A DNA stretch of 64,000 nucleotides, taken from positions 62,001 through 126,000 of the forward strand of contig NZ_JALKCV010000006.1 in the NCBI RefSeq assembly GCF_023634065.1, given 5' to 3'. A program made the position numbers and the translations under genes. The notes under the pieces are model-generated. The model saw nothing but the letters and a program-made list of their open reading frames with translations, had not been told where the DNA came from and did no database searches. Origin of the DNA: Microbulbifer litoralis. GTDB lineage: Bacteria; Pseudomonadota; Gammaproteobacteria; Pseudomonadales; Cellvibrionaceae. Positions 1 to 64,000 of the stretch are shown piece by piece (the stretch's first letter is position 1; every line of letters begins with the position of its first letter).

Positions 1-1227
1 CGCCAGCGGTTTCTCAGGCGCTACAAAGCCCATATCAAGAAGGCCGTCGGCGAGGCCATGAACAGCCGCTCCATCACCGATATGGACAAGGGTGAGCAAA
101 TCAGTATTCCCACCCGCGATATCAACGAACCGATATTCTCCCACGGCGCCGGTGGTCATGTGGAACGGGTGCTTCCCGGCAACAAGGAATTCATCACCGG
201 CGATCGTATCCCGCGCCAGGGCCAGCAGGGCGGTTCCGGTGGCGGCGGAGGCGGCGCCAGCGACAGCGGCGAGGGTGTCGACGACTTTGTCTTCCAGATC
301 TCGCAGGAAGAATTCCTCGACTTCATGTTCGAGGGCCTGCAGCTGCCCAATATGATCAAGCGCCGACTGGCCGGCAACGAGTCCTTCCAGGTGGTGCGCG
401 CCGGCATCAGCAACGAGGGCACCCCGGGGCGAATCAATGTGGTGCGCTCCATGCGCGCAGCCAACGCGCGCCGCATCGCCCTGACCAGCGGCAAGCGGCG
501 CAATATCCGCGAACTGGAAATGGAACTGGATGTCGAGGAAGGCAAGGATCCGGCGCTGCGCGACATGCGCAGGATCGAGCAGTTGCGCGGCCGCATTGCA
601 GAGATTCGCAGCCGAATACAGCGGGTACCGTTCCTCGACGACTTCGACCTGAAGTACAACCTGCTGGTGCGCCAGCCGCGACCGCGCTCCAAGGCGGTGA
701 TGTTCTGCCTGATGGACGTTTCCGGCTCCATGAACCAGGCTACCAAGGATATGGCCAAGCGCTTCTTCCTGCTGCTGTACCTTTTCCTGCAACGCAGCTA
801 CGAATACACGGAGGTGGTCTTTATCCGCCACCATACCAGCGCCAAGGAGGTGGACGAGGAGGAGTTTTTCTACTCGCGCGAGACCGGTGGCACCATTGTC
901 TCCAGCGCCCTGAAACTGATGCGCCGCATCATGCTCGAGCGCTACCCCGCCAGCGAATGGAACATCTACGGCGCCCAGGCATCCGATGGCGACAACTGGA
1001 ACGACGACTCCAGCACCTGCCACAAGATCCTGATCAACGACATCATGCCGGAAGTCCAGTACTACTCGTATGTGGAAATCACACCGCGCGACCACCAGGC
1101 GCTGTGGGAGGAGTACGAAAGTGTGCGCGCGCTGTTCCCCGAGCATTTCACGATGGAACAGATCGTCGACGTGCAGGACATCTACCCGGTATTTCGCCAA
1201 CTGTTCAGCCATAAGGTGGCCGCCTGA
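1..1227 (+). CDS. yeaH: YeaH/YhbH family protein (DUF444), 5' truncated by window edge
   Basis: The reading frame is open from base 1. The residues before the first internal Met ([19 protein letters not shown]) match the N-terminal part of E. coli YeaH, so the gene starts upstream of the window. The Gly-rich stretch after the conserved SIPTRDI and the DRI motif, and the von Willebrand-like [20 protein letters not shown] segment, are typical of DUF444. In E. coli, YeaH works with the PrkA-type serine kinase YeaG in nutrient and stationary-phase stress; yeaG is therefore expected just upstream, outside the window. The stop codon overlaps the next gene's ATG by one base (TGATG), so translation is probably coupled. 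Family assignment is firm; the molecular activity of YeaH is not established. Confidence 0.95.
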
Positions 1228-2816
1228 TGCTCGATACCTACCCGACAGGAACCACGCCGCCCGATGCCAAATCCAGCGGCCCCATTTCCACCAGCTCGGA
1301 GTGGACTTTCGAACTGGTCCAGGACTACGACGCCGCCATCGGCGAGCTGGCGGACGAATTCGGCCTGGACACCTACCCGAACCAGATCGAGATCATCAGT
1401 TCGGAACAGATGATGGATGCCTATTCCTCCGTGGGTATGCCGGTGGGTTACAACCACTGGTCCTTCGGCAAACAGTTCATCAGCGTCGAAAACAATTACC
1501 AGCGCGGCCTGATGGGGCTCGCCTATGAAATCGTCATCAATTCCAACCCCTGCATCGCCTACCTGATGGAAGAGAACACCATGACGATGCAGGCACTGGT
1601 CATTGCCCATGCCAGTTACGGCCACAACTCCTTCTTCAAGGGCAACTACCTGTTCCGCAGCTGGACCGATGCCGGCAGTATCATCGACTACCTGATCTTC
1701 GCCAAAAACTATATCTCCCGCTGTGAAGAGCGCTACGGGCTGGACGAGGTCGAGGCCGTACTGGATTCCTGCCACGCACTGATGAATTACGGCGTGGACC
1801 GCTACAAGCGTCCCTACCCCATCTCCGCCGTGGAGGAGGAGCGGCGACAGAAGGAACGGGAGGAATATCGCCAGCGGCAACTGAACGACCTGTGGCGCAC
1901 CATTCCGAAAATGGGTGAGGGCGAAGAGGAGAAATCGGAGCACCGCTTTCCGGAAGAGCCGCAGGAAAACCTGCTCTACTTCATCGAGAAGCATGCACCG
2001 CTACTGGAGAACTGGCAGCGCGAACTGGTGCGCATCGTGCGCAAGCTGGCACAGTATTTCTACCCGCAACGCCAGACCCAGGTGATGAACGAGGGCTGGG
2101 CCTCCTTCTGGCACTACACACTGCTGACGGAGCTGTACAAACGCGGGCGGGTGACCGACGGCTTTATGATGGAGTTCCTGCAGAGCCACACCAATGTCAT
2201 CTACCAGCCGCCGTTCGACAGCCCCTACTACAGCGGCATCAACCCCTACACACTCGGGTTCAGTATTTTCAGCGACCTCAGGCGCATCTGCGAAAACCCC
2301 ACCGACGAGGACCGCCAGTGGTTCCCGGATATCGCCGGCAGCAACTGGAAGGAGACGCTGCAGTTCGCGATGCGGGACTTCAAGGATGAGAGTTTTATCC
2401 TGCAGTTCCTGTCGCCCAAGGTGATGCGCGACATGAAACTGTTCTGCATCAGCGACGACGATCGGGAGAACGAAATCCTGGTCGATGCCATCCACGACGA
2501 GGACGGCTACCGGCAGCTGCGCGCCAACCTGGCCGGGCAGTACAACCTCGGCAACCGCGAGCCCAATATCCAGGCATTCTCCGTGAATACCCGCGGCGAC
2601 CGCTCACTGACACTGCACCACACCCAGCACCAGCGCCGCCCGCTGGGCAAGGATACCGGCGAGGTCATGCGCCACCTGCACCGGCTCTGGGGCTTCGATG
2701 TGCATTTGCATAGCCTGCACGGCGATGAAATCACCGCCAGCTACCACTGCCCCGAACTGGGACGCGATCGCGCCGAAGGCGATGAGGAATCCATGCTGAT
2801 TCCCAAACCCATCTGA
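1227..2816 (+). CDS. ycgB: SpoVR family protein (YcgB-like)
   Basis: The protein has 529 residues, close to E. coli YcgB. It carries the conserved SpoVR features: an N-terminal WTFELVQDYDAAIGELA block, the YNHWSFGKQF segment, HASYGHNSFFKGN and the ALMNYGVDRYKRP block. SpoVR was named for a Bacillus spore-cortex role, but in proteobacteria it is a partner of YeaG/YeaH in stress physiology, and its biochemistry is unknown. It overlaps yeaH by one base and is the last gene of that operon; no further same-strand gene follows. It is cytoplasmic, with no signal peptide or membrane segment. Confidence 0.95.
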   Translation: MLDTYPTGTTPPDAKSSGPISTSSEWTFELVQDYDAAIGELADEFGLDTYPNQIEIISSEQMMDAYSSVGMPVGYNHWSFGKQFISVENNYQRGLMGLAYEIVINSNPCIAYLMEENTMTMQALVIAHASYGHNSFFKGNYLFRSWTDAGSIIDYLIFAKNYISRCEERYGLDEVEAVLDSCHALMNYGVDRYKRPYPISAVEEERRQKEREEYRQRQLNDLWRTIPKMGEGEEEKSEHRFPEEPQENLLYFIEKHAPLLENWQRELVRIVRKLAQYFYPQRQTQVMNEGWASFWHYTLLTELYKRGRVTDGFMMEFLQSHTNVIYQPPFDSPYYSGINPYTLGFSIFSDLRRICENPTDEDRQWFPDIAGSNWKETLQFAMRDFKDESFILQFLSPKVMRDMKLFCISDDDRENEILVDAIHDEDGYRQLRANLAGQYNLGNREPNIQAFSVNTRGDRSLTLHHTQHQRRPLGKDTGEVMRHLHRLWGFDVHLHSLHGDEITASYHCPELGRDRAEGDEESMLIPKPI

Positions 2817-2835
2817 CGCCATGAACAATTAACAA

Positions 2836-2894
2836 TGACCAGTGATCAATGCAGCCCCCGCAAACGCCGGTCCCTGATCATTGTTTATTGGTCA
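2836..2894. repeat. Imperfect inverted repeat between convergent genes
   Basis: TGACCAGTGATCAATG at 2836-2851 pairs with CATTGTTTATTGGTCA at 2879-2894 (13 of 16 positions). It lies between the 3' ends of spoVR (+) and the regulator on the minus strand and may act as a shared transcription stop, although there is no clear T-run. The surrounding AACAATTAACAATGACCAGTG has a slippage-like look. Confidence 0.4.
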
Positions 2895-2898
2895 CCGA

Positions 2899-3465
2899 TC
2901 AAATTTCGAGCAGTAATTTCACCTTGGCCGCCAGCTCCCCGCGATCCGCTGCCTGGCTGATCAAGGCATCGGCGCCCGCATCCAGCCAGCGTTGCTGGTC
3001 CCGCTCCCCGACCGGCGCCACCACCAGCACACCGACATTGGCGAAGTCACTGTTGGAGCGCAGGTGGTCGAGAATCTGGAACCCGGTGACGCCCACCAGG
3101 TTGGCGTCCATCAGCAACAGCGCCGGCTTGCAACCGGCCATCAGCGTACCGGCAACAAACGCGTCGCCGGCAATCTCCACCTCGCAGCCCTCCTGCTGCA
3201 GTGCCTGGCGAGCGGCGCCGGTCAGTTCCGGGTCACCGGCCAGCATCAGTACCTTGCGGCTGGCGCCGGCCAGCTCGGTGGGCACCGGCATGGCGTTGTC
3301 GCGCAGAAAGCCGACAAAATCCTCCACACAGATTCGGTGATCGCCGCGCCCGGGCAGCTTGTAAGCCTTGAGCTGGCCCCGCTCGATCCAGCGGATCACT
3401 GTACGGAAATTGACCCCGCAATACCTCGCGGCCTCCCCGGTGGTCAATACATGCAGTTCATTCAT
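2899..3465 (-). CDS. Excisionase/MerR-type HTH protein fused to a receiver domain
   Basis: From the ATG at 3465 the protein has 188 residues. Residues 1-60 form an excisionase-type winged helix (LTTGEAARYCGVNFRTVIRWIERGQL) that ends in the typical GDHRICVEDFVGFLR motif. Residues about 70-188 are a response-regulator receiver domain with the acceptor-like Asp in LLLMDANLVG. The 3465 start was preferred because it sits just before the HTH and behind a GGGGGAAA ribosome site; an in-frame extension to 3594 looks non-coding. No sensor kinase is adjacent, so it is an orphan. The fold order (DNA-binding first, receiver last) is the reverse of OmpR/NarL proteins. The signal and targets are unknown. 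Confidence 0.85.
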   Translation of the reverse strand: MNELHVLTTGEAARYCGVNFRTVIRWIERGQLKAYKLPGRGDHRICVEDFVGFLRDNAMPVPTELAGASRKVLMLAGDPELTGAARQALQQEGCEVEIAGDAFVAGTLMAGCKPALLLMDANLVGVTGFQILDHLRSNSDFANVGVLVVAPVGERDQQRWLDAGADALISQAADRGELAAKVKLLLEI

Positions 3466-3614
3466 CTTATTATTTCCCCCAAACATCCTGCGATTGGCAA
3501 CGGTACTCACACAGGCATTCTCAAAATCCACCTCTGCGTCCAAAACGCCGATAATGGCAGCTTTACGCGAATTTATCCTGTTTTTTCGAAGCACCCTTAT
3601 AAATTATGCTGCCG

Positions 3615-3634
3615 AAGACTGCAAAGTCAGTCTT
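3615..3634. promoter_or_regulatory. Perfect 7-6-7 palindrome, possible operator
   Basis: AAGACTG and CAGTCTT are separated by six bases, 150 bp upstream of the minus-strand HTH-receiver gene. AT-rich DNA next to it could hold that gene's promoter. It may be an autoregulatory site; this is inference from position and symmetry only. The rest of 3466-3704 shows no other feature that I recognise. Confidence 0.4.
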
Positions 3635-3704
3635 AAACTCGGCCCCTTGTAAGAGTATGACGAACGGCGATCAAAGGTCCTCAAAAATATCTCGAAAGAT
3701 AGAG

Positions 3705-3732
3705 TTGACAGTTAAGACAGGTCAAATAGAAT
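3705..3732 (+). promoter_or_regulatory. Strong sigma-70-like promoter
   Basis: A perfect TTGACA -35 box (3705-3710), a 16-bp spacer and a TAGAAT -10 box (3727-3732) predict a start near 3739. The first thing downstream is a factor-independent terminator at 3787-3817, not a start codon. Confidence 0.65.
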
Positions 3733-3739
3733 GGTCAAC

Positions 3740-3817
3740 ACTGAATGGTGAATGGTTATTCCCAACGCGAATACCCTAAGACCCTGGGCCCCCTTGTATT
3801 TTCGGGGCCTTTTTTTT
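3740..3817 (+). ncRNA. Candidate small RNA, about 78 nt
   Basis: The region is bounded by a near-consensus promoter (3705-3732) and by a GC stem followed by eight T. No good ribosome site or conserved reading frame lies between them. The 5' half contains the quasi-repeat GAATGGT. I do not recognise a known RNA family. It could instead be an attenuated leader of cca, which begins 140 bp further on. The call rests on signals only. Confidence 0.5.
3787..3817 (+). terminator. Factor-independent terminator
   Basis: GGCCCC (3787-3792) pairs with GGGGCC (3804-3809), followed by eight T (3810-3817). It ends the candidate small RNA upstream of cca. Confidence 0.75.
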
Positions 3818-3956
3818 ATCTTGCCGAAATCCCTGTTTCACCTTTCCTCTATCTACCGCGGCCGTGCAAAACGGTGAGCGGCGCCGGAATCAACGGACTT
3901 ATGGCAGTAGAGCGCGCACCCCGGCAAACCGCCCCTGTCCCTGTGGGGCCGATCCC

Positions 3957-5207
3957 GTGAAAATCTACCTGGTCGGCGGCGCCGTCCGCGACAAACTGCT
4001 GAAACGACCCGTGCACGAACGCGACTGGGTTGTCGTCGGCGCCGATGCCGCACAGATGGAAAGCCTCGGCTACCGCCCGGTGGGCAAGGATTTCCCCGTA
4101 TTCCTGCATCCCGACACGGGCGATGAATACGCCCTGGCCCGCACCGAACGCAAGAGCGGTCATGGCTACGGCGGCTTTACCGTCTACGCGGAGCCCGATG
4201 TCAGCCTGGAACAGGACCTGCTGCGCCGCGACCTCACCATCAACGCCATGGCCGAGAGCGATAACGGCGAACTGATCGACCCCTACAACGGCCGCGCCGA
4301 CCTGGAAGCCCGCCTGCTGCGCCACGTCTCCCCGGCCTTTGCCGAGGATCCGCTGCGCGTCCTGCGCGTGGCCCGCTTCGCCGCGCGCTATCACCACCTG
4401 GGCTTTGCCATCGCCGACGAGACTATGACGCTGATGCGGCAGATGGTGGATGCGGGGGAAGTGGCGCACCTGGTACCGGAGCGGGTCTGGAAGGAGGTCA
4501 GCCGCGCGCTGACCGAGCCGGACCCGGATATTTTTATCCGCACACTGCGCGACTCCGGTGCACTGAAGGTGCTGCTGCCGGAAGTGGATCGCCTGTTCGG
4601 CGTGCCGCAGCCGCCGGCGCACCACCCCGAGGTCGATACCGGAGTCCATGTGCTGATGGCCCTGCGCGCCGCACCGCCGGAACTGCCGGTGCGCTTCGCG
4701 ACGCTGCTGCACGACCTGGGCAAGGGCATCACCCCCGAGGAAATACTGCCCAGCCACCGCGGCCACGAAGTCGCCGGCCTGCCGCTGGTGCGCGATGTCT
4801 GCAAGCGCTGGCGCGCGCCCAAACAGCTGACCGCGCTGGCCACCGGCGTCTGCGAATACCACCTGCACTGCCACAAGGCCTTCGAGCTGCGCCCACAGAC
4901 ACTGATGAAAGTGTTGCGCGCACTGGACGCACTGCGCCGCCCGGAGCGCTTCGAGGATTTTCTCAAGGCCTGCGAAGCGGACGCCCGCGGCCGCGCCGGA
5001 CTGCAGGATCGCGACTACCCGCAGGTGGACTACCTGCGCGCCGTGCGCGAAGCCGCCGCCGGCGTCTCCGCCGAGGCGCTGATGGCAGAGGGCTACGAGG
5101 GCGCCGAACTGGGCCGGGCCCTGGACCGCGCCCGTATCCGGGCGATTGCCGCGGTAAAGAATCAATACCTTGAGAACAGCGCCCCCGGGAACAACGGCGA
5201 TGCGTAA
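3957..5207 (+). CDS. cca: Multifunctional CCA tRNA nucleotidyltransferase
   Basis: The enzyme adds or repairs the 3' CCA of tRNAs. Starting at GTG 3957 gives 416 residues (E. coli Cca is 412) and begins exactly with the family N-terminus [12 protein letters not shown]; the longer in-frame extension to 3864 is not conserved. Visible motifs are GGAVRD, the carboxylate pair in ERDWVVVGA, the [10 protein letters not shown] basic motif, the [15 protein letters not shown] neck helix and an HD phosphohydrolase domain ([11 protein letters not shown]), typical of gammaproteobacterial Cca with phosphatase activity. The 3' end overlaps the pteridine reductase gene by eight bases, so the two are probably co-transcribed. 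Confidence 0.96.
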
Positions 5208-5928
5208 CGCCCTGATCACCGGCGCCGCCGCCCGCCTCGGCCGCGCCATCGCCCGCGACCTGCACCGGGATCACCGCATCGTCGTGCACTACCGCCATTC
5301 CGGCCAAGCCGCGCGGGAACTCGTCGACGAATTGAACGCCATCCGCCCGGACTCCGCCGCCGCGCTGCAGAGCGACCTGGGCGCGGTCGCGGATTGCGAA
5401 CGGCTGGCCCGCGAGGCAACCGGACTCTGGGGCGGCATACAGGTGCTGGTCAACAACGCCTCCGCCTTCTACCCGACGCCCATCGGCGAGGCGGACGAAA
5501 AAGCCTGGGATGAACTGCTCGGCAGCAACCTCAAGACGCCTTTCTTCCTCAGCCAGGCGCTGGCGCCGAGCCTGGCGGAAGGCGGCGGCTGTATCGTCAA
5601 TATGGCCGATATCCACGCCGAGCGCCCGATGCCCGGGCACACGCTCTACTGCGCCGCCAAGGCCGGCCTGGTCATGCTGACCAAGAGCCTGGCGCTGGAG
5701 CTGGCACCAACGGTGCGGGTCAACGCCGTGGCGCCGGGCGCAATCCTGTGGCCGGAGCAGGAAGAGGTCGACCCCGATACACAGCGGGATATCCTGGCGC
5801 GCATCCCGCTGGCCCGCACCGGCACCGAGGCCGATATAGCCCGCACAGTGCGCTTCCTGGCTGCGGATCCCTCCTATATCAACGGGCAGGTGATCGCGGT
5901 GGACGGCGGGCGCAACCTCAATATCTGA
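5200..5928 (+). CDS. folM: Pteridine reductase / dihydromonapterin reductase-like SDR
   Basis: A 242-residue short-chain dehydrogenase beginning at ATG 5200 (ribosome site CGGGA). It has the cofactor motif TGAAARLG, with the Arg typical of NADPH-using pteridine reductases, the NNAS structural motif and the catalytic YCAAK. Enzymes of this type reduce dihydropterins or biopterin. The neighbourhood (cca, with folB and folK 8 kb away) fits pterin/folate metabolism. An in-frame extension to 5170 inside cca is unlikely. It could be a generic SDR, but the ARLG variant and [13 protein letters not shown] favour the pteridine reductase group. Confidence 0.85.
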
Positions 5929-5937
5929 CGCTTCAGC

Positions 5938-6828
5938 CTACCTACCACCGGCAGGATCCGCCGCAAAGTGCGCCAGAATCCAGCGTTTGAGCGCGATAGC
6001 CTCCGGACCCAGGTTCGCATCGCGGCGGTGGGCGAGAAACAGGTGCCGGCGCGCCGGCAGAGCCACCGCCACCGGCATCACCAGTGCGCCCCGCTCCAGT
6101 GCCGGCCCGGCCAGCATGCGGTCGGTCAGCAACAGGCCGAGCCCTCCCTCCGCCGCCTGGTGCGACAGGATGGCCTGGTCGAAATAGAGGTTATCCACCG
6201 GTGTCCCCCGCAACCCGGCACAGCGAAACATGCGCTGCCAGTCCTGGTGCAGGTGATCGTGAATCAGGGTGCAGCCATCCAGGTTGCCCGACCGCAGCGA
6301 CGGATGCCGGCGCAGGTAATCCGGGCTGCAGGCGACGACCACCTCCAGTCGCGCCAGGCAGGTGCAATCGAGCCGCCGATCTTGCCCGGGCAGGAAGCGG
6401 ATCGCCAGGTCGTGGTCCGAGCCATCCAGTGGCGACAGCATCGAAGAGGCGTGCACCTGCAGTTCGATACCGGGGTTCCAGCGGCGAAAATCCGCCAGCG
6501 CCGGCCCGAAACTGATCATCGCAAAACTCGGTGGCAGCGTGATACGCACGACCCCCGACCGGTTGACGCGCTGCATCGACTGGCTGATATCCAGCACCTC
6601 CGACAGCAGCGGATAAACGCGCCGGTAAAAGATGCCGCCCGCCTCGGTCAGATGCACCTGCCGCGCATTGCGCGCGAACAGCTGCAGCCCCATCCACTGT
6701 TCCAGAGACCTGATCTGCTGGCTGACCGCACCGGGGGTTACCGACAGTTCCTCGGCGGCGCGTTTGAAGTTCTGGTGTCCGGCGGCGATGCAGAAATAGT
6801 GCAGCGCCTTCAGTGGCGGCGGGTTCAT
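5938..6828 (-). CDS. LysR family transcriptional regulator (GcvA-like)
   Basis: A 296-residue LysR protein. The N-terminal winged helix reads LKALHYFCIAAGHQNFKRAAEELSVT and PGAVSQQIRSLE, followed by a periplasmic-binding-like effector domain (SPDYLRRHPSL, AAEGGLGLLL). The sequence resembles the GcvA branch. It is transcribed away from an MFS transporter across a 115-bp gap, the usual LysR arrangement, so it probably controls that transporter and itself. The ligand is unknown. Confidence 0.92.
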   Translation of the reverse strand: MNPPPLKALHYFCIAAGHQNFKRAAEELSVTPGAVSQQIRSLEQWMGLQLFARNARQVHLTEAGGIFYRRVYPLLSEVLDISQSMQRVNRSGVVRITLPPSFAMISFGPALADFRRWNPGIELQVHASSMLSPLDGSDHDLAIRFLPGQDRRLDCTCLARLEVVVACSPDYLRRHPSLRSGNLDGCTLIHDHLHQDWQRMFRCAGLRGTPVDNLYFDQAILSHQAAEGGLGLLLTDRMLAGPALERGALVMPVAVALPARRHLFLAHRRDANLGPEAIALKRWILAHFAADPAGGR

Positions 6829-6943
6829 GGCTTAGATTTTCTATTCAGCATGGCAAGAAAATATCGTTTGCCGGCTTCTACCAGCATTCGCAGAATAGAG
6901 AAATTAGCCCTCCACGTAAAAACCCGCAAAAAAGGAAGTATCG

Positions 6944-8164
6944 ATGCAAGCACCTCGCCTGCCCTCCTCCGCCTGGCTCACCATCGCCGCGGGCTCCTGC
7001 CTGCTGATGCTGGCGTTCGGTTTCCGCGCCAGTTTCGGCCTGTTTGTCGGCCCCATCTCGGAAGCCAACCAGTGGGGGCGCGACCTGATCGGACTGGCGC
7101 TGGCGATACAGAACCTGGCCTGGGGCCTGATCGCAGTGCTGGCCGGCGGCCTGGCGGACCGCTTCGGCAACCGCCCCGTGCTGGTGGCCGGCGCGCTGCT
7201 GTATGCGCTGGGGCTGTGGATGACATCCGGCGTGGAATCGGTCTGGTCGCTGCAGATGGGCGCGGGCCTGCTGGTGGGCGCCGGTATCGCCGGTACCGGC
7301 TTCGGTATCGTGCTGCCGCTGATGGCCAGGTCCGTCAGCGAGGAGAACCGGCAGTGGGTGCTCGGCGTCGGCACCGCGGCCGGCTCCCTGGGCCAGTTCC
7401 TGATCGCACCGCTGGCGCAGCAGTTTATCCACTGGTTCGGCTGGAGCGGCGCCCTGAATGTCATGGCACTGATGGCGCTGGCCATGGTGCTGCTGGTCAT
7501 GCCGCTGGCGCAGCGGCTGAAGCCGGCGGCAGCGGGTGGCAACACTGACGACGAGCCCTTCGTCGCAGTAGTCGAGCGCGCCCGCGGCCACCTCTCCTAC
7601 TGGCTGCTGACGGTCGGCTTTTTCGTCTGCGGTTTTCACCTCGCCTTTATCACAGTGCACTTTCCCGGCTACCTGACGGACAACGGCTTCGAGCCGGATG
7701 TGGCCGCCTGGTCCATCGCCCTGATCGGCCTGTGCAATGTGGTCGGGGCCATGGTGTCCGGCTACCTCTCCGGGCGCCTGTCGATGAAGCGGGTGCTGAT
7801 GTTCATCTACCTGGTCCGCGGCGCGGTGACCGTGGCGCTGTTATTGCTGCCGCTGTCACTGGCCTCGGTGCTCACCTTCAGTTGCCTGACCGGCTTCCTG
7901 TGGCTGGCGACGGTACCGCCCACCACGGGCCTGGTGGCCACCATGTTCGGCACCCGCTATATGGCCACGCTGTACGGCGTGGTGTTCCTGGGGCATCAAC
8001 TGGGCAGTTTCACCGGCGTCTGGCTGGGGGGCTGGATTTACGAGCGCACCGGTAGCTACGACGGCGTCTGGTGGACGGGTGTGGCGCTGAGCCTGGTGGC
8101 GGTGGCACTGCACTGGCCGATCCGGGAGAAGCGGGTGGCAATGCCGCAGCCAGTCGCGGCCTGA
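6944..8164 (+). CDS. Major facilitator superfamily transporter
   Basis: A 406-residue inner-membrane protein with about 12 hydrophobic segments. It carries the MFS loop signature GGLADRFGNRPVLVAG between helices 2 and 3 and a second-half counterpart (SGYLSGRLSMKR). The N-terminal region AGSCLLMLAFGFRASFGLFVGPI is characteristic of the monocarboxylate/oxalate-formate-like MFS branch. The substrate cannot be read from sequence. It is divergent from the LysR gene, which is likely its regulator. The ATG at 6944 follows a ribosome site (AAAAGGAAGT). Confidence 0.9.
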   Translation: MQAPRLPSSAWLTIAAGSCLLMLAFGFRASFGLFVGPISEANQWGRDLIGLALAIQNLAWGLIAVLAGGLADRFGNRPVLVAGALLYALGLWMTSGVESVWSLQMGAGLLVGAGIAGTGFGIVLPLMARSVSEENRQWVLGVGTAAGSLGQFLIAPLAQQFIHWFGWSGALNVMALMALAMVLLVMPLAQRLKPAAAGGNTDDEPFVAVVERARGHLSYWLLTVGFFVCGFHLAFITVHFPGYLTDNGFEPDVAAWSIALIGLCNVVGAMVSGYLSGRLSMKRVLMFIYLVRGAVTVALLLLPLSLASVLTFSCLTGFLWLATVPPTTGLVATMFGTRYMATLYGVVFLGHQLGSFTGVWLGGWIYERTGSYDGVWWTGVALSLVAVALHWPIREKRVAMPQPVAA

Positions 8165-8167
8165 GCC

Positions 8168-8199
8168 GACTGGAGAGAAACTGGACTGGAAAGAAACTG
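8168..8199. repeat. Two tandem 16-bp units
   Basis: GACTGGAGAGAAACTG is followed directly by GACTGGAAAGAAACTG (one mismatch), then a partial third unit. It lies between the convergent MFS and HxlR genes. It is probably replication slippage; no function is evident. Confidence 0.6.
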
Positions 8200-8212
8200 G
8201 AGAGAGTGCAAC

Positions 8213-8674
8213 TCAGCCGGTCGACTCCAGCGGCCGGCCCTCCTCGTCCACGAACAGCACATCCCGGACACCCAGCGCCTCTCCCGCGGCGCTTCGCACC
8301 GCCAGCGGCGCAATGGCCTCGCCGCTGCTCCGCTCCACCAGCTGCATATCGTCCCGGTTGCCATTCCAGCGCTCGCTCCACTGGCGCAGGGCGACCACCA
8401 CGGTAAACAGGTCGCGCCCCTTGTCCGTCAGCCGGTACTCGTAGCGGGTACCGTGCTCGCCCACGTCGACGCGGGCCAGTACCCCGTTGTCCACCAGCCG
8501 GGACAGGCGGTCACAGAGGATATTCCTGGCGATGCCCAGGCTGTTCTGGAAATCCACGAAGCGCCGCGTTCCCAGCATCGCCTGCTTGATCACCAGCAGG
8601 GACCACCAGTCGCCGACTTCGTTGAGCGCGCAGGCCACCGAGCAGTTCAGGTCATCGAATCGTTTGCGTGTCAT
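8213..8674 (-). CDS. HxlR family transcriptional regulator
   Basis: A 153-residue winged-helix protein with the HxlR core: NCSVACALNEVGDWWSLLVI, then FVDFQNSLGIARNILCDRLSRL and the wing DVGEHGTRYEYRLTDKG. The Cys near residue 11 is at the position that senses oxidants or electrophiles in several HxlR proteins; a second Cys lies four residues later. The gene is divergent from an old yellow enzyme gene across 130 bp, a common HxlR/ene-reductase pairing, so it probably represses that gene until a reactive compound appears. Confidence 0.9.
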   Translation of the reverse strand: MTRKRFDDLNCSVACALNEVGDWWSLLVIKQAMLGTRRFVDFQNSLGIARNILCDRLSRLVDNGVLARVDVGEHGTRYEYRLTDKGRDLFTVVVALRQWSERWNGNRDDMQLVERSSGEAIAPLAVRSAAGEALGVRDVLFVDEEGRPLESTG

Positions 8675-8804
8675 GGGGACAGTATACGCAAAAGAGGTTG
8701 CATCAAGAAACCAAATAAAGTCTCATAACGCAACCAAATACGCCGAAGCAGACGCCCGGCGCCCACGATCCCCGACGACTGCGAGAATTCCGAGAGTTAG
8801 AGAC

Positions 8805-9917
8805 ATGAGTGATTCCCTGGACAGCCTGCTGCGTCCGTTCGAGCACAAATCCCTGAAACTGCGCAACCGGGTGGCCATGGCCCCCATGACCCGCACCGCC
8901 TCTCCGGGCTATGTGGCCAACGACCAGGTGGCCGGCTACTACCGCCGCCGCGCCGAGGGCGAAGTGGGCCTGATCATCACCGAGGGCACCTTTGTCGGCC
9001 ACAAGGCCGCCAACGGCTACGAGAATGTACCGGCCATCTTCGGCGATCGGGCCCTGGCGGGCTGGAAAAAGGTCGTGGACGAAGTGCACGCCGCCGGTGG
9101 CCAGATCGTTCCGCAGCTGTGGCATGTGGGTGCCGTGCGCCGGGAGGGCACAGGGCCGGACAAATCCGTGCCGGGCCACTCGCCTTCCGGCCTGTTCAAA
9201 CCGGGCAAGGCCAACGGTCACGCCATGAGCAGGGAAGATATCCGCGAGGCGGTGCAGGCGTTTGCGGAGGCGGCCAGGGCCGCGAAAGCAGTGGGTTTCG
9301 ACGGCGTGGAGATCCACGGCGCCCACGGCTACCTGATCGACCAGTTTTTCTGGGAAGGCACCAACCAGCGCGACGACGAATACGGCGGCTCGATCGAGAA
9401 GCGCGGCCGCTTCGCGGTGGAAATCGTCGAGGCCGTGCGCGAGGCGGTCGGCGAGGACTTCACCATCGTGTTCCGGTACTCCCAGTGGAAACAGCAGGAC
9501 TACGAAGCCCGGCTGGCACAGAACCCGGAAGAGCTGCAGCGCTTCCTGGCGCAGCTAGTCGACGCCGGTGTGGATATTTTCCACGCATCGACGCGGCGCT
9601 TCTGGGTACCGGAATTCGAGGGCTCCGACCTGAACCTGGCCGGCTGGACCAGAGAACTGACCGGCAAACCGGTCATTTCCGTCGGCAGCGTGGGCCTGGA
9701 CGACGACTTTATCGGCGGCAAAAACCAGGGCATGGGCGGCACCGCCAACCCCACCGGCCTGGACGAACTGACCCGGCGCATGGACAACGGCGAGTTCGAT
9801 ATCATCGCCGTCGGCCGCGCCTTGCTGCAGGATCCGAACTGGCTGGCGAAAGTGCGCACCGGCCGCGAGGACGAAATCACGCCTTTCACCAAAGAGGCGT
9901 TGGCGAGCCTGAGCTGA
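8805..9917 (+). CDS. NADH:flavin oxidoreductase, old yellow enzyme family (NemA-like)
   Basis: A 370-residue FMN-dependent ene-reductase starting at ATG 8805; the in-frame extension upstream crosses the divergent promoter and the HxlR gene. The TIM barrel carries LRNRVAMAPMTRT (FMN binding), GLIITEGT, the HGAHGYLIDQFF motif with the catalytic His pair region, and TNQRDDEYGGSIEKRGRF. Enzymes of this group reduce activated alkenes, N-ethylmaleimide or nitro-esters. The paired thiol-type HxlR regulator suggests a role in detoxifying electrophiles. A strong terminator follows, so it is monocistronic. Confidence 0.93.
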   Translation: MSDSLDSLLRPFEHKSLKLRNRVAMAPMTRTASPGYVANDQVAGYYRRRAEGEVGLIITEGTFVGHKAANGYENVPAIFGDRALAGWKKVVDEVHAAGGQIVPQLWHVGAVRREGTGPDKSVPGHSPSGLFKPGKANGHAMSREDIREAVQAFAEAARAAKAVGFDGVEIHGAHGYLIDQFFWEGTNQRDDEYGGSIEKRGRFAVEIVEAVREAVGEDFTIVFRYSQWKQQDYEARLAQNPEELQRFLAQLVDAGVDIFHASTRRFWVPEFEGSDLNLAGWTRELTGKPVISVGSVGLDDDFIGGKNQGMGGTANPTGLDELTRRMDNGEFDIIAVGRALLQDPNWLAKVRTGREDEITPFTKEALASLS

Positions 9918-9932
9918 GGCTCTCCGGACAAC

Positions 9933-9958
9933 AAAAGCGGCCGCCCCCGGCCGCTTTT
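9933..9958 (+). terminator. Factor-independent terminator after the ene-reductase gene
   Basis: An 11-bp perfect stem, AAAAGCGGCCG (9933-9943) with CGGCCGCTTTT (9948-9958), around a CCCC loop. It is symmetric, so it could act on both strands. Confidence 0.9.
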
Positions 9959-10022
9959 ACTTCAATTTCACCGGCAACTTGTCACAATGCTCCGGCGAGC
10001 AGACAGAAGAAGAACAGCGCCG

Positions 10023-10715
10023 GTGAATCCCCTCAAGATACTGCTGATCGAAGACAACCCCACCCTCGCCCGCCAGACCGGCGAGTTCCTGCAGGCCCAC
10101 GGCTGGCAGATCGACTTTGCCCACAACGGCCGTCTCGGCCAGCAGCTGGCACTGGAACAGGTCTACGACCTGGTGATCCTGGACCTGGGCCTGCCGGATA
10201 TCGACGGCCTGGAAGTCTGCCAGCGGATCAAGGAGCGGGCGCCGGTCAATATGCCGGTGCTGATGCTGACCGCCAGGGATGCCTTCACTGACAAGGCACA
10301 GGGTTTCGAAAGCGGCACCGACGACTACCTGTGCAAACCCTTCGACCCGCGGGAGCTGGCCCTCCGCTGCAAAGCGCTGACGCGGCGCAACCGGCTGTAC
10401 CAGAGCGACCGCGTCTGTGTCGGCGAGCTGACCATCCATCGCCGCGGGCACTGCGCCGAGAGAGCCGGGCAGCGCCTGCACCTGACAGCCATCGGCTTCC
10501 GCATACTGACACTGCTGGCCGAGGCCCATCCGGAGCCGCTGAGCCGCTCGGCAATCACGCACCATATCTGGGGCGACGATCCGCCGGAAACCGACGCGCT
10601 GAAATCCCATATCTACAGCCTGCGCCAGGCCCTGGACAGACCCTTCCCGTCCGCAATGCTCAAGACCATCACCAGCCTCGGTTACCAGTTGGAGGCACCC
10701 GATGCGGATCGATAA
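10023..10715 (+). CDS. OmpR/PhoB family response regulator
   Basis: From GTG 10023 the protein has 230 residues. It has a receiver domain with the acidic pair E10/D11, phospho-acceptor Asp54 in VILDLGLPD, the Thr in MLTARD and the Lys in CKPFDP, followed by an OmpR-type winged helix (residues about 130-228: LTAIGFRILTLL, HIWGDDPPETDALKSHIYSLRQ). The next gene, a sensor kinase, starts inside this one (14-base overlap). Unlike most OmpR proteins, the wing lacks the usual RGVGY and reads TSLGYQLE. The target is probably the downstream pfpI-like gene. Confidence 0.93.
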   Translation: MNPLKILLIEDNPTLARQTGEFLQAHGWQIDFAHNGRLGQQLALEQVYDLVILDLGLPDIDGLEVCQRIKERAPVNMPVLMLTARDAFTDKAQGFESGTDDYLCKPFDPRELALRCKALTRRNRLYQSDRVCVGELTIHRRGHCAERAGQRLHLTAIGFRILTLLAEAHPEPLSRSAITHHIWGDDPPETDALKSHIYSLRQALDRPFPSAMLKTITSLGYQLEAPDADR

Positions 10716-11958
10716 CAGCCTGCAGCGGCGCGTCTTCGCCACCTTCGGCGCCTTTACCCTATTGCTTTGCCTCATCTATACAGCCATCTGCGCCCTCGCA
10801 GCCTACGTCATTGAAGACCAACTGCTGGACAACCTGCTCGCCGATGAAGCCAGCCATATCGCGCGGCAGTATCGCGCCAGCGGGGAATTGCCGTCGCCGC
10901 GACTTCCCTATATCCGACTCTACTCCGACAGCAATCCGGCGCCCGCCGATATCCGCAGCGCCCTGCCCGCAGGCGCAGACAGGGCCGAGTGGTTCAGCGA
11001 TACCGATCGACACTTCCACCTGCGCAGATTACACCTGGACGACCGGACTTCGCCGATACTGGCCGCCGAGGTGAGCCGGCTGCTGACTGTCTCGCACCAG
11101 GCCGGCGGCCTGCTGTGGCTGGTTTTTTTCGCGTTGCTGGCCACTTCCGCCATGGCCCTGTGGGCCGCCTATCGAATCTCATCCCGCACCATCGCACCGG
11201 TGATCGCACTGGCCGGAGAAGTCGAGAGCCAGCAGACAGGTGGCGCACCGCTCTCCCTCAGTGCTACCGGCACCCACGATGAAATCGGTTTTCTTGCGCG
11301 GACCCTGGAGACCACGTTCAACCAGCTCAAACTCGCCCTGCAGCGCGAGTCCGAATTTACCCGCGACGCCAGCCACGAACTGCGCACCGCGATCAGCATC
11401 ACCAGGAACACCCTGGCACTCTCCCGGCAGCGGGAACTGTCACAACGCGAAAAGAATGAGCTCCACAACACGGTGGAGGGAATGGAACACACCGTCTCGG
11501 CACTGCTGGCGCTGGCCAGGGCCGAATCCATAGAGAGGCAGCCGCTGGAACTCCGGCCACTGCTGGAGGAGCGCATACTCGCCCAGCACCGCAGGATTGC
11601 AGAAATGCAGTTCCGGGTTCGGCTGGACCTGGCGGACCAGTATCGCACCTGCGGCAACCGCCACCTCGCCGCGCTGCTGATCGACAATCTGCTCAACAAT
11701 GCCATGCGTCACGCGGCGCATCCCGAGCTGCATATCTATGCCGCTGGGGAAACCCTGGTTTTTGAAAACCCTGTCGCGGAAACCTTTGATACGGACAGAT
11801 CTTTTCTCCCGAGACAAAAAGGCAAGCAGAGTGACGGCCTCGGCCAGGGGCTGTTCCTGGTCAGGAGAATACTGGCAGCGTTGGAGTGGGACTCGAGCGT
11901 CGACTGTGCCGACGGATTTTTCCGGTGCGTCATCAAACCGGCAAACTCCACAGTCTGA
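10702..11958 (+). CDS. Sensor histidine kinase
   Basis: 418 residues with an N-terminal membrane segment (about 10-36), a periplasmic domain of about 95 residues and a second membrane segment (about 133-155). A HAMP-like linker, the H-box FTRDASHELRTAIS (His225), the N-box LLIDNLLNNAMRHA and the G-box SDGLGQGLFLV follow. The usual D-x-G-x-G box is replaced by VFENPVAE, a variant seen in some short kinases. A GGAGG ribosome site lies inside the response regulator gene, so the pair is coupled. The periplasmic sensor domain is not recognisable, so the signal is unknown. Confidence 0.92.
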   Translation: MRIDNSLQRRVFATFGAFTLLLCLIYTAICALAAYVIEDQLLDNLLADEASHIARQYRASGELPSPRLPYIRLYSDSNPAPADIRSALPAGADRAEWFSDTDRHFHLRRLHLDDRTSPILAAEVSRLLTVSHQAGGLLWLVFFALLATSAMALWAAYRISSRTIAPVIALAGEVESQQTGGAPLSLSATGTHDEIGFLARTLETTFNQLKLALQRESEFTRDASHELRTAISITRNTLALSRQRELSQREKNELHNTVEGMEHTVSALLALARAESIERQPLELRPLLEERILAQHRRIAEMQFRVRLDLADQYRTCGNRHLAALLIDNLLNNAMRHAAHPELHIYAAGETLVFENPVAETFDTDRSFLPRQKGKQSDGLGQGLFLVRRILAALEWDSSVDCADGFFRCVIKPANSTV

Positions 11959-12010
11959 GCCGAAATCCCCGCATTTTCACCCGCACTTTACCGACCGCCA
12001 CTCAAGGTGG

Positions 12011-12027
12011 CTCCTGCCAAACAGGAG
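12011..12027 (+). promoter_or_regulatory. Hairpin covering the ribosome site of the next gene
   Basis: CTCCTG (12011-12016) is a perfect complement of CAGGAG (12022-12027), which is the Shine-Dalgarno sequence nine bases before ATG 12037. The stem could mask the ribosome site in a temperature- or ligand-dependent way. This is inferred from base pairing only. Confidence 0.45.
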
Positions 12028-12036
12028 AATCACACC

Positions 12037-13113
12037 ATGGTAAAGAAACTGCTACTTGTCTTTTCAATTCTTGTTTTATCACTGGCCGGCACCGGCCTGT
12101 GGCTGAAGGGCCTGATTCCACCGCCGCAGAATCACCAGCTTCTGGCCCGGACCCTGCCCACCGACCTGGGTTACCTGCAGCAGAGGCCAACCGAAAACCG
12201 CGGCAAGATACTCGCGGTGGTCACCAGTGCCGACACCATGGGCAGCGGCGGGAACCCTACCGGCTATGAGCTGACGGAACTGTCCCGCCCCTACTATGTA
12301 TTTACCGCCAACGGCTTCCAGGTAGAGATCGCCAGCCCCGCCGGCGGAAGACCCGGGGCCGTGATTGATAAGGACGATATGGGTCCCTTCGACTACGCCT
12401 TCCTCAACGACCCCGAGGCGCAACGCAAAGTCGACAACAGCACCCCGGTGGAGCGGGTTTCAGCGGCAGACTATCGGGGCGTATTCTTTGTCGGTGGCAA
12501 GGGCGCCATGTACGACTTCCCCGACAACCCGGCCATACAGCGCCTGGTTCGCGATTTCTACAGCGACGGCAAACTGATCGGTGCCGTGTGCCACGGGCCC
12601 GCAGCGCTGGCCAATGTCGCGCTGGAAAACGGCGAGCCGCTGGTGGCCGGCCGCCGGGTGACGGGCTTTACCAACGAGGAGGAACTGTTTCTGATTCCCG
12701 ATGCACGGCAAGTGTTTCCGTTTTTACTGGAGGACGGCTTGCGCAACAGCGGCGCAATTTTCGAGCCGGGCCCGGCCTATCTGGCGCAGGTCAGCATCGA
12801 CGGCCAATTGCTGACCGGACAGAACCCCTGGTCAACCTGGCCACTGGCCGAAGCGATGGTGGCAGCACTGGGCTATCAACCCGTTCCGCGGGCTATCACA
12901 CCGGCGGAAAACACCGTTGAGATACTGCTGGCCTATGAGCGACAGGGAATAGCGACGGCCGCGGAAAGGCTGCGCCAGATTGTCGCGCAGAAGGGTGACA
13001 GGGTCGACCGGCGCCTGCTGGCAATGCACGGTGTGGTGGCCGCGATGCGCGGCGAGTTTCGGAAGTCTGTGGATATTGTGCGACTGGCAGCACAGGCCAG
13101 GCGCTACGACTAG
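12037..13113 (+). CDS. Membrane-anchored DJ-1/PfpI family protein
   Basis: A 358-residue protein starting at ATG 12037 behind CAGGAG. Residues 5-25 form one hydrophobic segment, a membrane anchor or uncleaved signal. Residues about 45-275 are a class I glutamine amidotransferase-like DJ-1/PfpI domain of the Hsp31/chaperone-deglycase type, with the nucleophile elbow Cys-His in GAVCHGPAAL and GGKGAMYDFPD. Residues about 285-358 are a helical tail not found in ordinary PfpI proteins. It lies 78 bp downstream of the sensor kinase and probably belongs to the same regulon. Likely roles are protein or carbonyl stress defence at the membrane; activity is not certain. Confidence 0.85.
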   Translation: MVKKLLLVFSILVLSLAGTGLWLKGLIPPPQNHQLLARTLPTDLGYLQQRPTENRGKILAVVTSADTMGSGGNPTGYELTELSRPYYVFTANGFQVEIASPAGGRPGAVIDKDDMGPFDYAFLNDPEAQRKVDNSTPVERVSAADYRGVFFVGGKGAMYDFPDNPAIQRLVRDFYSDGKLIGAVCHGPAALANVALENGEPLVAGRRVTGFTNEEELFLIPDARQVFPFLLEDGLRNSGAIFEPGPAYLAQVSIDGQLLTGQNPWSTWPLAEAMVAALGYQPVPRAITPAENTVEILLAYERQGIATAAERLRQIVAQKGDRVDRRLLAMHGVVAAMRGEFRKSVDIVRLAAQARRYD

Positions 13114-13273
13114 TGGTCCATGCGGAAAGTTTGGTGACTAAGGAGCACAGCCAAAGTGTTCAGGTCAAGGCGAGAAAGCGCTGGAATAGCAGCGTTATTT
13201 CAAACTTTCTCAACGCAGAGCTGGACGATTTGGCGAAGCGAACTGTTACCTAACTTTGCGAGCGGCCCACTAG
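13110..13273. repeat. MITE-like element with terminal inverted repeats
   Basis: The segment begins with CTAGTGGTCCATGCGG, then AAAGTT and GGT. Its far end, read on the other strand, begins CTAGTGGGCCGCTCGC, then AAAGTT and GGT (about 22 of 29 positions match). It is 164 bp, with no coding capacity. The CTAG tips provide the TAG stop codons of both flanking convergent genes (PfpI-like and folK). The size and termini fit a miniature element mobilised by a transposase encoded elsewhere; CTAG could be the target duplication. Copy number cannot be judged from one window. Confidence 0.6.
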
Positions 13274-13767
13274 GGCCAGTCAAATTCCACCGGCCACAGC
13301 TTCTGTTTCGACTTGTCGTACTCGGCCCACATCTGCGCAAAGGTCTGGCCAGTGAGCGGGTGCCGGTGCTGCGGTGCCAGCTCCGCCAGCGGCTGCAATA
13401 CAAAAGCATTTTTCTGTATTTCGCCGCGCGGCAGTTTGACACCGTCGATGGTGCCGGTGAGGTCGTCGTAGGTGAGGATATCGATATCCAGGGTGCGGGC
13501 ACTGAACTTGGGGCCGGCGCGCAGGCGGCCGTTGGCGTCTTCGATGCCGCGCAGGAACAGCGCCAGCCGCCCCACCGGCAGGTCGGTGTGAATACCCACC
13601 ACCAGGTTGTAGAAATCGTCGCCGTCGAAACCCACCGCCTCGCTCTCGAACACCCGCGATACCCGCAGCGTGCCGAACTCCGCCGCCAGTGCATCGAGGC
13701 CGGAGCGGATATGGCGCTCGCGATCGATATTGCTGCCGAGACTCAGGAACACCTCTGCCACGATCAC
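13270..13767 (-). CDS. folK: 2-amino-4-hydroxy-6-hydroxymethyldihydropteridine diphosphokinase
   Basis: 165 residues with the HPPK motifs LSLGSNIDRERHI, FYNLVVGIHTDL and the signature RTLDIDIL, whose Asp residues bind magnesium. It transfers pyrophosphate from ATP to the pterin in folate synthesis, after FolB. The start overlaps the folB stop by four bases (ATGA), so it is translationally coupled. Its TAG stop lies in the tip of the repeat element at 13110-13273, which may have replaced the original C-terminus. Confidence 0.95.
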   Translation of the reverse strand: MIVAEVFLSLGSNIDRERHIRSGLDALAAEFGTLRVSRVFESEAVGFDGDDFYNLVVGIHTDLPVGRLALFLRGIEDANGRLRAGPKFSARTLDIDILTYDDLTGTIDGVKLPRGEIQKNAFVLQPLAELAPQHRHPLTGQTFAQMWAEYDKSKQKLWPVEFDWP

Positions 13768-14171
13768 ACTCCGTTCGGCGCGGACGCGACAGCGGACGCC
13801 GGGCGTGCGCCCGCAGCGGGCAAAGAGCCGCGCTCGATGATGACCCCCACATCCCGGGAGCCGCGCACGGCGCCGGGCTTGGACAGGCGCAGGCGCAGCC
13901 AGCCGACGTTGAACTCGTCGCGCACGATGGCCGCGGCCTGTTCCGCCATGGTCTCCACCAGCAGGAACTCGCTGCCCTCGATAAACGCGATCAGTCGCTT
14001 GGCCACGGCCTTGTAGTTGAGCGTGTGCGCGATATCGTCCGTGCGCGCGGCCTCGCTGATATCGAATGCCATTTCCAGGTCCAGGCTGACAGTCTGGCGC
14101 ACTTCGCGCTCCCAGTCGTAGATACCGATGATGGTATCCACCTTCAGGTCCCTTATATAGACAATGTCCAT
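13764..14171 (-). CDS. folB: Dihydroneopterin aldolase
   Basis: 135 residues from ATG 14171, giving the conserved start MDIVYIRDLKVDTIIGIYDWERE. The catalytic region LNYKAVAKRLIAFIEGSEFLLVETMAEQ and the Lys in LRLSKPGAV are present. It converts dihydroneopterin to the FolK substrate. The in-frame extension into tsaD is not conserved. It sits 20 bp downstream of tsaD and overlaps folK by four bases. The family-typical neighbour plsY is absent here. The Ala/Pro-rich tail (about 20 residues) is longer than usual. Confidence 0.95.
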   Translation of the reverse strand: MDIVYIRDLKVDTIIGIYDWEREVRQTVSLDLEMAFDISEAARTDDIAHTLNYKAVAKRLIAFIEGSEFLLVETMAEQAAAIVRDEFNVGWLRLRLSKPGAVRGSRDVGVIIERGSLPAAGARPASAVASAPNGV

Positions 14172-14191
14172 GGGTTGGCTGAGACTCCCCT

Positions 14192-15220
14192 TCAACTCTT
14201 GTTTAACTGCGTCATCGGCCAGCGCGGCCTGACTTCTATATCCAGATCGGCGCGCTCGCCCGCTTTCAGGCGCAGGCTGCCGGCGTAGGCGATCATGGCG
14301 CCGTTGTCGGTGCAGAACTCGTGGCGCGGATAATAGACACCGGCACCTTCTTGCCGCAGTTTTTCTTCCAGCCGCGCGCGCAGGACCCTGTTCGCGGACA
14401 CTCCTCCCGCCACCACCAGGGTCTTGTGGCCCGACGCCTTGATCGCGCGACGACATTTGATCACCAGGGTGTCGACCACCGCGTCTTGGAAAGCCGCGGC
14501 GATATCGGCGCAGGTCTGTTCATCCGGCAGCCCGTCTTCCTGCGCGTGCGCGCGCACCGTGGTCAGGGTGTAGGTCTTGAGGCCGGAAAAACTGAAATCC
14601 AGCCCGGGCCTGTCGGTCATTGGCCGCGGGAAGGTAAAGCGCGCCGGGTCGCCCTTTTCCGCCAGCGCCGCCAGGCGCGGGCCGCCGGGGTAATCGAGGT
14701 CCAGCATCTTGGCGGCCTTGTCGAAGGCCTCGCCGGCGGCGTCGTCGAGGGACTCGCCCATCAGCTGGTAATCGCCCAGGCCGCGTACCTCCACCAGCTG
14801 CGTGTGACCGCCGGAGACCAGCAGCGCCACGAACGGAAAGGCGGGCGGATTCTCCTCCAGCATCGGTGCCAGCAGGTGACCCTCCATATGGTGGATCGCC
14901 ACCGCCGGGATGCCCCAGCCGTAGGCCAGTGCGCGGCCGGCGCAGGCACCCACCATCAGGGCGCCGATCAGGCCCGGGCCGGCAGTATAGGCAACACCGT
15001 CCAGATCATCGGGGCCGGTACCCGTCTCGCCCATGATCCGGCGGACCAGCGGCAGCAGTTTGCGCACATGGTCGCGACTGGCCAGTTCCGGCACTACACC
15101 GCCGTAATCCGCGTGCAGGCCCACCTGACTGAACAGGGCGTGACCGAGCAGTCCTTTTTCGCTGTCGTAGATGGCGACGCCAGTTTCATCGCAGGAGGTT
15201 TCGATACCCAGAATTCGCAC
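14192..15220 (-). CDS. tsaD: tRNA N6-adenosine threonylcarbamoyltransferase
   Basis: 342 residues of the Kae1/TsaD ASKHA family. The protein shows [14 protein letters not shown] at the N-terminus, the metal-binding pair in [23 protein letters not shown], the KAAKMLDL segment and [13 protein letters not shown]. With TsaB, TsaC and TsaE it makes the t6A37 modification of ANN-decoding tRNAs. It is divergent from rpsU, as in most gammaproteobacteria, and probably forms an operon with folB and folK. Confidence 0.97.
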
Positions 15221-15276
15221 TTGGTCTCTTCACTCGTGGCTGTCTGAAAAGGCGCCTATCATACTGGAAAACAGGG

Positions 15277-15305
15277 TTGCGATCCCGCCGGGGAGTGTTT
15301 AGAAT
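15277..15305 (+). promoter_or_regulatory. Promoter of the rpsU-dnaG-rpoD macromolecular synthesis block
   Basis: TTGCGA (15277-15282), a 17-bp spacer and TAGAAT (15300-15305) give a predicted start near 15312, about 80 bp before rpsU. It sits in the tsaD/rpsU divergent gap. Confidence 0.65.
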
Positions 15306-15393
15306 TTGCGCCCTCGCTGTGAACCGGCCGCCGGATAGCAGCTATCGAGCAACTGCCGGAATGGCCGAAGAAACGAATTTTACAGGTAAACGA

Positions 15394-15609
15394 ATGCCCT
15401 CAGTACGAATCAAAGACAACGAACCGTTCGATATCGCCCTGCGCCGCTTCAAGCGCTCCTGTGAGAAAGCCGGTGTACTGTCTGAAGTACGTCGCCGCGA
15501 GCACTACGAGAAGCCGACCGCCGTTCGCAAGCGCAAAGCTGCCGCGGCCGTGAAGCGTCACGCCAAGAAGCTGCAGCGCGAAAACCGCAAGTTCCAGCGT
15601 CTGTACTGA
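15394..15609 (+). CDS. rpsU: 30S ribosomal protein S21
   Basis: 71 residues from ATG 15394, the exact family length: [21 protein letters not shown] to [14 protein letters not shown], with the basic C-terminal half. The in-frame extension to 15277 crosses the promoter and was dropped. It is the first gene of the macromolecular synthesis operon. A strong terminator follows, which would set rpsU mRNA above dnaG and rpoD levels. Confidence 0.98.
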
Positions 15610-15703
15610 TCGACTGCAGGCGCTACCGATTCGGCTTCCCACGGCTGGAAGCGCCCTGAGAGCGTAGCGTCACTGCAGGGGCCAGAGCCCACAGCGGTTA
15701 CCG

Positions 15704-15738
15704 AAACGGCGTGCGAGCCCGACTCGCGCGCCGTTTTT
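15704..15738 (+). terminator. Terminator/attenuator between rpsU and yqeY
   Basis: A 14-bp stem (15704-15717 with 15723-15736, one wobble pair), a CCCGA loop and a T5 run. It is equivalent to the known internal terminator between rpsU and dnaG in E. coli. Confidence 0.85.
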
Positions 15739-15829
15739 GCGTTCTGCGGCGCGGCATTCTCCACTGCCGGCGGACGCGCTATTCTATGTCTTTCTTCCTG
15801 ATAACAACCCAAAACCGGGATCGCGCACT

Positions 15830-16276
15830 ATGAGTACTCTCAAGGAAAGCCTGACCCAGGCCACCAAAGACGCCATGAAAGCCCGCGACAAGGAGCGCCT
15901 GGCGACCCTGCGGCTGGTCAACGCCGAAATCAAGAAAGTGGAAGTGGACGAACGCATCGAGCTGGATGACGCCCGCATCCTCGCCCTGCTGGACAAGATG
16001 ACCAAGCAGCGCCGCGACTCCATCGCCCAGTACGAGAAGGCCGGTCGCGCCGAACTGGCCGCGGTTGAGCAGGCCGAAATCGACGTAATCCAGGAATTCC
16101 TGCCGGAACAACTGTCCGAGGGCGAAATCGCCGAGATCGTCGCCGCCGCAGTGAAGGAAACCGGCGCCAGCGGCATGGCGGATATGGGCAAGGTCATGGC
16201 CCAGGTGAAGCCGCAGGTCCAGGGCCGCGCCGATATGGGCGCCGTCAGTAAACTGGTCAAGGCCCAACTGGGTTAA
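15830..16276 (+). CDS. yqeY: GatB/YqeY domain-containing protein
   Basis: 148 residues from ATG 15830, starting MSTLKESLTQATKDAMKARDK. It has the helical YqeY fold: RLVNAEIKKVEVDERIEL, an IEFL-type QEFLPEQLSE segment and the tail domain GASGMADMGKVMAQVKPQVQGRADM that resembles the GatB C-terminus. It is thought to have a tRNA-related or amidotransferase-accessory role, but the function is not settled. The position between rpsU and dnaG is conserved in many gammaproteobacteria. The next gene begins 22 bp later. Confidence 0.95.
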   Translation: MSTLKESLTQATKDAMKARDKERLATLRLVNAEIKKVEVDERIELDDARILALLDKMTKQRRDSIAQYEKAGRAELAAVEQAEIDVIQEFLPEQLSEGEIAEIVAAAVKETGASGMADMGKVMAQVKPQVQGRADMGAVSKLVKAQLG

Positions 16277-16298
16277 ACGCGAGCCCGAACAGCACTCT

Positions 16299-18284
16299 AT
16301 GGCCGGCAAGATCCCCCAGCACTTTATCGACGATCTGCTCGCACGGGCGGATGTCGTCGAGCTGATCGACAGCCGCGTCAAACTGCGCAAGACGGGGAAA
16401 AACTATTCCGCCTGTTGCCCGTTTCACGATGAGAAAACCCCATCGTTTACCGTCAGCCCGGACAAACAGTTCTACTACTGCTTCGGCTGCGGCGCCAGCG
16501 GTACGGCCCTCGGCTTCCTGATGGAATACGACCGCCTGGGGTTTCCCGAGGCGGTGGAAAAGCTGGCCGGCTCCCTGGGCCTGGAAGTGCCGCGGGAACA
16601 GCTGGCACCGGGCGTGGAAAAGCGCCGCCAGGAGAGCCAGTCGCTCTACCAGCTGACCGAGAAGGCCGCCGACTACTACCGACAGCAACTGCGCGCACAC
16701 CCCGCCGCCGGGCCCGCCATTGCCTACCTGCGCAACCGCGGCCTGTCCGGCGAAATCGCGCGGGATTTCGGTATCGGCCTGGCGCCGCCGGGCTGGGACA
16801 ACCTGCTGAATGAACTGGGCGACACGGCACAGAAAGCCGACCAGCTGGAACAGGCCGGCCTCGCCATCCGCCGCGGCGACAGCGACGGCAACACCTCCAC
16901 AACAACCGGCTCCGGCCGGCGCCACCACTACGACCGCTTCCGCAACCGGATCATGTTCCCGATCCGCGACCGGCGCGGCCGCACCATCGCCTTCGGCGGT
17001 CGGGTGCTGGGGGACGACAAGCCCAAGTACCTGAACTCGCCGGAGACCCCGATCTTCCACAAGGGCCGCGAACTCTACGGCCTGTGGGAGGCGCGCCAGG
17101 CCAACCGCGAGCTGAAGCGCCTGATTGTGGTGGAAGGCTATATGGACGTGGTGGCACTGGCGCAGTTCGGCATCCGCTGCGCCGTGGCCACGCTCGGCAC
17201 CGCCTGCGGCGAGGACCATATCCAGCTGGCCTTCCGCCACACCGCGGAGCTGGTGTTCTGCTTCGACGGCGACCAGGCCGGCCGCACCGCCGCCCGCCGC
17301 GCGCTGGAGGCCGCGCTGCCGCACATGCAGGACGGCCGCAGCCTGCGCTTCCTGCTGCTGCCGGAGGGCGAGGACCCGGACACCCTGGTACGCCAGCTGG
17401 GCGGCGAGCGCTTCGAGCAGATACTGGAAGAGCAGGCGCGCCCGCTGGAAGACTTCCTGTTCGACCTGCTGGGCGAGGACATCAACCTGCAGACCATGGA
17501 CGGCCGCGCGCGCCTGTCCAAGGCGGCGGCGCCACTGCTCGACCTGTTGCCGGACGGCGTCTACCGGCAACTGATGTTCCAGCAACTGGCGGCGCGCACC
17601 GGGCTCGATAAAGAGACACTGCAGGAGGTCATCGGCGCCGAAAAGGCCAAAGCGCGCGCCGCGCAGGCCGCACTACAGCCGCCGGCGCCACGCCCGCCAC
17701 AGGTGGAGGCAGCGCCGGAGCCCGGCGAGATACCGCCGCCCGACGACCCGCTGCTGCCGGACTTCGAAGCCGCCGCACCGGGGTACGAGCCGGACCGTCA
17801 CGGGGCCCCGCCGGCGGAGCAGCCGCGCCGGGGCCAGTATCGCCTGCCGGCGGAGCGGATGCTGATTGCACTGGTCCTGCACCACCCGGAACTGGCGGCA
17901 CAGATCGGGGACCCGGAGCCCTACCGCACCAGCGGCGATCCGGACCTGCAGCTGTTCGGCAGGCTGGTGGAAGTGATCCAGTCGCGCCCCGGCCTGACGA
18001 TGTTCCAGCTGTTCGGACACTGGCGCGGCAACTTCCGCGACGGCACCCACGAGATCCTCGAGGAACTGGCCAATACACCCCTGGTCAGCGGCGTGCGCCA
18101 GCTGGCCCGGGGAGATGCCAAACTGGAATACGACCCGGCGGCCGAATTCGCCGACTGCCTGCAGCGCCTCGAGCGCGCGGCACAGAAACAGCGCAATCGC
18201 GGCCTGCTGGCCCAGTTGGGCAACAGCGGCCAGCTGACCGAGGAGCAGCGGGCGCTGCTGGCCAACTGGCAGCGTAAAAACTGA
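16299..18284 (+). CDS. dnaG: DNA primase
   Basis: 661 residues. An N-terminal CHC2 zinc domain (CCPFHDEKTPSF, then YYCFGCGASG), the RNA polymerase core with FRNRIMFPIRD and GGRVLGDDKPKYLNSPETPIFHKG, the TOPRIM motifs VVEGYMDVVAL and CFDGDQAGRTAARRA, and a C-terminal DnaB-binding domain from about residue 510. The two parts are joined by a Pro/Ala/Glu-rich linker (about residues 452-510), longer than in E. coli (581 residues in total). It makes RNA primers at replication forks. Confidence 0.97.
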   Translation: MAGKIPQHFIDDLLARADVVELIDSRVKLRKTGKNYSACCPFHDEKTPSFTVSPDKQFYYCFGCGASGTALGFLMEYDRLGFPEAVEKLAGSLGLEVPREQLAPGVEKRRQESQSLYQLTEKAADYYRQQLRAHPAAGPAIAYLRNRGLSGEIARDFGIGLAPPGWDNLLNELGDTAQKADQLEQAGLAIRRGDSDGNTSTTTGSGRRHHYDRFRNRIMFPIRDRRGRTIAFGGRVLGDDKPKYLNSPETPIFHKGRELYGLWEARQANRELKRLIVVEGYMDVVALAQFGIRCAVATLGTACGEDHIQLAFRHTAELVFCFDGDQAGRTAARRALEAALPHMQDGRSLRFLLLPEGEDPDTLVRQLGGERFEQILEEQARPLEDFLFDLLGEDINLQTMDGRARLSKAAAPLLDLLPDGVYRQLMFQQLAARTGLDKETLQEVIGAEKAKARAAQAALQPPAPRPPQVEAAPEPGEIPPPDDPLLPDFEAAAPGYEPDRHGAPPAEQPRRGQYRLPAERMLIALVLHHPELAAQIGDPEPYRTSGDPDLQLFGRLVEVIQSRPGLTMFQLFGHWRGNFRDGTHEILEELANTPLVSGVRQLARGDAKLEYDPAAEFADCLQRLERAAQKQRNRGLLAQLGNSGQLTEEQRALLANWQRKN

Positions 18285-18390
18285 CAAGTCACCGGCGCCA
18301 GGCCTTGAAAATACAGGGCCCGGCACCATATCCATTCACCCCCGGACGGGGATCGGGTGAGCACAATTCACACAGCACCGACGCTGTCGC

Positions 18391-18433
18391 TTGACAGCCA
18401 GGGTGGTTATTGCTATCGCAGATAAGCTATAAT
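18391..18433 (+). promoter_or_regulatory. Probable rpoD promoter region
   Basis: A perfect TTGACA (18391-18396) and a perfect TATAAT (18428-18433) occur in the dnaG/rpoD gap, but 31 bp apart. They cannot belong to one ordinary sigma-70 promoter. TATAAT may pair with a poor -35 (GGTTAT, 17 bp away) and TTGACA with a poor -10 (TATCGC), giving two overlapping starts. Confidence 0.45.
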
Positions 18434-18480
18434 CCCGCGTCTTTGTCCCCTATTTTTGATCTCTACTTTTAGGGTTGTGC

Positions 18481-20349
<1,869 letters not shown>

Positions 20350-20360
20350 GCGCTATACTG

Positions 20361-20385
20361 AAGCCCGGCAACGCCGGGCTTTTTT
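20361..20385 (+). terminator. Terminator after rpoD
   Basis: AAGCCCGGC, an AAC loop, GCCGGGCTT and a T6 run, 12 bp after the rpoD stop. Confidence 0.9.
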
Positions 20386-20459
20386 ATGTTACCCCCGGAT
20401 GACAGTAACCATAGGCTGCGCCCTGCGCACCAGAGGCAATGCGCCGCAAGAAAAGCACC

Positions 20460-20849
20460 ATGCAGGAAGAATTCGTCAACAAACCCGGCAAGACCGGGAT
20501 CCCCCGCCTGATCGACGCCACCAGCTACTCACGCCAGGGCCTGATCGCCACCTGGCGCAACGAGGCCGCCTTCCGCCAGGAAGTAACGCTGGCCATATTC
20601 CTGATCCCGCTGGCCCTGTGGCTCGGCCAGAGCGGCATCGAGCGGGCAATCCTGATCGGCGTCACCCTGCTGGTGATGATCGTCGAACTGCTCAACAGCG
20701 CCGTCGAAGCCGCCATCGACCGTATCGGCCCGGAAAAACACCCGCTATCCAAAATCGCCAAGGACACCGGCTCCGCCGCAGTCTCCATCTCATTGCTGAT
20801 GTGGCTGCTGACCTGGGGCTGCATACTGATCCCCCGCTGGATCGGCTGA
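20460..20849 (+). CDS. dgkA: Diacylglycerol kinase
   Basis: 129 residues from ATG 20460; an earlier in-frame ATG at 20439 would add seven residues. An integral inner-membrane enzyme with three hydrophobic helices. Conserved elements are GLIATWRNEAAFRQE (amphipathic N-terminal part), the ELLNSAVEAAIDR catalytic helix with its Glu/Asn residues, and HPLSKIAKDTGSAAV. It recycles diacylglycerol to phosphatidic acid using ATP. It stands alone between rpoD and an autotransporter. Confidence 0.95.
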   Translation: MQEEFVNKPGKTGIPRLIDATSYSRQGLIATWRNEAAFRQEVTLAIFLIPLALWLGQSGIERAILIGVTLLVMIVELLNSAVEAAIDRIGPEKHPLSKIAKDTGSAAVSISLLMWLLTWGCILIPRWIG

Positions 20850-21020
20850 TACCCGTCCCCCGGATAAAAACAGCGCGCCGCGGGAATAAACACCGCACCC
20901 GCATTTTGATGACCACATTCATTTCGCGCCATTGATGCCGCAATCCGCTAGCGTCCCCCTGCCGCTCGGCTAGACTTTTTCCACCCGAAATAGAAGCACC
21001 GATAAGCCAGGGAAAGGTTT

Positions 21021-23219
21021 ATGCCAGAGTTACGCGCAGGACGCGCGCGCATCTGCAGTGCCAACCTGCTGTTAGCCGCCGCCTTTTCCAGCCCCCAGCC
21101 ATTGCTCGCGGCCTGCAGCGAAAACTTCCCCGCAGATGGCGCCACAGTCTCCTGCAGCGGCACGGATCCCGTCGGTATCCGCGGCACATCCGCCCTCGGA
21201 GTCAGTGTATTGATCCACAGCGGGGCCAGCATCGACACCGTCGACGTCCCGGCCATCGAACTGGGCGCCGGCGCCTTTATCGAAAACCGCGGCACACTGG
21301 ATTCCGGTGGCGGCTATACACTGCGGCTCTCCGACGGCGACGACGAGCTGGTGAACAACGGCAGCATTGCCGGCGGTGTCCACCTCGGCGACGGCGACAA
21401 TCGCGTGGCGCTGAACGGCGGCCATATCGAACGCGTATTGCTGGGCGGCCGACACGGCGACACACTGGTCTGGAATGGCGGCAGCGTCGGCGACAGCATA
21501 CTGCTCGGCACCGGCGACGACAGCGCCACCCTGAACGGCGGCGCCGCACCGGCCGACACCATGCTGAACGGCGGCTTCGGCCACGACCGCCTGCTGCTGT
21601 CGAATCAATCACTGCAGGGGGCCAAACTCTACGGCTGGGAACACATCCGCCTGAGCGACGACTCGGCGTTCACAATCGATGCGCCCCTGTCCCTAGGCGA
21701 CAGCGATGCCCTGCCCTCCCGCCTCACCATCGACGCCGGCAGCCGGCTGCTGATTCCGGAGTTCACCACCAGCATCACCGCCGTCGCCGGCGGCGCCCTG
21801 GCGATCGAGAATCACGGCAGCATCGACCTGCGCGGCGAAACCGAAAACGAACTGCGCATCGCCGGCGACTACACCGGCACCGGCGGGCTCTACCTGGACG
21901 CCATTGTCGGCGGCGACGACAGCCAGGCCGACCGGCTGCTGATCGACGGCGGCCACGCCAGTGGCAGCACCCGCGTACATATCAACAAACTCGGCGGCCG
22001 CGGCGGCAGGACGGATACAGGTATCCTCGTCATCGAGGCCATCAACGGCGGCAGCACCGGTGCCGGCGCATTCCATATGCCCGAACCAATATCCGCCGGC
22101 CCCTACGAGTATTACCTGTTCCGCGGCGGGGAGAGCGCCGACGAGGCAGACAACTGGTACCTGCGCAACAACCTGCTGCCCGGCAGCGCGCCGCCGTCAA
22201 CCCAGCCGACCACACCGGCCATATACGCCCGTGGCGGCGTACCGGCAGACGCCGGGAACGAGATCCACCGCGGCCCCCCGGTTCCACTGTACCGCCCGGA
22301 AGTGCCGCTCTACGCGCAGATAAAAAGCCTCGCCCAGCAGACGTCGCTACAGCAGATCAGCAGCTTCCAGCAGCGGCGCGGTGAACAGCGCAACTGGAGC
22401 TCGGGACAGGCCAGCGGCGGCCTGCGGCTCTACCACCGCGACACACGGCTGGCCTGGGACGGCGATGTGCACAGCGCGTTCGACGGGCGCATGAGTGGCC
22501 TGCAACTGAACGGCAACCTCTATGCCGGCCCCAGTTGCCGGGGCGCACAGGAGCTGGGTCTGTTCGCCGGCAGCAGCTTTGTGCGCGGCGACGTGAGCGG
22601 ATTCGCACGCGGCAGCGAGCACTACCGCGCCGGTGAAAACCAGCTGGACAGCTACTACTTCGGCGCCTATTTCAGCGACTACCGGCGGGACAACAGCTAT
22701 CTCGATATCCTGGTGAAACTGGGCTATGTCATGGCGGAGAGCCGCTCCTATCGGGGCCTCTCCAGCGACACTCGCGGCCCGCAGCTGACCCTGTCCGCCG
22801 AGCGGGGATTCGCACTGCCCCTGGGCGAACACTTCAACCTCGAACCCCAGCTGCAGGCGGTCGTCAATTACACCAACCTCAGCGCCTACCGCGACGGCAT
22901 CTCCACCGTGGAGCCGGACATGACCCCCGAGGTCAGCTTCCGCGCCGGCCTGCGCGCCTACAACACCCGCGGCGACAACCAGTACTACCTGTTCGGCAGC
23001 CTCTGGCACACCCTGGACGGCAACGACGAGCTGCGCTTCGACGGCGGCACCTGGCTGGAAAACCGGCGCGGCGCCACCTGGCTGGAAGCCGGCGCCGGCC
23101 TGGTGCTGCTGGACACCGGCCCCGGCAACCTCTTCTTCAACCTCAGCTACCAGCAGTCCGCCGACGACCTCGACTGGCGCGGCGGCAGCGCCAACCTGGG
23201 CTTCGACCTGAACTGGTAG
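21021..23219 (+). CDS. Autotransporter with small passenger and C-terminal beta-barrel
   Basis: 732 residues. A signal peptide (about 1-31) is followed by a passenger of about 400 residues made of short Gly/Asp/Asn-rich repeats (LGDGDNRVALNGG, LGTGDDSATLNGG), which suggests a pertactin-like beta-helix. A linker around residues 390-430 precedes an autotransporter barrel (about 445-732: YYFGAYFSDYRRDNSYLDILVKLGYVMAESRSY) ending in the outer-membrane signature LGFDLNW. Two cysteines near the mature N-terminus could form a disulfide. LAAC at the signal end resembles a lipobox, so lipidation is possible. It is probably an adhesin or surface protein; no protease or lipase motif was seen. It is monocistronic. 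Confidence 0.85.
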   Translation: MPELRAGRARICSANLLLAAAFSSPQPLLAACSENFPADGATVSCSGTDPVGIRGTSALGVSVLIHSGASIDTVDVPAIELGAGAFIENRGTLDSGGGYTLRLSDGDDELVNNGSIAGGVHLGDGDNRVALNGGHIERVLLGGRHGDTLVWNGGSVGDSILLGTGDDSATLNGGAAPADTMLNGGFGHDRLLLSNQSLQGAKLYGWEHIRLSDDSAFTIDAPLSLGDSDALPSRLTIDAGSRLLIPEFTTSITAVAGGALAIENHGSIDLRGETENELRIAGDYTGTGGLYLDAIVGGDDSQADRLLIDGGHASGSTRVHINKLGGRGGRTDTGILVIEAINGGSTGAGAFHMPEPISAGPYEYYLFRGGESADEADNWYLRNNLLPGSAPPSTQPTTPAIYARGGVPADAGNEIHRGPPVPLYRPEVPLYAQIKSLAQQTSLQQISSFQQRRGEQRNWSSGQASGGLRLYHRDTRLAWDGDVHSAFDGRMSGLQLNGNLYAGPSCRGAQELGLFAGSSFVRGDVSGFARGSEHYRAGENQLDSYYFGAYFSDYRRDNSYLDILVKLGYVMAESRSYRGLSSDTRGPQLTLSAERGFALPLGEHFNLEPQLQAVVNYTNLSAYRDGISTVEPDMTPEVSFRAGLRAYNTRGDNQYYLFGSLWHTLDGNDELRFDGGTWLENRRGATWLEAGAGLVLLDTGPGNLFFNLSYQQSADDLDWRGGSANLGFDLNW

Positions 23220-23243
23220 CAGACCCCACGCCGTGGGAAACCG

Positions 23244-23272
23244 TTGATTCCCAAGGGGAAATCGGGTACTTT
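23244..23272 (+). promoter_or_regulatory. Promoter of the tRNA gene
   Basis: TTGATT (23244-23249), a 17-bp spacer and TACTTT (23267-23272), followed by a GC-rich discriminator. The predicted transcript begins with an 8-bp hairpin (GCCTGCGG/CCGCAGGC, 23281-23300) that ends 12 bases before the tRNA. Confidence 0.5.
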
Positions 23273-23312
23273 GCGCTACCGCCTGCGGCCTCCCGCAGGC
23301 GCCTGTCTTTGG

Positions 23313-23389
23313 GGGCCCTTAGCTCAGTTGGTTAGAGCATCCGACTCATAATCGGCAGGTCCTGGGTTCAAGTCCCGGAGGGCCCACCA
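23313..23389 (+). tRNA. tRNA with CAU anticodon, probably tRNA-Ile2 (lysidine-modified)
   Basis: 77 bases including encoded CCA. The acceptor stem is GGGCCCT/AGGGCCC, with D arm AGCTCAGTTGGTTAGAGC, anticodon CAT at 23347-23349 in loop CTCATAA, and T arm with GGTTCAAGTCC. The sequence is closer to E. coli ileX (same TTAGCTCAGT and CGACTCATAATCG) than to elongator tRNA-Met. It has the C4-G69 and C5-G68 pairs that the lysidine synthetase TilS uses to recognise tRNA-Ile2, so it should read AUA. A generic annotation would call it tRNA-Met. The top anticodon-stem pair is a T27/C43 mismatch. Confidence 0.9.
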
Positions 23390-23474
23390 TTTTCTTATTC
23401 TCCAAAGCATGTACCTCACTGCGCTTTCCACCCGTACTTAATCCGCGCAAAAAACTGTCAACGGAAGTACATAA

Positions 23475-23490
23475 CTCAAGTTTCAGGGTT
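23475..23490 (+). repeat. Single copy of the CTCAAGTTTC repeat motif
   Basis: CTCAAGTTTCAGGGTT matches the arms of the inverted repeat at 29431-29513. Together the copies bracket most of the NAD salvage locus. Confidence 0.45.
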
Positions 23491-23507
23491 CACAGTCATT
23501 GGCAGGG

Positions 23508-23602
23508 CGTAGCCTGGATGGAGACGCGCAGCGTCGGAATCCGGGGTTGTGGTGCCGGGCCGAACCCTGTCCCGGATTCCGCTGCGCTGCATCCGGGCTA
23601 CG
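23508..23602. repeat. Inverted pair of GTAGCCCGGAT-type repeats
   Basis: Copy 1 (23508-23546, CGTAGCCTGGATGGAGACGC and onward to GGAATCCGGGG) and copy 2 (23571-23602, opposite strand, CGTAGCCCGGATGCAGCGCA then GCGGAATCCGGG) face each other. A third copy is at 52845-52876. This is a dispersed intergenic repeat family. The rest of the 23390-23666 gap shows nothing else apart from the motif at 23475. Confidence 0.7.
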
Positions 23603-23666
23603 GCTATCGATCCACTCCGCAACTTGAACGGCATGGTGCTGGCATCTCTAGCCGCCCTCCACTGTA

Positions 23667-25043
23667 TCAGCGGTTTGCCGCCCGCTCCCGCACCGCATCA
23701 AAATCCCAGTCCACCAGCAGTTCGCCGTTGCGGAACACTTTCACCAGGGCATTGCGCCGGTCACCCAGTTCGTCTTCGCGTACAGTCCGGTAACCCTGTG
23801 GCCCCTCGACAAGTGCCAGGCGGCCGCGCTTGGAGCGTTTGCCGGGGTCGGTAGCGGGATCCTTGTAGATGTCGCGCCATTCGCCGTCGATACGGATTGC
23901 CGAGGCTTTCATGGCAAACTTCTGGGTGTCGCGGTTGATCTTCTGCAGCAGCTCGCCGCCCATGCCGAACGTCACGTTGTCGGCACTCAACCCCCGTTTT
24001 TTCATCGCCTCGAGAATGGCTTCGATGGAGCGGGCACAGATGCCGTCGCCCTGGATCAGGCGGATACAGGTGGGCAGGACGCGGTAGCCCCTGGTGTTGG
24101 TTTCATAGCCGAAGCGGGTCATCAGGCGCTCGATGGCTTCCGGGACAATTTCGGTGGGCTCGCCGGAGTCCGGGCGCACCACCAGGGTTCCGCCGAACTG
24201 CTGTACCTGCTCCCGGAGTTCCCCGCCCCAGAGGTTGTCGATGGCATTCCAGAAATCATAGGAATCGCTGACCACAGCCACCGGGCAACCTTCGCCGCCG
24301 AACTGCTGGATCATGTTGGCGTAGGCGGCGGCCTCGCCATCGCGGCCCCAGCTGGTAATCGTGCTGTGCTCGGCCGCGGGGATTGAGAAGCCGGCCATGT
24401 CGGCGCTGTAGTAACGGCGTGCAGCCATGATGCCGGACAGGGTGTCGGTTCCCATGAAGTTCACCAGGTGCGCAGCCCCGCCCAGTGCGGCGGCCTCCTC
24501 GGCGCTGGCACCGCGGGCGCCGAAGTCGTGGAGCTTGAACGGCAATCCCTCGAGATTGTCCGCCGTCTCTTCCATATAGCGGGCAATGATATTGCGGCAG
24601 GCGCGGGAAACCGTGGCCACCGTGGTGGGATACCACACGGCCCTCAGCAGTGCGGTTTCGATATAGCTGGTCAGCCAGGCGCATTTCGGGTCGGTGTTGA
24701 TCACCTGCACCATGACATTCCCGGTCGGCAGGACAGTGCCTTCGGGCGCGGCTTCAATCTCGAGCGGCAGATAACCTTGGTACTCGTTGAGAATATACTC
24801 CCAGCCCTCCCGGTTGAACGGCACCCCGTGCGCCCCGCAGACGGCCTCGGCCTCATCGATATCCGCGCGGCTGATCGGGCGGCTCAGGTAAGCCTTGAGG
24901 AATGCCTGCAGACCGAAGAAAACGGTCTCGGGGTAAACGCCCCCACGGGATTCAATGTAGCTGGAAACATATTCGGCGCCCTGCGGGTACTGGGCGAAGT
25001 GGGACATTTTGTAGGAATCGGTATTGAGAACCAGGTTGCGCAT
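23667..25043 (-). CDS. nadV: Nicotinamide phosphoribosyltransferase
   Basis: 458 residues from ATG 25043, behind an excellent AGGAGG site (the in-frame extension to 25091 lacks one). It converts nicotinamide and PRPP to NMN, the first step of non-deamidating NAD salvage. NAMPT features are NTDSYKMSHFAQYPQG at the N-terminus, FGLQAFLKAYL, HDFGARGASAEEAAALGGAAHLVNF, ISIPAAEHSTITSWG-type active-site region (here FSIPAAEHSTITSWG), RPDSGEPTEIV and IQGDGI. NMN would then be adenylated by NadM encoded at 27.5-28.6 kb. A putative NrtR operator lies about 100 bp upstream. Confidence 0.96.
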   Translation of the reverse strand: MRNLVLNTDSYKMSHFAQYPQGAEYVSSYIESRGGVYPETVFFGLQAFLKAYLSRPISRADIDEAEAVCGAHGVPFNREGWEYILNEYQGYLPLEIEAAPEGTVLPTGNVMVQVINTDPKCAWLTSYIETALLRAVWYPTTVATVSRACRNIIARYMEETADNLEGLPFKLHDFGARGASAEEAAALGGAAHLVNFMGTDTLSGIMAARRYYSADMAGFSIPAAEHSTITSWGRDGEAAAYANMIQQFGGEGCPVAVVSDSYDFWNAIDNLWGGELREQVQQFGGTLVVRPDSGEPTEIVPEAIERLMTRFGYETNTRGYRVLPTCIRLIQGDGICARSIEAILEAMKKRGLSADNVTFGMGGELLQKINRDTQKFAMKASAIRIDGEWRDIYKDPATDPGKRSKRGRLALVEGPQGYRTVREDELGDRRNALVKVFRNGELLVDWDFDAVRERAANR

Positions 25044-25144
25044 GACGGAGTTCCTCCTGTCGGTAATTGTCGGCGCCGGTCTATCCAGCACTGTTCGCAG
25101 CGATCCGCTGCCCCGCTCCGGCGCTTGCCGCCGTCCCGGTGAAC

Positions 25145-25169
25145 ATATATTGGCCCAAAGCCACTATAT
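25145..25169 (-). promoter_or_regulatory. Putative NrtR operator of nadV
   Basis: A palindrome with 10-base arms (ATATATTGGC and, inverted, ATATAGTGGC; one mismatch) around a 5-base centre. The core TTGGC-N5-GCCACTATAT is identical to the site at 28642-28666. On the minus strand a TTGACG box (25170-25175) directly abuts it and an AATATA-like -10 lies at the far arm, so a bound protein would cover the nadV promoter. Confidence 0.75.
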
Positions 25170-25276
25170 CGTCAACAACTTTTTGATGCCCGAAATCCGG
25201 GGTTCAGTAACCGGGCAAGGCCGGTAGGGGAAGCACCGCGCGGGCGGGCGGATGCGCGATCGCCGCGCGACCGGGA

Positions 25277-26383
25277 TCAACCCAGATCGACGCTGTCAGT
25301 CACACAGCGTATGCCGTTCACCCGGCAGGCACTGGCAGCCAGGTCGGAATAAATCGCCGGCGACGCGGAGAAGCCGACATCCACCGATACCCGGCTGCCG
25401 TCGCTGTCCAGCCGCTCGGCGCGAAAATACTGTGCGCCCCCACTGGCAACCGCCGCCATCCCTGCGGAAACCGGCGCGCCCCAGCGGGTAACCTGGAATT
25501 TATCCGCTTCGAGCCAGCGCACCACGCTATCGATCAGCTCCGGATCGTACGGCAGCAACAGGTCCACATCGGAGGGTTCCACACTCGCGCCCGCCAGCCA
25601 GCGGGCGAAACTGCCGATCACCAGTATCTGCGGGAAAGCACGCTGCAGCTCCCGCGCTGTCACCAGCGATGCTTCGAGATCGCAGGGCTTGGGTCCGTGC
25701 CGGGCAATCAACACATATTCATGGGCGCGATTGCTCAACGGCGATGCCGCCTCGTCATCGAGTCTGTCGTACACGATGATTCTGTCTTCGACAAAATCAA
25801 ACCGCGCCATCATCAGTTTGGCCACATCCCACGCCTGCGGAATAAACTGTTCACCGAGGCGAATGTTTTCGACCGCAACTATGAGATAGCCACCGGGCCT
25901 GAGAGCAGTCTTCAATGCGATGAATGTGGTGCGGACTTTTTCCAGATAGGCGCCATAGTTGCCCGCCCGGTAGAGCTGGTCGTCACACTCACTTTCAAAG
26001 CCGCAGCCGAAATACGGCATGCTGGTCAGCACCAGATCCACCGGCTCGAGGGTTGCGGCCAGTGCCTCACTGTCGCCCAGCAGCAGGGTCGCCCGCTCCA
26101 TACCCAGTGCGTCCAGGCGCTCGCGAGCAAGGCGGTGGCGGTTCTCTTCAATTTCGATCCCCACGCCCCGGCGCCCCTCCAGAGAGGCGGCGACCAGGGT
26201 GGAGCCAAACCCGGCAAAAGGGTCCAGCACCCGGTCCCCGGGTTTGGTGAACTCGCGGATATAGGGCCGCATCTGTTCGACCCAGCCACAATCCCGGGCC
26301 CCGAAAGGGTCAGCCTCGGCCAGGGCCGACGGCAGGGTATATGCCGCCGCCCTGGAATGAAGATGCATCCAGCTATTCGCCAC
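25277..26383 (-). CDS. SAM-dependent methyltransferase fused to a minimal nucleotidyltransferase
   Basis: 368 residues from GTG 26383, which has a GGGGAGGG ribosome site and overlaps the upstream gene by 11 bases; ATG 26368 is the alternative. Residues about 35-215 are a DNA/RNA amino-methyltransferase fold: SAM motif DPFAGFGST (54-62), acidic loop IEIEENR (76-82) and a catalytic TSMPYFG (120-126) in place of the usual (D/S)PPY. Residues about 245-368 are a pol-beta-type nucleotidyltransferase: GSFAR (257-261), SDVDLL (271-276) and a third Asp in SVDVGF (about 335), so all three metal ligands are present. I do not recognise a named family with this fusion. It follows a radical SAM gene within the nadM transcript. 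The substrate is unknown: DNA, RNA or a nucleotide. Confidence 0.75.
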   Translation of the reverse strand: MANSWMHLHSRAAAYTLPSALAEADPFGARDCGWVEQMRPYIREFTKPGDRVLDPFAGFGSTLVAASLEGRRGVGIEIEENRHRLARERLDALGMERATLLLGDSEALAATLEPVDLVLTSMPYFGCGFESECDDQLYRAGNYGAYLEKVRTTFIALKTALRPGGYLIVAVENIRLGEQFIPQAWDVAKLMMARFDFVEDRIIVYDRLDDEAASPLSNRAHEYVLIARHGPKPCDLEASLVTARELQRAFPQILVIGSFARWLAGASVEPSDVDLLLPYDPELIDSVVRWLEADKFQVTRWGAPVSAGMAAVASGGAQYFRAERLDSDGSRVSVDVGFSASPAIYSDLAASACRVNGIRCVTDSVDLG

Positions 26384-27458
26384 GATCAGGTCCCTCCCCG
26401 GCGGCTGAGAACAGAATATGCCGTTCCGGGTTCCAGTCTGCGCACAGGTTGCCATTGGCATGGAAAACCAGTTTGAAGACACGTCCGGAATCGTGCTTTT
26501 CGTGCAATACGGTGTAGTCCGAGGCCTCGAACGTGATGCGCAGCCCGCTGTCCTCGACCACCAGATTCGAAAAATAGTAGCCACGGGTGGACTGTTTCAG
26601 TTCCGGCCGCGCAGCGCCCTTCCGCTCCAGGAATTCCAGCATCAGGTGCGCGACGGAGACCCGCGCGGCATCGATATAGCGAAAGGTGGCATTTGCCCGG
26701 TAGCGGCGATCCAGCGCCGACAGCTCGCGAAAAATGACATGCTTCACCCCCAGCGAACGCGCCCAGGCCAGATAGCGCAACATCTCACCCAGGCTGTCCA
26801 CACCGCCGGCCTGGACGATACAGACCAGCCTGGTTTCGGTAATGTCGTTGAGGTGGTCGACACAGCTGGCGAATGCCCCGTTGTCGGCGGCGAGGCTGGA
26901 GGAGCGGAAGCGCATGATTTCCTGGTTCGTGTATTCGTCATGGTGATGCCGCGACAGTTCGATCCAGCTGAAGCCGAAGTCCGCCATGGCCCGCTTCAAG
27001 AGAGGGTCGCTCCCGAGAGCCAGCAGCCCGGACGCGTTGCTGTACAGCACCCGGTTCTCCACCGGATTACCACGCGTATGGGTTGCCAGTGTCTGCAGTA
27101 GCTGCAGAAACCAGCTGCGGTCGTCTGTCATTTCCAGCCCGGACAGGGAGTAGGACAACGGCAGGCCGCGCAGTTCATCCAGCGCCCGCTGCAGTTGCAG
27201 GAAATAACTGCCGGCGGGGCGAAGCAGGCTGGCGTGCCGGCCCGCGCCTTTTTCCCGCAGGTTTTCGGAGCAGAAACGGCAACGGCCGGAACAGGGCCGC
27301 ACCGATGCATAGGGTGTAAAGGTGACGGGCTGAACCACCTGCCACGACCTGCCGCCAATCGTGTGCCGGCGCCAGCGCGACGGCTCCCCCTGCGGTTCGC
27401 GCAGCACAACGGTCTGTACCGCATCCCAATAACGGCTGACGGCGCTTTCCAGATCCAT
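26373..27458 (-). CDS. Radical SAM protein of unknown function
   Basis: 361 residues. The [4Fe-4S] motif CxxxCxxC is PCSGRCRFC (Cys56, Cys60, Cys63), preceded by VTFTPYASVR. SGLEMTDD, about 40 residues on, stands where the GGE motif of radical SAM enzymes lies. The rest reads as a partial TIM barrel (SWIELSRHHHDEY, TRLVCIVQAGGVDSLGEMLRYL, HVIFRELSAL). No second cysteine cluster for an auxiliary cluster was seen. It lies 50 bp after nadM and overlaps the methyltransferase-nucleotidyltransferase gene by 11 bases, so the two products probably act together. The reaction is not predictable from sequence. Confidence 0.8.
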   Translation of the reverse strand: MDLESAVSRYWDAVQTVVLREPQGEPSRWRRHTIGGRSWQVVQPVTFTPYASVRPCSGRCRFCSENLREKGAGRHASLLRPAGSYFLQLQRALDELRGLPLSYSLSGLEMTDDRSWFLQLLQTLATHTRGNPVENRVLYSNASGLLALGSDPLLKRAMADFGFSWIELSRHHHDEYTNQEIMRFRSSSLAADNGAFASCVDHLNDITETRLVCIVQAGGVDSLGEMLRYLAWARSLGVKHVIFRELSALDRRYRANATFRYIDAARVSVAHLMLEFLERKGAARPELKQSTRGYYFSNLVVEDSGLRITFEASDYTVLHEKHDSGRVFKLVFHANGNLCADWNPERHILFSAAGEGPDRGE

Positions 27459-27508
27459 AGGACTCCCTGCCGCCAGCCGTTAACGGCCGGCAGCCCACAA
27501 CAATGTGA

Positions 27509-28567
27509 CTACACCAGGCCGAGGATGTCCTGGATGATGAAATAGTGATCCTCAAACAACATGCCGGGGTTCAGTTCCGCCAGCGGCACCCAGCGTGCCT
27601 GCCGGGCGTCGTCTCCCCCTTTCACTTTCGGCAGGTCCGCATTCGGCGCCAGCTCCATGTAGAACGCATGGGTGATGGTGCGACCGCGTGCGGAACGGTA
27701 GGGATCGTCGTAGACGGCCTGGCGGCGGATGGAGCCCTTCAGCACCGGCGCGGGGACTTTCACACGGGTTTCCTCGCGCAGTTCGCGCAGGCAGGCATCG
27801 AGCAATCGCTCTCCCTGGTCCACAAATCCGCCGGGCAGGGCCCACAGCCCCTTGCCGGGACTGGCCCGCCTCTCCACCATCAGCACATGGCCGGACTGCA
27901 CCACCACCGCGTCCACCGTCACGAACGTGGGCGCATAAGGCGCATGGCTCCAGGCCTCGCGGTATTTGCTGACGAATGCGATTTCGTCCCGCACCTGAAC
28001 GAAACCGGGATCATCGTTCCTGAAAGCGTCCAGGTAATCCGCCACCGGCCGGGGCAGGGCCTCCGCTGCCACCATGGTCTGCAGCACCGTTTCCGGCTCT
28101 TCCGTGAAGTAGCGCTCCCTGATCGGCGTCGCACTGATTTCTCTGTGGTTCTCCACCCCGACACTTTCCCATTGTGGAAACAGGTTCAGGTAAAACCCGG
28201 TGTGATCCTTGCGGTGGCCGATCAATGCGATCCTCGGCTTGCGGTGGGGCGTGGTGTGGTGGGCGGTAACCATGCCCGATACGGTCGACTGCACATTGCG
28301 CACCCAGGCTTCATCGTTATACGGCACATCCATCAATGGCAGGCACAACAGCCGCCGGTTGTCTTCCGCGGAGAGGCAGGCCCGCACCATCTGTTCCCGC
28401 TCCCGATGGAACCAGGGGTTGCGGGGATTGCGCGCTTGCCAGGAGGAGCCGATCAGCAGGATCAGCCGGTCGGCCTTTTCCAGGCCGGTCCGCACGACCT
28501 GCAGGTGCCCGGAGTGAAAGGGTTGGAAGCGGCCGATAAAGACCGCGAAATCGAATTCGCGTTGCAT
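27509..28567 (-). CDS. nadM: Bifunctional NMN adenylyltransferase / Nudix hydrolase
   Basis: 352 residues. The N-terminal half (1-180) is a nucleotidyltransferase with FIGRFQPFHSGHLQVV and the ISATPIRERY motif, making NAD from NMN and ATP. The C-terminal half (from about 205) is a Nudix domain with box GGFVDQGERLLDACLRELREET. The last Gly position of the box is Arg, but the catalytic REUxEE core is intact, so ADP-ribose pyrophosphatase activity is likely. This fusion is known from cyanobacteria and many proteobacteria. The start follows AAGGAG. It is divergent from nrtR with the operator between them, and is the first gene of a transcript that continues into the radical SAM gene. Confidence 0.95.
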   Translation of the reverse strand: MQREFDFAVFIGRFQPFHSGHLQVVRTGLEKADRLILLIGSSWQARNPRNPWFHREREQMVRACLSAEDNRRLLCLPLMDVPYNDEAWVRNVQSTVSGMVTAHHTTPHRKPRIALIGHRKDHTGFYLNLFPQWESVGVENHREISATPIRERYFTEEPETVLQTMVAAEALPRPVADYLDAFRNDDPGFVQVRDEIAFVSKYREAWSHAPYAPTFVTVDAVVVQSGHVLMVERRASPGKGLWALPGGFVDQGERLLDACLRELREETRVKVPAPVLKGSIRRQAVYDDPYRSARGRTITHAFYMELAPNADLPKVKGGDDARQARWVPLAELNPGMLFEDHYFIIQDILGLV

Positions 28568-28641
28568 ACAGCAAGCTCCTTGCCGTGAGTGGGGTTGGCG
28601 GGTCTGTCCCGCGTCCGGTTGCGCCGGATGGCTGCCGGGCC

Positions 28642-28666
28642 TATTATTGGCTAACAGCCACTATAT
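28642..28666. promoter_or_regulatory. Putative NrtR operator in the nadM/nrtR divergent promoter
   Basis: TATTATTGGC, five bases, then GCCACTATAT. It shares TTGGC-N5-GCCACTATAT with the nadV site. On the minus strand TTGCTA (28666-28671), a 17-bp spacer and AATAAT form the nadM promoter with the operator as spacer. The nrtR ATG is only 11 bp beyond it, so the regulator should also repress itself. nrtR lacks an evident ribosome site. Confidence 0.8.
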
Positions 28667-28677
28667 AGCAAGCCGCC

Positions 28678-29406
28678 ATGAGTCGAGAAATCACCGAAGC
28701 CCGGTTCCTGAAGCAATACGACCCGAAGGATTACGACAGCCCGCTGGTGACGGTGGATATTGCATTGTTCACACTGCATGAATCGACCCTGCAGGTCCTG
28801 CTGGTGGAGCGCGGCGAGCATCCGCACAAGGGGCGTTGGGCCCTGCCCGGCGGATTTATCGATCTGCAGGCAGACGCCGAGCTGCATGACACTGCCCAAC
28901 GCAAGCTGCGACAGAAAACCGGTGTCGATGTGCCACTGCTGGAACAGGTCGGCACGGTCGGCAACGCGCAGAGGGATCCCCGGGGCTGGTCGGTCACCGC
29001 GCTCTACATGGCCCTGGTTCCACACGCGCCCACGGCAGAGTTTATCGACAGCGTCACGGATGCCCGCTGGTGGCCGATTGACGAAGTCGGCAAGCTGCGG
29101 CTGGCTTTCGATCACGCGGAGCTGGTCGACCTGGCGCGCGAACGGCTGAAAAGCAAAACCGCCTACACGGTTCTGCCGGTGCATGTACTCAGGCAGCCGT
29201 TCTCACTGACGCAGCTTCAACGGGCCTTTGAACTGTTGATGGATGCCACGCTGGAAAAGAAATCGTTCAGGCGGCGCATTCTCAATGCCGGGGTACTGGA
29301 GGAGGCCGGCGAAGGGGTACCGGAAGGGGGGCGCGGCCGCCCCACCGTGCTCTACCGCCCGGCGAAAAATTCTGGGCAATATCTGTTTACACGGGTTTTC
29401 GGTTGA
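28678..29406 (+). CDS. nrtR: Nudix-related transcriptional regulator NrtR
   Basis: 242 residues. A Nudix-fold sensor domain (about 20-150: VTVDIALFTLH, LPGGFIDLQADAELHDTAQRKLRQKTG) whose box has lost the catalytic glutamates (KLRQKTG instead of REUxEE), as expected for a regulator that senses ADP-ribose rather than hydrolysing it. The C-terminal winged helix (about 165-240: VLRQPFSLTQLQRAFELLMDATLEKKSFRRRIL, ending GRPTVLYRPA) binds DNA. NrtR represses NAD synthesis and salvage genes. The local targets would be nadM with the radical SAM pair, nadV and nrtR itself, given the two matching operators. Confidence 0.93.
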   Translation: MSREITEARFLKQYDPKDYDSPLVTVDIALFTLHESTLQVLLVERGEHPHKGRWALPGGFIDLQADAELHDTAQRKLRQKTGVDVPLLEQVGTVGNAQRDPRGWSVTALYMALVPHAPTAEFIDSVTDARWWPIDEVGKLRLAFDHAELVDLARERLKSKTAYTVLPVHVLRQPFSLTQLQRAFELLMDATLEKKSFRRRILNAGVLEEAGEGVPEGGRGRPTVLYRPAKNSGQYLFTRVFG

Positions 29407-29430
29407 GCCGTATCACCGTGTCCCACCGTT

Positions 29431-29513
29431 ATTACTCAAGTTTCCGGGTTCGGATTGGGGCGCCGGGTGGCGTGCCAGTTTTCAAGATTTCTCGAGTCCG
29501 AAACTTGAGTTAT
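29431..29513. repeat. Inverted repeat element
   Basis: ATTACTCAAGTTTC (29431-29444) and GAAACTTGAGTTAT (29500-29513) are inverted copies about 55 bp apart. A single half-copy lies at 23475. It sits between nrtR and the ADP-ribosylglycohydrolase gene, where it could block read-through or be the remains of a small mobile element. Confidence 0.6.
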
Positions 29514-29549
29514 TACAGCCCCCCGTGATCACACAAGGGAGAACAACAC

Positions 29550-30491
29550 ATGGACACACTGAAAGACAGGTTCGCCGGCGCCCTGCTGGGCCTCGCCTGC
29601 GGCGATGCGGTTGGCACGACGCTGGAGTTTGCCCCCAGGGGCAGCTTCCGCCCCATCACCGACATGGTCGGCGGCGGCCCCTTCAGGTTGAAACCCGGGC
29701 AGTGGACGGATGACACCTCCATGGCGCTCTGCCTGGCAGAGAGCCTCGTCGAGAAAGGGACCTTCGATCCGGCCGACCAGATGACCCGCTACCTCAACTG
29801 GTGGCACTGGGGTTACTTCAGTGCCACCGGCACCTGTTTCGATATCGGCAATACCGTCAGGGCCGCGCTGACCCGATTCCGGGAAACCGGCGATCCCTAT
29901 TCCGGCTCCCGCGATCCCCGGACTGCCGGCAATGGCTCCCTGATGCGGCTCGCACCCGTGGTGCTGTTCGCCCATACCTCACCCGGCGAACTGCAGACTC
30001 TGGCCGCGGACAGCTCGCGCACCACACACGGCGCCGGCGAAGCCATCGAAAGCTGCCAGCTCTTTGCCCAACTGATTCACCGCGCCCTGAGCGGGCACCG
30101 GAAAGCGGCCCTGTTGAGCGGGATTTCCGGCGAATGGCGGCAAGACAGTATCAGGCAACTCGCCGCGGGCGGCTTTACCGAAAAGCCCTCTTCTGACCTC
30201 CGTGGCTCCGGTTACTGCGTCGAGTCACTGGAAGCCGCACTCTGGTGCTTCTTCAATACCGGATCCTACCCGGAAGCGGTATTGGCCGCGGCCAACCTCG
30301 GCGACGATGCCGACACCACCGCGGCGATTTGCGGCCAACTGGCGGGCGCCTTCTACGGCGCCGCGGCCATCCCTGCCCGCTGGCTGGAAAAGCTGGCCAT
30401 GCGCGAGGATATCGAGACACTGGCGAGCCGACTTTACCAGCGCGCCACCGCCGGCCAGCCCGGTTCCACCGAAGTGGCGCCAAAAGGATAA
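29550..30491 (+). CDS. ADP-ribosylglycohydrolase family protein (DraG-like)
   Basis: 313 residues of the all-helical DraG/ARH family. The first metal motif is GQWTDDTSMALCLAESL (about residues 50-66), the second is NLGDDADTTAAICGQLAGAFYG (about 256-277); both carry the Asp/Thr ligands of the binuclear magnesium site. It removes ADP-ribose from proteins or small molecules, returning ADP-ribose that the NadM Nudix domain could process. Members of this family are frequent in NrtR-linked gene sets. No operator copy was found in its own upstream DNA, so it may depend on read-through from nrtR. Confidence 0.92.
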   Translation: MDTLKDRFAGALLGLACGDAVGTTLEFAPRGSFRPITDMVGGGPFRLKPGQWTDDTSMALCLAESLVEKGTFDPADQMTRYLNWWHWGYFSATGTCFDIGNTVRAALTRFRETGDPYSGSRDPRTAGNGSLMRLAPVVLFAHTSPGELQTLAADSSRTTHGAGEAIESCQLFAQLIHRALSGHRKAALLSGISGEWRQDSIRQLAAGGFTEKPSSDLRGSGYCVESLEAALWCFFNTGSYPEAVLAAANLGDDADTTAAICGQLAGAFYGAAAIPARWLEKLAMREDIETLASRLYQRATAGQPGSTEVAPKG

Positions 30492-30510
30492 GGATAAGGC
30501 GCGCCGCTTG

Positions 30511-30717
30511 TCAGGCTGGGATCGCAGCATCGCGGCCACTGGGGCGGCGACGTTCCAGCCGCTTCCACACCTTCTCGTGGAAGTAAAAGGCCACGGTGTT
30601 ACACAGCGGTTCCACCAGCGCGAGGGCGCTGCCGACCAGGATATCGCCGGTCATCACGAAACCGACACCGAAGGCGACCGTCATATGGACGATGGCAAAG
30701 CTGATTGTCTTGAGCAT
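30511..30717 (-). CDS. DUF2061 small membrane protein
   Basis: 68 residues from ATG 30717 (AGGA eight bases before); an upstream in-frame ATG at 30750 is possible. Two hydrophobic helices with the DUF2061 pattern KTISFAIVHMTVAFGVGFVMTGD and AFYFHEKVWKR. The function is unknown. It is convergent with the ADP-ribosylglycohydrolase gene, with only 19 bp between their stops. Confidence 0.8.
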   Translation of the reverse strand: MLKTISFAIVHMTVAFGVGFVMTGDILVGSALALVEPLCNTVAFYFHEKVWKRLERRRPSGRDAAIPA

Positions 30718-30964
30718 GATACGTCCTGCCCTGTTGGAAGTTACGGGCAATTATTGCGAACAATTCTCATTTTCAGAAATTAAATAAACTCTTTACTCCC
30801 ATAGCCTGACGCAATCAATCCCCGCCTTCGTTCGCCACGCTCCTGACTTTTGGGTCACCCCGCATGATGCCTGACGGGGGCGCAGAACAACTCTTGTCTA
30901 TTCTGATTGGAACCAGAACCAGAATTCGCCCATTTCAGCCCCAACCGGATCTCAGGAGTGCAGG

Positions 30965-33028
30965 ATGCACGAATCCAAGTCATCGGCAGGCTCTTCCAAG
31001 GCATCGGAGGAAGAGGCCCGGATCAAGCCCCTGGTGTTCTACGGCTCGATTATTGGTATTGCGCTGTTTTCACTCTGGGCGATGTTTTTCACCGATGCGG
31101 CCGGCAGCCTGATCAACAGCGTACTGGCCTGGATCTCGTCGGGTTTCGGCTGGTTCTATTTCCTGGCCGTGGTCGCCTACCTGGTCTTCGTGATCGTGGT
31201 CGCGATCTCCAAATACGGCGATATCAAGCTCGGCCCGGACCACGCGGAACCGGAGTTCAACGTGGTCACCTGGGCCGCGATGCTGTTCAGTGCCGGTATC
31301 GGTATCGATCTCATTTTCTACTGTATCGTCGAACCGCTGACACAGTTCATGGCGCCACCGGTCGGCGAGGGCGGCTCCGTGGAGGCGGCGCGCCACGCGA
31401 TGGAGCTGACCTTCCTGCACTGGGGCCTGTCCGGCTGGGGGGTCTATACACTGGTGGGCATGGCCCTGGCTTTCTTCAGCTACCGCCACGGCCTGCCACT
31501 GACGATCCGCTCCTCGCTGTATGCACTGTTCGGCAAACGCATCAACGGCTCGCTCGGCAACGCAGTGGATATCGCCGCGGTGCTGGGTACGGTTTTCGGT
31601 GTGGCCACCAGCCTCGGCATCGGCATCATCCAGCTGAACTTCGGCCTCAAATATATGTTCGGGGTACCGGAAGGCACCCTGACCCAGGCGATACTGGCGA
31701 TATTTATCGTGGTCTTCTCGGCGATATCCGCCGCTACCGGTGTGGAGCGCGGCATCCGGCGGCTGTCGGAATTCAATATGCTGCTGGCGGTGCTACTGAT
31801 GCTGTTCGTGCTGGTCACTGGCAAGACGCGTTTCCTGCTCGATGCCTTTGTCACCAACCTGGGCGACTACCTGCAGAACTTTATCCAGCTCTCATTCAAC
31901 ACCTATCCGTTCGATCCCCCCACCGACTGGCTGAATGCCTGGACGCTGTTTTTCTGGGCCTGGTGGATTGCCTGGGGGCCGTTCGTGGGAATGTTCCTCG
32001 CGCGGATTTCCCGCGGCCGCACCATCCGTTCGTTTGTCACCGGCACGCTGATCCTGCCGTTTACCTTCATGGCTGCATGGATGGGGATCATGGGCAATTC
32101 CGCCATCGACATGGTGATGGGGGGAGCGGTGGAATTCGGCCAGGCGGCGGTGCAGAACCCCGGCTCGGCCATCTACAAATTCCTCGAGCAGATGCCCTGG
32201 ACCTGGATGACCACCATTGTGGTCACCATCCTGTCCATCGTCTTCTTCGTGACCTCCGGCGACTCCGGCTCACTGGTACTTTCCAACCTGACCTGCCGTA
32301 TCGACGACCCGAACCACGATGCGCCGCCGTGGATGCGTATCGTCTGGGCGGCCATCATCGGCGTGATCACCGTGGCGCTGTTGATGACCGGCGGCCTGTC
32401 GGCCCTGCAGGGCGCCGTGGTGATCATGGGGCTGCCGTTCACTTTCGTGTTGATCCTGATGATGCTGAGCATGTTGCGCGCGCTGCGCCTGGAGGGCCTG
32501 AAAACGGCCAGTATGCAGGATGCCCTGTCCGGCCACTTGTCCGGCCGCATGTCCCGCGAGGGCGCCAGCAACTGGACGCGACGGCTGTCCCGCGCGATCA
32601 GCTTCCCGACCTTCAAGCAGGTTGAGCAGTTTATCGAGCGCACGGTGCGGCCCGCGTTCGAAGATGTCCGCAAGAAGCTCGAGGAAGGGGGTTACCCGGT
32701 GCAGATCAACGGTGACAGCGGCGACCAGTTGCACCTGTCGCTGGACGTCGACCTGGGCGGCGAAGTGGACTTCAGCTACCAGGTCTGGCCGCGCCAGTGC
32801 AGCATGCCCGCGTTCACACTGCTGGCAGAGAAACCCCGCTCCAGTTACTACCGGCTGGAACCGCACCTGCGCGAGGGCGGCCTCACCTACGACCTGATGG
32901 GCTATAGCCGCGAGCAGGTCATCGGCGATATCGTCGACCACTTTGAGGCGCACCTGCAGTACCTGCATATGCGGCGCGAACTGAGCTCGCGCACGCCGGG
33001 TGAAGAGGGGCAACCGGGAGCAAGCTGA
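30965..33028 (+). CDS. betT: BCCT family choline transporter
   Basis: 687 residues, 12 membrane helices, with the BCCT tryptophan signature FFWAWWIAWGPFVGMFLARISRGRTIR and the AMLFSAGIGIDLIFYCIVEP helix. The long C-terminal cytosolic tail (about 170 residues, from about 515) is typical of BetT, where it senses osmotic state. It imports choline by proton symport. AGGAG precedes the ATG. The stop overlaps the betA start by one base, so uptake and oxidation are coupled. The 214-bp gap upstream shows no clear feature beyond AT-rich DNA at about 30750-30800. Confidence 0.94.
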   Translation: MHESKSSAGSSKASEEEARIKPLVFYGSIIGIALFSLWAMFFTDAAGSLINSVLAWISSGFGWFYFLAVVAYLVFVIVVAISKYGDIKLGPDHAEPEFNVVTWAAMLFSAGIGIDLIFYCIVEPLTQFMAPPVGEGGSVEAARHAMELTFLHWGLSGWGVYTLVGMALAFFSYRHGLPLTIRSSLYALFGKRINGSLGNAVDIAAVLGTVFGVATSLGIGIIQLNFGLKYMFGVPEGTLTQAILAIFIVVFSAISAATGVERGIRRLSEFNMLLAVLLMLFVLVTGKTRFLLDAFVTNLGDYLQNFIQLSFNTYPFDPPTDWLNAWTLFFWAWWIAWGPFVGMFLARISRGRTIRSFVTGTLILPFTFMAAWMGIMGNSAIDMVMGGAVEFGQAAVQNPGSAIYKFLEQMPWTWMTTIVVTILSIVFFVTSGDSGSLVLSNLTCRIDDPNHDAPPWMRIVWAAIIGVITVALLMTGGLSALQGAVVIMGLPFTFVLILMMLSMLRALRLEGLKTASMQDALSGHLSGRMSREGASNWTRRLSRAISFPTFKQVEQFIERTVRPAFEDVRKKLEEGGYPVQINGDSGDQLHLSLDVDLGGEVDFSYQVWPRQCSMPAFTLLAEKPRSSYYRLEPHLREGGLTYDLMGYSREQVIGDIVDHFEAHLQYLHMRRELSSRTPGEEGQPGAS

Positions 33029-34725
33029 TGAGCACGGAACAGTTCGACCAGACCTACGATTACATCATCGTCGGCGCCGGTTCCGCCGGTGCGGTGCTGG
33101 CCCACCGCCTGACCGACGACACCAAGTACAATGTGCTGTTGCTGGAATTTGGCGGCCGCGATAACTCCATCTTTATCAAGATGCCATCCGCGTTTTCCAT
33201 TCCGTTGAATATGCCGAAGTACGATTGGGGTTTTCATACCGAGCCGGAACCGGGCCTGCACGGACGGCGCATTCACCAGGCCCGCGGCAAAGTAATCGGC
33301 GGCTCTTCATCGATCAATGGCATGGCCTATGTGCGCGGTTGTGCCGGCGACTTCGATGAGTGGGTGGAGCACGGCGCAACCGGCTGGGGCTACGCCGATG
33401 TACTGCCCTATTTCCGGCGCTCGGAAAACTGTGTCTACGGCGGCGACGACTACCGCGGAGCCGATGGACCGACCACGACCTGCAACGGCAACAATATGAA
33501 AAACCCGCTCTACCGCGCCTTTATCGAGGCCGGTAAACAGGCGGGCTACGGTTACACCGAGGACTACAACGGCTTCCGCCAGGAGGGCTTCGGGCGTATG
33601 GATATGACGGTGCGCGACGGCGTGCGCTGTTCCACCGCCCTGGCCTACCTGAAACCCGCGCACCTGCGTCAGAACCTGGATCTGAAAATGCACGCGCTGA
33701 CCACGCGTGTGATCATGGAAGGCAAAAAAGCCGTGGGCGTCGAGTATCGGCAGCATGGCAAAACCTTCCGCGCCAGGGCCAACAAGGAGGTGATCCTGTC
33801 GGCCAGCGCCTTTAACTCGCCCAAGTTGCTGATGCTGTCCGGTATCGGCCCGGCGGAACACCTGCAGGCACGCGGCATCCAGGTGGTGCATAACCTGCCC
33901 GGAGTGGGCCAGAACCTGCACGATCACCTGGAGTGCTGGGTGCAACAGGAGTGCACGCAAAAAATCACCCTGAATGGCTGGCTGGGGCCGCTGGGGAAAG
34001 CCTGGATCGGTATCAACTGGCTGCTGTTCAAACGCGGCCTGGGCGCCTCCAACCAGTTCGAGTCCAACGGCTATATCCGCAGCCGCGCCGGGCTGAGATA
34101 TCCGGATATCCAGTATCACTTCCTGGCCGGTGCCATCGCCTACGACGGTTCCAGTGCCGTCAAGGGCCATGGTTTCCAGGCGCACCTGGGCGCCAACAAA
34201 CCGCTCAGTCGCGGCTGGGTGAAACTGAAGTCCGCCGACCCGGAAGATGCGCCGGAAATGGTGTTCAACTACCTGGCACACGAAGAGGACAAGCGCGCGT
34301 TCCGCGCGGGCCTGCATTTTACCCGCGAGATTTTTGCCCAGGCCGCCATGGATCCCTACCGCGGCGCGGAGATATCACCGGGACCGGATGTGCAGAGTGA
34401 CGACGAGATCGACAACTGGCTGGCGGAATCCTGCGAGACCGCCTACCACCCCTGTGGCAGCTGCCGCATGGGCACCGACGACATGGCGGTGGTGGATCCG
34501 GAATGCCGCGTGCACGGGGTGGAAAACCTGCGGGTAATCGACTCCTCCATCATGCCCACGGCCACCAACGGCAACCTGAATGCACCCACCATCATGATCG
34601 GAGAGAAAGGGGCGGATCACGTGCTGGGCAAAAAAATGCTGGCCCCCTCAAGCGCAAAGGTAGGCGTAGCGGAAGAGTGGGAAAACACCCAGCGGGGAGG
34701 GAAACCGGAAAAGCCGCTGGAGTAA
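33028..34725 (+). CDS. betA: Choline dehydrogenase
   Basis: 565 residues of the GMC oxidoreductase family. An N-terminal FAD fold (YDYIIVGAGSAGAVLAHRL), GMC signature 1 (GKVIGGSSSINGMAYVRG), signature 2 (SASAFNSPKLLMLSGIGP) and the C-terminal active-site region ETAYHPCGSCRMG with the catalytic His. It oxidises choline to betaine aldehyde at the membrane. It overlaps betT by one base (TGATG). The C-terminus after LGKKML is a 30-residue polar tail. The partner betB is convergent downstream. Confidence 0.96.
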   Translation: MSTEQFDQTYDYIIVGAGSAGAVLAHRLTDDTKYNVLLLEFGGRDNSIFIKMPSAFSIPLNMPKYDWGFHTEPEPGLHGRRIHQARGKVIGGSSSINGMAYVRGCAGDFDEWVEHGATGWGYADVLPYFRRSENCVYGGDDYRGADGPTTTCNGNNMKNPLYRAFIEAGKQAGYGYTEDYNGFRQEGFGRMDMTVRDGVRCSTALAYLKPAHLRQNLDLKMHALTTRVIMEGKKAVGVEYRQHGKTFRARANKEVILSASAFNSPKLLMLSGIGPAEHLQARGIQVVHNLPGVGQNLHDHLECWVQQECTQKITLNGWLGPLGKAWIGINWLLFKRGLGASNQFESNGYIRSRAGLRYPDIQYHFLAGAIAYDGSSAVKGHGFQAHLGANKPLSRGWVKLKSADPEDAPEMVFNYLAHEEDKRAFRAGLHFTREIFAQAAMDPYRGAEISPGPDVQSDDEIDNWLAESCETAYHPCGSCRMGTDDMAVVDPECRVHGVENLRVIDSSIMPTATNGNLNAPTIMIGEKGADHVLGKKMLAPSSAKVGVAEEWENTQRGGKPEKPLE

Positions 34726-34742
34726 TTTGCCGCCGCTGCCGG

Positions 34743-34768
34743 GGTGGGCGAACCAAGGCTCGCCCCTA
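34743..34768. repeat. Short hairpin repeat between betA and betB
   Basis: GGGCGA (34746-34751) and TCGCCC (34760-34765) flank an ACCAAGGC loop. It sits between convergent genes without a T-run. It resembles widespread GGGCGAACC-type dispersed hairpins; a terminator role is possible. Confidence 0.4.
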
Positions 34769-34840
34769 CAATCTATCTACCTTGTTCTCCCGCCTCTGCT
34801 TGTTCCCCCACCTCTGTAGGCTGCACCATGTGTTCTACAT

Positions 34841-36304
34841 TCAATAGGGAGACTCCACATCCCCCTGCGCCACATAGACGGTTTTCAGCCGCGTGTAGTG
34901 CTCGAACGCCCGGCGACTGTTTTCCTTGCCGATGCCGGACTGCTTGAAACCGCCAAACGGCATTTCCACCGGCGTGATGTTGTAGTGGTTGATCCACACA
35001 ATGCCCGCATCGAGCTGGTCCGCCACGCGGTGGGCGCGCTGAACATCGCGGGTAAAGACACCGCCGGCGAGGCCGAATTCCGTATTGTTGGCCCGCTTCA
35101 GTACCTCCCTCTCTTCACTGAAGCTGAGCAGTGACAGTACCGGACCGAAAATCTCCTCGCGCACGATGGTCATATCGTCCTTGAGACCGTCGAATACCGT
35201 CGGCTGGACAAAATTGCCGTTTTCGAAACCCGGCACTTCTGCCCGCTCGCCACCGACCAGTACCCTGCCCCCTTCCTGTTTGCCTTTTTCCAGGTAGCCC
35301 AACACACCCTGCATATGCTCGGCGCTCACCATCGGCCCCACATCGGTGTCCGGGTCCAGCGGATCGCCGAGCTTCAGTTTTTTCACCCGCGCCACCAGCC
35401 TGTCGGTGAACTGCTCGCGTACGTCTTCGTGTACAAAAACCCGGGTACTATTGGTACAGATCTGGCCCTGGGTATAGAAGTTGCCGAGCATCGCCGCCCC
35501 CACGGCGTTGTCCAGGTCGGCGTCGTCAAATACGATCAACGGCGACTTGCCGCCCAGCTCCAGGGTCACGGATTTCAGGGTATCGGCCGCTGCGCGCATT
35601 ACCGCCTTGCCGGTGCCGACTTCGCCGGTCAGGGAAATCTTGGCAATGCGGGGGTGCGCCGTCAGCGCCTGACCGGTTTCGGCAAAGCCCTGCACCACAT
35701 TGAAAACACCGTCCGGCAGGCCCGCCTCCTTGAACAGCTCCGCCAGCCGCAGCGCCGTGAGCGGGGTCAGCTCCGCCGGCTTGAAAATCATCGCATTGCC
35801 CGCCGCCAGCGCCGGGGCGGACTTCCAGGCGGCGATCTGTACCGGGTAATTCCACGCGCCGATGCCGGCACAGACACCCAGCGGCTCCGGGCGCGTGTAG
35901 AAAAAGCCATCGGGAACCGGCTGGTACTCTCCCTGCAGGGAGGCCGCCTGGCCGCCGAAGAATTCCAGGCAGTCGGCAGCCGAGCCGACGTCCGCTTCCG
36001 GGGTTTCCGCAATCGGCTTGCCGCCATCAAGGGATTCGAGCCGCGCCACCTCATCGCAGTATTGGCGCAGCAGTTGCGCCGTGCGCGTCAGTACGCGTCC
36101 GCGCTCGGCGCCACTCATGGCTGCCCACTCGGCCTGCCCGATTTCCGCCGCGGCCACCGCCTTGTCCACATCGTTGGCACTGGCCTTGGCCACCCGACAG
36201 ATCACCTCCCCGGTGGCCGGGTTGATGGTGTCGAAAAAGGCCTCTCCCTCGGCGGCGACATACTGTCCGCCGATCCAGAGCAGGCGATCGTCCAGCTGGG
36301 CCAT
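34841..36304 (-). CDS. betB: Betaine aldehyde dehydrogenase
   Basis: 487 residues of the NAD(P)-dependent aldehyde dehydrogenase family. Visible are GAWNYPVQIAAWKSAPALAAGNAMIFKPAELTP, the glutamate motif LELGGKSPLIVFDDADLD and the catalytic Cys in FYTQGQICTNSTRVFVH. It completes synthesis of the osmoprotectant glycine betaine. It is convergent with betT-betA instead of in one operon, and no betI repressor is present in the window. The dps gene lies 65 bp upstream on the same strand. Confidence 0.95.
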   Translation of the reverse strand: MAQLDDRLLWIGGQYVAAEGEAFFDTINPATGEVICRVAKASANDVDKAVAAAEIGQAEWAAMSGAERGRVLTRTAQLLRQYCDEVARLESLDGGKPIAETPEADVGSAADCLEFFGGQAASLQGEYQPVPDGFFYTRPEPLGVCAGIGAWNYPVQIAAWKSAPALAAGNAMIFKPAELTPLTALRLAELFKEAGLPDGVFNVVQGFAETGQALTAHPRIAKISLTGEVGTGKAVMRAAADTLKSVTLELGGKSPLIVFDDADLDNAVGAAMLGNFYTQGQICTNSTRVFVHEDVREQFTDRLVARVKKLKLGDPLDPDTDVGPMVSAEHMQGVLGYLEKGKQEGGRVLVGGERAEVPGFENGNFVQPTVFDGLKDDMTIVREEIFGPVLSLLSFSEEREVLKRANNTEFGLAGGVFTRDVQRAHRVADQLDAGIVWINHYNITPVEMPFGGFKQSGIGKENSRRAFEHYTRLKTVYVAQGDVESPY

Positions 36305-36369
36305 GGCATTCTCCCGGTGCAGGCCCGCCTCGGGAAAAGGCGGGTGTTACTGTGATTGCAGCAGTCTGT

Positions 36370-36906
36370 TCAGTGCATGGTGCCGCCGCTGCGGCTGGCT
36401 TCAAACAGGAACCAGGCGCGCTTCTCGGCATCGTTGATAAATTCTTCGAGGATGGAAGCCGTGGCCACGTCCCGGTGCTCGTCGCACAGGTCGTGGGCTT
36501 CGCGCATGCGGGCGAGCAGGCTCTGGTTATCCTCGCGCAACTCCGCCAGCATATCCTGTGGATCCACATATTCCGCGTCGTTATCGGACGAGCGCTGCAG
36601 GCGGGAAATATGCCCGATGGACCTCAGTGTCGAGCCACCGAGACGGCGCACCCGTTCCGCCAGGTCATCCGTCATCGACAGGATTTCCGCAGCCTGCTCG
36701 TCGAACAGCCGGTGATAGTCGCGGAAGTGGGGTCCACTCACATGCCAATGGAAATTCTTGGTTTTCAAATACAGGGAAAAGGTATCCGCCAGCAGCGCAT
36801 TCACCGCTCCGGAGATATCCTCACGCGCGCGGTCGCCCAGGTCGGTGGGGGTATTGATACGCGCGCGCTCTCTGCTGCGCACCTCTGACTTTGCGGTCTT
36901 GCTCAT
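36370..36906 (-). CDS. dps: Dps family ferritin-like DNA-protection protein
   Basis: 178 residues. The inter-subunit ferroxidase motif KTKNFHWHVSGPHFRDYHRLFDEQAAEI is present (two His plus the downstream Asp/Glu), followed by DLAERVRRLGGSTL. The Lys/Arg-rich N-terminus (about 25 residues: KTAKSEVRSRERARI) may bind DNA. Dps dodecamers oxidise and store iron and protect DNA in stationary or oxidative stress. It lies upstream of betB on the same strand. Confidence 0.93.
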   Translation of the reverse strand: MSKTAKSEVRSRERARINTPTDLGDRAREDISGAVNALLADTFSLYLKTKNFHWHVSGPHFRDYHRLFDEQAAEILSMTDDLAERVRRLGGSTLRSIGHISRLQRSSDNDAEYVDPQDMLAELREDNQSLLARMREAHDLCDEHRDVATASILEEFINDAEKRAWFLFEASRSGGTMH

Positions 36907-37166
36907 GGTAGTCCTCTCTGGTTACAGCGGAAGCCGCTCACTGGCGGGCGGAAACGCGCGCCACACTATGCAGATTAGACAGAGGTTGCCCGACGCGCCA
37001 TCGGGGACACGCTACCAATATGGACCAGCGGTTCTTCGGGGCGCGTAAAAGCACGCGTAAACGAGACCCAGTCCACGCCCAGGCCGCACACCGGGTCCCG
37101 CCGCAGAGGAATGCCCGGCAACAGGCTTTACAAAAAAATATAACCTGACTAACCTCTGAATCACTT

Positions 37167-37179
37167 TTGGTATTGCCAA
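37167..37179 (+). promoter_or_regulatory. Putative GntR-type operator upstream of the giant pectate lyase
   Basis: TTGGTATTGCCAA, 160 bp before the pectate lyase ATG, fits the TTGG-N4-CCA pattern repeated at 41113, 55892, 56986 and 57008. It is the only feature I can support in the 434-bp gap 36907-37340, which otherwise holds AT-rich DNA at 37130-37170. Confidence 0.5.
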
Positions 37180-37340
37180 TTGGTGACAAAGGCAGACCAA
37201 AAGGCCCGCCCCCCACAAGCTATCGGGCTGCGGGACAGCAGTTCAGCGATGATGATTGGCCGGCTGCGTCCATACGCAATCCGGGCCAGCCGACGCACTG
37301 ATCATCTTTCCACTAATAAACGATAAATACGGAAAGTCAG

Positions 37341-40300
37341 ATGAAAACGACAAGCAGAATACCGGTGATGCTCGGCGCATTGCTGGGCAGCCTGTTGATG
37401 CCCGCCTGGGCGTCGGCGCAGCCGGTAGGCTACGCCACACTGAATGGCGGCACCACCGGCGGTGCCGGCGGCAACGTGGTCTATGCCACCACCGGAACGG
37501 AAATTCACGCGGCGCTGTGCAACCGCGCATCCAGCGACACCCCCATCATTATCCAGGTGGAGGGCACCATCAATCACGGCAACACCAGCAAGGTCTCCGG
37601 CGACAGCTGCAACACTGCCGACGACAAGATCGAGATCAAGGAAGTCAGCAACGTCTCGATCATCGGTGTCGGCAGCGGCGCCCTGTTCGATGAACTGGGT
37701 ATCCACCTGCGCAGTGCATCGAACATCATTTTGCAGAACCTGCACGTGCGCAACGTGAAAAAATCCGGTTCGCCCACCTCCAACGGCGGTGACGCCGTCG
37801 GCATGGAGAGCGACGTCTACAATGTGTGGGCGGACCACCTGACCCTGGAGGCCTCCGGCGGTGAGGACGACGGTTACGATGCGCTCTTCGATATGAAGGC
37901 CACTACCAAGTACGTGACCCTGTCCTACAGCATCCTGCGCAATTCCGGTCGCGGCGGCCTGGTCGGTTCCAGCGATGGCGATACCGACAATGGCCCGGTA
38001 ACCTTCCACCACAACCTCTACGAGAATATCGATTCCCGCACGCCACTGCTGCGCGCCGCCACCGCGCACGCCTTCAACAACCACTATGTCGGGTTGGTGA
38101 AATCGGGCATGAACCCGCGCATCGGCGGCCGCATGAAGGCGGAGAACAACTACTTCGAGAATTCCAAGGACCCCCTCGGCACCTTCTACACCGACGACAT
38201 GGGCTACTGGGAAGTCAGCGGCAATATCTGGTCCAACATCACCTGGACCGCCGATGACGACGAGAACCACCCGGCCGGTCCCAACCCGGTTTCCACCACC
38301 TCCATCAGCATTCCGTACAGCTACACACTGGACGACGCCGGCTGTGTGCCGCAGATAGTGGTGGCCACCGCCGGCGCCAATACCGGCCTGCTGGAATCCG
38401 ACGGCAACTGCCAGAGCCAGGGCGGCTCGTCCAGCAGTTCCTCGAGCAGTTCCAGCTCTTCCAGCAGCTCCAGTTCCTCCTCCAGCAGCAGCTCTTCCTC
38501 CAGCGGCGGTTCCGGCGGTGAGCCCGGCGAGCTGGGTGCGAACCTGGCGCTGTCCGGCGATGCGGACGGCAGCAGCAAGGCAGACGGCAGCAGCTACGGC
38601 AACGCGGTCGACGGCGATACCTCCAGCTACTGGCAGCCGGATGCTTCCAGCGGCGAGCGCATTTCCGCGAAGAATTTCGGCGGCAGTTTCAATACCGTGA
38701 TCATTCGCGAGATCGGCAGTGCGGTACAGAACTGGCGCCTGGTGAACCACGACAACGGCGGGGAGCTGGCCTCCGGTACCGGTATCGGCTCCGCCATGCA
38801 GGTCTACCTCGGCGATGTCAGCATGGACAAGATCGACCTGATGATCGACAGCGCAGCCAGCGCGCCACAGATTGCCGAGTTCGAAATCTACAATGCGACC
38901 GGCAGCGGTTCCTCCTCGAGCAGCTCTTCGTCCAGCAGCAGCTCCAGTTCCTCCTCCAGCAGTTCCAGCTCTTCGTCATCCAGCGGCGGCAGCGGTACCC
39001 AGTCGACCCTGGTGCTGGAGGAAAACAGCGCGGGCTTCTGTTCCGTGGACGGTGCCATCGAGAGTGAGCACAGCGGCTTCAGTGGCAGCGGTTACGCCAA
39101 TACCGACAACGAGAGCGGCACCGCGGTGGAGTGGTCGGTATCCGTACCGGAAGCCGGTATCTATACACTGCAGTGGCGCTTTGCCAACGGTTCCGGCGAT
39201 CGCAGTGCCTCGGTGATCGTCAACGGCAACAGCGACGCCTCGGTCACCATGGCGGACAGCGGTGACTGGACCAGCTACACCGACAGCGCCGGTATCGTCG
39301 TCGCACTGGCGGCCGGCGAAAACACCATCCGCCTGGAAGCGTCCGGCAGTTCCGGCCTGGCAAATATCGACCGGCTGGCGGTGACCGGGATCGACCCGCT
39401 CGCCGGCGACTGTAACGGCGGTGACGGCGGCGGCTCTTCCAGCTCGTCCAGCAGTTCCTCTTCCGGCGGTACCGGCAGCAGCTCCGGCGGCTCTTCCGGC
39501 AGCTCCTCCAGTTCCAGCAGCAGTTCCAGCTCTTCCGGCGGCGGCTCCGGTTCCTCCTCCGGCGGCAGCAGTTCCGGTGGCGCCTTCCCGTCCCCCGACG
39601 TCAGCAATGCCTGCTATATCCTGGCCACCGACCCGAACGTCAACTGGCGCGATTCGGCCGAGCTGGATACCGACCAGGAAATCGTCGAGTGCCTGTTCAA
39701 AACCCTGGGCCGCGCGGTCGGCTATGGCGAAAATGCCATGGGCGGCTACGACCCGGACGGCAATAGCACGCTGACGGTGATCACCAAAAACGGCGGCACT
39801 TCGGTCGAACAGCAGATCCTGGACGCAGTGAGCGGCGACGAACACAACTGGATCGTGTTCGACAAATTCGATTTCGCCAATGAAAGCGAAATCTCCATGC
39901 ACCGCAATCACTGCGGCGATGCGGACGTGCAGAGCGCGATCGGCGGTACCGAGGCCCAGTGTATCGATTATCGCCAGTGGTGCGCGGACAACGGCTACTC
40001 CGGCGACGGCTGCATGGACGAGTTCTTCAACAACCGCCTGAACGACAAGGATCTGCCGATCCGCAACACCGTGATCGGTTCCCACACCACGCTGGACGGC
40101 CGCCTGAGCAATGGTTACTTCCGCTTCAACGGCTTCGCCATCGGCAAGGACAGCTCCGGCCAACCGACCCAGACCGCGGACAGTGTGATCATCACCCACC
40201 TGGATTTCCGCGGGGCCGGCCACACCGAGGACCACGGCCTGGATCCGGACATGCTGCGGGTGACCGGCGCCTCCCACGATGTATGGATTCACAAGAACAC

Positions 40301-41009
40301 TTTCGATACCACCGGCGATTCGGCGTTCGATGTGAAAGTGGGGGCCTACGATGTCACCATGTCCTTCAACCGCCTGGTGGATGTGAAACGCGCGACGCTG
40401 CACGGCTCCAGTGACAGCCGCGAAATCAACGCGCAGATCACCACCACCATGCACCACAACGCGTTCATCACCACCGACACTCACTACGACAGCCTCGGCA
40501 ATACACTGCGGCGCGTGCCGCTGATCCGCCGCGGCACCTCGCATATGTTCAATAATTTCTTCATGAACTATCGCAAGGACATTCTCAGTGTCCGCGTCGG
40601 AGCCAGCGTGTTGTGGGAAGACAACATGATGTTGATCAACGGCGACTTCCAGGAGAAAGACGATCGCTACACGGCACTGGAGGAACGCTGGGAACAGCTG
40701 ACCCGCGATGTGGACGGCGGCAATTTCCGCGACGACGGTTCGCGCCTGTGGTTCTCCGACAGCGCCTGCAACCTGGACGCCTCGCTGTACTTCGACGTGG
40801 CGGATGCCTCCGGTTCCGTCGGCGACCTGAGCCAGGACTACTCGCAGTATTCCCGCGATGTGATCGCCGCGCAGCAGGTACCGGTCAGCCAGGATATGGC
40901 GGACTACGTGATCGCCACCGCGGGTAAATACGGGGAAATCCCCTTCAACTCGCCACTGGGATACGACCAGGCCTATGTCATCGGCCTGGGAGAAGTGCCC
41001 TGCCAGTAA
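37341..41009 (+). CDS. Two-catalytic-domain pectate lyase (PL1 - F5/8 - CBM35 - PL1)
   Basis: 1222 residues, secreted (signal peptide about 1-26, ending ASA). Residues 27-355 form a PL1 parallel beta-helix with the VWADHLTLE and SRTPLLRAATAHAFNNHY motifs, the latter holding the catalytic-type Arg. Poly-Ser linkers lie at about 361-391, 522-550 and 696-750. Between them are an F5/8-type carbohydrate-binding domain (about 392-521) and a CBM35-like domain (about 551-695). Residues 752-1222 are a second, divergent PL1 domain (DVWIHKNTFDTTGDSAFDVK, RRVPLIRRGTSHMFNNFF). It cleaves polygalacturonate by beta-elimination. The second PL1 domain is a close paralogue of the lipoprotein at 48210. It is probably controlled by the site at 37167; a strong terminator follows. 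Confidence 0.93.
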   Translation: MKTTSRIPVMLGALLGSLLMPAWASAQPVGYATLNGGTTGGAGGNVVYATTGTEIHAALCNRASSDTPIIIQVEGTINHGNTSKVSGDSCNTADDKIEIKEVSNVSIIGVGSGALFDELGIHLRSASNIILQNLHVRNVKKSGSPTSNGGDAVGMESDVYNVWADHLTLEASGGEDDGYDALFDMKATTKYVTLSYSILRNSGRGGLVGSSDGDTDNGPVTFHHNLYENIDSRTPLLRAATAHAFNNHYVGLVKSGMNPRIGGRMKAENNYFENSKDPLGTFYTDDMGYWEVSGNIWSNITWTADDDENHPAGPNPVSTTSISIPYSYTLDDAGCVPQIVVATAGANTGLLESDGNCQSQGGSSSSSSSSSSSSSSSSSSSSSSSSSSGGSGGEPGELGANLALSGDADGSSKADGSSYGNAVDGDTSSYWQPDASSGERISAKNFGGSFNTVIIREIGSAVQNWRLVNHDNGGELASGTGIGSAMQVYLGDVSMDKIDLMIDSAASAPQIAEFEIYNATGSGSSSSSSSSSSSSSSSSSSSSSSSSSGGSGTQSTLVLEENSAGFCSVDGAIESEHSGFSGSGYANTDNESGTAVEWSVSVPEAGIYTLQWRFANGSGDRSASVIVNGNSDASVTMADSGDWTSYTDSAGIVVALAAGENTIRLEASGSSGLANIDRLAVTGIDPLAGDCNGGDGGGSSSSSSSSSSGGTGSSSGGSSGSSSSSSSSSSSSGGGSGSSSGGSSSGGAFPSPDVSNACYILATDPNVNWRDSAELDTDQEIVECLFKTLGRAVGYGENAMGGYDPDGNSTLTVITKNGGTSVEQQILDAVSGDEHNWIVFDKFDFANESEISMHRNHCGDADVQSAIGGTEAQCIDYRQWCADNGYSGDGCMDEFFNNRLNDKDLPIRNTVIGSHTTLDGRLSNGYFRFNGFAIGKDSSGQPTQTADSVIITHLDFRGAGHTEDHGLDPDMLRVTGASHDVWIHKNTFDTTGDSAFDVKVGAYDVTMSFNRLVDVKRATLHGSSDSREINAQITTTMHHNAFITTDTHYDSLGNTLRRVPLIRRGTSHMFNNFFMNYRKDILSVRVGASVLWEDNMMLINGDFQEKDDRYTALEERWEQLTRDVDGGNFRDDGSRLWFSDSACNLDASLYFDVADASGSVGDLSQDYSQYSRDVIAAQQVPVSQDMADYVIATAGKYGEIPFNSPLGYDQAYVIGLGEVPCQ

Positions 41010-41040
41010 CCCCCGACTGACGTCTCTTGGTCAATGCTTC

Positions 41041-41067
41041 GGGCGCCCCAACGGGGCGCCCTTTTTT
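41041..41067 (+). terminator. Terminator after the giant pectate lyase gene
   Basis: A 9-bp stem GGGCGCCCC/GGGGCGCCC with AAC loop and T6 run, 31 bp after the stop. Confidence 0.9.
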
Positions 41068-41098
41068 GTTGCCGGCATTGGAAAGACAGTCCATCTTA

Positions 41099-41125
41099 TT
41101 GGACAGTCCAAATTGGACTTACCAA
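41099..41125 (+). promoter_or_regulatory. Paired putative operators before the esterase gene
   Basis: TTGGACAGTCCAA (41099-41111, perfect 13-base palindrome) is followed after one base by TTGGACTTACCAA (41113-41125). The half-sites match those near the uronate genes. Confidence 0.6.
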
Positions 41126-41271
41126 GAAGCCGGCGTTATGCTCCGGAAGCAATTGGCCAAATTGCCATACAAGAATATCGGCCTGCAGTGACAACCCGCC
41201 CCCTGTCGGAATGGGAGCCGATGGAACAACCGGAGCGCCAGAGCCGGCCCCTCATTGTCGAGGAAACATCA

Positions 41272-42267
41272 ATGCACCCAGCCAAAAAGAACACACAAAG
41301 GAGTTGGGCTATCGGCCTCGCCCTTCTCACTCCGCTTTTACTCCTCGCCGGCAGCGATCTGCACGCGGCCGGCTACACCCTGGACAGCACCCACGAAAAA
41401 CTGAAAACCCGATACCCCGATATAGTGCCGGTGCGACTGGAGCCGATCGAAGGCGTGCGCCGCTGGCCGGCACTCACCTACCGGGAATCGAACGGTCACT
41501 CACTGCAGCTGGACATTTTCGCACCGGAAGGCGCGAGCGCACCGCGCCCCGGCCTGCTGCTGGTGCACGGCGGCGGCTGGGGGTCCGGTCACCGCTCACT
41601 GCTGGCGCCACTGGCCCAGGCCCTGGCCGCGCGCGGTTACATGACCGCCACCGCCGACTATCGCCTCTCCGCCGAGGCACAGTTCCCGGCTCAAGTAGAA
41701 GACCTGCGCGCCGCCCTGCACTGGCTCCGAAACCACGCCGCGGAATACGGCCTGGACCCGGATCGCCTGGCGATCGGCGGCAGCTCCGCCGGCGGCCAGT
41801 TGGCCGCCCTCACCGGCCTCAGGGACGGCGACACCAGCGCCATCGTCAATATCGATGGCCTGTGGGATTTCACCACCCCACTGGCGCTGCGCTACGAAAA
41901 CGATCCCTCCCGCGCGCAGACCTCGGCCAGCCGCTTCCTCGGCGGCCGCTTCGAGAAAATTCCACAGACCTGGCGCCGGGCCTCGCCGCTAAACTACCTG
42001 GACAGGCAATCCCCACCACTGCTGGCACTCAGCGGCGACAACCCGCGCTTCTCCGCCGGCATTGAAAACGTCGAGGCCCAGGCCGGCGCACTGGGCATAC
42101 CTTTCCGGCACCATCACTACACGGGCGCGCCGCACAGCTTCTGGCTGTTCGAACCCTGGTTCGGGCAGGTGGTAGAGCAATTGGACGAGTTTCTGGCCGC
42201 GACAACACACCGAGCCGTCACCGACAAAACTGGTACAAGTAAACCAACTACTGTCACCAGCCGATAA
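41272..42267 (+). CDS. Secreted alpha/beta-hydrolase, probable carbohydrate esterase
   Basis: 331 residues from ATG 41272 (GAGGAA seven bases before). A signal peptide ends near HAA (about residue 33). The hydrolase fold shows the oxyanion HGGGWGSGHRS, the nucleophile elbow IGGSSAGGQ, and the C-terminal His in GAPHSFWLF. It resembles the acetylesterases of the BD-FAE/hormone-sensitive lipase group that remove ester groups from plant polysaccharides. Its place among pectinases suggests a pectin or rhamnogalacturonan acetylesterase; the substrate is not proven. An in-frame upstream extension crosses the operator sites and terminator and was rejected. Confidence 0.85.
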   Translation: MHPAKKNTQRSWAIGLALLTPLLLLAGSDLHAAGYTLDSTHEKLKTRYPDIVPVRLEPIEGVRRWPALTYRESNGHSLQLDIFAPEGASAPRPGLLLVHGGGWGSGHRSLLAPLAQALAARGYMTATADYRLSAEAQFPAQVEDLRAALHWLRNHAAEYGLDPDRLAIGGSSAGGQLAALTGLRDGDTSAIVNIDGLWDFTTPLALRYENDPSRAQTSASRFLGGRFEKIPQTWRRASPLNYLDRQSPPLLALSGDNPRFSAGIENVEAQAGALGIPFRHHHYTGAPHSFWLFEPWFGQVVEQLDEFLAATTHRAVTDKTGTSKPTTVTSR

Positions 42268-42332
42268 AAAGCCGCCGAACGCACCTGATTTTTATAAATC
42301 TCCTTTACCAATTGTCTAAACAGGTTGTATGT

Positions 42333-42366
42333 GCCTAACCAATATTGTTAGATTGCCTAACCAATA
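42333..42366 (+). promoter_or_regulatory. Direct repeats in the promoter of the lipoprotein/TonB receptor genes
   Basis: GCCTAACCAATA occurs at 42333-42344 and again at 42355-42366, exactly 22 bp apart (two helical turns). Each contains an inverted TTGGT half-site like the proposed uronate operators. It may bind a dimer on one face of the DNA. Confidence 0.5.
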
Positions 42367-42441
42367 AGTATTAGAAACTGGGCCTCAGTGGTACCCAGGC
42401 TCATAACAATAACGATGGACAATGAGAGAAGAGGTGACGGA

Positions 42442-45036
42442 ATGAAAGCTTTACGCTGGACCCGGTCCGCGCTCGCGCTTTGTGTAATGGGGGGCCTGAC
42501 CGCCTGTAGCGGAGGTACGGACACATCTGGAGGGGAGGGGGATATCGCGGAGCTGCCCGATCCACCGCCGGTTGTGGTAACACCTCCAGAAGAGAGTGGC
42601 ATTACCAATACACCTCTACCCATTCTGGAAACCTTCGGCGAATACACCAGCTTTGACCAGAGCGACACCATCGATTTCTTCAGTCCAGGCTACAAAGCCC
42701 TGGCCACCGATAACGAAGACGACACCTACCCGGCCTTCTACTACCCCACCTGTTGCTTCTTCGATGGCGACAATCCCAACGCAGAAATCACCGTGAACCA
42801 CACCGAGCGCCTGGGCATCGTCAGTGACGCTGGCGATCCGTCTCTACTGGTGAGTGATGCGCGTATCAGCATCGGCCAGACCCTGTCGGACCTGGCCGAC
42901 AGCAGCCGGACAGATCCGAAGAAAGATTCCACCCCGGGAGACGATGGCGGCAGCGGTTGGGGTGAACTGGACCTGTCCGGGCCCTACCGTATTTCCTTCT
43001 GCGTTACATCTGCCGCTGGCTCCGGGTCCATGACCCAAATGTATGTGAACAACAATACCACCTCGGAGGCCGATTCCATCCACGGCGGCGGCGCCCTGGG
43101 GTCGCGGATCTTCAATGTCGAGACTGCGTCCCTGATTCCCGGCCAGCGCGTGGAAATCAACGTACCCGGCGAAATCTACCTGGAGGAAGGTGGCGAGGCC
43201 GTTGACTTGAAGACCGCGCAGGTGGGCACCGAAAAGTCGTTCCTGCAGTTTCGTGTCTCCAGCGGTGGCACAGCCATTATCGATGACCTGCTGATCGAGC
43301 GGCAGAGTGACAACGGCCAGGCGGAACTGCCGGCCTGTACGCCCTTCCAACCGGCATCGGTGCCGGATCAACTGGCAGCACCGTCCACCCGGGGCGGGGA
43401 CACAAACATGCTTGTGAGCTGGGACAGCACACTGAACGCGTCCAGCTACGACCTGGCCTATGGCACCAGTGCCGATATCGCCACGGCGACGCTGGTCAGT
43501 GGGCTGGAAGAGAACGCGCACACGCTGACTGAGCTGGAAAACGGCACCGAGTATTTTGTCTGGGTTCGCGGCGTCAACAATGTCGGCCCGGGTGATTGGA
43601 GTGCGCCTGCCAGCGACACCCCACAGGCGCCCGTGGGTGCCAACTGTGTACCGACGGCGCAGGTCGATCCATCGCCCGGCAACATGATTACGTGGAATGT
43701 GTACGACGGCTGTACTCACCCCGGCGAATCCGGCGCAGTAGTCGTCAACGGCAGTTCGCCCGCCAACTTCGAATTCAGTGATGAAGAAGAGCCATTCTTC
43801 AGTGTCAGCGACCAGGGCGTGATGACACTGGACAGCAGGGAGATCAGTGACAGCGTCACCGGTGACTTGAGCGGCGTCCTGTCTGCCGCCACCTATCCGA
43901 AAACATTCACCTGGCTGGCCCGTATCGACACACCGTTGAAGGACCCCCGCGGGTTCGAAATAGAAACCTCTTTCGGTGAAGCGGACGGTCGCAGGGTGAA
44001 AGTTCTCCTCCGCCCGGATGACGGCGATCACCCCGACGGCCAGGGCCGTATCCAGCTGGAAGACTTCCTTGCCGGAGACGACATCGATGCGGATGTGCCG
44101 CTCGACGATGGGTTCCACGTCTACCACGTAACCCTTACCCTGAATAACCCCAGCGATGTATCCGTCAAAGTCTACATGGACGGCGAAGACATCACGGCAC
44201 TGTTTGACCCGGACATTACCGCCGGCGGCGAGGGCGACGACAGTGGCAGTAGCTCCAGCCGGCTCCGTATCGGCGATGGCAGTGGAGGCAACGCCTACTA
44301 TGCCAATGTCGACTGGATTGTCTGGAGCGACGACCCGGTACTCTCCGGCCTGACACCGGAAGACCTGGTGGGCGAGCTTCCCGAAGGAATCGGCGAGCTG
44401 GGCGCCTACACCTCCAATCCCTGGACCGGACAGGCCCTGGATCTCGCCGGTGACTCGGGCACCGAAGCCAGCGGCAGTATTGTCGACATCGCCGGCGATA
44501 CCGTGACCTTTGAAGCCGCCGGCGGCAACCTGTCATCCGACAGCCACCGGATCTATTTCTTCAATCGCACGGTCACCGGTGATTTCACCTTCACCGCCCG
44601 ACTCGACTCAGTGGCGCTCCCCACAGCGCCCGGGAAAATCGATAACAACGCCTACCGCTACGGCATCATGGCGATGGAGAATATCGACTCCGTCGGCAGT
44701 AACTATGGATTTCTCGGTCGCTGGCTGGCGATTGGTCACTTCACGCTGGAAGAGGGTTATCAGGGGTCGAGAACCGTCAAGACCGACGTGGGCGCGGATG
44801 AGGGACGATCCCGCTCCAGTGATGATCACGGCCTGGGCGACTACCTCCGCATAACCCGCACCGGCAACGCGTACACACTGGAATCATCTGTCGACGGCGA
44901 TGAATTCAGGCAACTGAAATCCGGCAGCCTCGAAAACGAGAATGGAAACCCCATTGGTGATACCTGGCATGTCGGCCTGTTTGCAGCCCCCGGAGACCAG
45001 GCGACATTCACATTCGACAGTATTTCCGTTGAATAA
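42442..45036 (+). CDS. Large FN3-containing surface lipoprotein of unknown function
   Basis: 864 residues from ATG 42442 behind GAGGTGA. Lipobox LTAC with Cys22, then a Pro-rich spacer. Residues about 55-300 form a beta-rich N-terminal domain with a CC pair (YYPTCCFFDGD). Residues about 310-396 are a fibronectin type III domain. Residues about 430-865 hold two beta-sandwich stretches, the last resembling a concanavalin-like fold (RIYFFNRTVTGDFTFTARLDSV, YGIMAMENIDSVGSNYG). No catalytic motif was recognised. It lies just upstream of a TonB receptor, so it may capture pectic oligomers at the surface or be a new lyase or binding protein. Homologues probably occur in related degraders, but I cannot name a family. 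Confidence 0.8.
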   Translation: MKALRWTRSALALCVMGGLTACSGGTDTSGGEGDIAELPDPPPVVVTPPEESGITNTPLPILETFGEYTSFDQSDTIDFFSPGYKALATDNEDDTYPAFYYPTCCFFDGDNPNAEITVNHTERLGIVSDAGDPSLLVSDARISIGQTLSDLADSSRTDPKKDSTPGDDGGSGWGELDLSGPYRISFCVTSAAGSGSMTQMYVNNNTTSEADSIHGGGALGSRIFNVETASLIPGQRVEINVPGEIYLEEGGEAVDLKTAQVGTEKSFLQFRVSSGGTAIIDDLLIERQSDNGQAELPACTPFQPASVPDQLAAPSTRGGDTNMLVSWDSTLNASSYDLAYGTSADIATATLVSGLEENAHTLTELENGTEYFVWVRGVNNVGPGDWSAPASDTPQAPVGANCVPTAQVDPSPGNMITWNVYDGCTHPGESGAVVVNGSSPANFEFSDEEEPFFSVSDQGVMTLDSREISDSVTGDLSGVLSAATYPKTFTWLARIDTPLKDPRGFEIETSFGEADGRRVKVLLRPDDGDHPDGQGRIQLEDFLAGDDIDADVPLDDGFHVYHVTLTLNNPSDVSVKVYMDGEDITALFDPDITAGGEGDDSGSSSSRLRIGDGSGGNAYYANVDWIVWSDDPVLSGLTPEDLVGELPEGIGELGAYTSNPWTGQALDLAGDSGTEASGSIVDIAGDTVTFEAAGGNLSSDSHRIYFFNRTVTGDFTFTARLDSVALPTAPGKIDNNAYRYGIMAMENIDSVGSNYGFLGRWLAIGHFTLEEGYQGSRTVKTDVGADEGRSRSSDDHGLGDYLRITRTGNAYTLESSVDGDEFRQLKSGSLENENGNPIGDTWHVGLFAAPGDQATFTFDSISVE

Positions 45037-45103
45037 AAACGCTACCGGCCGCCACGCGGCCGGTCCGGCCAACTATAAAAATCAGGGAAAACGGGAGGGA
45101 GCC

Positions 45104-48100
45104 ATGACTCCGTACAGCATTCAACGTAAAGTTTTACCACTGGCAATAGCACTTGCCAGCGCCGCCACATTTGCACAGGAAGACAACCAGGCAGTGGATG
45201 CCAGTGCCGTAGACGATCCGACCCTGGAAGAGGTCTATGTTGAGGGCGTGCAGGGTGCCGAATTGAACGCCCGCAAAGCCGAACGCATGAAAGACGTTTT
45301 CAGCTCTGTCATCACCGGGGACGACGCCGGTAATTTTGCCGACCAGAACGTGGCCGAGTCCCTGCAGCGCCTGCCCGGCATCACTCTGCAGAAATCCGAG
45401 GGCGAGGGGAAATTCATTAACTTGCGCGGCCTCGGTCCGGGCTTTGTCTCAGTGCAGATGAATGGCTCGGAAATGGCCAATGGCGGTGGTGGTGCCGGCG
45501 ATGACCTTGAGGATCGTGGATTTTCCCTCGATTCACTACCGGCCGACGTACTCCAGTCCATCGAGGTCCTGAAAAGCCTGACCCCGGATATGGACCTGAA
45601 CTCCATCGGTGGCAGCGTCAACGTGACCACCGTGTCCGCACTCGATCGTGGCGAGAACACCCTCAAACTACATGCCCAGAGTGCCTACCAGGACCAGAGT
45701 GGTGAAATGTCACCCAAGATGACCCTGCAGGGCACCAATATTTTTGCCAACGAAACCATCGGCTTCGCCTATTCGCTCTCTTACGAGAACCGCAAGACCG
45801 AGGGCTACGAATCCCGACACCACGATTCCACTCTGCCCCGCTACGTGGCCGTGGACGGTGGCACGCCGATGCTGATCGCCCACGAACTGCAGAACCGCCA
45901 GGAAACCGCCGAGCGCGAACGCATGGCGGGAATTTTCGATCTGGAGTATCGCCCGAATGACAATAGCGCCTACTATGCGCGTTTCAGTAACACCGTCTAC
46001 AGCGACGACGATATCGCGCTGCGGGAATACTATCGCTTCGGCCAGGCGGAATACGCGCCCGATGATCCTGACGAGAACGAGATCTACTACCTGGATCCCG
46101 GTAGCAACACCTACGGAATGGGCGGCATAGACCTGCAGCACCAGTTCTTCATTCAGGAAGCGGAGAGCGATACCAAAGTGTTCGCCCTCGGTGGCGAAAA
46201 CCTGTTCGAGGGCAACTGGACGCTGGATTACGAACTGACCCACTCCAGCAGCACCCTCGATTCACCCGACGGTCGCCGGGTCCAGTTCCGCGTGCGTGAC
46301 ATCACCGCCATCAGCCAGTATGGCGATGACTTTCTCAATGGCCAGATCGTACACCCGAGTCAACTCGAGGATCTCGCGGGTGTCGACAGTGTCAATGGTA
46401 CCGGTGGATTCGGCCCTTCCGGTTACCAATACGGGGAAACCGTGCAGCCGTATATGCTCTATGACAACCTGTTTATGGAGCAGAGTTTCCGCGAAGACAC
46501 GCTCGACCAGGCCACGCTGAACCTGCGCAAGGACTTCAATGTCGGCCCGCTGAACTACTTCAAGACGGGCTTCAAGATCAAGAACCGCGACCGCAATCGC
46601 GATAAGAACCGGGTCAGTATTGTTCCCAACGACAAGGCAGTGGCAGGCTGCGGTACCGGCAATCTGGATTGTGTAACGGCGGCGGGCTCCCGTCTCGGTG
46701 ACTTTGAAACCTTTATTCCCAATACTCCGATGTTCGATCACGCCATGATCACCCGTGGAGAAGCCGAGCGGTTGATAGGCCTGACCCGGGTTATCGGTGA
46801 CAACTACGATCCGGGCGAGAACGAAGTCGAGAGTACCCGTAACGACTACACCATCACCGAAGATGCGGCCGCGGCCTACGCGATGGCGGAGTTCCAGGTC
46901 ACCGATACCGGAACCCTGATAGGTGGTGTACGCTACGAGCAAACGGATTTCAACTCCACCGGCTATCTTTCCATCCGCAATGATCGCGAAGAAAGTTCGG
47001 ATCAACTCGAGTCTTTCGATATCGCAGTACCACTGGACGATACAGCCAACTCCTACAGCGGTTTCTTCCCCAGCCTGCACTACCGCGACGAGCTTCGCGA
47101 AGACCTGCTACTGCGCACCTCCCTGTGGACCTCTTTCTCACGCCCATCGTTCGACCAGGCCCGGGCCTCGGCCCAGGTACGCGATCGGGTGATCTTCTGT
47201 AACAATGATCCGGCGGCCAACCTCGGAGACGACAACTGCTCCGACACGCCGTCAGACCTGCAGGGCGACCTGAGTGATGCAACCTACACCGATGCATACA
47301 AGTCCCGGAACCTGGAAATGTCGCCGGACAACGTATTGGAAATCGGCAATCCAAAACTTGACCCGATGAACTCGACGAATTTTGACGCCTCACTGGGTTG
47401 GTATGCCAATGAAAACCTGTTTATACAGGCAGCGGCCTTCTATAAAAAGATCGACGACTTTATCGTCGAGGTCAGTGGTGCCAACCTGAACCTCAACGAA
47501 CTGCCCTATCGCCTTCCGGTCGAAGAGGTGGATATGTTCCAGATTCCCTCCGACCTTCAGCTGACCAACGCCCAGACCTACCTCAACGGTGAAAGCGCCG
47601 AAGTCTATGGTCTCGAGTTCACCTACAACCAGTACTTTATGGAGGGCCTGCTGAAGAACTTCTTCATACAGTCCAACTTCACGCTACTGGACTCCGAAGC
47701 CGACGTAGGGGATACGATTCGAGCGGGCAAGATCCGGCTTCCTGAGCAGGCGGATGTGACCCTGAACACCACTCTGGGCTGGGAAAACGATATCTTCTCT
47801 TTCCGCTTTATCACCAATTATCGCAGTGAAATCCTGAAACGTATCGGCTCCTGCACCGAGTCCGATATTGCCGCAGATGCATCGCTCGGCTACTCAGCCA
47901 ACTGCGCGGCCTGGGCGGATGTATACCAGGATGCGGGCGTAACCTATGACGTCAAGGCTACCTATAACGTGACCGAGGATATCAGGCTCTACCTGGATGC
48001 GGTCAACATCACTGATGAGAGCAACATTCGCTACTTCGAGGGCAACGCATTGTCCGGCGGCAACATGGTATTCATGACGGAAACTTATGGTCCCTCGTAC

Positions 48101-48127
48101 CAGCTGGGTATGAATATCCGGTTCTGA
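45104..48127 (+). CDS. TonB-dependent receptor (Caulobacter type) for pectic oligomers
   Basis: 1007 residues from ATG 45104 (GGGAGGGAG). Signal peptide about 1-24. Plug domain with ADQNVAESLQRLPGITLQKSEGEGKFINLRGLGPGFVSVQMNG, typical of the TIGR01782 group, then a long 22-strand barrel ending in the aromatic YQLGMNIRF. It imports oligosaccharides with TonB/ExbBD energy. It is placed 67 bp after the lipoprotein gene and probably shares its transcript. The local enzymes suggest oligogalacturonides as the ligand. A terminator follows at 48159. Confidence 0.93.
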   Translation: MTPYSIQRKVLPLAIALASAATFAQEDNQAVDASAVDDPTLEEVYVEGVQGAELNARKAERMKDVFSSVITGDDAGNFADQNVAESLQRLPGITLQKSEGEGKFINLRGLGPGFVSVQMNGSEMANGGGGAGDDLEDRGFSLDSLPADVLQSIEVLKSLTPDMDLNSIGGSVNVTTVSALDRGENTLKLHAQSAYQDQSGEMSPKMTLQGTNIFANETIGFAYSLSYENRKTEGYESRHHDSTLPRYVAVDGGTPMLIAHELQNRQETAERERMAGIFDLEYRPNDNSAYYARFSNTVYSDDDIALREYYRFGQAEYAPDDPDENEIYYLDPGSNTYGMGGIDLQHQFFIQEAESDTKVFALGGENLFEGNWTLDYELTHSSSTLDSPDGRRVQFRVRDITAISQYGDDFLNGQIVHPSQLEDLAGVDSVNGTGGFGPSGYQYGETVQPYMLYDNLFMEQSFREDTLDQATLNLRKDFNVGPLNYFKTGFKIKNRDRNRDKNRVSIVPNDKAVAGCGTGNLDCVTAAGSRLGDFETFIPNTPMFDHAMITRGEAERLIGLTRVIGDNYDPGENEVESTRNDYTITEDAAAAYAMAEFQVTDTGTLIGGVRYEQTDFNSTGYLSIRNDREESSDQLESFDIAVPLDDTANSYSGFFPSLHYRDELREDLLLRTSLWTSFSRPSFDQARASAQVRDRVIFCNNDPAANLGDDNCSDTPSDLQGDLSDATYTDAYKSRNLEMSPDNVLEIGNPKLDPMNSTNFDASLGWYANENLFIQAAAFYKKIDDFIVEVSGANLNLNELPYRLPVEEVDMFQIPSDLQLTNAQTYLNGESAEVYGLEFTYNQYFMEGLLKNFFIQSNFTLLDSEADVGDTIRAGKIRLPEQADVTLNTTLGWENDIFSFRFITNYRSEILKRIGSCTESDIAADASLGYSANCAAWADVYQDAGVTYDVKATYNVTEDIRLYLDAVNITDESNIRYFEGNALSGGNMVFMTETYGPSYQLGMNIRF

Positions 48128-48158
48128 TTTCCCCGTATTCCACTTGCCCTTGCTTGAC

Positions 48159-48181
48159 GCCCCGTAATGCGGGGCTTTTTT
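48159..48181 (+). terminator. Terminator after the TonB receptor gene
   Basis: GCCCCG, TAATG loop, CGGGGC and T6 run. Confidence 0.85.
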
Positions 48182-48209
48182 GGGCTGTAATGTCATCCGA
48201 GACCAAGTC

Positions 48210-49760
48210 ATGAAAGTAAAAGTATTGATCGCCATAGCGTTATCCGCACAACTCGCAGCCTGTGGCGGTGGAAGCTCGGGAGGATCAGCCCCAAGCCCAC
48301 CCGCTTTTGACTCCTCGAGCAGTTCGTCCAGTAGCTCCAGTTCTTCGAGCAGTTCATCATCCAGCAGCAGTTCCAGCTCCTCCGGTGGCCCCACCACCGT
48401 CAGCGAAGCCTGCCGTACCCTGGCCACGGACCCGAATGTCAACTGGCGCGATTCCGCCAGGTTGGACACGGATCAGGAGATCGTCGGGTGCCTGTCGGAA
48501 ACCCTGGGTCGCGCCGTCGGCTATGGCGGGAATGCCACCGGCGGCTACGATGAAAATGGCAACAGCAAACTGACGGTCATCGTGGACCAGACCAGCGACC
48601 CGGAGAGCCGCACCGTGGAGCAACAGCTCCTCGATGCCATCTCCGACGACGGTTACAACTGGATCGTATTCGACAAATTCGACTTCGCCGCGGAAACCGA
48701 AGTGGCCATGTACCGCAATGACTGTGGCAGCCCATCGGTGCAGAGTGCCATCGATGGTACCGAGGCCCAGTGCCTGGACTACCAACAGTGGTGTTCCGAC
48801 AAAGGCGTGGCGGAAGGCGACTGTGTAGCCGAGTTCTTCAATAATCGCCTCAACGTCGATGGCCTGCCGATCGGCAACGCGGATATCGCCAGCAACACCA
48901 CCATCGACGGCAGGCTCAGCAATGCCTATTTCCGCTTCAATGGTTTTGAAATTCAGGGCGCCGGGAATGTGATACTGACCAGCCTGGATTTCCGTGGCGC
49001 CGGCCACACCGAGGATCACCAGCTGGATCCGGACATGATCCGCAGCGATGCATCGCAGGATATCTGGATTCACAGAAACCGTTTCGACCTGACCGGTGAC
49101 TCCGCCTTCGACGTCAAGCGGGGCGCACACCATATCACCATGTCGTTCAACCGCCTGACGGACGTCAAGCGGGCCAGTCTGCACGGCTCCAGTGACGACC
49201 GGGAAATCAATGCGGATATCCGCACCACCATGCACCACAACGCTTTTATTACCCGCGATACACTCTACAGCACCTTTTCCAATACCGGCCGCCGGGTGCC
49301 ATTGATCCGCCGCGGCCGCACGCATATGTTCAACAACCTGTTCATGAACTACCGCAAGGATGTGCTCAGCGCGCGCGTGGGTGCCCAGGTACTGTGGCAA
49401 GACAATGTGTTCCTGATGAACGAGGACAACGGTGTATCCGTGAGCGATCTCTCCGGCGAGCTGGCCCGCAACGACCGGGCCGCCGGTGAAGAGGGCAACT
49501 TTCGCGATGAGGGCAGTGCCATCTGGCTGTCCGACAGCGCCTGCAACCTCGCCGGCGAGGCAGGGCAGATTGCCAACGACTGGGGCACTGTCGAGGCACC
49601 GGAGTACGGTAGCGCCGACGACGTCCGATCCGACCCCGGGCAGGCACTGGTCGACTACATCAGTGCCACCGCCGGGCCCGACGGCGAAATACCGTTCAAC
49701 TCACCACTGGCGCACGACCAGGCCTATGTGCTGGGCCTGGGCAAGGTTTCGTGCCAGTAA
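48210..49760 (+). CDS. Pectate lyase lipoprotein (PL1)
   Basis: 516 residues from ATG 48210. Lipobox LAAC (Cys about residue 18), a Ser-rich linker (about 34-65), then a PL1 domain that closely matches the C-terminal domain of the 1222-residue enzyme (TDPNVNWRDSARLDTDQEIVGCL; NNRLNVDGLPI; DIWIHRNRFDLTGDSAFDVK; RRVPLIRRGRTHMFNNLFMNYRKD). It is probably held at the outer membrane and trims released pectin. The two copies derive from a duplication; here the domain stands alone with its own linker. Confidence 0.93.
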   Translation: MKVKVLIAIALSAQLAACGGGSSGGSAPSPPAFDSSSSSSSSSSSSSSSSSSSSSSSSGGPTTVSEACRTLATDPNVNWRDSARLDTDQEIVGCLSETLGRAVGYGGNATGGYDENGNSKLTVIVDQTSDPESRTVEQQLLDAISDDGYNWIVFDKFDFAAETEVAMYRNDCGSPSVQSAIDGTEAQCLDYQQWCSDKGVAEGDCVAEFFNNRLNVDGLPIGNADIASNTTIDGRLSNAYFRFNGFEIQGAGNVILTSLDFRGAGHTEDHQLDPDMIRSDASQDIWIHRNRFDLTGDSAFDVKRGAHHITMSFNRLTDVKRASLHGSSDDREINADIRTTMHHNAFITRDTLYSTFSNTGRRVPLIRRGRTHMFNNLFMNYRKDVLSARVGAQVLWQDNVFLMNEDNGVSVSDLSGELARNDRAAGEEGNFRDEGSAIWLSDSACNLAGEAGQIANDWGTVEAPEYGSADDVRSDPGQALVDYISATAGPDGEIPFNSPLAHDQAYVLGLGKVSCQ

Positions 49761-49817
49761 TAGCTAGACTGCGGACAGGCTTCCGCAGCTCACCGAAATA
49801 ACCGGGAGGTACTCTGG

Positions 49818-50570
49818 ATGAAAAAGTTACTCTTTTCCCTGCTTATGATTGTTCCGCTGTTTTGCCACGCCGAGACCGTCTATATGGCCGGGGACTCCAC
49901 CATGGCCATCAAGGACGTAAAAGACTACCCGGAGACCGGCTGGGGGGTGCCCTTCCAGTACTTTTTCGACGAATCGGTAACGGTCGACAACCGGGCCAAA
50001 AACGGCCGCAGCACCCGCACTTTTATCGAGGAGGGGCGCTGGCAGTCGATCGCGGAAAATCTGCACAAAGGCGACACGGTGATCATCCAGTTCGGCCACA
50101 ACGATGAATCGGAACACAAGACGGATCGCTACACCACGCCGGCCCAGTACAAGGCCAACCTCAGTCGCTTTATCCGCGAGACGCGGGAGGCGGGGGCCAG
50201 TCCGCTATTGATGACACCGGTCACACGCCGCTACTTCGAGGCCCCGAACCGGATTGAACACACCCACCCTTATGCCAGCCTGGCACGGGAAGTCGCCGCC
50301 GAAGAGGCAGTGGATTTCATCGATATGGAGAAGGTAACGCGGGAGTATTTCCAGGCCATGGGAGACGCGGAGTCGGCCCTGCGTTTCATGCATATTCCCC
50401 CGGATACCCACCCGAACTACCCGGTCGGCGTGCGCGACAACACCCACTTCAACCACCTGGGTGCACGGGAAGTGGCACAGCTGGTGCTGGAGCAGCTTAA
50501 ACAGATGGAACACCCCCTGGCACAGCACCTGCGCAAGCCGGACCCCAAACACTTGGCGCTGGAGTACTGA
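49818..50570 (+). CDS. rhgT: Rhamnogalacturonan acetylesterase (CE12, SGNH fold)
   Basis: 250 residues with a signal peptide (about 1-18, CHA). SGNH blocks: MAGDSTMA (Ser nucleophile), the Gly in AKNGRST, FGHND (Asn), and the C-terminal DNTHFNHLGA (catalytic Asp and His). It removes acetyl groups from the rhamnogalacturonan backbone and so exposes it to lyases. It lies 57 bp after the pectate lyase gene and 87 bp before the pectinesterase gene, apparently one operon. Confidence 0.92.
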   Translation: MKKLLFSLLMIVPLFCHAETVYMAGDSTMAIKDVKDYPETGWGVPFQYFFDESVTVDNRAKNGRSTRTFIEEGRWQSIAENLHKGDTVIIQFGHNDESEHKTDRYTTPAQYKANLSRFIRETREAGASPLLMTPVTRRYFEAPNRIEHTHPYASLAREVAAEEAVDFIDMEKVTREYFQAMGDAESALRFMHIPPDTHPNYPVGVRDNTHFNHLGAREVAQLVLEQLKQMEHPLAQHLRKPDPKHLALEY

Positions 50571-50657
50571 CCTGGGTTTTCCCCGCCCGCACCGCTGCCG
50601 GTGGCGCCCAGCTTTCAGCAGGTAGTTGATTTCAGCAAGACAATGGAAGGAAACATC

Positions 50658-51746
50658 ATGAGGCTCCTGACCTTCTTTGCACTGGCCCTGTCTTTCAATG
50701 CCGCCCTGGCGGCGCCGGATTACGACGCATTGGTCGATCCCGGTTCCCCCATCGCCGACGGCGTCTACCATACTGTCAGCGAAGCCCTGGCCAGAGCTCC
50801 CGCCGACGCCAACCGCCCCCACACTATTTATATTCGCGACGGCCGCTATCGTGAAAAGCTGACGATCACCAAACCCCATGTCAACCTGGTGGGCGAGTCC
50901 AGAGACGGCGTGGTACTGAGCTACGATGCCTATGCCGGGCAGAAAATGCCCGGCTCCGGGAAAACCTGGGGTACATTCCGCTCGGCGACCCTGAGTGTGC
51001 TGGCACCGGATTTCCGCGCGGCAAACCTGACGGTGGAAAACAGCTTTGACTTTCTTCGCAACGACGCGCTGGACAAGCGCGCCACCGAGAAAGTCGGCGG
51101 CACCCAGGCGGTGGCCCTGGCCATAAATGGTCGCGCCGACCGCAGTATGTTGCACCACGTAAAACTGTCCGGTTACCAGGACACGCTGTATGTAAACAGC
51201 GGCCGCAGCTACTTCCTCGACAGCGTCATCGAGGGCAATGTGGACTTTATCTTTGGTGCCGGCACGGCGCTGTTCGAGGACAGCGATATCGTCAATCGGG
51301 TGCGGGCACGGGATATGGAAACCACCGGTTATGTCACGGCCCCCAGCACCAATATCAATAGCGACTACGGGCTGGTATTTATCGACTGTCGGCTGCTGAA
51401 AGAAGACGGCGTACCGGCAGGCTCAGTGCCGCTCGGACGCCCCTGGCACCCCACTACCACATTCCCGGACGGCCGCTACGCCGATCCCGATGCCATCGGT
51501 GCCAGCGTGTTTATCAATACCTGGATGGACGATCACATCGCCGGCGTAGGCTGGGCATCGATGCGCGGAACCAGCCGCGATGGCAGCAAAAGCACAGTAT
51601 TCAAGCCGGAGAATTCCCGCTTTTTCGAGTACGGGAACACCGGCCCCGGCGCCGTGATCAATAGCGAACGACGCCAGCTGAAGAAGGGGGAAGCCGCCCG
51701 CTACACGAGGGAGAATATTCTGGAAGGCTGGATGCCGGAATTTTAG
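50658..51746 (+). CDS. Pectin methylesterase (CE8)
   Basis: 362 residues from ATG 50658 behind AAGGAAA. Signal peptide about 1-19 (ALA). The CE8 right-handed beta-helix shows HTIYIRDGRYREKLTI, GGTQAVALAI, the catalytic Asp motifs LSGYQDTLYV and GNVDFIFGAGTALFEDS, and the Arg/Trp motif LGRPWHPTTT. It removes methyl esters from homogalacturonan, producing pectate for the PL1 lyases. It probably belongs to the same operon as the preceding acetylesterase. Confidence 0.94.
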   Translation: MRLLTFFALALSFNAALAAPDYDALVDPGSPIADGVYHTVSEALARAPADANRPHTIYIRDGRYREKLTITKPHVNLVGESRDGVVLSYDAYAGQKMPGSGKTWGTFRSATLSVLAPDFRAANLTVENSFDFLRNDALDKRATEKVGGTQAVALAINGRADRSMLHHVKLSGYQDTLYVNSGRSYFLDSVIEGNVDFIFGAGTALFEDSDIVNRVRARDMETTGYVTAPSTNINSDYGLVFIDCRLLKEDGVPAGSVPLGRPWHPTTTFPDGRYADPDAIGASVFINTWMDDHIAGVGWASMRGTSRDGSKSTVFKPENSRFFEYGNTGPGAVINSERRQLKKGEAARYTRENILEGWMPEF

Positions 51747-51755
51747 TGCTGTGTG

Positions 51756-51803
51756 GGAGCCGGCCGTGCCGGCGGCTCCTGCGAGGCGGGCCCACGGCCC
51801 GCC
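51756..51803. repeat. Two adjacent GC-rich hairpins between convergent genes
   Basis: An imperfect stem at 51756-51779 and a perfect 8-bp stem GGCGGGCC/GGCCCGCC at 51785-51803. No T-run. Probably REP-like, serving both the pectinesterase and GH43 ends. Confidence 0.5.
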
Positions 51804-51809
51804 ATATCC

Positions 51810-52802
51810 TCAATCGGCTTCAGCCATTATCTTTTTCGGGAAGTTGCCGACACCGGATGTGGTGCGCTCGACATTGCGGATGGTGCCGTCTTCGTTGAAC
51901 TGGAGATATTCGGCGGCCACATGTCGCTGACGCTTGTGGCAGCCGGTTTCAGGCGTTTCCAGCCAGCGGTGATAGAACAGCAACCACTGACCTTTGTATT
52001 CGACAATCGAGTGGTGGTTGTTGCTCTGGTGCTCCTGCTCCATAAACACGCCCTTGTACTCCCAGGGCCCACCGGGTGAATCGCTCATGTAGTAGCTCAG
52101 CACCCGGTTGTTCTCCGGCATGGTGAAATAGTATTGATCCCCCCGTTTGAAGACCCAGGGCCCCTCCATCTTGGGCTCGTGGCCGCCCATATCCATCTTG
52201 TGGAAATCGCCTTCCACGCTCAGCAGGTCATCGGCCATTTTCGCCACATAGTAGTCGTGCCCCTTGCCGTGGAAATACAGGTAGGCCTGGCCGTCGTCGT
52301 CGATAAAGAGGCTGGGGTCATTGGCGTAGGGCTCGCGCCACAGAGGCTCACCGATCGCATCCTCGAAGGGCCCCGTCGGCGAATCGCTGACGGCGACCCC
52401 GATTCCCATCCATTTGGTGCTGTTCTCCGGGTTCTGCCGATCCTTGAAACCGGTGCCGGCCGGGAATACCAGGTAGTACTTCCCGTTCTTGTAGGCCGCA
52501 TCCGGCGCCCAGGCAAAGTTGTCCGCCCAGGAGAGATCATCCACCGTCAGCAGTGGGCCGTGCGTTTCCCAGTTGACCAGGTCATCGGAGGAGAAGGCAT
52601 ACCAGTCTTTCATCCAGAAATCTTTCTGGCACTCCTGGTCGTGGGAGGTGTAGAGATACATCTTGCCGTCCGGCCAGACATGGGCCGACGGATCGGCAGT
52701 GAGGATATCACCGCCGAAATCGAGCGGGTTCTGCCCGAAACACAGCGGGGCGCCAAACAGCAGTGCGGCGACAGCGGCTCTGCAGGCGAGAGGTCCAGTC
52801 AT
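51810..52802 (-). CDS. Glycoside hydrolase family 43 protein
   Basis: 330 residues from ATG 52802 (GGAAGAG before it), with a signal peptide about 1-23. The five-bladed propeller shows the catalytic base Asp in LTADPSAHVWPDGKMYLYTSHD, the pKa-modulating Asp in YANDPSLFIDDDG, and the acid Glu in PKMEGPWVFKRG. GH43 enzymes release arabinose, xylose or galactose from pectin side chains; the exact activity is not clear. The next gene upstream on this strand is the TRAP permease, separated by a dispersed repeat. Confidence 0.9.
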   Translation of the reverse strand: MTGPLACRAAVAALLFGAPLCFGQNPLDFGGDILTADPSAHVWPDGKMYLYTSHDQECQKDFWMKDWYAFSSDDLVNWETHGPLLTVDDLSWADNFAWAPDAAYKNGKYYLVFPAGTGFKDRQNPENSTKWMGIGVAVSDSPTGPFEDAIGEPLWREPYANDPSLFIDDDGQAYLYFHGKGHDYYVAKMADDLLSVEGDFHKMDMGGHEPKMEGPWVFKRGDQYYFTMPENNRVLSYYMSDSPGGPWEYKGVFMEQEHQSNNHHSIVEYKGQWLLFYHRWLETPETGCHKRQRHVAAEYLQFNEDGTIRNVERTTSGVGNFPKKIMAEAD

Positions 52803-52844
52803 GATTCTCTTCCAGGATTGATTCACGATTTCAGCCAAAGGAGC

Positions 52845-52876
52845 GTAGCCCGGATACAGCGCAGCGGAATCCGGGA
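52845..52876 (+). repeat. GTAGCCCGGAT repeat, third copy
   Basis: GTAGCCCGGATACAGCGCAG followed by CGGAATCCGGGA; nearly identical to copy 2 at 23571-23602. Intergenic, between GH43 and TRAP genes. Confidence 0.75.
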
Positions 52877-52914
52877 ACTCCCCGACTTTTTTGCCCCCGG
52901 AATCCAACCCGATA

Positions 52915-54216
52915 TCAGTCGATCAGGCCCAGTGCCCGCGGCAGGTACTCACTGATCGCCGGTACGTAGGTCACCAGTATCAGTACCAGGAACATCATCG
53001 CGTACATGGGCAGCAGCGGCCGGATCAGGCTGGTGATGGAGGTTTTCGAAATACTGGCACCGACAAACAGCACACTGCCCACCGGCGGCGTGCACAGGCC
53101 GATGCACAGGTTCAGGATCATGACGATACCGAACTGCAGCGGCGACATGCCCAGCTCGGTGACCACCGGCAGGAAGATCGGGGTGAAGATCAGCACCGCC
53201 GGTGTCATATCCATGAAGGCGCCAACCGCCAGCAGGATCAGGTTGATGGTCAACAGGATCAGCAGCGGGTTGTCGCTGAGGGTGATCAACGCCTGGCTGA
53301 TGGTCTGCGGGATATTCTCGTAGGAGAGAATCCAGGACATGGCGGAAGAGGCGGCGATCAGGAACATCACGATGGCCGTCGTCTCCACGGCCTTCACCAG
53401 GATGGCCGGCAGCTGGTCGACCTTGATCTCCCGGTAGATGAGTACCGACAGCAACAGCGAGTACAGGACCGCGATGGCGCTGGCCTCGGTGGCGGTAAAG
53501 AAACCGCTGATGATACCGCCGATGACCAACACGATCAGGAACAGGCTGGGTACCGCGTCCAGTGAAATCTTCAGTGCCTCGCGCCAGGGAGTGACCTCAC
53601 CCACCGGGTAGCCCTTGGCCTTGGCCCAGACTCCGCACACCATCATCAGCCCCAGCGCCACCAGCAGGCCCGGCAGGTAACCGGCGATAAACAGCGCCGC
53701 AATGGAAACGCCGCCACTGGCCAGGGAGAATACGATCAGGATATTGCTGGGCGGAATCAGCAGGCCGGTGGTGGATGAGGCCACGGTGACCGCGGTATTG
53801 AAGTTCTTGTCGTAACCCTCCTTGTTCATGGACGGAATCATGAAACCGCCCACGGCCGAGGTGGCCGCTACTGCGGAACCGGAAATGGAACCGAACAGGG
53901 TGCAACTGATGATATTCACAAAGGCGAGCCCGCCCGGCAGCATACCGACAAGCACCCGCGCAAAGGCGATGATCCGCCGCGCAATACCACCGCCGCCCAT
54001 CAACAACCCGGACAGGATAAAAAACGGAATCGCCAGCAGTGCAAAGCTGTCGATACCCGTGGCCATCCGCTGGGCCATGGTGATCAGCGCCGGCAGCGGA
54101 TCGATGGTGACCAGCATGGTCAGCAACGTGGCCACACCAATGCTGATGGAGATGGGGACGTTCAGAGCCAGCAGGATCAGGAAGCTGGCCAGCAGTACCG
54201 CAATTGAAATTTCCAT
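52915..54216 (-). CDS. TRAP transporter large permease subunit (DctM)
   Basis: 433 residues with about 12 hydrophobic helices and the DctM pattern LNVPISISIGVATLLTML, PFFILSGLLMGGGGIARRIIAFARVLVGMLPGG and PPSNILIVFSLASGG. It forms the ion-coupled channel of a TRAP system. It is the third gene of a dctP-dctQ-dctM order, 15 bp after dctQ. Given uronate catabolic genes next to it, the likely solute is galacturonate, glucuronate or a breakdown product. Confidence 0.94.
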   Translation of the reverse strand: MEISIAVLLASFLILLALNVPISISIGVATLLTMLVTIDPLPALITMAQRMATGIDSFALLAIPFFILSGLLMGGGGIARRIIAFARVLVGMLPGGLAFVNIISCTLFGSISGSAVAATSAVGGFMIPSMNKEGYDKNFNTAVTVASSTTGLLIPPSNILIVFSLASGGVSIAALFIAGYLPGLLVALGLMMVCGVWAKAKGYPVGEVTPWREALKISLDAVPSLFLIVLVIGGIISGFFTATEASAIAVLYSLLLSVLIYREIKVDQLPAILVKAVETTAIVMFLIAASSAMSWILSYENIPQTISQALITLSDNPLLILLTINLILLAVGAFMDMTPAVLIFTPIFLPVVTELGMSPLQFGIVMILNLCIGLCTPPVGSVLFVGASISKTSITSLIRPLLPMYAMMFLVLILVTYVPAISEYLPRALGLID

Positions 54217-54230
54217 GGAGTGCTCCCTTT

Positions 54231-54752
54231 CTACGCCTGCGCCGGGGCGAGTTCTGCCGATTGGTCGCCGGACGGATGCACGACACCTTCACCGCCCAGT
54301 ACTTCAAGCAACTGCGTCACACCGAAAATACAGATGAGTGTGCCGGACAGGGGAATCACGCCGTAGACATACCCCATGGGAATATTCAGTGCGGCAGACA
54401 CCTGGTTCAGCTCGAAGGTGAGCATCACCAGTTGGATACCGCCGAAGACCATCACCGCCGCGGCAAACAGGAAACACACACTGATGGTAAATAGCTGCGA
54501 TACCTTGCGCGCCTTCGGCGGCAGGTTGCTGGTGAGCAGGTCGATGCCGATATGGGATCTGGTCCGATAAGCGTAGGCGGCGCCGAGCAGGCCGATCCAC
54601 ACCAGCAGGTAGCGCGCCAGCTCCTCGGTATAGGAGCTCGGGCTCATGGGCAGGAAACGCGTCAGTATCTGCCAGGTGACATCTAGCACCATCAGTGCCA
54701 TCAGGCTGCCGAGGGTTATTTCGAGCAGCCGGTCTACTCTCTTCATGATCAT
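54231..54752 (-). CDS. TRAP transporter small permease subunit (DctQ)
   Basis: 173 residues, four membrane helices, with the DctQ motif EELARYLLVWIGLLGAAYAYRTRSHIGIDLL. Two ATG codons (54752 and 54746) are possible starts. The Pro/Ala-rich tail after GVTQLLEVLGGEG is short. It partners the large permease gene 15 bp downstream. Confidence 0.92.
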   Translation of the reverse strand: MIMKRVDRLLEITLGSLMALMVLDVTWQILTRFLPMSPSSYTEELARYLLVWIGLLGAAYAYRTRSHIGIDLLTSNLPPKARKVSQLFTISVCFLFAAAVMVFGGIQLVMLTFELNQVSAALNIPMGYVYGVIPLSGTLICIFGVTQLLEVLGGEGVVHPSGDQSAELAPAQA

Positions 54753-54824
54753 CTCTGCTGTACCTTTTTATCTTTATTTTTTATGCCCCCACCACTGTTA
54801 TTGGAGGGGGAGAAAAAGGGAGCG

Positions 54825-55808
54825 CTACATGCTGGCGATCTGCTTCAGCAGTTCGCCCACTTCCGTTCCTTCGTAACTCTCGTGCAACGGCTGCACCGCA
54901 TCGATAAACGGCTGCTTGTCGGGCCGGATCACTTCGACGCCGGCGGCCTTCACCGCGGCCAGAGACTCGCGCGTGGACTCCTGCCACAACTTGCGCTGGT
55001 ACTCGACGGACTCGTCCACCGCCTGCTGCAGCCAGGCCTGCTGCTGGCTGTCGAGCTTGTCCCACACCTCTGTGCTGATCAGCAGCATGTCCGGCACATA
55101 GGTGTGCTCGTCGAGAGTGTAGTAACGGGAAACCTCGAAGTGCTTGGAGAGATAGAAACTGGGAGGGTTGTTTTCGGCCCCCTGCACCACGCCCTGCTGC
55201 AGGGCGGTGTAGAGTTCGCCCCAGCTCACCGGTGTGGCGGCGCCGCCGAGGGTATTGACCATCTTGATCGCGGTCTGGCTGTTCTGCACACGGATCTTCA
55301 GGCCATCGAGATCGTCCGGGGTGCGGATGGGCCTGTCGTTGACATAGAAACTGCGACTGCCGGCGTCGTAGTATCCCAGCCCCCGCAGGCGCGCCACTTC
55401 CCCGGCTTCCAGCAGGCGGCGGCCAATGTCGCTCTGCAGTACTTTCCAGTAGTGCTCCGAATCGCGGAAAACGTAGGGAATATTGAAGATTTTCATCTCC
55501 GGCACGAAGCCCTCCATGGGGCTCGCGGAGACCTTGGTCATGGCCAGGGTGCCAATCTGCAGCAGTTCGATCAGTTCGCGCTCGCCACCCAGCTGGCCGC
55601 CGGAGTAGATATCCACCTTCATGGTGTCGCCGGACAGCTCCCGCAACCGTTTGTCCATGAACTCCATGGCCCGGTGCACCGAGTGCTGCTGGTCGAGGGT
55701 GTGCGCCAGTTTCAGCGTTACCTGCGACTGTTCGAAACCACAACTGCCAAGCAGCAGAAGCAGGCTCGCCATTGCCACCGCTTTCAGCGGCAGTGCTCTC
55801 TTCATCAT
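54825..55808 (-). CDS. TRAP transporter substrate-binding lipoprotein (DctP)
   Basis: 327 residues from ATG 55808. LLLLLGSC lipobox suggests a lipoprotein, unusual in this mostly periplasmic family but known. DctP features: LKLAHTLDQQHSVHRAMEFMDKRL, IYSGGQLGGERELIELLQIGTLAMT, and LDGLKIRVQNSQTAIKMVNTLGGAATPVSWGELYTALQQGVVQGAEN with the Arg that binds the carboxylate. It captures an acid sugar and hands it to DctQM. A putative uronate-regulator site lies 83 bp upstream. Confidence 0.93.
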   Translation of the reverse strand: MMKRALPLKAVAMASLLLLLGSCGFEQSQVTLKLAHTLDQQHSVHRAMEFMDKRLRELSGDTMKVDIYSGGQLGGERELIELLQIGTLAMTKVSASPMEGFVPEMKIFNIPYVFRDSEHYWKVLQSDIGRRLLEAGEVARLRGLGYYDAGSRSFYVNDRPIRTPDDLDGLKIRVQNSQTAIKMVNTLGGAATPVSWGELYTALQQGVVQGAENNPPSFYLSKHFEVSRYYTLDEHTYVPDMLLISTEVWDKLDSQQQAWLQQAVDESVEYQRKLWQESTRESLAAVKAAGVEVIRPDKQPFIDAVQPLHESYEGTEVGELLKQIASM

Positions 55809-55890
55809 CTTGTGTACCTGCTGTCTATTGTTATTACTACAGGCTTTGGGCATTACCAGAGGTCAAACAGGGACCAATGGGGCAGACCAG

Positions 55891-55905
55891 ATTGGTCTTA
55901 CCATT
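55891..55905 (-). promoter_or_regulatory. Putative GntR-type operator upstream of the TRAP genes
   Basis: ATTGGTCTTACCATT; TTGGTCTTACCA is the central consensus among the sites in this locus. GGACCAATGG and GGCAGACCAG directly before it may be further half-sites. Confidence 0.55.
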
Positions 55906-55975
55906 CTATCCATAGAAGGGCTGGAGATGCAATGCGCTTGCAAACACGCATGATAGCGCTACCATAACGCTTTGT

Positions 55976-56935
55976 TCAGGCGCGCGCCAGGCCGTCGATC
56001 GGTGCACCGTTGTCCGGCTGGTAGCCGGCCGCGGGAATGATGGCCCCGCGGTGGCGGATCACCTGGGCGGCACAGCGGTTGCCGGCCGCGACAGCCAGTT
56101 CCGGTTCCACCCGTTTGAGGCGCGCCGCCAGGTAACCGGCATTGAAAGCGTCACCGGCGCCGGTGGTGTCGACGATATCGCTCACCGGCGGCACATCCAG
56201 CGCCGTGAGCTCGCCGTCGTATTGCAGCAGTACCGGCTCGGGGCCGCGCTTGAGTACCAGTTCTGCCAACTGGTGGCGACCGTTGCGGTCCAGGCATTTG
56301 CCGGCGTTGCGATCGCCCCACAGCAGCTGTTCGTCCTCCAGGGTCAGCAGCGCGATGTCCGACTGCTGCAGGGTGGCAGCCACCGCCTCCCGGGCAACCT
56401 CCTTCGAGGCCCACAGGCGGGGGCGGAAATTGCTGTCGAAGGCGACGCGACCACCGTCGTGTCGATACTGGCGCAGGAATGCGAGTAAGTGCTCACGCGC
56501 CTCCGGTGCCATGATTGCCAGGGTGATACCGGACAGGTAGAGACAATCCATCTGTCGCAGGTGGTCCTGCAGCTGCGCGCGGCGATGCCCGTCGGCGAAC
56601 AGCTCGCGGGCCGGTGACTCGCGGCGCCAATAGGTGAACTGACGCTCGCCGTCGGCGCTGTTCTGGATCGTATAGAGCCCCGGGCAGCGGCCGGGAAGCT
56701 GTTCGATCGCCACGGTGTCGATCCCCTCGGCGGTCATCGCCTGCAGCATGCGCTCGCTGTAGGGGTCGTCACCGAGCAGGGTCGCGTAGCTGACCTGGAC
56801 GCCATTGCGGGCGATATAGATAGAGGTGTTGTAGGTATCACCGGCGAAGGATTGCGCGAACAGCGGCGCGGCGGCGCCCTGCCCCTGTTGCGGCGCAAAT
56901 TCCACCATGACTTCTCCCAGTGCTGCCAGTTTCAA
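55976..56935 (-). CDS. kdgK: 2-dehydro-3-deoxygluconokinase
   Basis: 319 residues of the PfkB sugar kinase family. GEVMVEFAPQ near the N-terminus, the NTSIYIARNG substrate region and the C-terminal signature DTTGAGDAFNAGYLAARL with the catalytic Asp. It phosphorylates KDG, the point where pectin breakdown and uronate isomerase routes meet; KdgA aldolase is not in the window. It shares a divergent promoter region with uxaC. Confidence 0.93.
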   Translation of the reverse strand: MKLAALGEVMVEFAPQQGQGAAAPLFAQSFAGDTYNTSIYIARNGVQVSYATLLGDDPYSERMLQAMTAEGIDTVAIEQLPGRCPGLYTIQNSADGERQFTYWRRESPARELFADGHRRAQLQDHLRQMDCLYLSGITLAIMAPEAREHLLAFLRQYRHDGGRVAFDSNFRPRLWASKEVAREAVAATLQQSDIALLTLEDEQLLWGDRNAGKCLDRNGRHQLAELVLKRGPEPVLLQYDGELTALDVPPVSDIVDTTGAGDAFNAGYLAARLKRVEPELAVAAGNRCAAQVIRHRGAIIPAAGYQPDNGAPIDGLARA

Positions 56936-56985
56936 TGTGACCCCCTTTTATTGTCTGCTTATGATCGTCGATTGTTTAACCGTTT

Positions 56986-57020
56986 AGGTCTTACCATAAT
57001 GGTTGACTGGTATAACCAAT
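56986..57020. promoter_or_regulatory. Putative operators between kdgK and uxaC
   Basis: TAGGTCTTACCA (56985-56997 region) and TGGTATAACCAAT (57008-57020; reverse TTGGTTATACCA) are two copies of the same motif. TGGTATAACCA resembles the TGGTATACCA core recognised by UxuR/ExuR-type GntR regulators. Both flanking operons would be controlled. Confidence 0.6.
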
Positions 57021-57191
57021 TTTTGGCACCATGACAACACCAGCCAAATGCTGCTGGGTTTCTCCACGCCTGGTGCGGCCAGTCCAAGGGCCGCACAGTT
57101 TCCCGCCCCCGCTGTATCCGGGGCGGGCCTTTTCCAGGTGTGCGCTACCGCATTATGCTTCAGGAACACCGATAACAAGAGCCACGCCCCT

Positions 57192-58607
57192 ATGACACGC
57201 CCTCTGCAATTGCATCCGGACCGCCTGTTCCCCGCCGACAAGACCAGCCGGGATATCGCACGCAAACTCTACGAGAGCGTCGTGGACCTGCCGATCATCA
57301 GCCCCCACGGACACACCGACCCGTCCTGGTTTGCCGACAACGACCCCTTCGGCAACCCCGCGGACCTGCTGATCAAACCGGACCACTATGTCTTCCGCAT
57401 GCTCTACAGCCAGGGTGTGCCGCTGCAGAGCCTGGGTATTCCCGGCCGCGAGGGCACGCCGGCGGAATCCGATCCGCGCGCCATCTGGCAGAAGTTCGCT
57501 GAACACTACCACCTGTTCCGCGGCACCCCGTCGCGCATGTGGCTGGATACCGTTTTCCACGATGTGTTCGAACTCGATGTGGCCCTGGATGGCGAAACGG
57601 CCGAACACTACTACGAGCGTATCGACAGCTTCCTGAAAAAACCGGAATTCCTGCCGCGGGCACTGTTCGAGCGTTTCAATATCGAGGTGATCGCCACCAC
57701 CGAATCGCCGCTGGACGACCTGCACCATCACCAGAAGATCCTCGACAGCGGCTGGGGCGGCCGGGTGATCACCGCCTACCGCCCGGATCCGGTACTGGAT
57801 CCGGAATTCGAGGGCTTCGCCGATAACCTGCGCCGGCTCGCGGAAATCACCGGCGAGGACACCGGCAACTACGCCGGCTACCTGGCGGCACTGCGCAACC
57901 GGCGCGAGTATTTCAAGAAGTTCGGCGCCACCTCCACCGACCACGGCCACGCCACCGCCACCACCGCCAACCTGGGCCGCACCGATGCCGAGGCGCTGTT
58001 CCAACGCGTGCGCGACGGCGGCGCCTCTGCGGAAGATGCGGAACTGTTCCGCGGCCAGATGCTGACGGAAATGGCGCGCATGAGTATCGACGACGGCCTG
58101 GTGATGCAGATTCACCCGGGCTCGGTGCGCAACCACAACCCGTGGCTGTTCGAACATTACGGCCGAGACAAGGGCGCCGATATCCCGTCGCGCACCGACT
58201 ATGTACACGCCCTGCGGCCACTGCTGGAAGCGGTGGGCAACGAACCGGACCTGACCATTATCCTGTTTACCCTCGACGAGACCAGCTACAGCCGTGAACT
58301 GGCACCGCTTGCCGGTCACTACCCGGCGCTGAAACTGGGCCCGTCCTGGTGGTTCCACGACAGCCCCGAGGGCATGCGCCGCTTCCGCGAACAGGTGACC
58401 GAGACCGCCGGTTTCTACAATACCGTCGGCTTCAACGACGACACCCGCGCCTTCCTGTCCATCCCCGCGCGCCACGACGTGGCTCGACGTATGGACTGCA
58501 CCTGGCTGGCACAACTGGTGACTGAACACCGGCTGCCGGAAGACGAGGCCTTCGAAGTGGCGCAGGACCTGAGTTACAACCTGGCGAAGAAGGCTTACAA
58601 GCTCTGA
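57192..58607 (+). CDS. uxaC: Glucuronate isomerase (uronate isomerase)
   Basis: 471 residues from ATG 57192, matching E. coli UxaC (470). LPIISPHGHTDPSWFADN holds the metal-type histidines; WLDTVFHDVFELD, ATTESPLDDL, MQIHPGSVRNHNPWLF and KLGPSWWFHDSPEGMRRFRE are family blocks. It converts glucuronate to fructuronate and galacturonate to tagaturonate. The in-frame extension to 57003 includes the operators and was rejected. Confidence 0.96.
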   Translation: MTRPLQLHPDRLFPADKTSRDIARKLYESVVDLPIISPHGHTDPSWFADNDPFGNPADLLIKPDHYVFRMLYSQGVPLQSLGIPGREGTPAESDPRAIWQKFAEHYHLFRGTPSRMWLDTVFHDVFELDVALDGETAEHYYERIDSFLKKPEFLPRALFERFNIEVIATTESPLDDLHHHQKILDSGWGGRVITAYRPDPVLDPEFEGFADNLRRLAEITGEDTGNYAGYLAALRNRREYFKKFGATSTDHGHATATTANLGRTDAEALFQRVRDGGASAEDAELFRGQMLTEMARMSIDDGLVMQIHPGSVRNHNPWLFEHYGRDKGADIPSRTDYVHALRPLLEAVGNEPDLTIILFTLDETSYSRELAPLAGHYPALKLGPSWWFHDSPEGMRRFREQVTETAGFYNTVGFNDDTRAFLSIPARHDVARRMDCTWLAQLVTEHRLPEDEAFEVAQDLSYNLAKKAYKL

Positions 58608-58613
58608 GACAAA

Positions 58614-58641
58614 CGGGACTCGGGACTCGGGACTCGGGACT
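58614..58641. repeat. Tandem 7-bp repeat, four units
   Basis: Four exact copies of CGGGACT just after the uxaC stop, plus a partial fifth. This is a slippage-prone tract with no clear function. Confidence 0.9.
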
Positions 58642-58684
58642 CGGCCAAAAGTATTCGATTTATCTCTCCAGCCTAAAACAATCT

Positions 58685-58709
58685 CCCCCTCTCACTACGA
58701 GAGAGGGGG
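58685..58709. repeat. Pyrimidine/purine hairpin after uxaC
   Basis: CCCCCTCTC (58685-58693) and GAGAGGGGG (58701-58709) form a perfect 9-bp stem without a clear T-run. A weak terminator or structural element in the uxaC-uxuB gap. Confidence 0.45.
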
Positions 58710-58795
58710 GAAAGGGATCCAGACGAAGCCTGCTCCGCTAATAACGACTGGTAGCTGTGATCCTTTGCCTATCCTACGAGGGAAACAGAAAATCA

Positions 58796-60289
58796 ATGAC
58801 TGAAAAAATCCTGAATAACCACACCCTGGAACAACTTCCGGCCTCCGTCACCAGACCTGGCTACGACCGCAACGCCGTCACCCCCGGCATCGTTCACCTG
58901 GGTACCGGCGCCTTCCACCGCGCCCACCAGGCGCGCTACACCGAGGAGGTACTGGAAAACGGCGAGACCGGCTGGGGCATTATCGGCTCCAGCCTGCGTT
59001 CGCCCACGGTGCGCGACCAACTGGCGCCACAGGATTATCTCTACTCGCTGGTGGAAAAAGGCAATGACGGTGAGAAGATCCGCGTGATCGGCTGTATCCA
59101 GGACTTGCACGTCGCGCCGGAAAGCCCGCGCGCACTGCTCGATACACTGGCCCGAGACGAAATCCGTGTCGTCTCCCTGACGATTACCGAAAAAGGTTAC
59201 TGTCACGATCCCGCCACCGGCAACCTGAACCTGGACCACCCGGATATCCGCCATGACCTGGACAATCCCCAGGCACCGAAAAGCGCGCTGGGTTTTATCG
59301 TCTACGCACTGCGCGAACGCATGGAGAAGGGGCTGCCCGGCTTTACCCTGCTCTCCTGTGACAACCTGCCCAGCAACGGCAAACTGCTGGAGCAGATGGT
59401 GTCCGGGTTTGCCCGCGCCGTGGATTCCGGGTTGGCGCAGTGGGTGGCGGAAAACACCAGCTGTCCCTGTACCATGATCGACCGCATCGTTCCCGCCACC
59501 ACCGATGCCGACCGCGATGCACTGGAAAAAACACTCGGTGTGCGCGACAACGCCGCGGTCATGGCCGAGCCCTTCACCCAGTGGGTGGTCGAGGACAATT
59601 TCGTGCGCGGACGCCCGGGCTGGGAAAAGGCCGGCGTGACCTTTGTCGACGATGTGGAACCCTACGAGTGGATCAAGCTGCGCCTGCTGAATGGTTGCCA
59701 CTCGCTACTGGCCTACAGCGGTTACCTGGCCGGTTTCGAAACCGTCGCCGACGTCATGGCCGAACCGGCGTTTGCCGCCCTGGCGAAGCAATTTCTGGCC
59801 AATGAGGCCAGCGCCGCGGTAGAGGCGCCGGAGGGCTTCGACCTGCAGCACTACCAGCAGCAGCTGCTGGAGCGCTTCTCCAACCGCGCACTGCGCCACC
59901 GTACCTGGCAGATCGCCATGGACGGCTCGCAGAAAATTCCGCAACGCTGGCTGGGCACCCTGCGCCACCAGTTGGAAAACGGCGGTGCCATCGACCTGCT
60001 GACGTTCGCCCTGGCCTGCTGGATCCGCTATGTCGGCGCCGAGGACGATGCCGGAAAACCGATCGAGGTCTCCGATCCCCTCGCTGTGGAACTGAAGGCA
60101 CTCTGCGACCGCCACCGCGATACCCCGCGCGAACTGGCCGACGCCTTCCTCGCCTACACGCCGGTGTTCGGCAGCGACCTGCGGTATAATCAGCGGCTGC
60201 AGGAGGCTCTCACAAATTGGCTCACCACACTCGGCAGCCAGGGTGTGTTGAAGAGTGTGCGCATGCAGATGCAAACCAGCGTGGCCTGA
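58796..60289 (+). CDS. uxuB: Fructuronate reductase (mannitol dehydrogenase family)
   Basis: 497 residues from ATG 58796. VHLGTGAFHRAHQARYTEEVLE is the NAD-binding start, then SLTITEKGYCHDPATGNLNL, CTMIDRIVPATT, the catalytic Lys region KLRLLNGCHSLLAYSGYLAG and RHRTWQIAMDGSQKIPQRWL. It is closest to E. coli UxuB, which reduces fructuronate to mannonate; tagaturonate (UxaB-like) reduction cannot be excluded. It follows uxaC after 188 bp. The next enzyme, a dehydratase (UxuA/UxaA), is not in the window. Confidence 0.92.
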   Translation: MTEKILNNHTLEQLPASVTRPGYDRNAVTPGIVHLGTGAFHRAHQARYTEEVLENGETGWGIIGSSLRSPTVRDQLAPQDYLYSLVEKGNDGEKIRVIGCIQDLHVAPESPRALLDTLARDEIRVVSLTITEKGYCHDPATGNLNLDHPDIRHDLDNPQAPKSALGFIVYALRERMEKGLPGFTLLSCDNLPSNGKLLEQMVSGFARAVDSGLAQWVAENTSCPCTMIDRIVPATTDADRDALEKTLGVRDNAAVMAEPFTQWVVEDNFVRGRPGWEKAGVTFVDDVEPYEWIKLRLLNGCHSLLAYSGYLAGFETVADVMAEPAFAALAKQFLANEASAAVEAPEGFDLQHYQQQLLERFSNRALRHRTWQIAMDGSQKIPQRWLGTLRHQLENGGAIDLLTFALACWIRYVGAEDDAGKPIEVSDPLAVELKALCDRHRDTPRELADAFLAYTPVFGSDLRYNQRLQEALTNWLTTLGSQGVLKSVRMQMQTSVA

Positions 60290-60355
60290 TCTCACGGACC
60301 CCGGCAGCGCCGGTACCGGCCCTCAAGCTGCCGCAGAACACTAACCTCCGCCCAC

Positions 60356-60381
60356 AAAAAAGGCGGGTCAAACAGCCCGCC
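60356..60381 (-). terminator. Second minus-strand terminator of the TonB receptor gene
   Basis: Read on the minus strand: GGCGGG, loop, CCCGCC, then six T. It backs up the terminator at 60408-60440. Confidence 0.75.
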
Positions 60382-60407
60382 GAAAGATTCACGACCAAGA
60401 AAGGTAG

Positions 60408-60440
60408 AAAACGCTCCCCTCCGCTGTGCGGAGGGGAGCG
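60408..60440 (-). terminator. Minus-strand terminator of the TonB receptor gene
   Basis: A perfect 13-bp stem CGCTCCCCTCCGC/GCGGAGGGGAGCG with a three-base loop, then TTTT on the minus strand, just after the receptor stop. It may also stop uxuB transcripts from the other side. Confidence 0.85.
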
Positions 60441-60453
60441 GATTACTGCCGCA

Positions 60454-63285
60454 TCAGAAGTTCGCCCTCAGACCCACCAGTATTTCCCGACCGGTGGTGT
60501 TGTATTCACGCACCAGATCCATATCGCCCAGCGGGCCGGTGGTGTAGAGCCGCTCGGTCTCATTGGTGAGGTTGATGCCCTCCAGTGTCAGCTGCAGGTA
60601 GTCGGTCAGGTTGTAGAACGCCGACATGTCCACCCGGGTCGGGCCGGTAGTGCCGTGGGAGGCGTTGCCATTGGAGCCGGTCTGGTCGGTGACATAGTCG
60701 TCGCGACCATTGACCATCACACGGCCACCGAACAGGTCGGTTTCGTAGTAGAGGCCGAAGTTGTAACTGTTCTCCGACAGCCCCTCCAGCGAACCGCGCA
60801 CACCGTTGCCGAAATCCGCGCGGGATTTCACGTGGGTGAAATTGGCCAGCACACCGAAGTTGCTCGCCCAACCCGGCAGGAAGCGCAACGGCTGCTGGTA
60901 GCCGAGCTCATAGCCCTCCAGGCTGGCCCCCTCGCCGTTGACGCTGGTGGTGATATTCCAGCCCTCGGCGCCCGGCTGGATCGCATTTTCCTCGTACAGG
61001 GCGCTACCGGGATCATACTCGGGGCGCGCGGCCACGATTGCCAACAGGTCCGACGGCAGTGCCTGGTCTTCCAGGGTTTCGCCGGTGATAAAGCTCTCGA
61101 TCTGCTTGTGGAAAACCGTGAATGCCAGCACTGACTCGTCGGCGAAATACCACTCCAGCCCCAGGTCCGCGGAGTTTGCACGTACCGGCTTCAGGTCCGG
61201 GTTGCCGATGCTCACATTGCCATTGATCGGTGTGACCTCCACAGTGCCGGCCAGGCTGCCCAGTCCCGGGCGGGACATATTACGGGCCAGACTCAGGCGC
61301 AGCAGCAGGTCTTCCTGGAATTCCCACACGAAGTTGGTGGACGGCAGGATCTCGGTGTAGCTGCCCTCCCGCTCGGTGGGCACAAAGTTGCCGGTGCCGT
61401 CGTTGGCCACGCCGCGGGACGTCACCTCGGTATCCACCACCCGCACACCGGCATTGACCGTCAGAGGCAGCCCCAGCAGTTCCGTTTCCACATTGCCCTC
61501 GACATAACCGCCCAGGGATTCCTCCTCGATGTCGTAAGTACTGGAGTCCTCCGGGTTCAGCTCCCACTCGCCCACGCCCCAGGCCTCGGCGGCCGCGTCG
61601 TAGTCCGCCACCAGCCAACTGGTGGGATAGCCGGAAGGCGCGTCGATACCATCGGCGTAATCGTCGATCACATTGCCGAGCCCGTCGGACAGGTTCGCGG
61701 CCACCACCTCGCCATTCAGGTCATTGATATTGATGGCGTCCCAACGTTCCGACTGGACCGCGCGGCTGTTCCAGATAAGGCCGGTCTTGATATTGGAAGT
61801 GTCACCCTCGATCGTCAGGTCGGCGCGGAAGGTGTCGTTATCCCGCTCGACAACATCCCGGCGCAGGGTCGGGCCGGTCCATTCGTACTGCGATGGGTCG
61901 AGGATATCGAATCCGTAGGACATCTCGGCGATATTGCTGTCCTCGAGGAAGGAGTAGGAAAAGCTGTGTCCCTCACTGGCGGTCTGGTTGAAACGGAGCT
62001 GGTCTTCCGTGTGCTCGGAAACCGCATTGCCGTACATCACGTCCAGCACCATGCTGTCGCTCAGGTCAAACTGGCCGGACAAGACGACCTGGCGGAAGTC
62101 CGTCTCGCTGAACTGGCCGCGGCTCTCGGAGCGCGGTGTGACGTTATCGAATTCACCGGCGACGATATAGCGGCCGCTATCATCCAGCGTCACACTGGTG
62201 GGCACTATCTGGTCGTAGGTATTGCGGAACTGGGCAAAATAGTTGTACGACGTAACGTCCGCTTTCAGGTTCGACGTCAGTACATCCAGGGAGAACTCCA
62301 TTGCGTCGGTGGGGCGGAACTGCAACGACGTGGTCAGGCCCAGGCGCTCCTGGTCGCGGTTGAAGGAATCCATACGCGGCAGGCGTGGAGTCCACATATA
62401 ATCCAGCGGCAACCTGTCCCCGGCGACCGAGTCGCCGTTGGCGGACGGATTCGGTGTGCCACTAATTGCCGGGTCCATAATATTGTTGTGTTCATAACCG
62501 GTAATTCTCTCGGGATCTTCCGGATCCTCATACAGGGCCGTACAGTCCCAGCACATGCCGTTGGCATCCGGACTGGTCCAGCGCACGGAGCCGAACCCCT
62601 CCTGGCGCACCGTGCGTTCGGAGTAGGCGGCACTCACCAGCACACCGAACCTGTCGTCGAGAAAGGTATTGCTGTACAGGCCGGTCAGGCGCGGATTCGA
62701 CTCGCCGGCGAAGCTGTCGGCCATAAACTGGCCGCCGAAGTGTACCTGCTGGCCCGGGTTATCGAAGGGTTTTGCCGTGGACAGTTCCACGGTCGACGCC
62801 AGGCCGCCCTCCTCTACGGAAGCGATCGGCGACTTGTGAATGGTGATGCGGTTGAACAGCTCCGAGGCGAACACATTGAAGTCGAAATCCCGCCCGCGGT
62901 TGACACCACCGGACGAGTCCAGGCCACCGGTGCTGGCCGGTACTTCCATGCCGTTGAGCGTGGTGCGGGAAAAACCCGGCCCCAGGCCGCGCACGGTGAT
63001 ATTGCGGCCCTCACCGCCCTCGCGGGAAATGGCAACGCCGGGCACCCGCTGCAGGGATTCCGCCAGGTTCAGGTCCGGCATCTTGCCGATGTCCTCGGCG
63101 ATGATACTGTCGGTATTGTTGGCGCTCATGCGCTTGGTATCGAGCGCGCGTTCCAGCGACTGGCGGAAACCGGTCACGGTGATCTCCTCCAGGGATGCAC
63201 TGCCGGGCGCCTCCTGATCCTGGGCCATCGCCGGAGTCGCGACTGTCATGGCCAGTACGAGCGGTTTGAGTGGGTATCTCATCAT
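60454..63285 (-). CDS. TonB-dependent receptor (Caulobacter type), second copy
   Basis: 943 residues from ATG 63285 (AAGGAG before it). Signal peptide about 1-21 (AMA). Plug: EEITVTGFRQSLERALDTKRM and IAEDIGKMPDLNLAESLQRVPGVAISREGGEGRNITVRGLGPGFSRTTLNGMEV, again the TIGR01782 type; the barrel ends EILVGLRANF. It probably takes up oligosaccharides produced by the GH28 enzyme encoded just upstream on the same strand (65 bp gap). It is a paralogue of, not identical to, the receptor at 45104. Confidence 0.93.
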   Translation of the reverse strand: MMRYPLKPLVLAMTVATPAMAQDQEAPGSASLEEITVTGFRQSLERALDTKRMSANNTDSIIAEDIGKMPDLNLAESLQRVPGVAISREGGEGRNITVRGLGPGFSRTTLNGMEVPASTGGLDSSGGVNRGRDFDFNVFASELFNRITIHKSPIASVEEGGLASTVELSTAKPFDNPGQQVHFGGQFMADSFAGESNPRLTGLYSNTFLDDRFGVLVSAAYSERTVRQEGFGSVRWTSPDANGMCWDCTALYEDPEDPERITGYEHNNIMDPAISGTPNPSANGDSVAGDRLPLDYMWTPRLPRMDSFNRDQERLGLTTSLQFRPTDAMEFSLDVLTSNLKADVTSYNYFAQFRNTYDQIVPTSVTLDDSGRYIVAGEFDNVTPRSESRGQFSETDFRQVVLSGQFDLSDSMVLDVMYGNAVSEHTEDQLRFNQTASEGHSFSYSFLEDSNIAEMSYGFDILDPSQYEWTGPTLRRDVVERDNDTFRADLTIEGDTSNIKTGLIWNSRAVQSERWDAININDLNGEVVAANLSDGLGNVIDDYADGIDAPSGYPTSWLVADYDAAAEAWGVGEWELNPEDSSTYDIEEESLGGYVEGNVETELLGLPLTVNAGVRVVDTEVTSRGVANDGTGNFVPTEREGSYTEILPSTNFVWEFQEDLLLRLSLARNMSRPGLGSLAGTVEVTPINGNVSIGNPDLKPVRANSADLGLEWYFADESVLAFTVFHKQIESFITGETLEDQALPSDLLAIVAARPEYDPGSALYEENAIQPGAEGWNITTSVNGEGASLEGYELGYQQPLRFLPGWASNFGVLANFTHVKSRADFGNGVRGSLEGLSENSYNFGLYYETDLFGGRVMVNGRDDYVTDQTGSNGNASHGTTGPTRVDMSAFYNLTDYLQLTLEGINLTNETERLYTTGPLGDMDLVREYNTTGREILVGLRANF

Positions 63286-63350
63286 CTGGTCTCCTTCTCT
63301 CATTTGTGCAGGACTTGTAATGCTTATTTCTCTTTGCCCTTACTTCTTTT

Positions 63351-64000
63351 TTATTCTTCTCGCCAGCTCAGTACACCATCGATCTGCTGGCTTCCGAGCC
63401 TGACCTTTTCAAACGTCAGGCCGGCTGCGTTTTCGACAATCAGGGGCGTATCCACCTTTTCGACACGAACATTCCGGAACTGCACTTCCTGCAGCGGGGC
63501 CGCCGCCGGTGCGTGCACTTCCAGAAAAGTGCCGACTTCCCGTGCCCGGATGTTTTCAAACACGATGTCCCGGTATCTGGACGGAAAAAAACCGCCCAAC
63601 TCACCGGGATAATTCAGCTGGAACCAGAAGAGATTGTCGAAGGATTCCACCTGCAGGTTGCGCAGGTGGATATTCTCCACCAGGCCGCCGCGATCCAGGT
63701 TCGCCTTGAACCGGAACGCGGATTTTCCCTGGCGCAGAATATTGTCGCTAAAGAAGACGTCGCGGATGCCACCGGACATTTCGCTGCCGAGCGCGATACC
63801 GTCCTCCCCTCCCATATCGTTGTTGCGCACGACGATGCGCTCGCTGGGCACGCCGATGGTGCGGCCGTCGAGATCGCGCCCCGACTTGACCACCACCGAG
63901 TCGTCGCCGGTGCGGAACCAGCTGTCTTCCACCAGGACATTCCTGCTGGACTCGATATCCACACCGTCATTATTGGGAAAATGGCTGTCGACGCGGATAC
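63351..64000 (-). CDS. GH28 polygalacturonase, N-terminal part beyond the window edge
   Basis: The frame stays open to base 64000, so the 5' end is outside. Visible residues include the GH28 signature SHFPNNDGVDIESSRNVLVED (catalytic Asp of NxDG), RTGDDSVVVKSGRD with the two further catalytic Asp, GEDGIALGSEMSGG at the usual G-H-G position (here Ser replaces His), and the substrate-binding RFKANLDRGG. The GSEMSGG form and RFK are typical of exo-acting GH28 enzymes that release galacturonate from chain ends. It lies upstream of the second TonB receptor, probably in one operon. Confidence 0.9.
   Translation of the reverse strand, partial: IRVDSHFPNNDGVDIESSRNVLVEDSWFRTGDDSVVVKSGRDLDGRTIGVPSERIVVRNNDMGGEDGIALGSEMSGGIRDVFFSDNILRQGKSAFRFKANLDRGGLVENIHLRNLQVESFDNLFWFQLNYPGELGGFFPSRYRDIVFENIRAREVGTFLEVHAPAAAPLQEVQFRNVRVEKVDTPLIVENAAGLTFEKVRLGSQQIDGVLSWREE

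Follow-up and report, generated by a model that had tools for sequence, protein, structure and literature searches.

A radical SAM-like gene and a methyltransferase–nucleotidyltransferase-like fusion beside nicotinamide-salvage genes in two bacterial orders

NadV and NadM carry nicotinamide through NMN to NAD, and to our knowledge the NAD chemistry of bacteria is regarded as all but settled. Among the closest described systems is NadV-NadM salvage under NrtR, which the Microbulbifer locus analysed here resembles in having nadM, nadV, nrtR and similar boxes; it differs by two additional genes between nadM and nadV, whose domains are unmatched or fused. Phages are known to reconstitute NAD by the established NARP1 pathway (PMC12774641, accessible text). 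NARP1 consists of Adps plus Namat, and our locus carries nadV and nadM homologues; what NARP1 shares with the setting of the phage relatives described below is that NAD-rebuilding genes are carried by phages. A word search of the accessible text of that paper did not return “radical”, and searches of the open-access literature (PMC) found no paper that connects NAD salvage with a radical SAM enzyme.

The gene pair and its surroundings in Microbulbifer

A first-pass annotation of the window (the whole stretch of 64,000 nucleotides analysed, from Microbulbifer litoralis contig NZ_JALKCV010000006.1) had proposed two overlapping minus-strand genes behind nadM, one for a radical SAM protein and one for a methyltransferase–nucleotidyltransferase fusion, with the motifs given below. 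The alignments and the 11-base overlap shared by the two genes bear this out, and both open reading frames were confirmed between nadM and nadV. The features are, in window positions:

29550–30491, plus strand: ADP-ribosylglycohydrolase (Pfam PF03747, E 4e-81)
28678–29406, plus strand: nrtR, homologue of the NAD/ADP-ribose-responsive repressor (Pfam NrtR_WHD above cut-off; NCBIfam NF050029 268.6, below the cut-off of 400)
28642–28667, minus strand: NrtR-type box before nadM (pattern search; recurs in locus L007)
28596–28614, minus strand: covarying leader hairpin (GGAYAGACC) before nadM
27509–28567, minus strand: nadM, NMN adenylyltransferase/Nudix (NCBIfam NF003786 551.7 bits, cut-off 397)
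27469–27494, minus strand: stable hairpin in the gap between nadM and the radical SAM gene (folding energy −29.3 kcal/mol over 65 nt, z −3.1; not followed by a T-run)
26373–27458, minus strand: radical-SAM-like protein (361 aa; ATG at 27458, stop ending at 26373; CxxxCxxC at residues 56–63)
25277–26383, minus strand: methyltransferase–nucleotidyltransferase-like fusion (368 aa, GTG start; Pfam N6_N4_Mtase)
25694–26311, minus strand: amino-methyltransferase part of the fusion (about residues 25–230; DPFAGFGST, then TSMPYFG)
25277–25681, minus strand: nucleotidyltransferase-like part of the fusion (about residues 235–368; GSFAR, SDVDL, third Asp in VSVDV)
25145–25170, minus strand: NrtR-type box before nadV (matched with 3 mismatches; L007 has an almost perfect palindrome at the corresponding position)
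25073–25091, minus strand: covarying leader hairpin (GGAYAGACC) before nadV
23667–25055, minus strand: nadV, nicotinamide phosphoribosyltransferase, downstream of the pair (NCBIfam NF006629 658.5 bits, cut-off 405; Pfam NAMPT_N)
G000:C3:261672–263036: second nadV copy of the window genome

NF006629 is titled nicotinate phosphoribosyltransferase, and the naming of nadV is backed by Pfam NAMPT_N. nrtR is divergent from nadM, which lies upstream of the radical SAM gene across a 50-base gap. The fusion likely starts at the GTG at 26383, 9 bases after GGAGG, and the mechanical ORF start at 26584 was dropped in its favor. Measured against M. taiwanensis, dN/dS is ~0.17 for the radical SAM and fusion genes alike; on the sequences compared, both genes are under purifying selection and the conserved motifs in both proteins are not due to chance.

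The annotation had further predicted for the pair an NrtR-controlled promoter shared with nadM. In favor of this, a box of the NrtR type lies ahead of each of nadM and nadV (0.00 such sites expected by chance over 100 shuffles, for a pattern itself derived from these sites), and a palindrome of the same type, read by eye, lies directly 5′ of the radical SAM gene in genome G408. No box was seen by eye before nadM in three loci of another gammaproteobacterial order, however, where the gene linkage is nevertheless kept; NrtR control of the pair's loci is, as far as these sequences tell, not universal. Use of the nadM promoter by the pair is plausible given the 50-base gap, but that gap holds a stable hairpin, at which the terminator search reported nothing. 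The leader hairpins gave no relevant Rfam match where scanned, and RNA-model matches outside G000 (14/185 genomes, best E 3.6e-5) were taken as chance because the loci scanned (1.6–3.1 kb each) hold no NAD gene.

Conserved domains of the two proteins

The radical SAM-like protein has in common with the MoaA/viperin-like end of the radical SAM superfamily the CxxxCxxC motif, a GGE-like SGLE motif and a core of alternating strands and helices in its low-confidence model (mean pLDDT 54.7), where a (β/α)6 partial barrel would be expected. Phage members of the family match MoaA, HxsC4 and viperin models below cut-off (one scores 33.5 bits against a cut-off of 180 for the NCBIfam viperin model NF038283), whereas the window member, unlike known radical SAM families, scores in none: NF038283 leaves it unmatched, and zero matches were returned from Pfam, NCBIfam and PADLOC (E up to 1) or from PHROGs (E up to 0.01). 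PF04055 gives no match to the window protein up to E 1, matches 5/10 family members at the loose limit of E 10 and is above its cut-off in two phage members. Cys56/60/63 are invariant in 8/8 aligned rows, and in 10/10 with phage rows added; GYY and NGxLxxxW motifs are conserved near the C-terminus, and the family alignment shows no further conserved cysteine cluster. PDB sequence searches with sequence or profile returned nothing relevant. The top five Foldseek rows are the radical SAM enzymes SuiB and DesII (TM-scores 0.29–0.39), and since the models of both proteins are of low confidence and built on few sequences (four for the radical SAM protein, two for the fusion), Foldseek rows are taken as hints only.

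Like the DNA N6/N4 amino-methyltransferases, the fusion carries a DPFxGxGT motif and matches PF01555 (N6_N4_Mtase) above cut-off, at 72.2 bits against 26.7 (E 8e-20). It differs from them in having DPFxGxGT ahead of a motif IV of the form S/N-x-P-Y, no matched target-recognition domain and a C-terminal nucleotidyltransferase-like domain. DPF-G-G-T and T(S/N)xPYFG are kept in 6/6 aligned rows; motif IV is non-canonical, (S/N)(M/V/L)PY in all six rows instead of (S/N/D)PP(Y/F/W). The tRNA guanine-N2 methyltransferase model TIGR01177 also matches this part (E 1e-9), less near than the DNA N4/N6 methylases, and tRNA guanine-N2 methyltransferases are among its PDB sequence rows. In the second domain, proposed to be a pol-beta nucleotidyltransferase, G(S/T)...DxD...D is kept in 7/7 rows (G followed by S in six, by T in one), but no nucleotidyltransferase-named Pfam family was among the matches of these rows up to E 10. 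MdcG (PF10620), a phosphoribosyl-dephospho-CoA transferase performing nucleotidyl transfer to a carrier protein, matches the motif region of 1/7 rows below threshold (17.6 against 26.5, E 0.0037), the other six being unmatched; a PDB search with the nucleotidyltransferase-like profile gave nothing relevant (best E 0.22). A nucleotidyltransferase is suggested by the motifs, by a region modeled with moderate confidence and by the single sub-threshold MdcG match. The fusion model has a mean pLDDT of 59.6, with residues 241–360 mostly at 78–93 but 301–320 at 34–44. The structural comparison called for at the outset gave the DNA methylase TTHA0409 as its top six Foldseek rows, from this low-confidence model; a run of NNMT rows was ascribed to how often NNMT is represented in the PDB and to the generic methyltransferase fold.

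Distribution in bacteria and phages

Strong matches to the radical SAM protein were found in 3/48 Microbulbifer genomes and 4/150 genomes of the other order, that of genome G367, which we take to be Lysobacterales; each sample includes its own reference (the window genome in the 48, the centre G367 in the 150). All seven strong carriers have nadV, and in six of them nadV and nadM share a cluster with the radical SAM gene, in three gene orders; in the seventh, G367, nadM-nadV lie on a separate contig from the pair. The proposed co-occurrence holds beyond close relatives, in two orders. In the other order nadV is present in 4/4 strong carriers against 22/150 genomes (hypergeometric p 0.0004, relatedness ignored), and in Microbulbifer two nadV copies are present in 3/3 carriers against 8/48 genomes overall (p 0.003). 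Bare pair–nadV co-occurrence in Microbulbifer is not significant (p 0.23) because nadV is common there (30/48), and nine other Microbulbifer loci examined have nadM, nadV and nrtR without the pair. The full fusion occurs in 2/48 and 4/150 genomes (6/198), each time with the radical SAM gene, and G408 has the radical SAM gene without it. A sample of the class gave matches in 3/369 genomes, including the window's own and one, G301, of only 26%. In the searches behind the class sample, the 4/150 fusion count and the matches in G013, G517 and G575 named below, only part of a genome's first-look candidates was scored (e.g. 13/27, 4/32), and these counts may therefore be low.

Farther afield, a Hymenobacter plasmid carries a distant radical SAM relative with a stand-alone homologue of the fusion's last domain; this partner lacks the methyltransferase, and no NAPRTase-family match was found on the plasmid. 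The Hymenobacter and G367 pairs do not adjoin NAD genes. A Streptomyces relative of the methyltransferase (40%) has phenazine-like genes nearby rather than NAD genes (gene names by reading). Several candidates were set apart from the family: G301 and Embleya, a separate radical SAM subfamily with an aminotransferase-like gene downstream and a long branch in the tree; the weak matches in G517 (E 1.7e-4) and G575 (E 5e-4, two stops); 16 of the 20 genomes listed as fusion matches, which cover part of the methyltransferase region only (4/20 are full length); G013, likewise a partial methyltransferase-region match; and a Haloferax methylase, a 29% relative of that region.

Phage relatives of the radical SAM protein are distant (21–26% identity, on a long branch). 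One lies inside the NAD-salvage cluster pncB-rSAMa-rSAMb-rSAMc-nadE-pncA-nadD-nrtR, in which pncA, nadD and nrtR score below their NCBIfam cut-offs and rSAMc partially matches Cfr/RlmN models. A NAPRTase-family gene was matched in 6/8 distinct phage records and unmatched in 2/8, some records being close to each other. In phages the fusion's place as constant partner is taken by another, small radical SAM protein. A pattern scan of phage loci turned up no nucleotidyltransferase motif; the same pattern recovers the bacterial copies in L018, L019 and L023, although its silence in phages is weak evidence. Records L122–L125 and the 735-kb phage records gave partial matches (26–34%) and were left out of the family. 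Two scans of viral contigs returned no relative, and another gave partial methylase matches only. nadV itself is frequent in large phages (22–33%; PMC9503650, accessible part). PMC5468394 lists nicotinate phosphoribosyltransferase genes alongside radical SAM and MoaA-like ones for the same jumbo phages, with no link drawn between them in the accessible part; our searches of the phage collection did not return these phages.

A possible accessory branch of NAD chemistry

Tentatively, with a probability of roughly 0.35, we read the pair as an accessory module of nicotinamide salvage that modifies a nicotinamide-derived nucleotide. Neighboring nadV and nadM copies would supply the substrate; the radical SAM enzyme would bind a [4Fe-4S] cluster, cleave SAM and modify nicotinamide, NMN or NAD, after which the fusion might N-methylate an amino or amide group and transfer a nucleotidyl group, yielding a pyridine nucleotide in modified form, either free or as a group on a carrier. 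This reading draws on the linkage to nadV/nadM in 6/7 strong carriers and three gene orders, the enrichment of nadV in carriers of the other order and its doubling in Microbulbifer carriers, the constant company of full fusion and radical SAM gene, and the phage evidence (a relative inside a NAD cluster, NAPRTase-family genes in 6/8 records). Amino-methyltransferases like that of the fusion methylate NH2 groups on nucleobases or on amides, both of which NAD contains, a further point in support. Doubt comes from the lack of any residue-level sign of a pyridine-nucleotide substrate in poorly modeled proteins (54.7, 59.6), from G408 without fusion and Hymenobacter without methyltransferase or NAPRTase-family match, from the ubiquity of nadV in Microbulbifer (p 0.23), from phage relatives that are distant, partly close to each other and set against a high nadV baseline, and from the Streptomyces relative with its phenazine-like surroundings. 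None of the outcomes set beforehand as speaking against the proposal was seen, be it missing wider co-occurrence, failing motifs or an unlinked promoter.

Nucleic-acid or nucleotide modification had been suggested from the start, and nothing found favors a nucleic-acid over a small-nucleotide substrate. That both enzymes modify RNA or DNA bases in step with NAD status, the nucleotidyltransferase-like part recognizing or extending nucleic acid, is unlikely in our estimate: the methyltransferase is nearest to DNA N4/N6 methylases (PF01555, TTHA0409) and weakly like tRNA guanine-N2 methyltransferases, and phage rSAMc partly matches Cfr/RlmN models, but the first proline of DPPY is missing from motif IV, searches of the window protein against Pfam and NCBIfam matched neither a THUMP nor any other RNA-binding domain, the distribution is sporadic (3/48 in one genus), unlike that of core tRNA/rRNA modification, and such a role has no apparent need for nadV/nadM. 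As to the defence function also suggested, the radical SAM protein has no PADLOC match and the methyltransferase only partly covers generic DNA-methyltransferase models and mad2. A wider phage–host conflict module in bacteria and phages, making a NADase-resistant NAD variant or rebuilding NAD after NAD-depleting defence, seems to us as improbable as nucleic-acid modification; it would fit the phage relatives (one within a NAD cluster), the 6/8 phage records with a NAPRTase-family gene, the patchy distribution, the ADP-ribosylglycohydrolase adjoining the locus and established phage NAD reconstitution (PMC12774641, accessible text), yet the absent PADLOC match, the 2/8 phage records without a NAPRTase-family match and the high nadV baseline in large phages count against it.

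A specialized-metabolite route, with nicotinamide or NAD as building block and the nucleotidyltransferase serving activation or self-protection, is harder to credit. Altemicidin biosynthesis uses NAD in this way, and the Streptomyces relative sits in a phenazine-like cluster; in an informal look, however, transporter, carrier and tailoring genes were not recognized near the bacterial pairs, the Microbulbifer NrtR-type boxes tie expression to NAD supply, and relatives occur in phages too. Most doubtful of all is hitch-hiking, in which the pair is a mobile cassette lying in NAD loci by accident: its rarity (3/369 in the class sample, with the qualifications given above) and the G367 and Hymenobacter pairs apart from NAD genes are what it would predict, but NAD genes accompany it in each of three bacterial gene orders and in a phage operon, and in G408 an NrtR-type palindrome stands ahead of the radical SAM gene.

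The accessory NAD branch could extend further. Bacteria and large phages might share a radical SAM branch making a modified pyridine nucleotide (e.g. ring-, ribose- or amide-modified NMN/NAD), completed in bacteria by the fusion; the product might serve as an alternative coenzyme or help to withstand NAD-depleting immunity. This extension is rather speculative, and we put it below the accessory module itself. What emerges is a radical SAM family without a matching Pfam or NCBIfam model, found with nicotinamide-salvage genes in two bacterial orders and having remote phage kin, in a small set of three or four genes. Its recurrent linkage to NAD genes, together with the phage kin, points to an unrecognized branch of NAD chemistry, which, if true, would mean a hitherto unknown NAD-derived molecule or a hitherto unknown consumer of NAD precursors.

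The pair in bacterial NAD salvage loci

The window belongs to a Microbulbifer genome. On its minus strand, nadM is followed after 50 bases by the gene for the radical-SAM-like protein (rSAM), which overlaps the gene for the methyltransferase-nucleotidyltransferase-like fusion by 11 bases; nadV follows after a further 221 bases.

29550-30491, + strand, ADP-ribosylglycohydrolase gene (opposite strand to nadM)
28678-29406, + strand, nrtR (opposite strand to nadM)
27509-28567, - strand, nadM
26373-27458, - strand, radical SAM protein gene
25277-26383, - strand, fusion protein gene
23667-25055, - strand, nadV

rpoD, dgkA and a tRNA gene lie near the NAD locus in the window genome (18475-23389) and in the Microbulbifer genome G408 (locus L015, 16949-19679); neither rpoD nor dgkA was seen within the stretches taken around nine nadM-nadV loci of other Microbulbifer.

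The rSAM gene was found in at least 3 of 48 Microbulbifer genomes, in at least 5 of 150 (four of them strong carriers) in the order of G367, a carrier from another gammaproteobacterial order, in at least 3 of 369 in the class sample (one, G301, being a 26% relative from another subfamily) and in at least 3 of 398 in the phylum sample (one match negligible); these counts are rough lower bounds because the samples overlap and by design contain the window genome or the centre G367, and because first-look candidates were mostly scored in part. Full-length fusions were present in at least 2 of the 48 and 4 of the 150 genomes, every one an rSAM carrier. At E values up to 1e-60, nadV occurs in 30/48 Microbulbifer genomes and 22/150 in the order of G367; all seven strong rSAM carriers possess it, six of them within the cluster of the rSAM gene. 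Linkage of the pair to NAD salvage in bacteria is well supported, and the two genes are each under selection (dN/dS about 0.17 for each).

Gene orders in the strong carriers
nadM-rSAM-fusion-nadV: window, M. taiwanensis (L007)
rSAM-nadM-nadV, without the fusion: G408
nadM-nadV-rSAM-fusion: G513, G553, G473
pair on contig 24, nadM-nadV on contig 30: G367

All three Microbulbifer carriers have a second nadV elsewhere in the genome. In the nadV tree, the pair-linked copies of the other order fall together with unlinked ones in a group lacking internal resolution, so that in that order the pair seems to have been added to a nadM-nadV unit already resident. Nine Microbulbifer loci examined contain nadM, nadV and nrtR without the pair. 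Other accessory genes are seen at the pair-less loci L062, L064, L065, L067, L069 and L070, including ADP-ribosylglycohydrolase-like and metallophosphatase-like ORFs (named by eye from ORF starts).

Candidate regulatory sites and a covarying leader RNA

A 26-base NrtR-type box precedes both nadM and nadV in the window, and G408 has one such palindrome upstream of the rSAM gene and another upstream of nadM (read by eye); none was seen before nadM at three loci of the other order. The nadM-rSAM gap in the window holds an 11-pair hairpin without a T-run, which makes polar attenuation possible at this point.

In both orders, a leader hairpin in which an invariant loop, GGANAGAC, closes a variable stem lies before nadM and nadV.

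28596-28614, - strand, leader hairpin before nadM
25073-25091, - strand, leader hairpin before nadV
Further loci with the hairpin: L007, L015-L018, L062-L070, L074-L076, L079

The alignment comprised 35 distinct leaders, with identical copies removed and the nadM leader of G408 excluded because its hairpin lies further upstream. Stem cells were paired in 91.4% of cases versus 67.6% after shuffling, and 50 cells were changed on both sides (14.4 after shuffling), a count as high as 50 occurring in 0/500 shuffles; sliding the partner strand abolished the signal. Only five pairs carried a double change, no excess over what shuffling yields (367/500 shuffles). RNAalifold recovered the hairpin unprompted. 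An apparent second stem around the ribosome-binding site, 3' of the GGANAGAC hairpin, is outside the pair counts. Searched with the leader RNA model (E up to 0.01), the window genome returned two matches only, the two leaders themselves. In the three Microbulbifer carriers the hairpin is absent before the second nadV copy, as it is before nadV of G507. Scans against Rfam yielded nothing NAD-related at gathering score in seven loci and nothing relevant in the window stretch. The covarying leader is a candidate riboswitch or protein-binding leader.

Composition of the two proteins

The window rSAM protein is without a match in Pfam, NCBIfam or PADLOC (E up to 1) or PHROGs (up to 0.01), and its putative assignment draws on a CxxxCxxC motif, SGLE in place of the usual GGE, and homology to relatives matching PF04055. 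Its structure model is weak (pLDDT 54.7); all of its best five PDB rows belong to radical SAM enzymes, with TM-scores that are low. Genes of a sister subfamily (457-508 aa) are followed by an aminotransferase-like gene in a gammaproteobacterium (L020 6132-8361) and in Embleya (L025 9131-11670; there the aminotransferase-like gene was named by eye).

The amino-methyltransferase part of the fusion matches PF01555 well above the cut-off. The C-terminal part of the fusion is nucleotidyltransferase-like as judged by motif: G(S/T), DxD and a third Asp are conserved there in 7/7 rows. A sub-threshold match to MdcG, which PMC5534430 describes as transferring a nucleotide to a carrier, hints at such a transfer here, as a lead and not as family membership. 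Both parts have separate counterparts: on Hymenobacter swuensis plasmid pHsw1, the gene of a 35% rSAM relative overlaps that of a 171-aa protein equivalent to the nucleotidyltransferase-like part alone (39% over 54 residues, E 5e-6), and Streptomyces sp. NBC_01450 encodes a stand-alone 222-aa methyltransferase-only relative (40%; L026 11992-12660). The fusion thus seems to unite two proteins that are also found apart. Near the Streptomyces gene are PhzF-, PhzG- and PhzC-like genes, read from the ORFs as phenazine biosynthesis.

Phage relatives and a proposed substrate

Relatives of rSAM in Dulem virus 40 and IMG/VR contigs are full-length and colinear with it, but only 21-26% identical. Upstream of the relative, 8/8 distinct phage records have a small radical SAM gene, rSAMa; in 4/8 a third, intermediate copy separates the two. 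On 107-210 kb phage contigs, L118-L121 carry tandem radical SAM triplets at about 7300-10060, in which a 28-29% intermediate copy stands between the small rSAMa and rSAMb. In IMGVR_UViG_3300009081_000009, rSAMa and the relative sit inside the order pncB-rSAMa-rSAMb-rSAMc-nadE-pncA-nadD-nrtR.

L116 7073-15335 (phage stretch also extracted as L032 and L035): three radical SAM genes and a homologue of NrtR, in a single run with deamidating NAD salvage genes

In this cluster pncB and the nadE domain exceed their NCBIfam cut-offs; nadD (88.2 versus 112.45) and nrtR (159.7 versus 400) are below theirs, with Pfam NrtR_WHD over its cut-off, and pncA is weakly matched (28.0 versus 174, NCBIfam).

The NAPRTase family (PF04095) was searched in ten whole records, nine viral and the Hymenobacter plasmid; one viral record, a 7.7-kb fragment, encodes exactly the radical SAM protein that another contig has, which leaves eight distinct. 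Six of the ten matched, equal to 6/8 distinct phage records, with no match in Dulem virus 40 or a 108-kb contig. Against the 22-33% quoted for nadV in medium and jumbo phages in PMC9503650 (p 0.002-0.019), this excess is suggestive only, and the eight records are not fully independent, since L118 seems closely related to L119. Linkage of the rSAM relatives to NAD salvage in phages is likewise suggestive.

The first-pass annotation had read the pair as a nucleotide or nucleic-acid modification system; action on nucleic acid is possible. Nicotinamide and NAD are common to the amidated route of the bacteria (nadV/nadM) and the deamidated route of the phage with the NAD cluster (pncA/pncB/nadD/nadE), and for this reason we tentatively place the radical SAM step on a nicotinamide-derived molecule.
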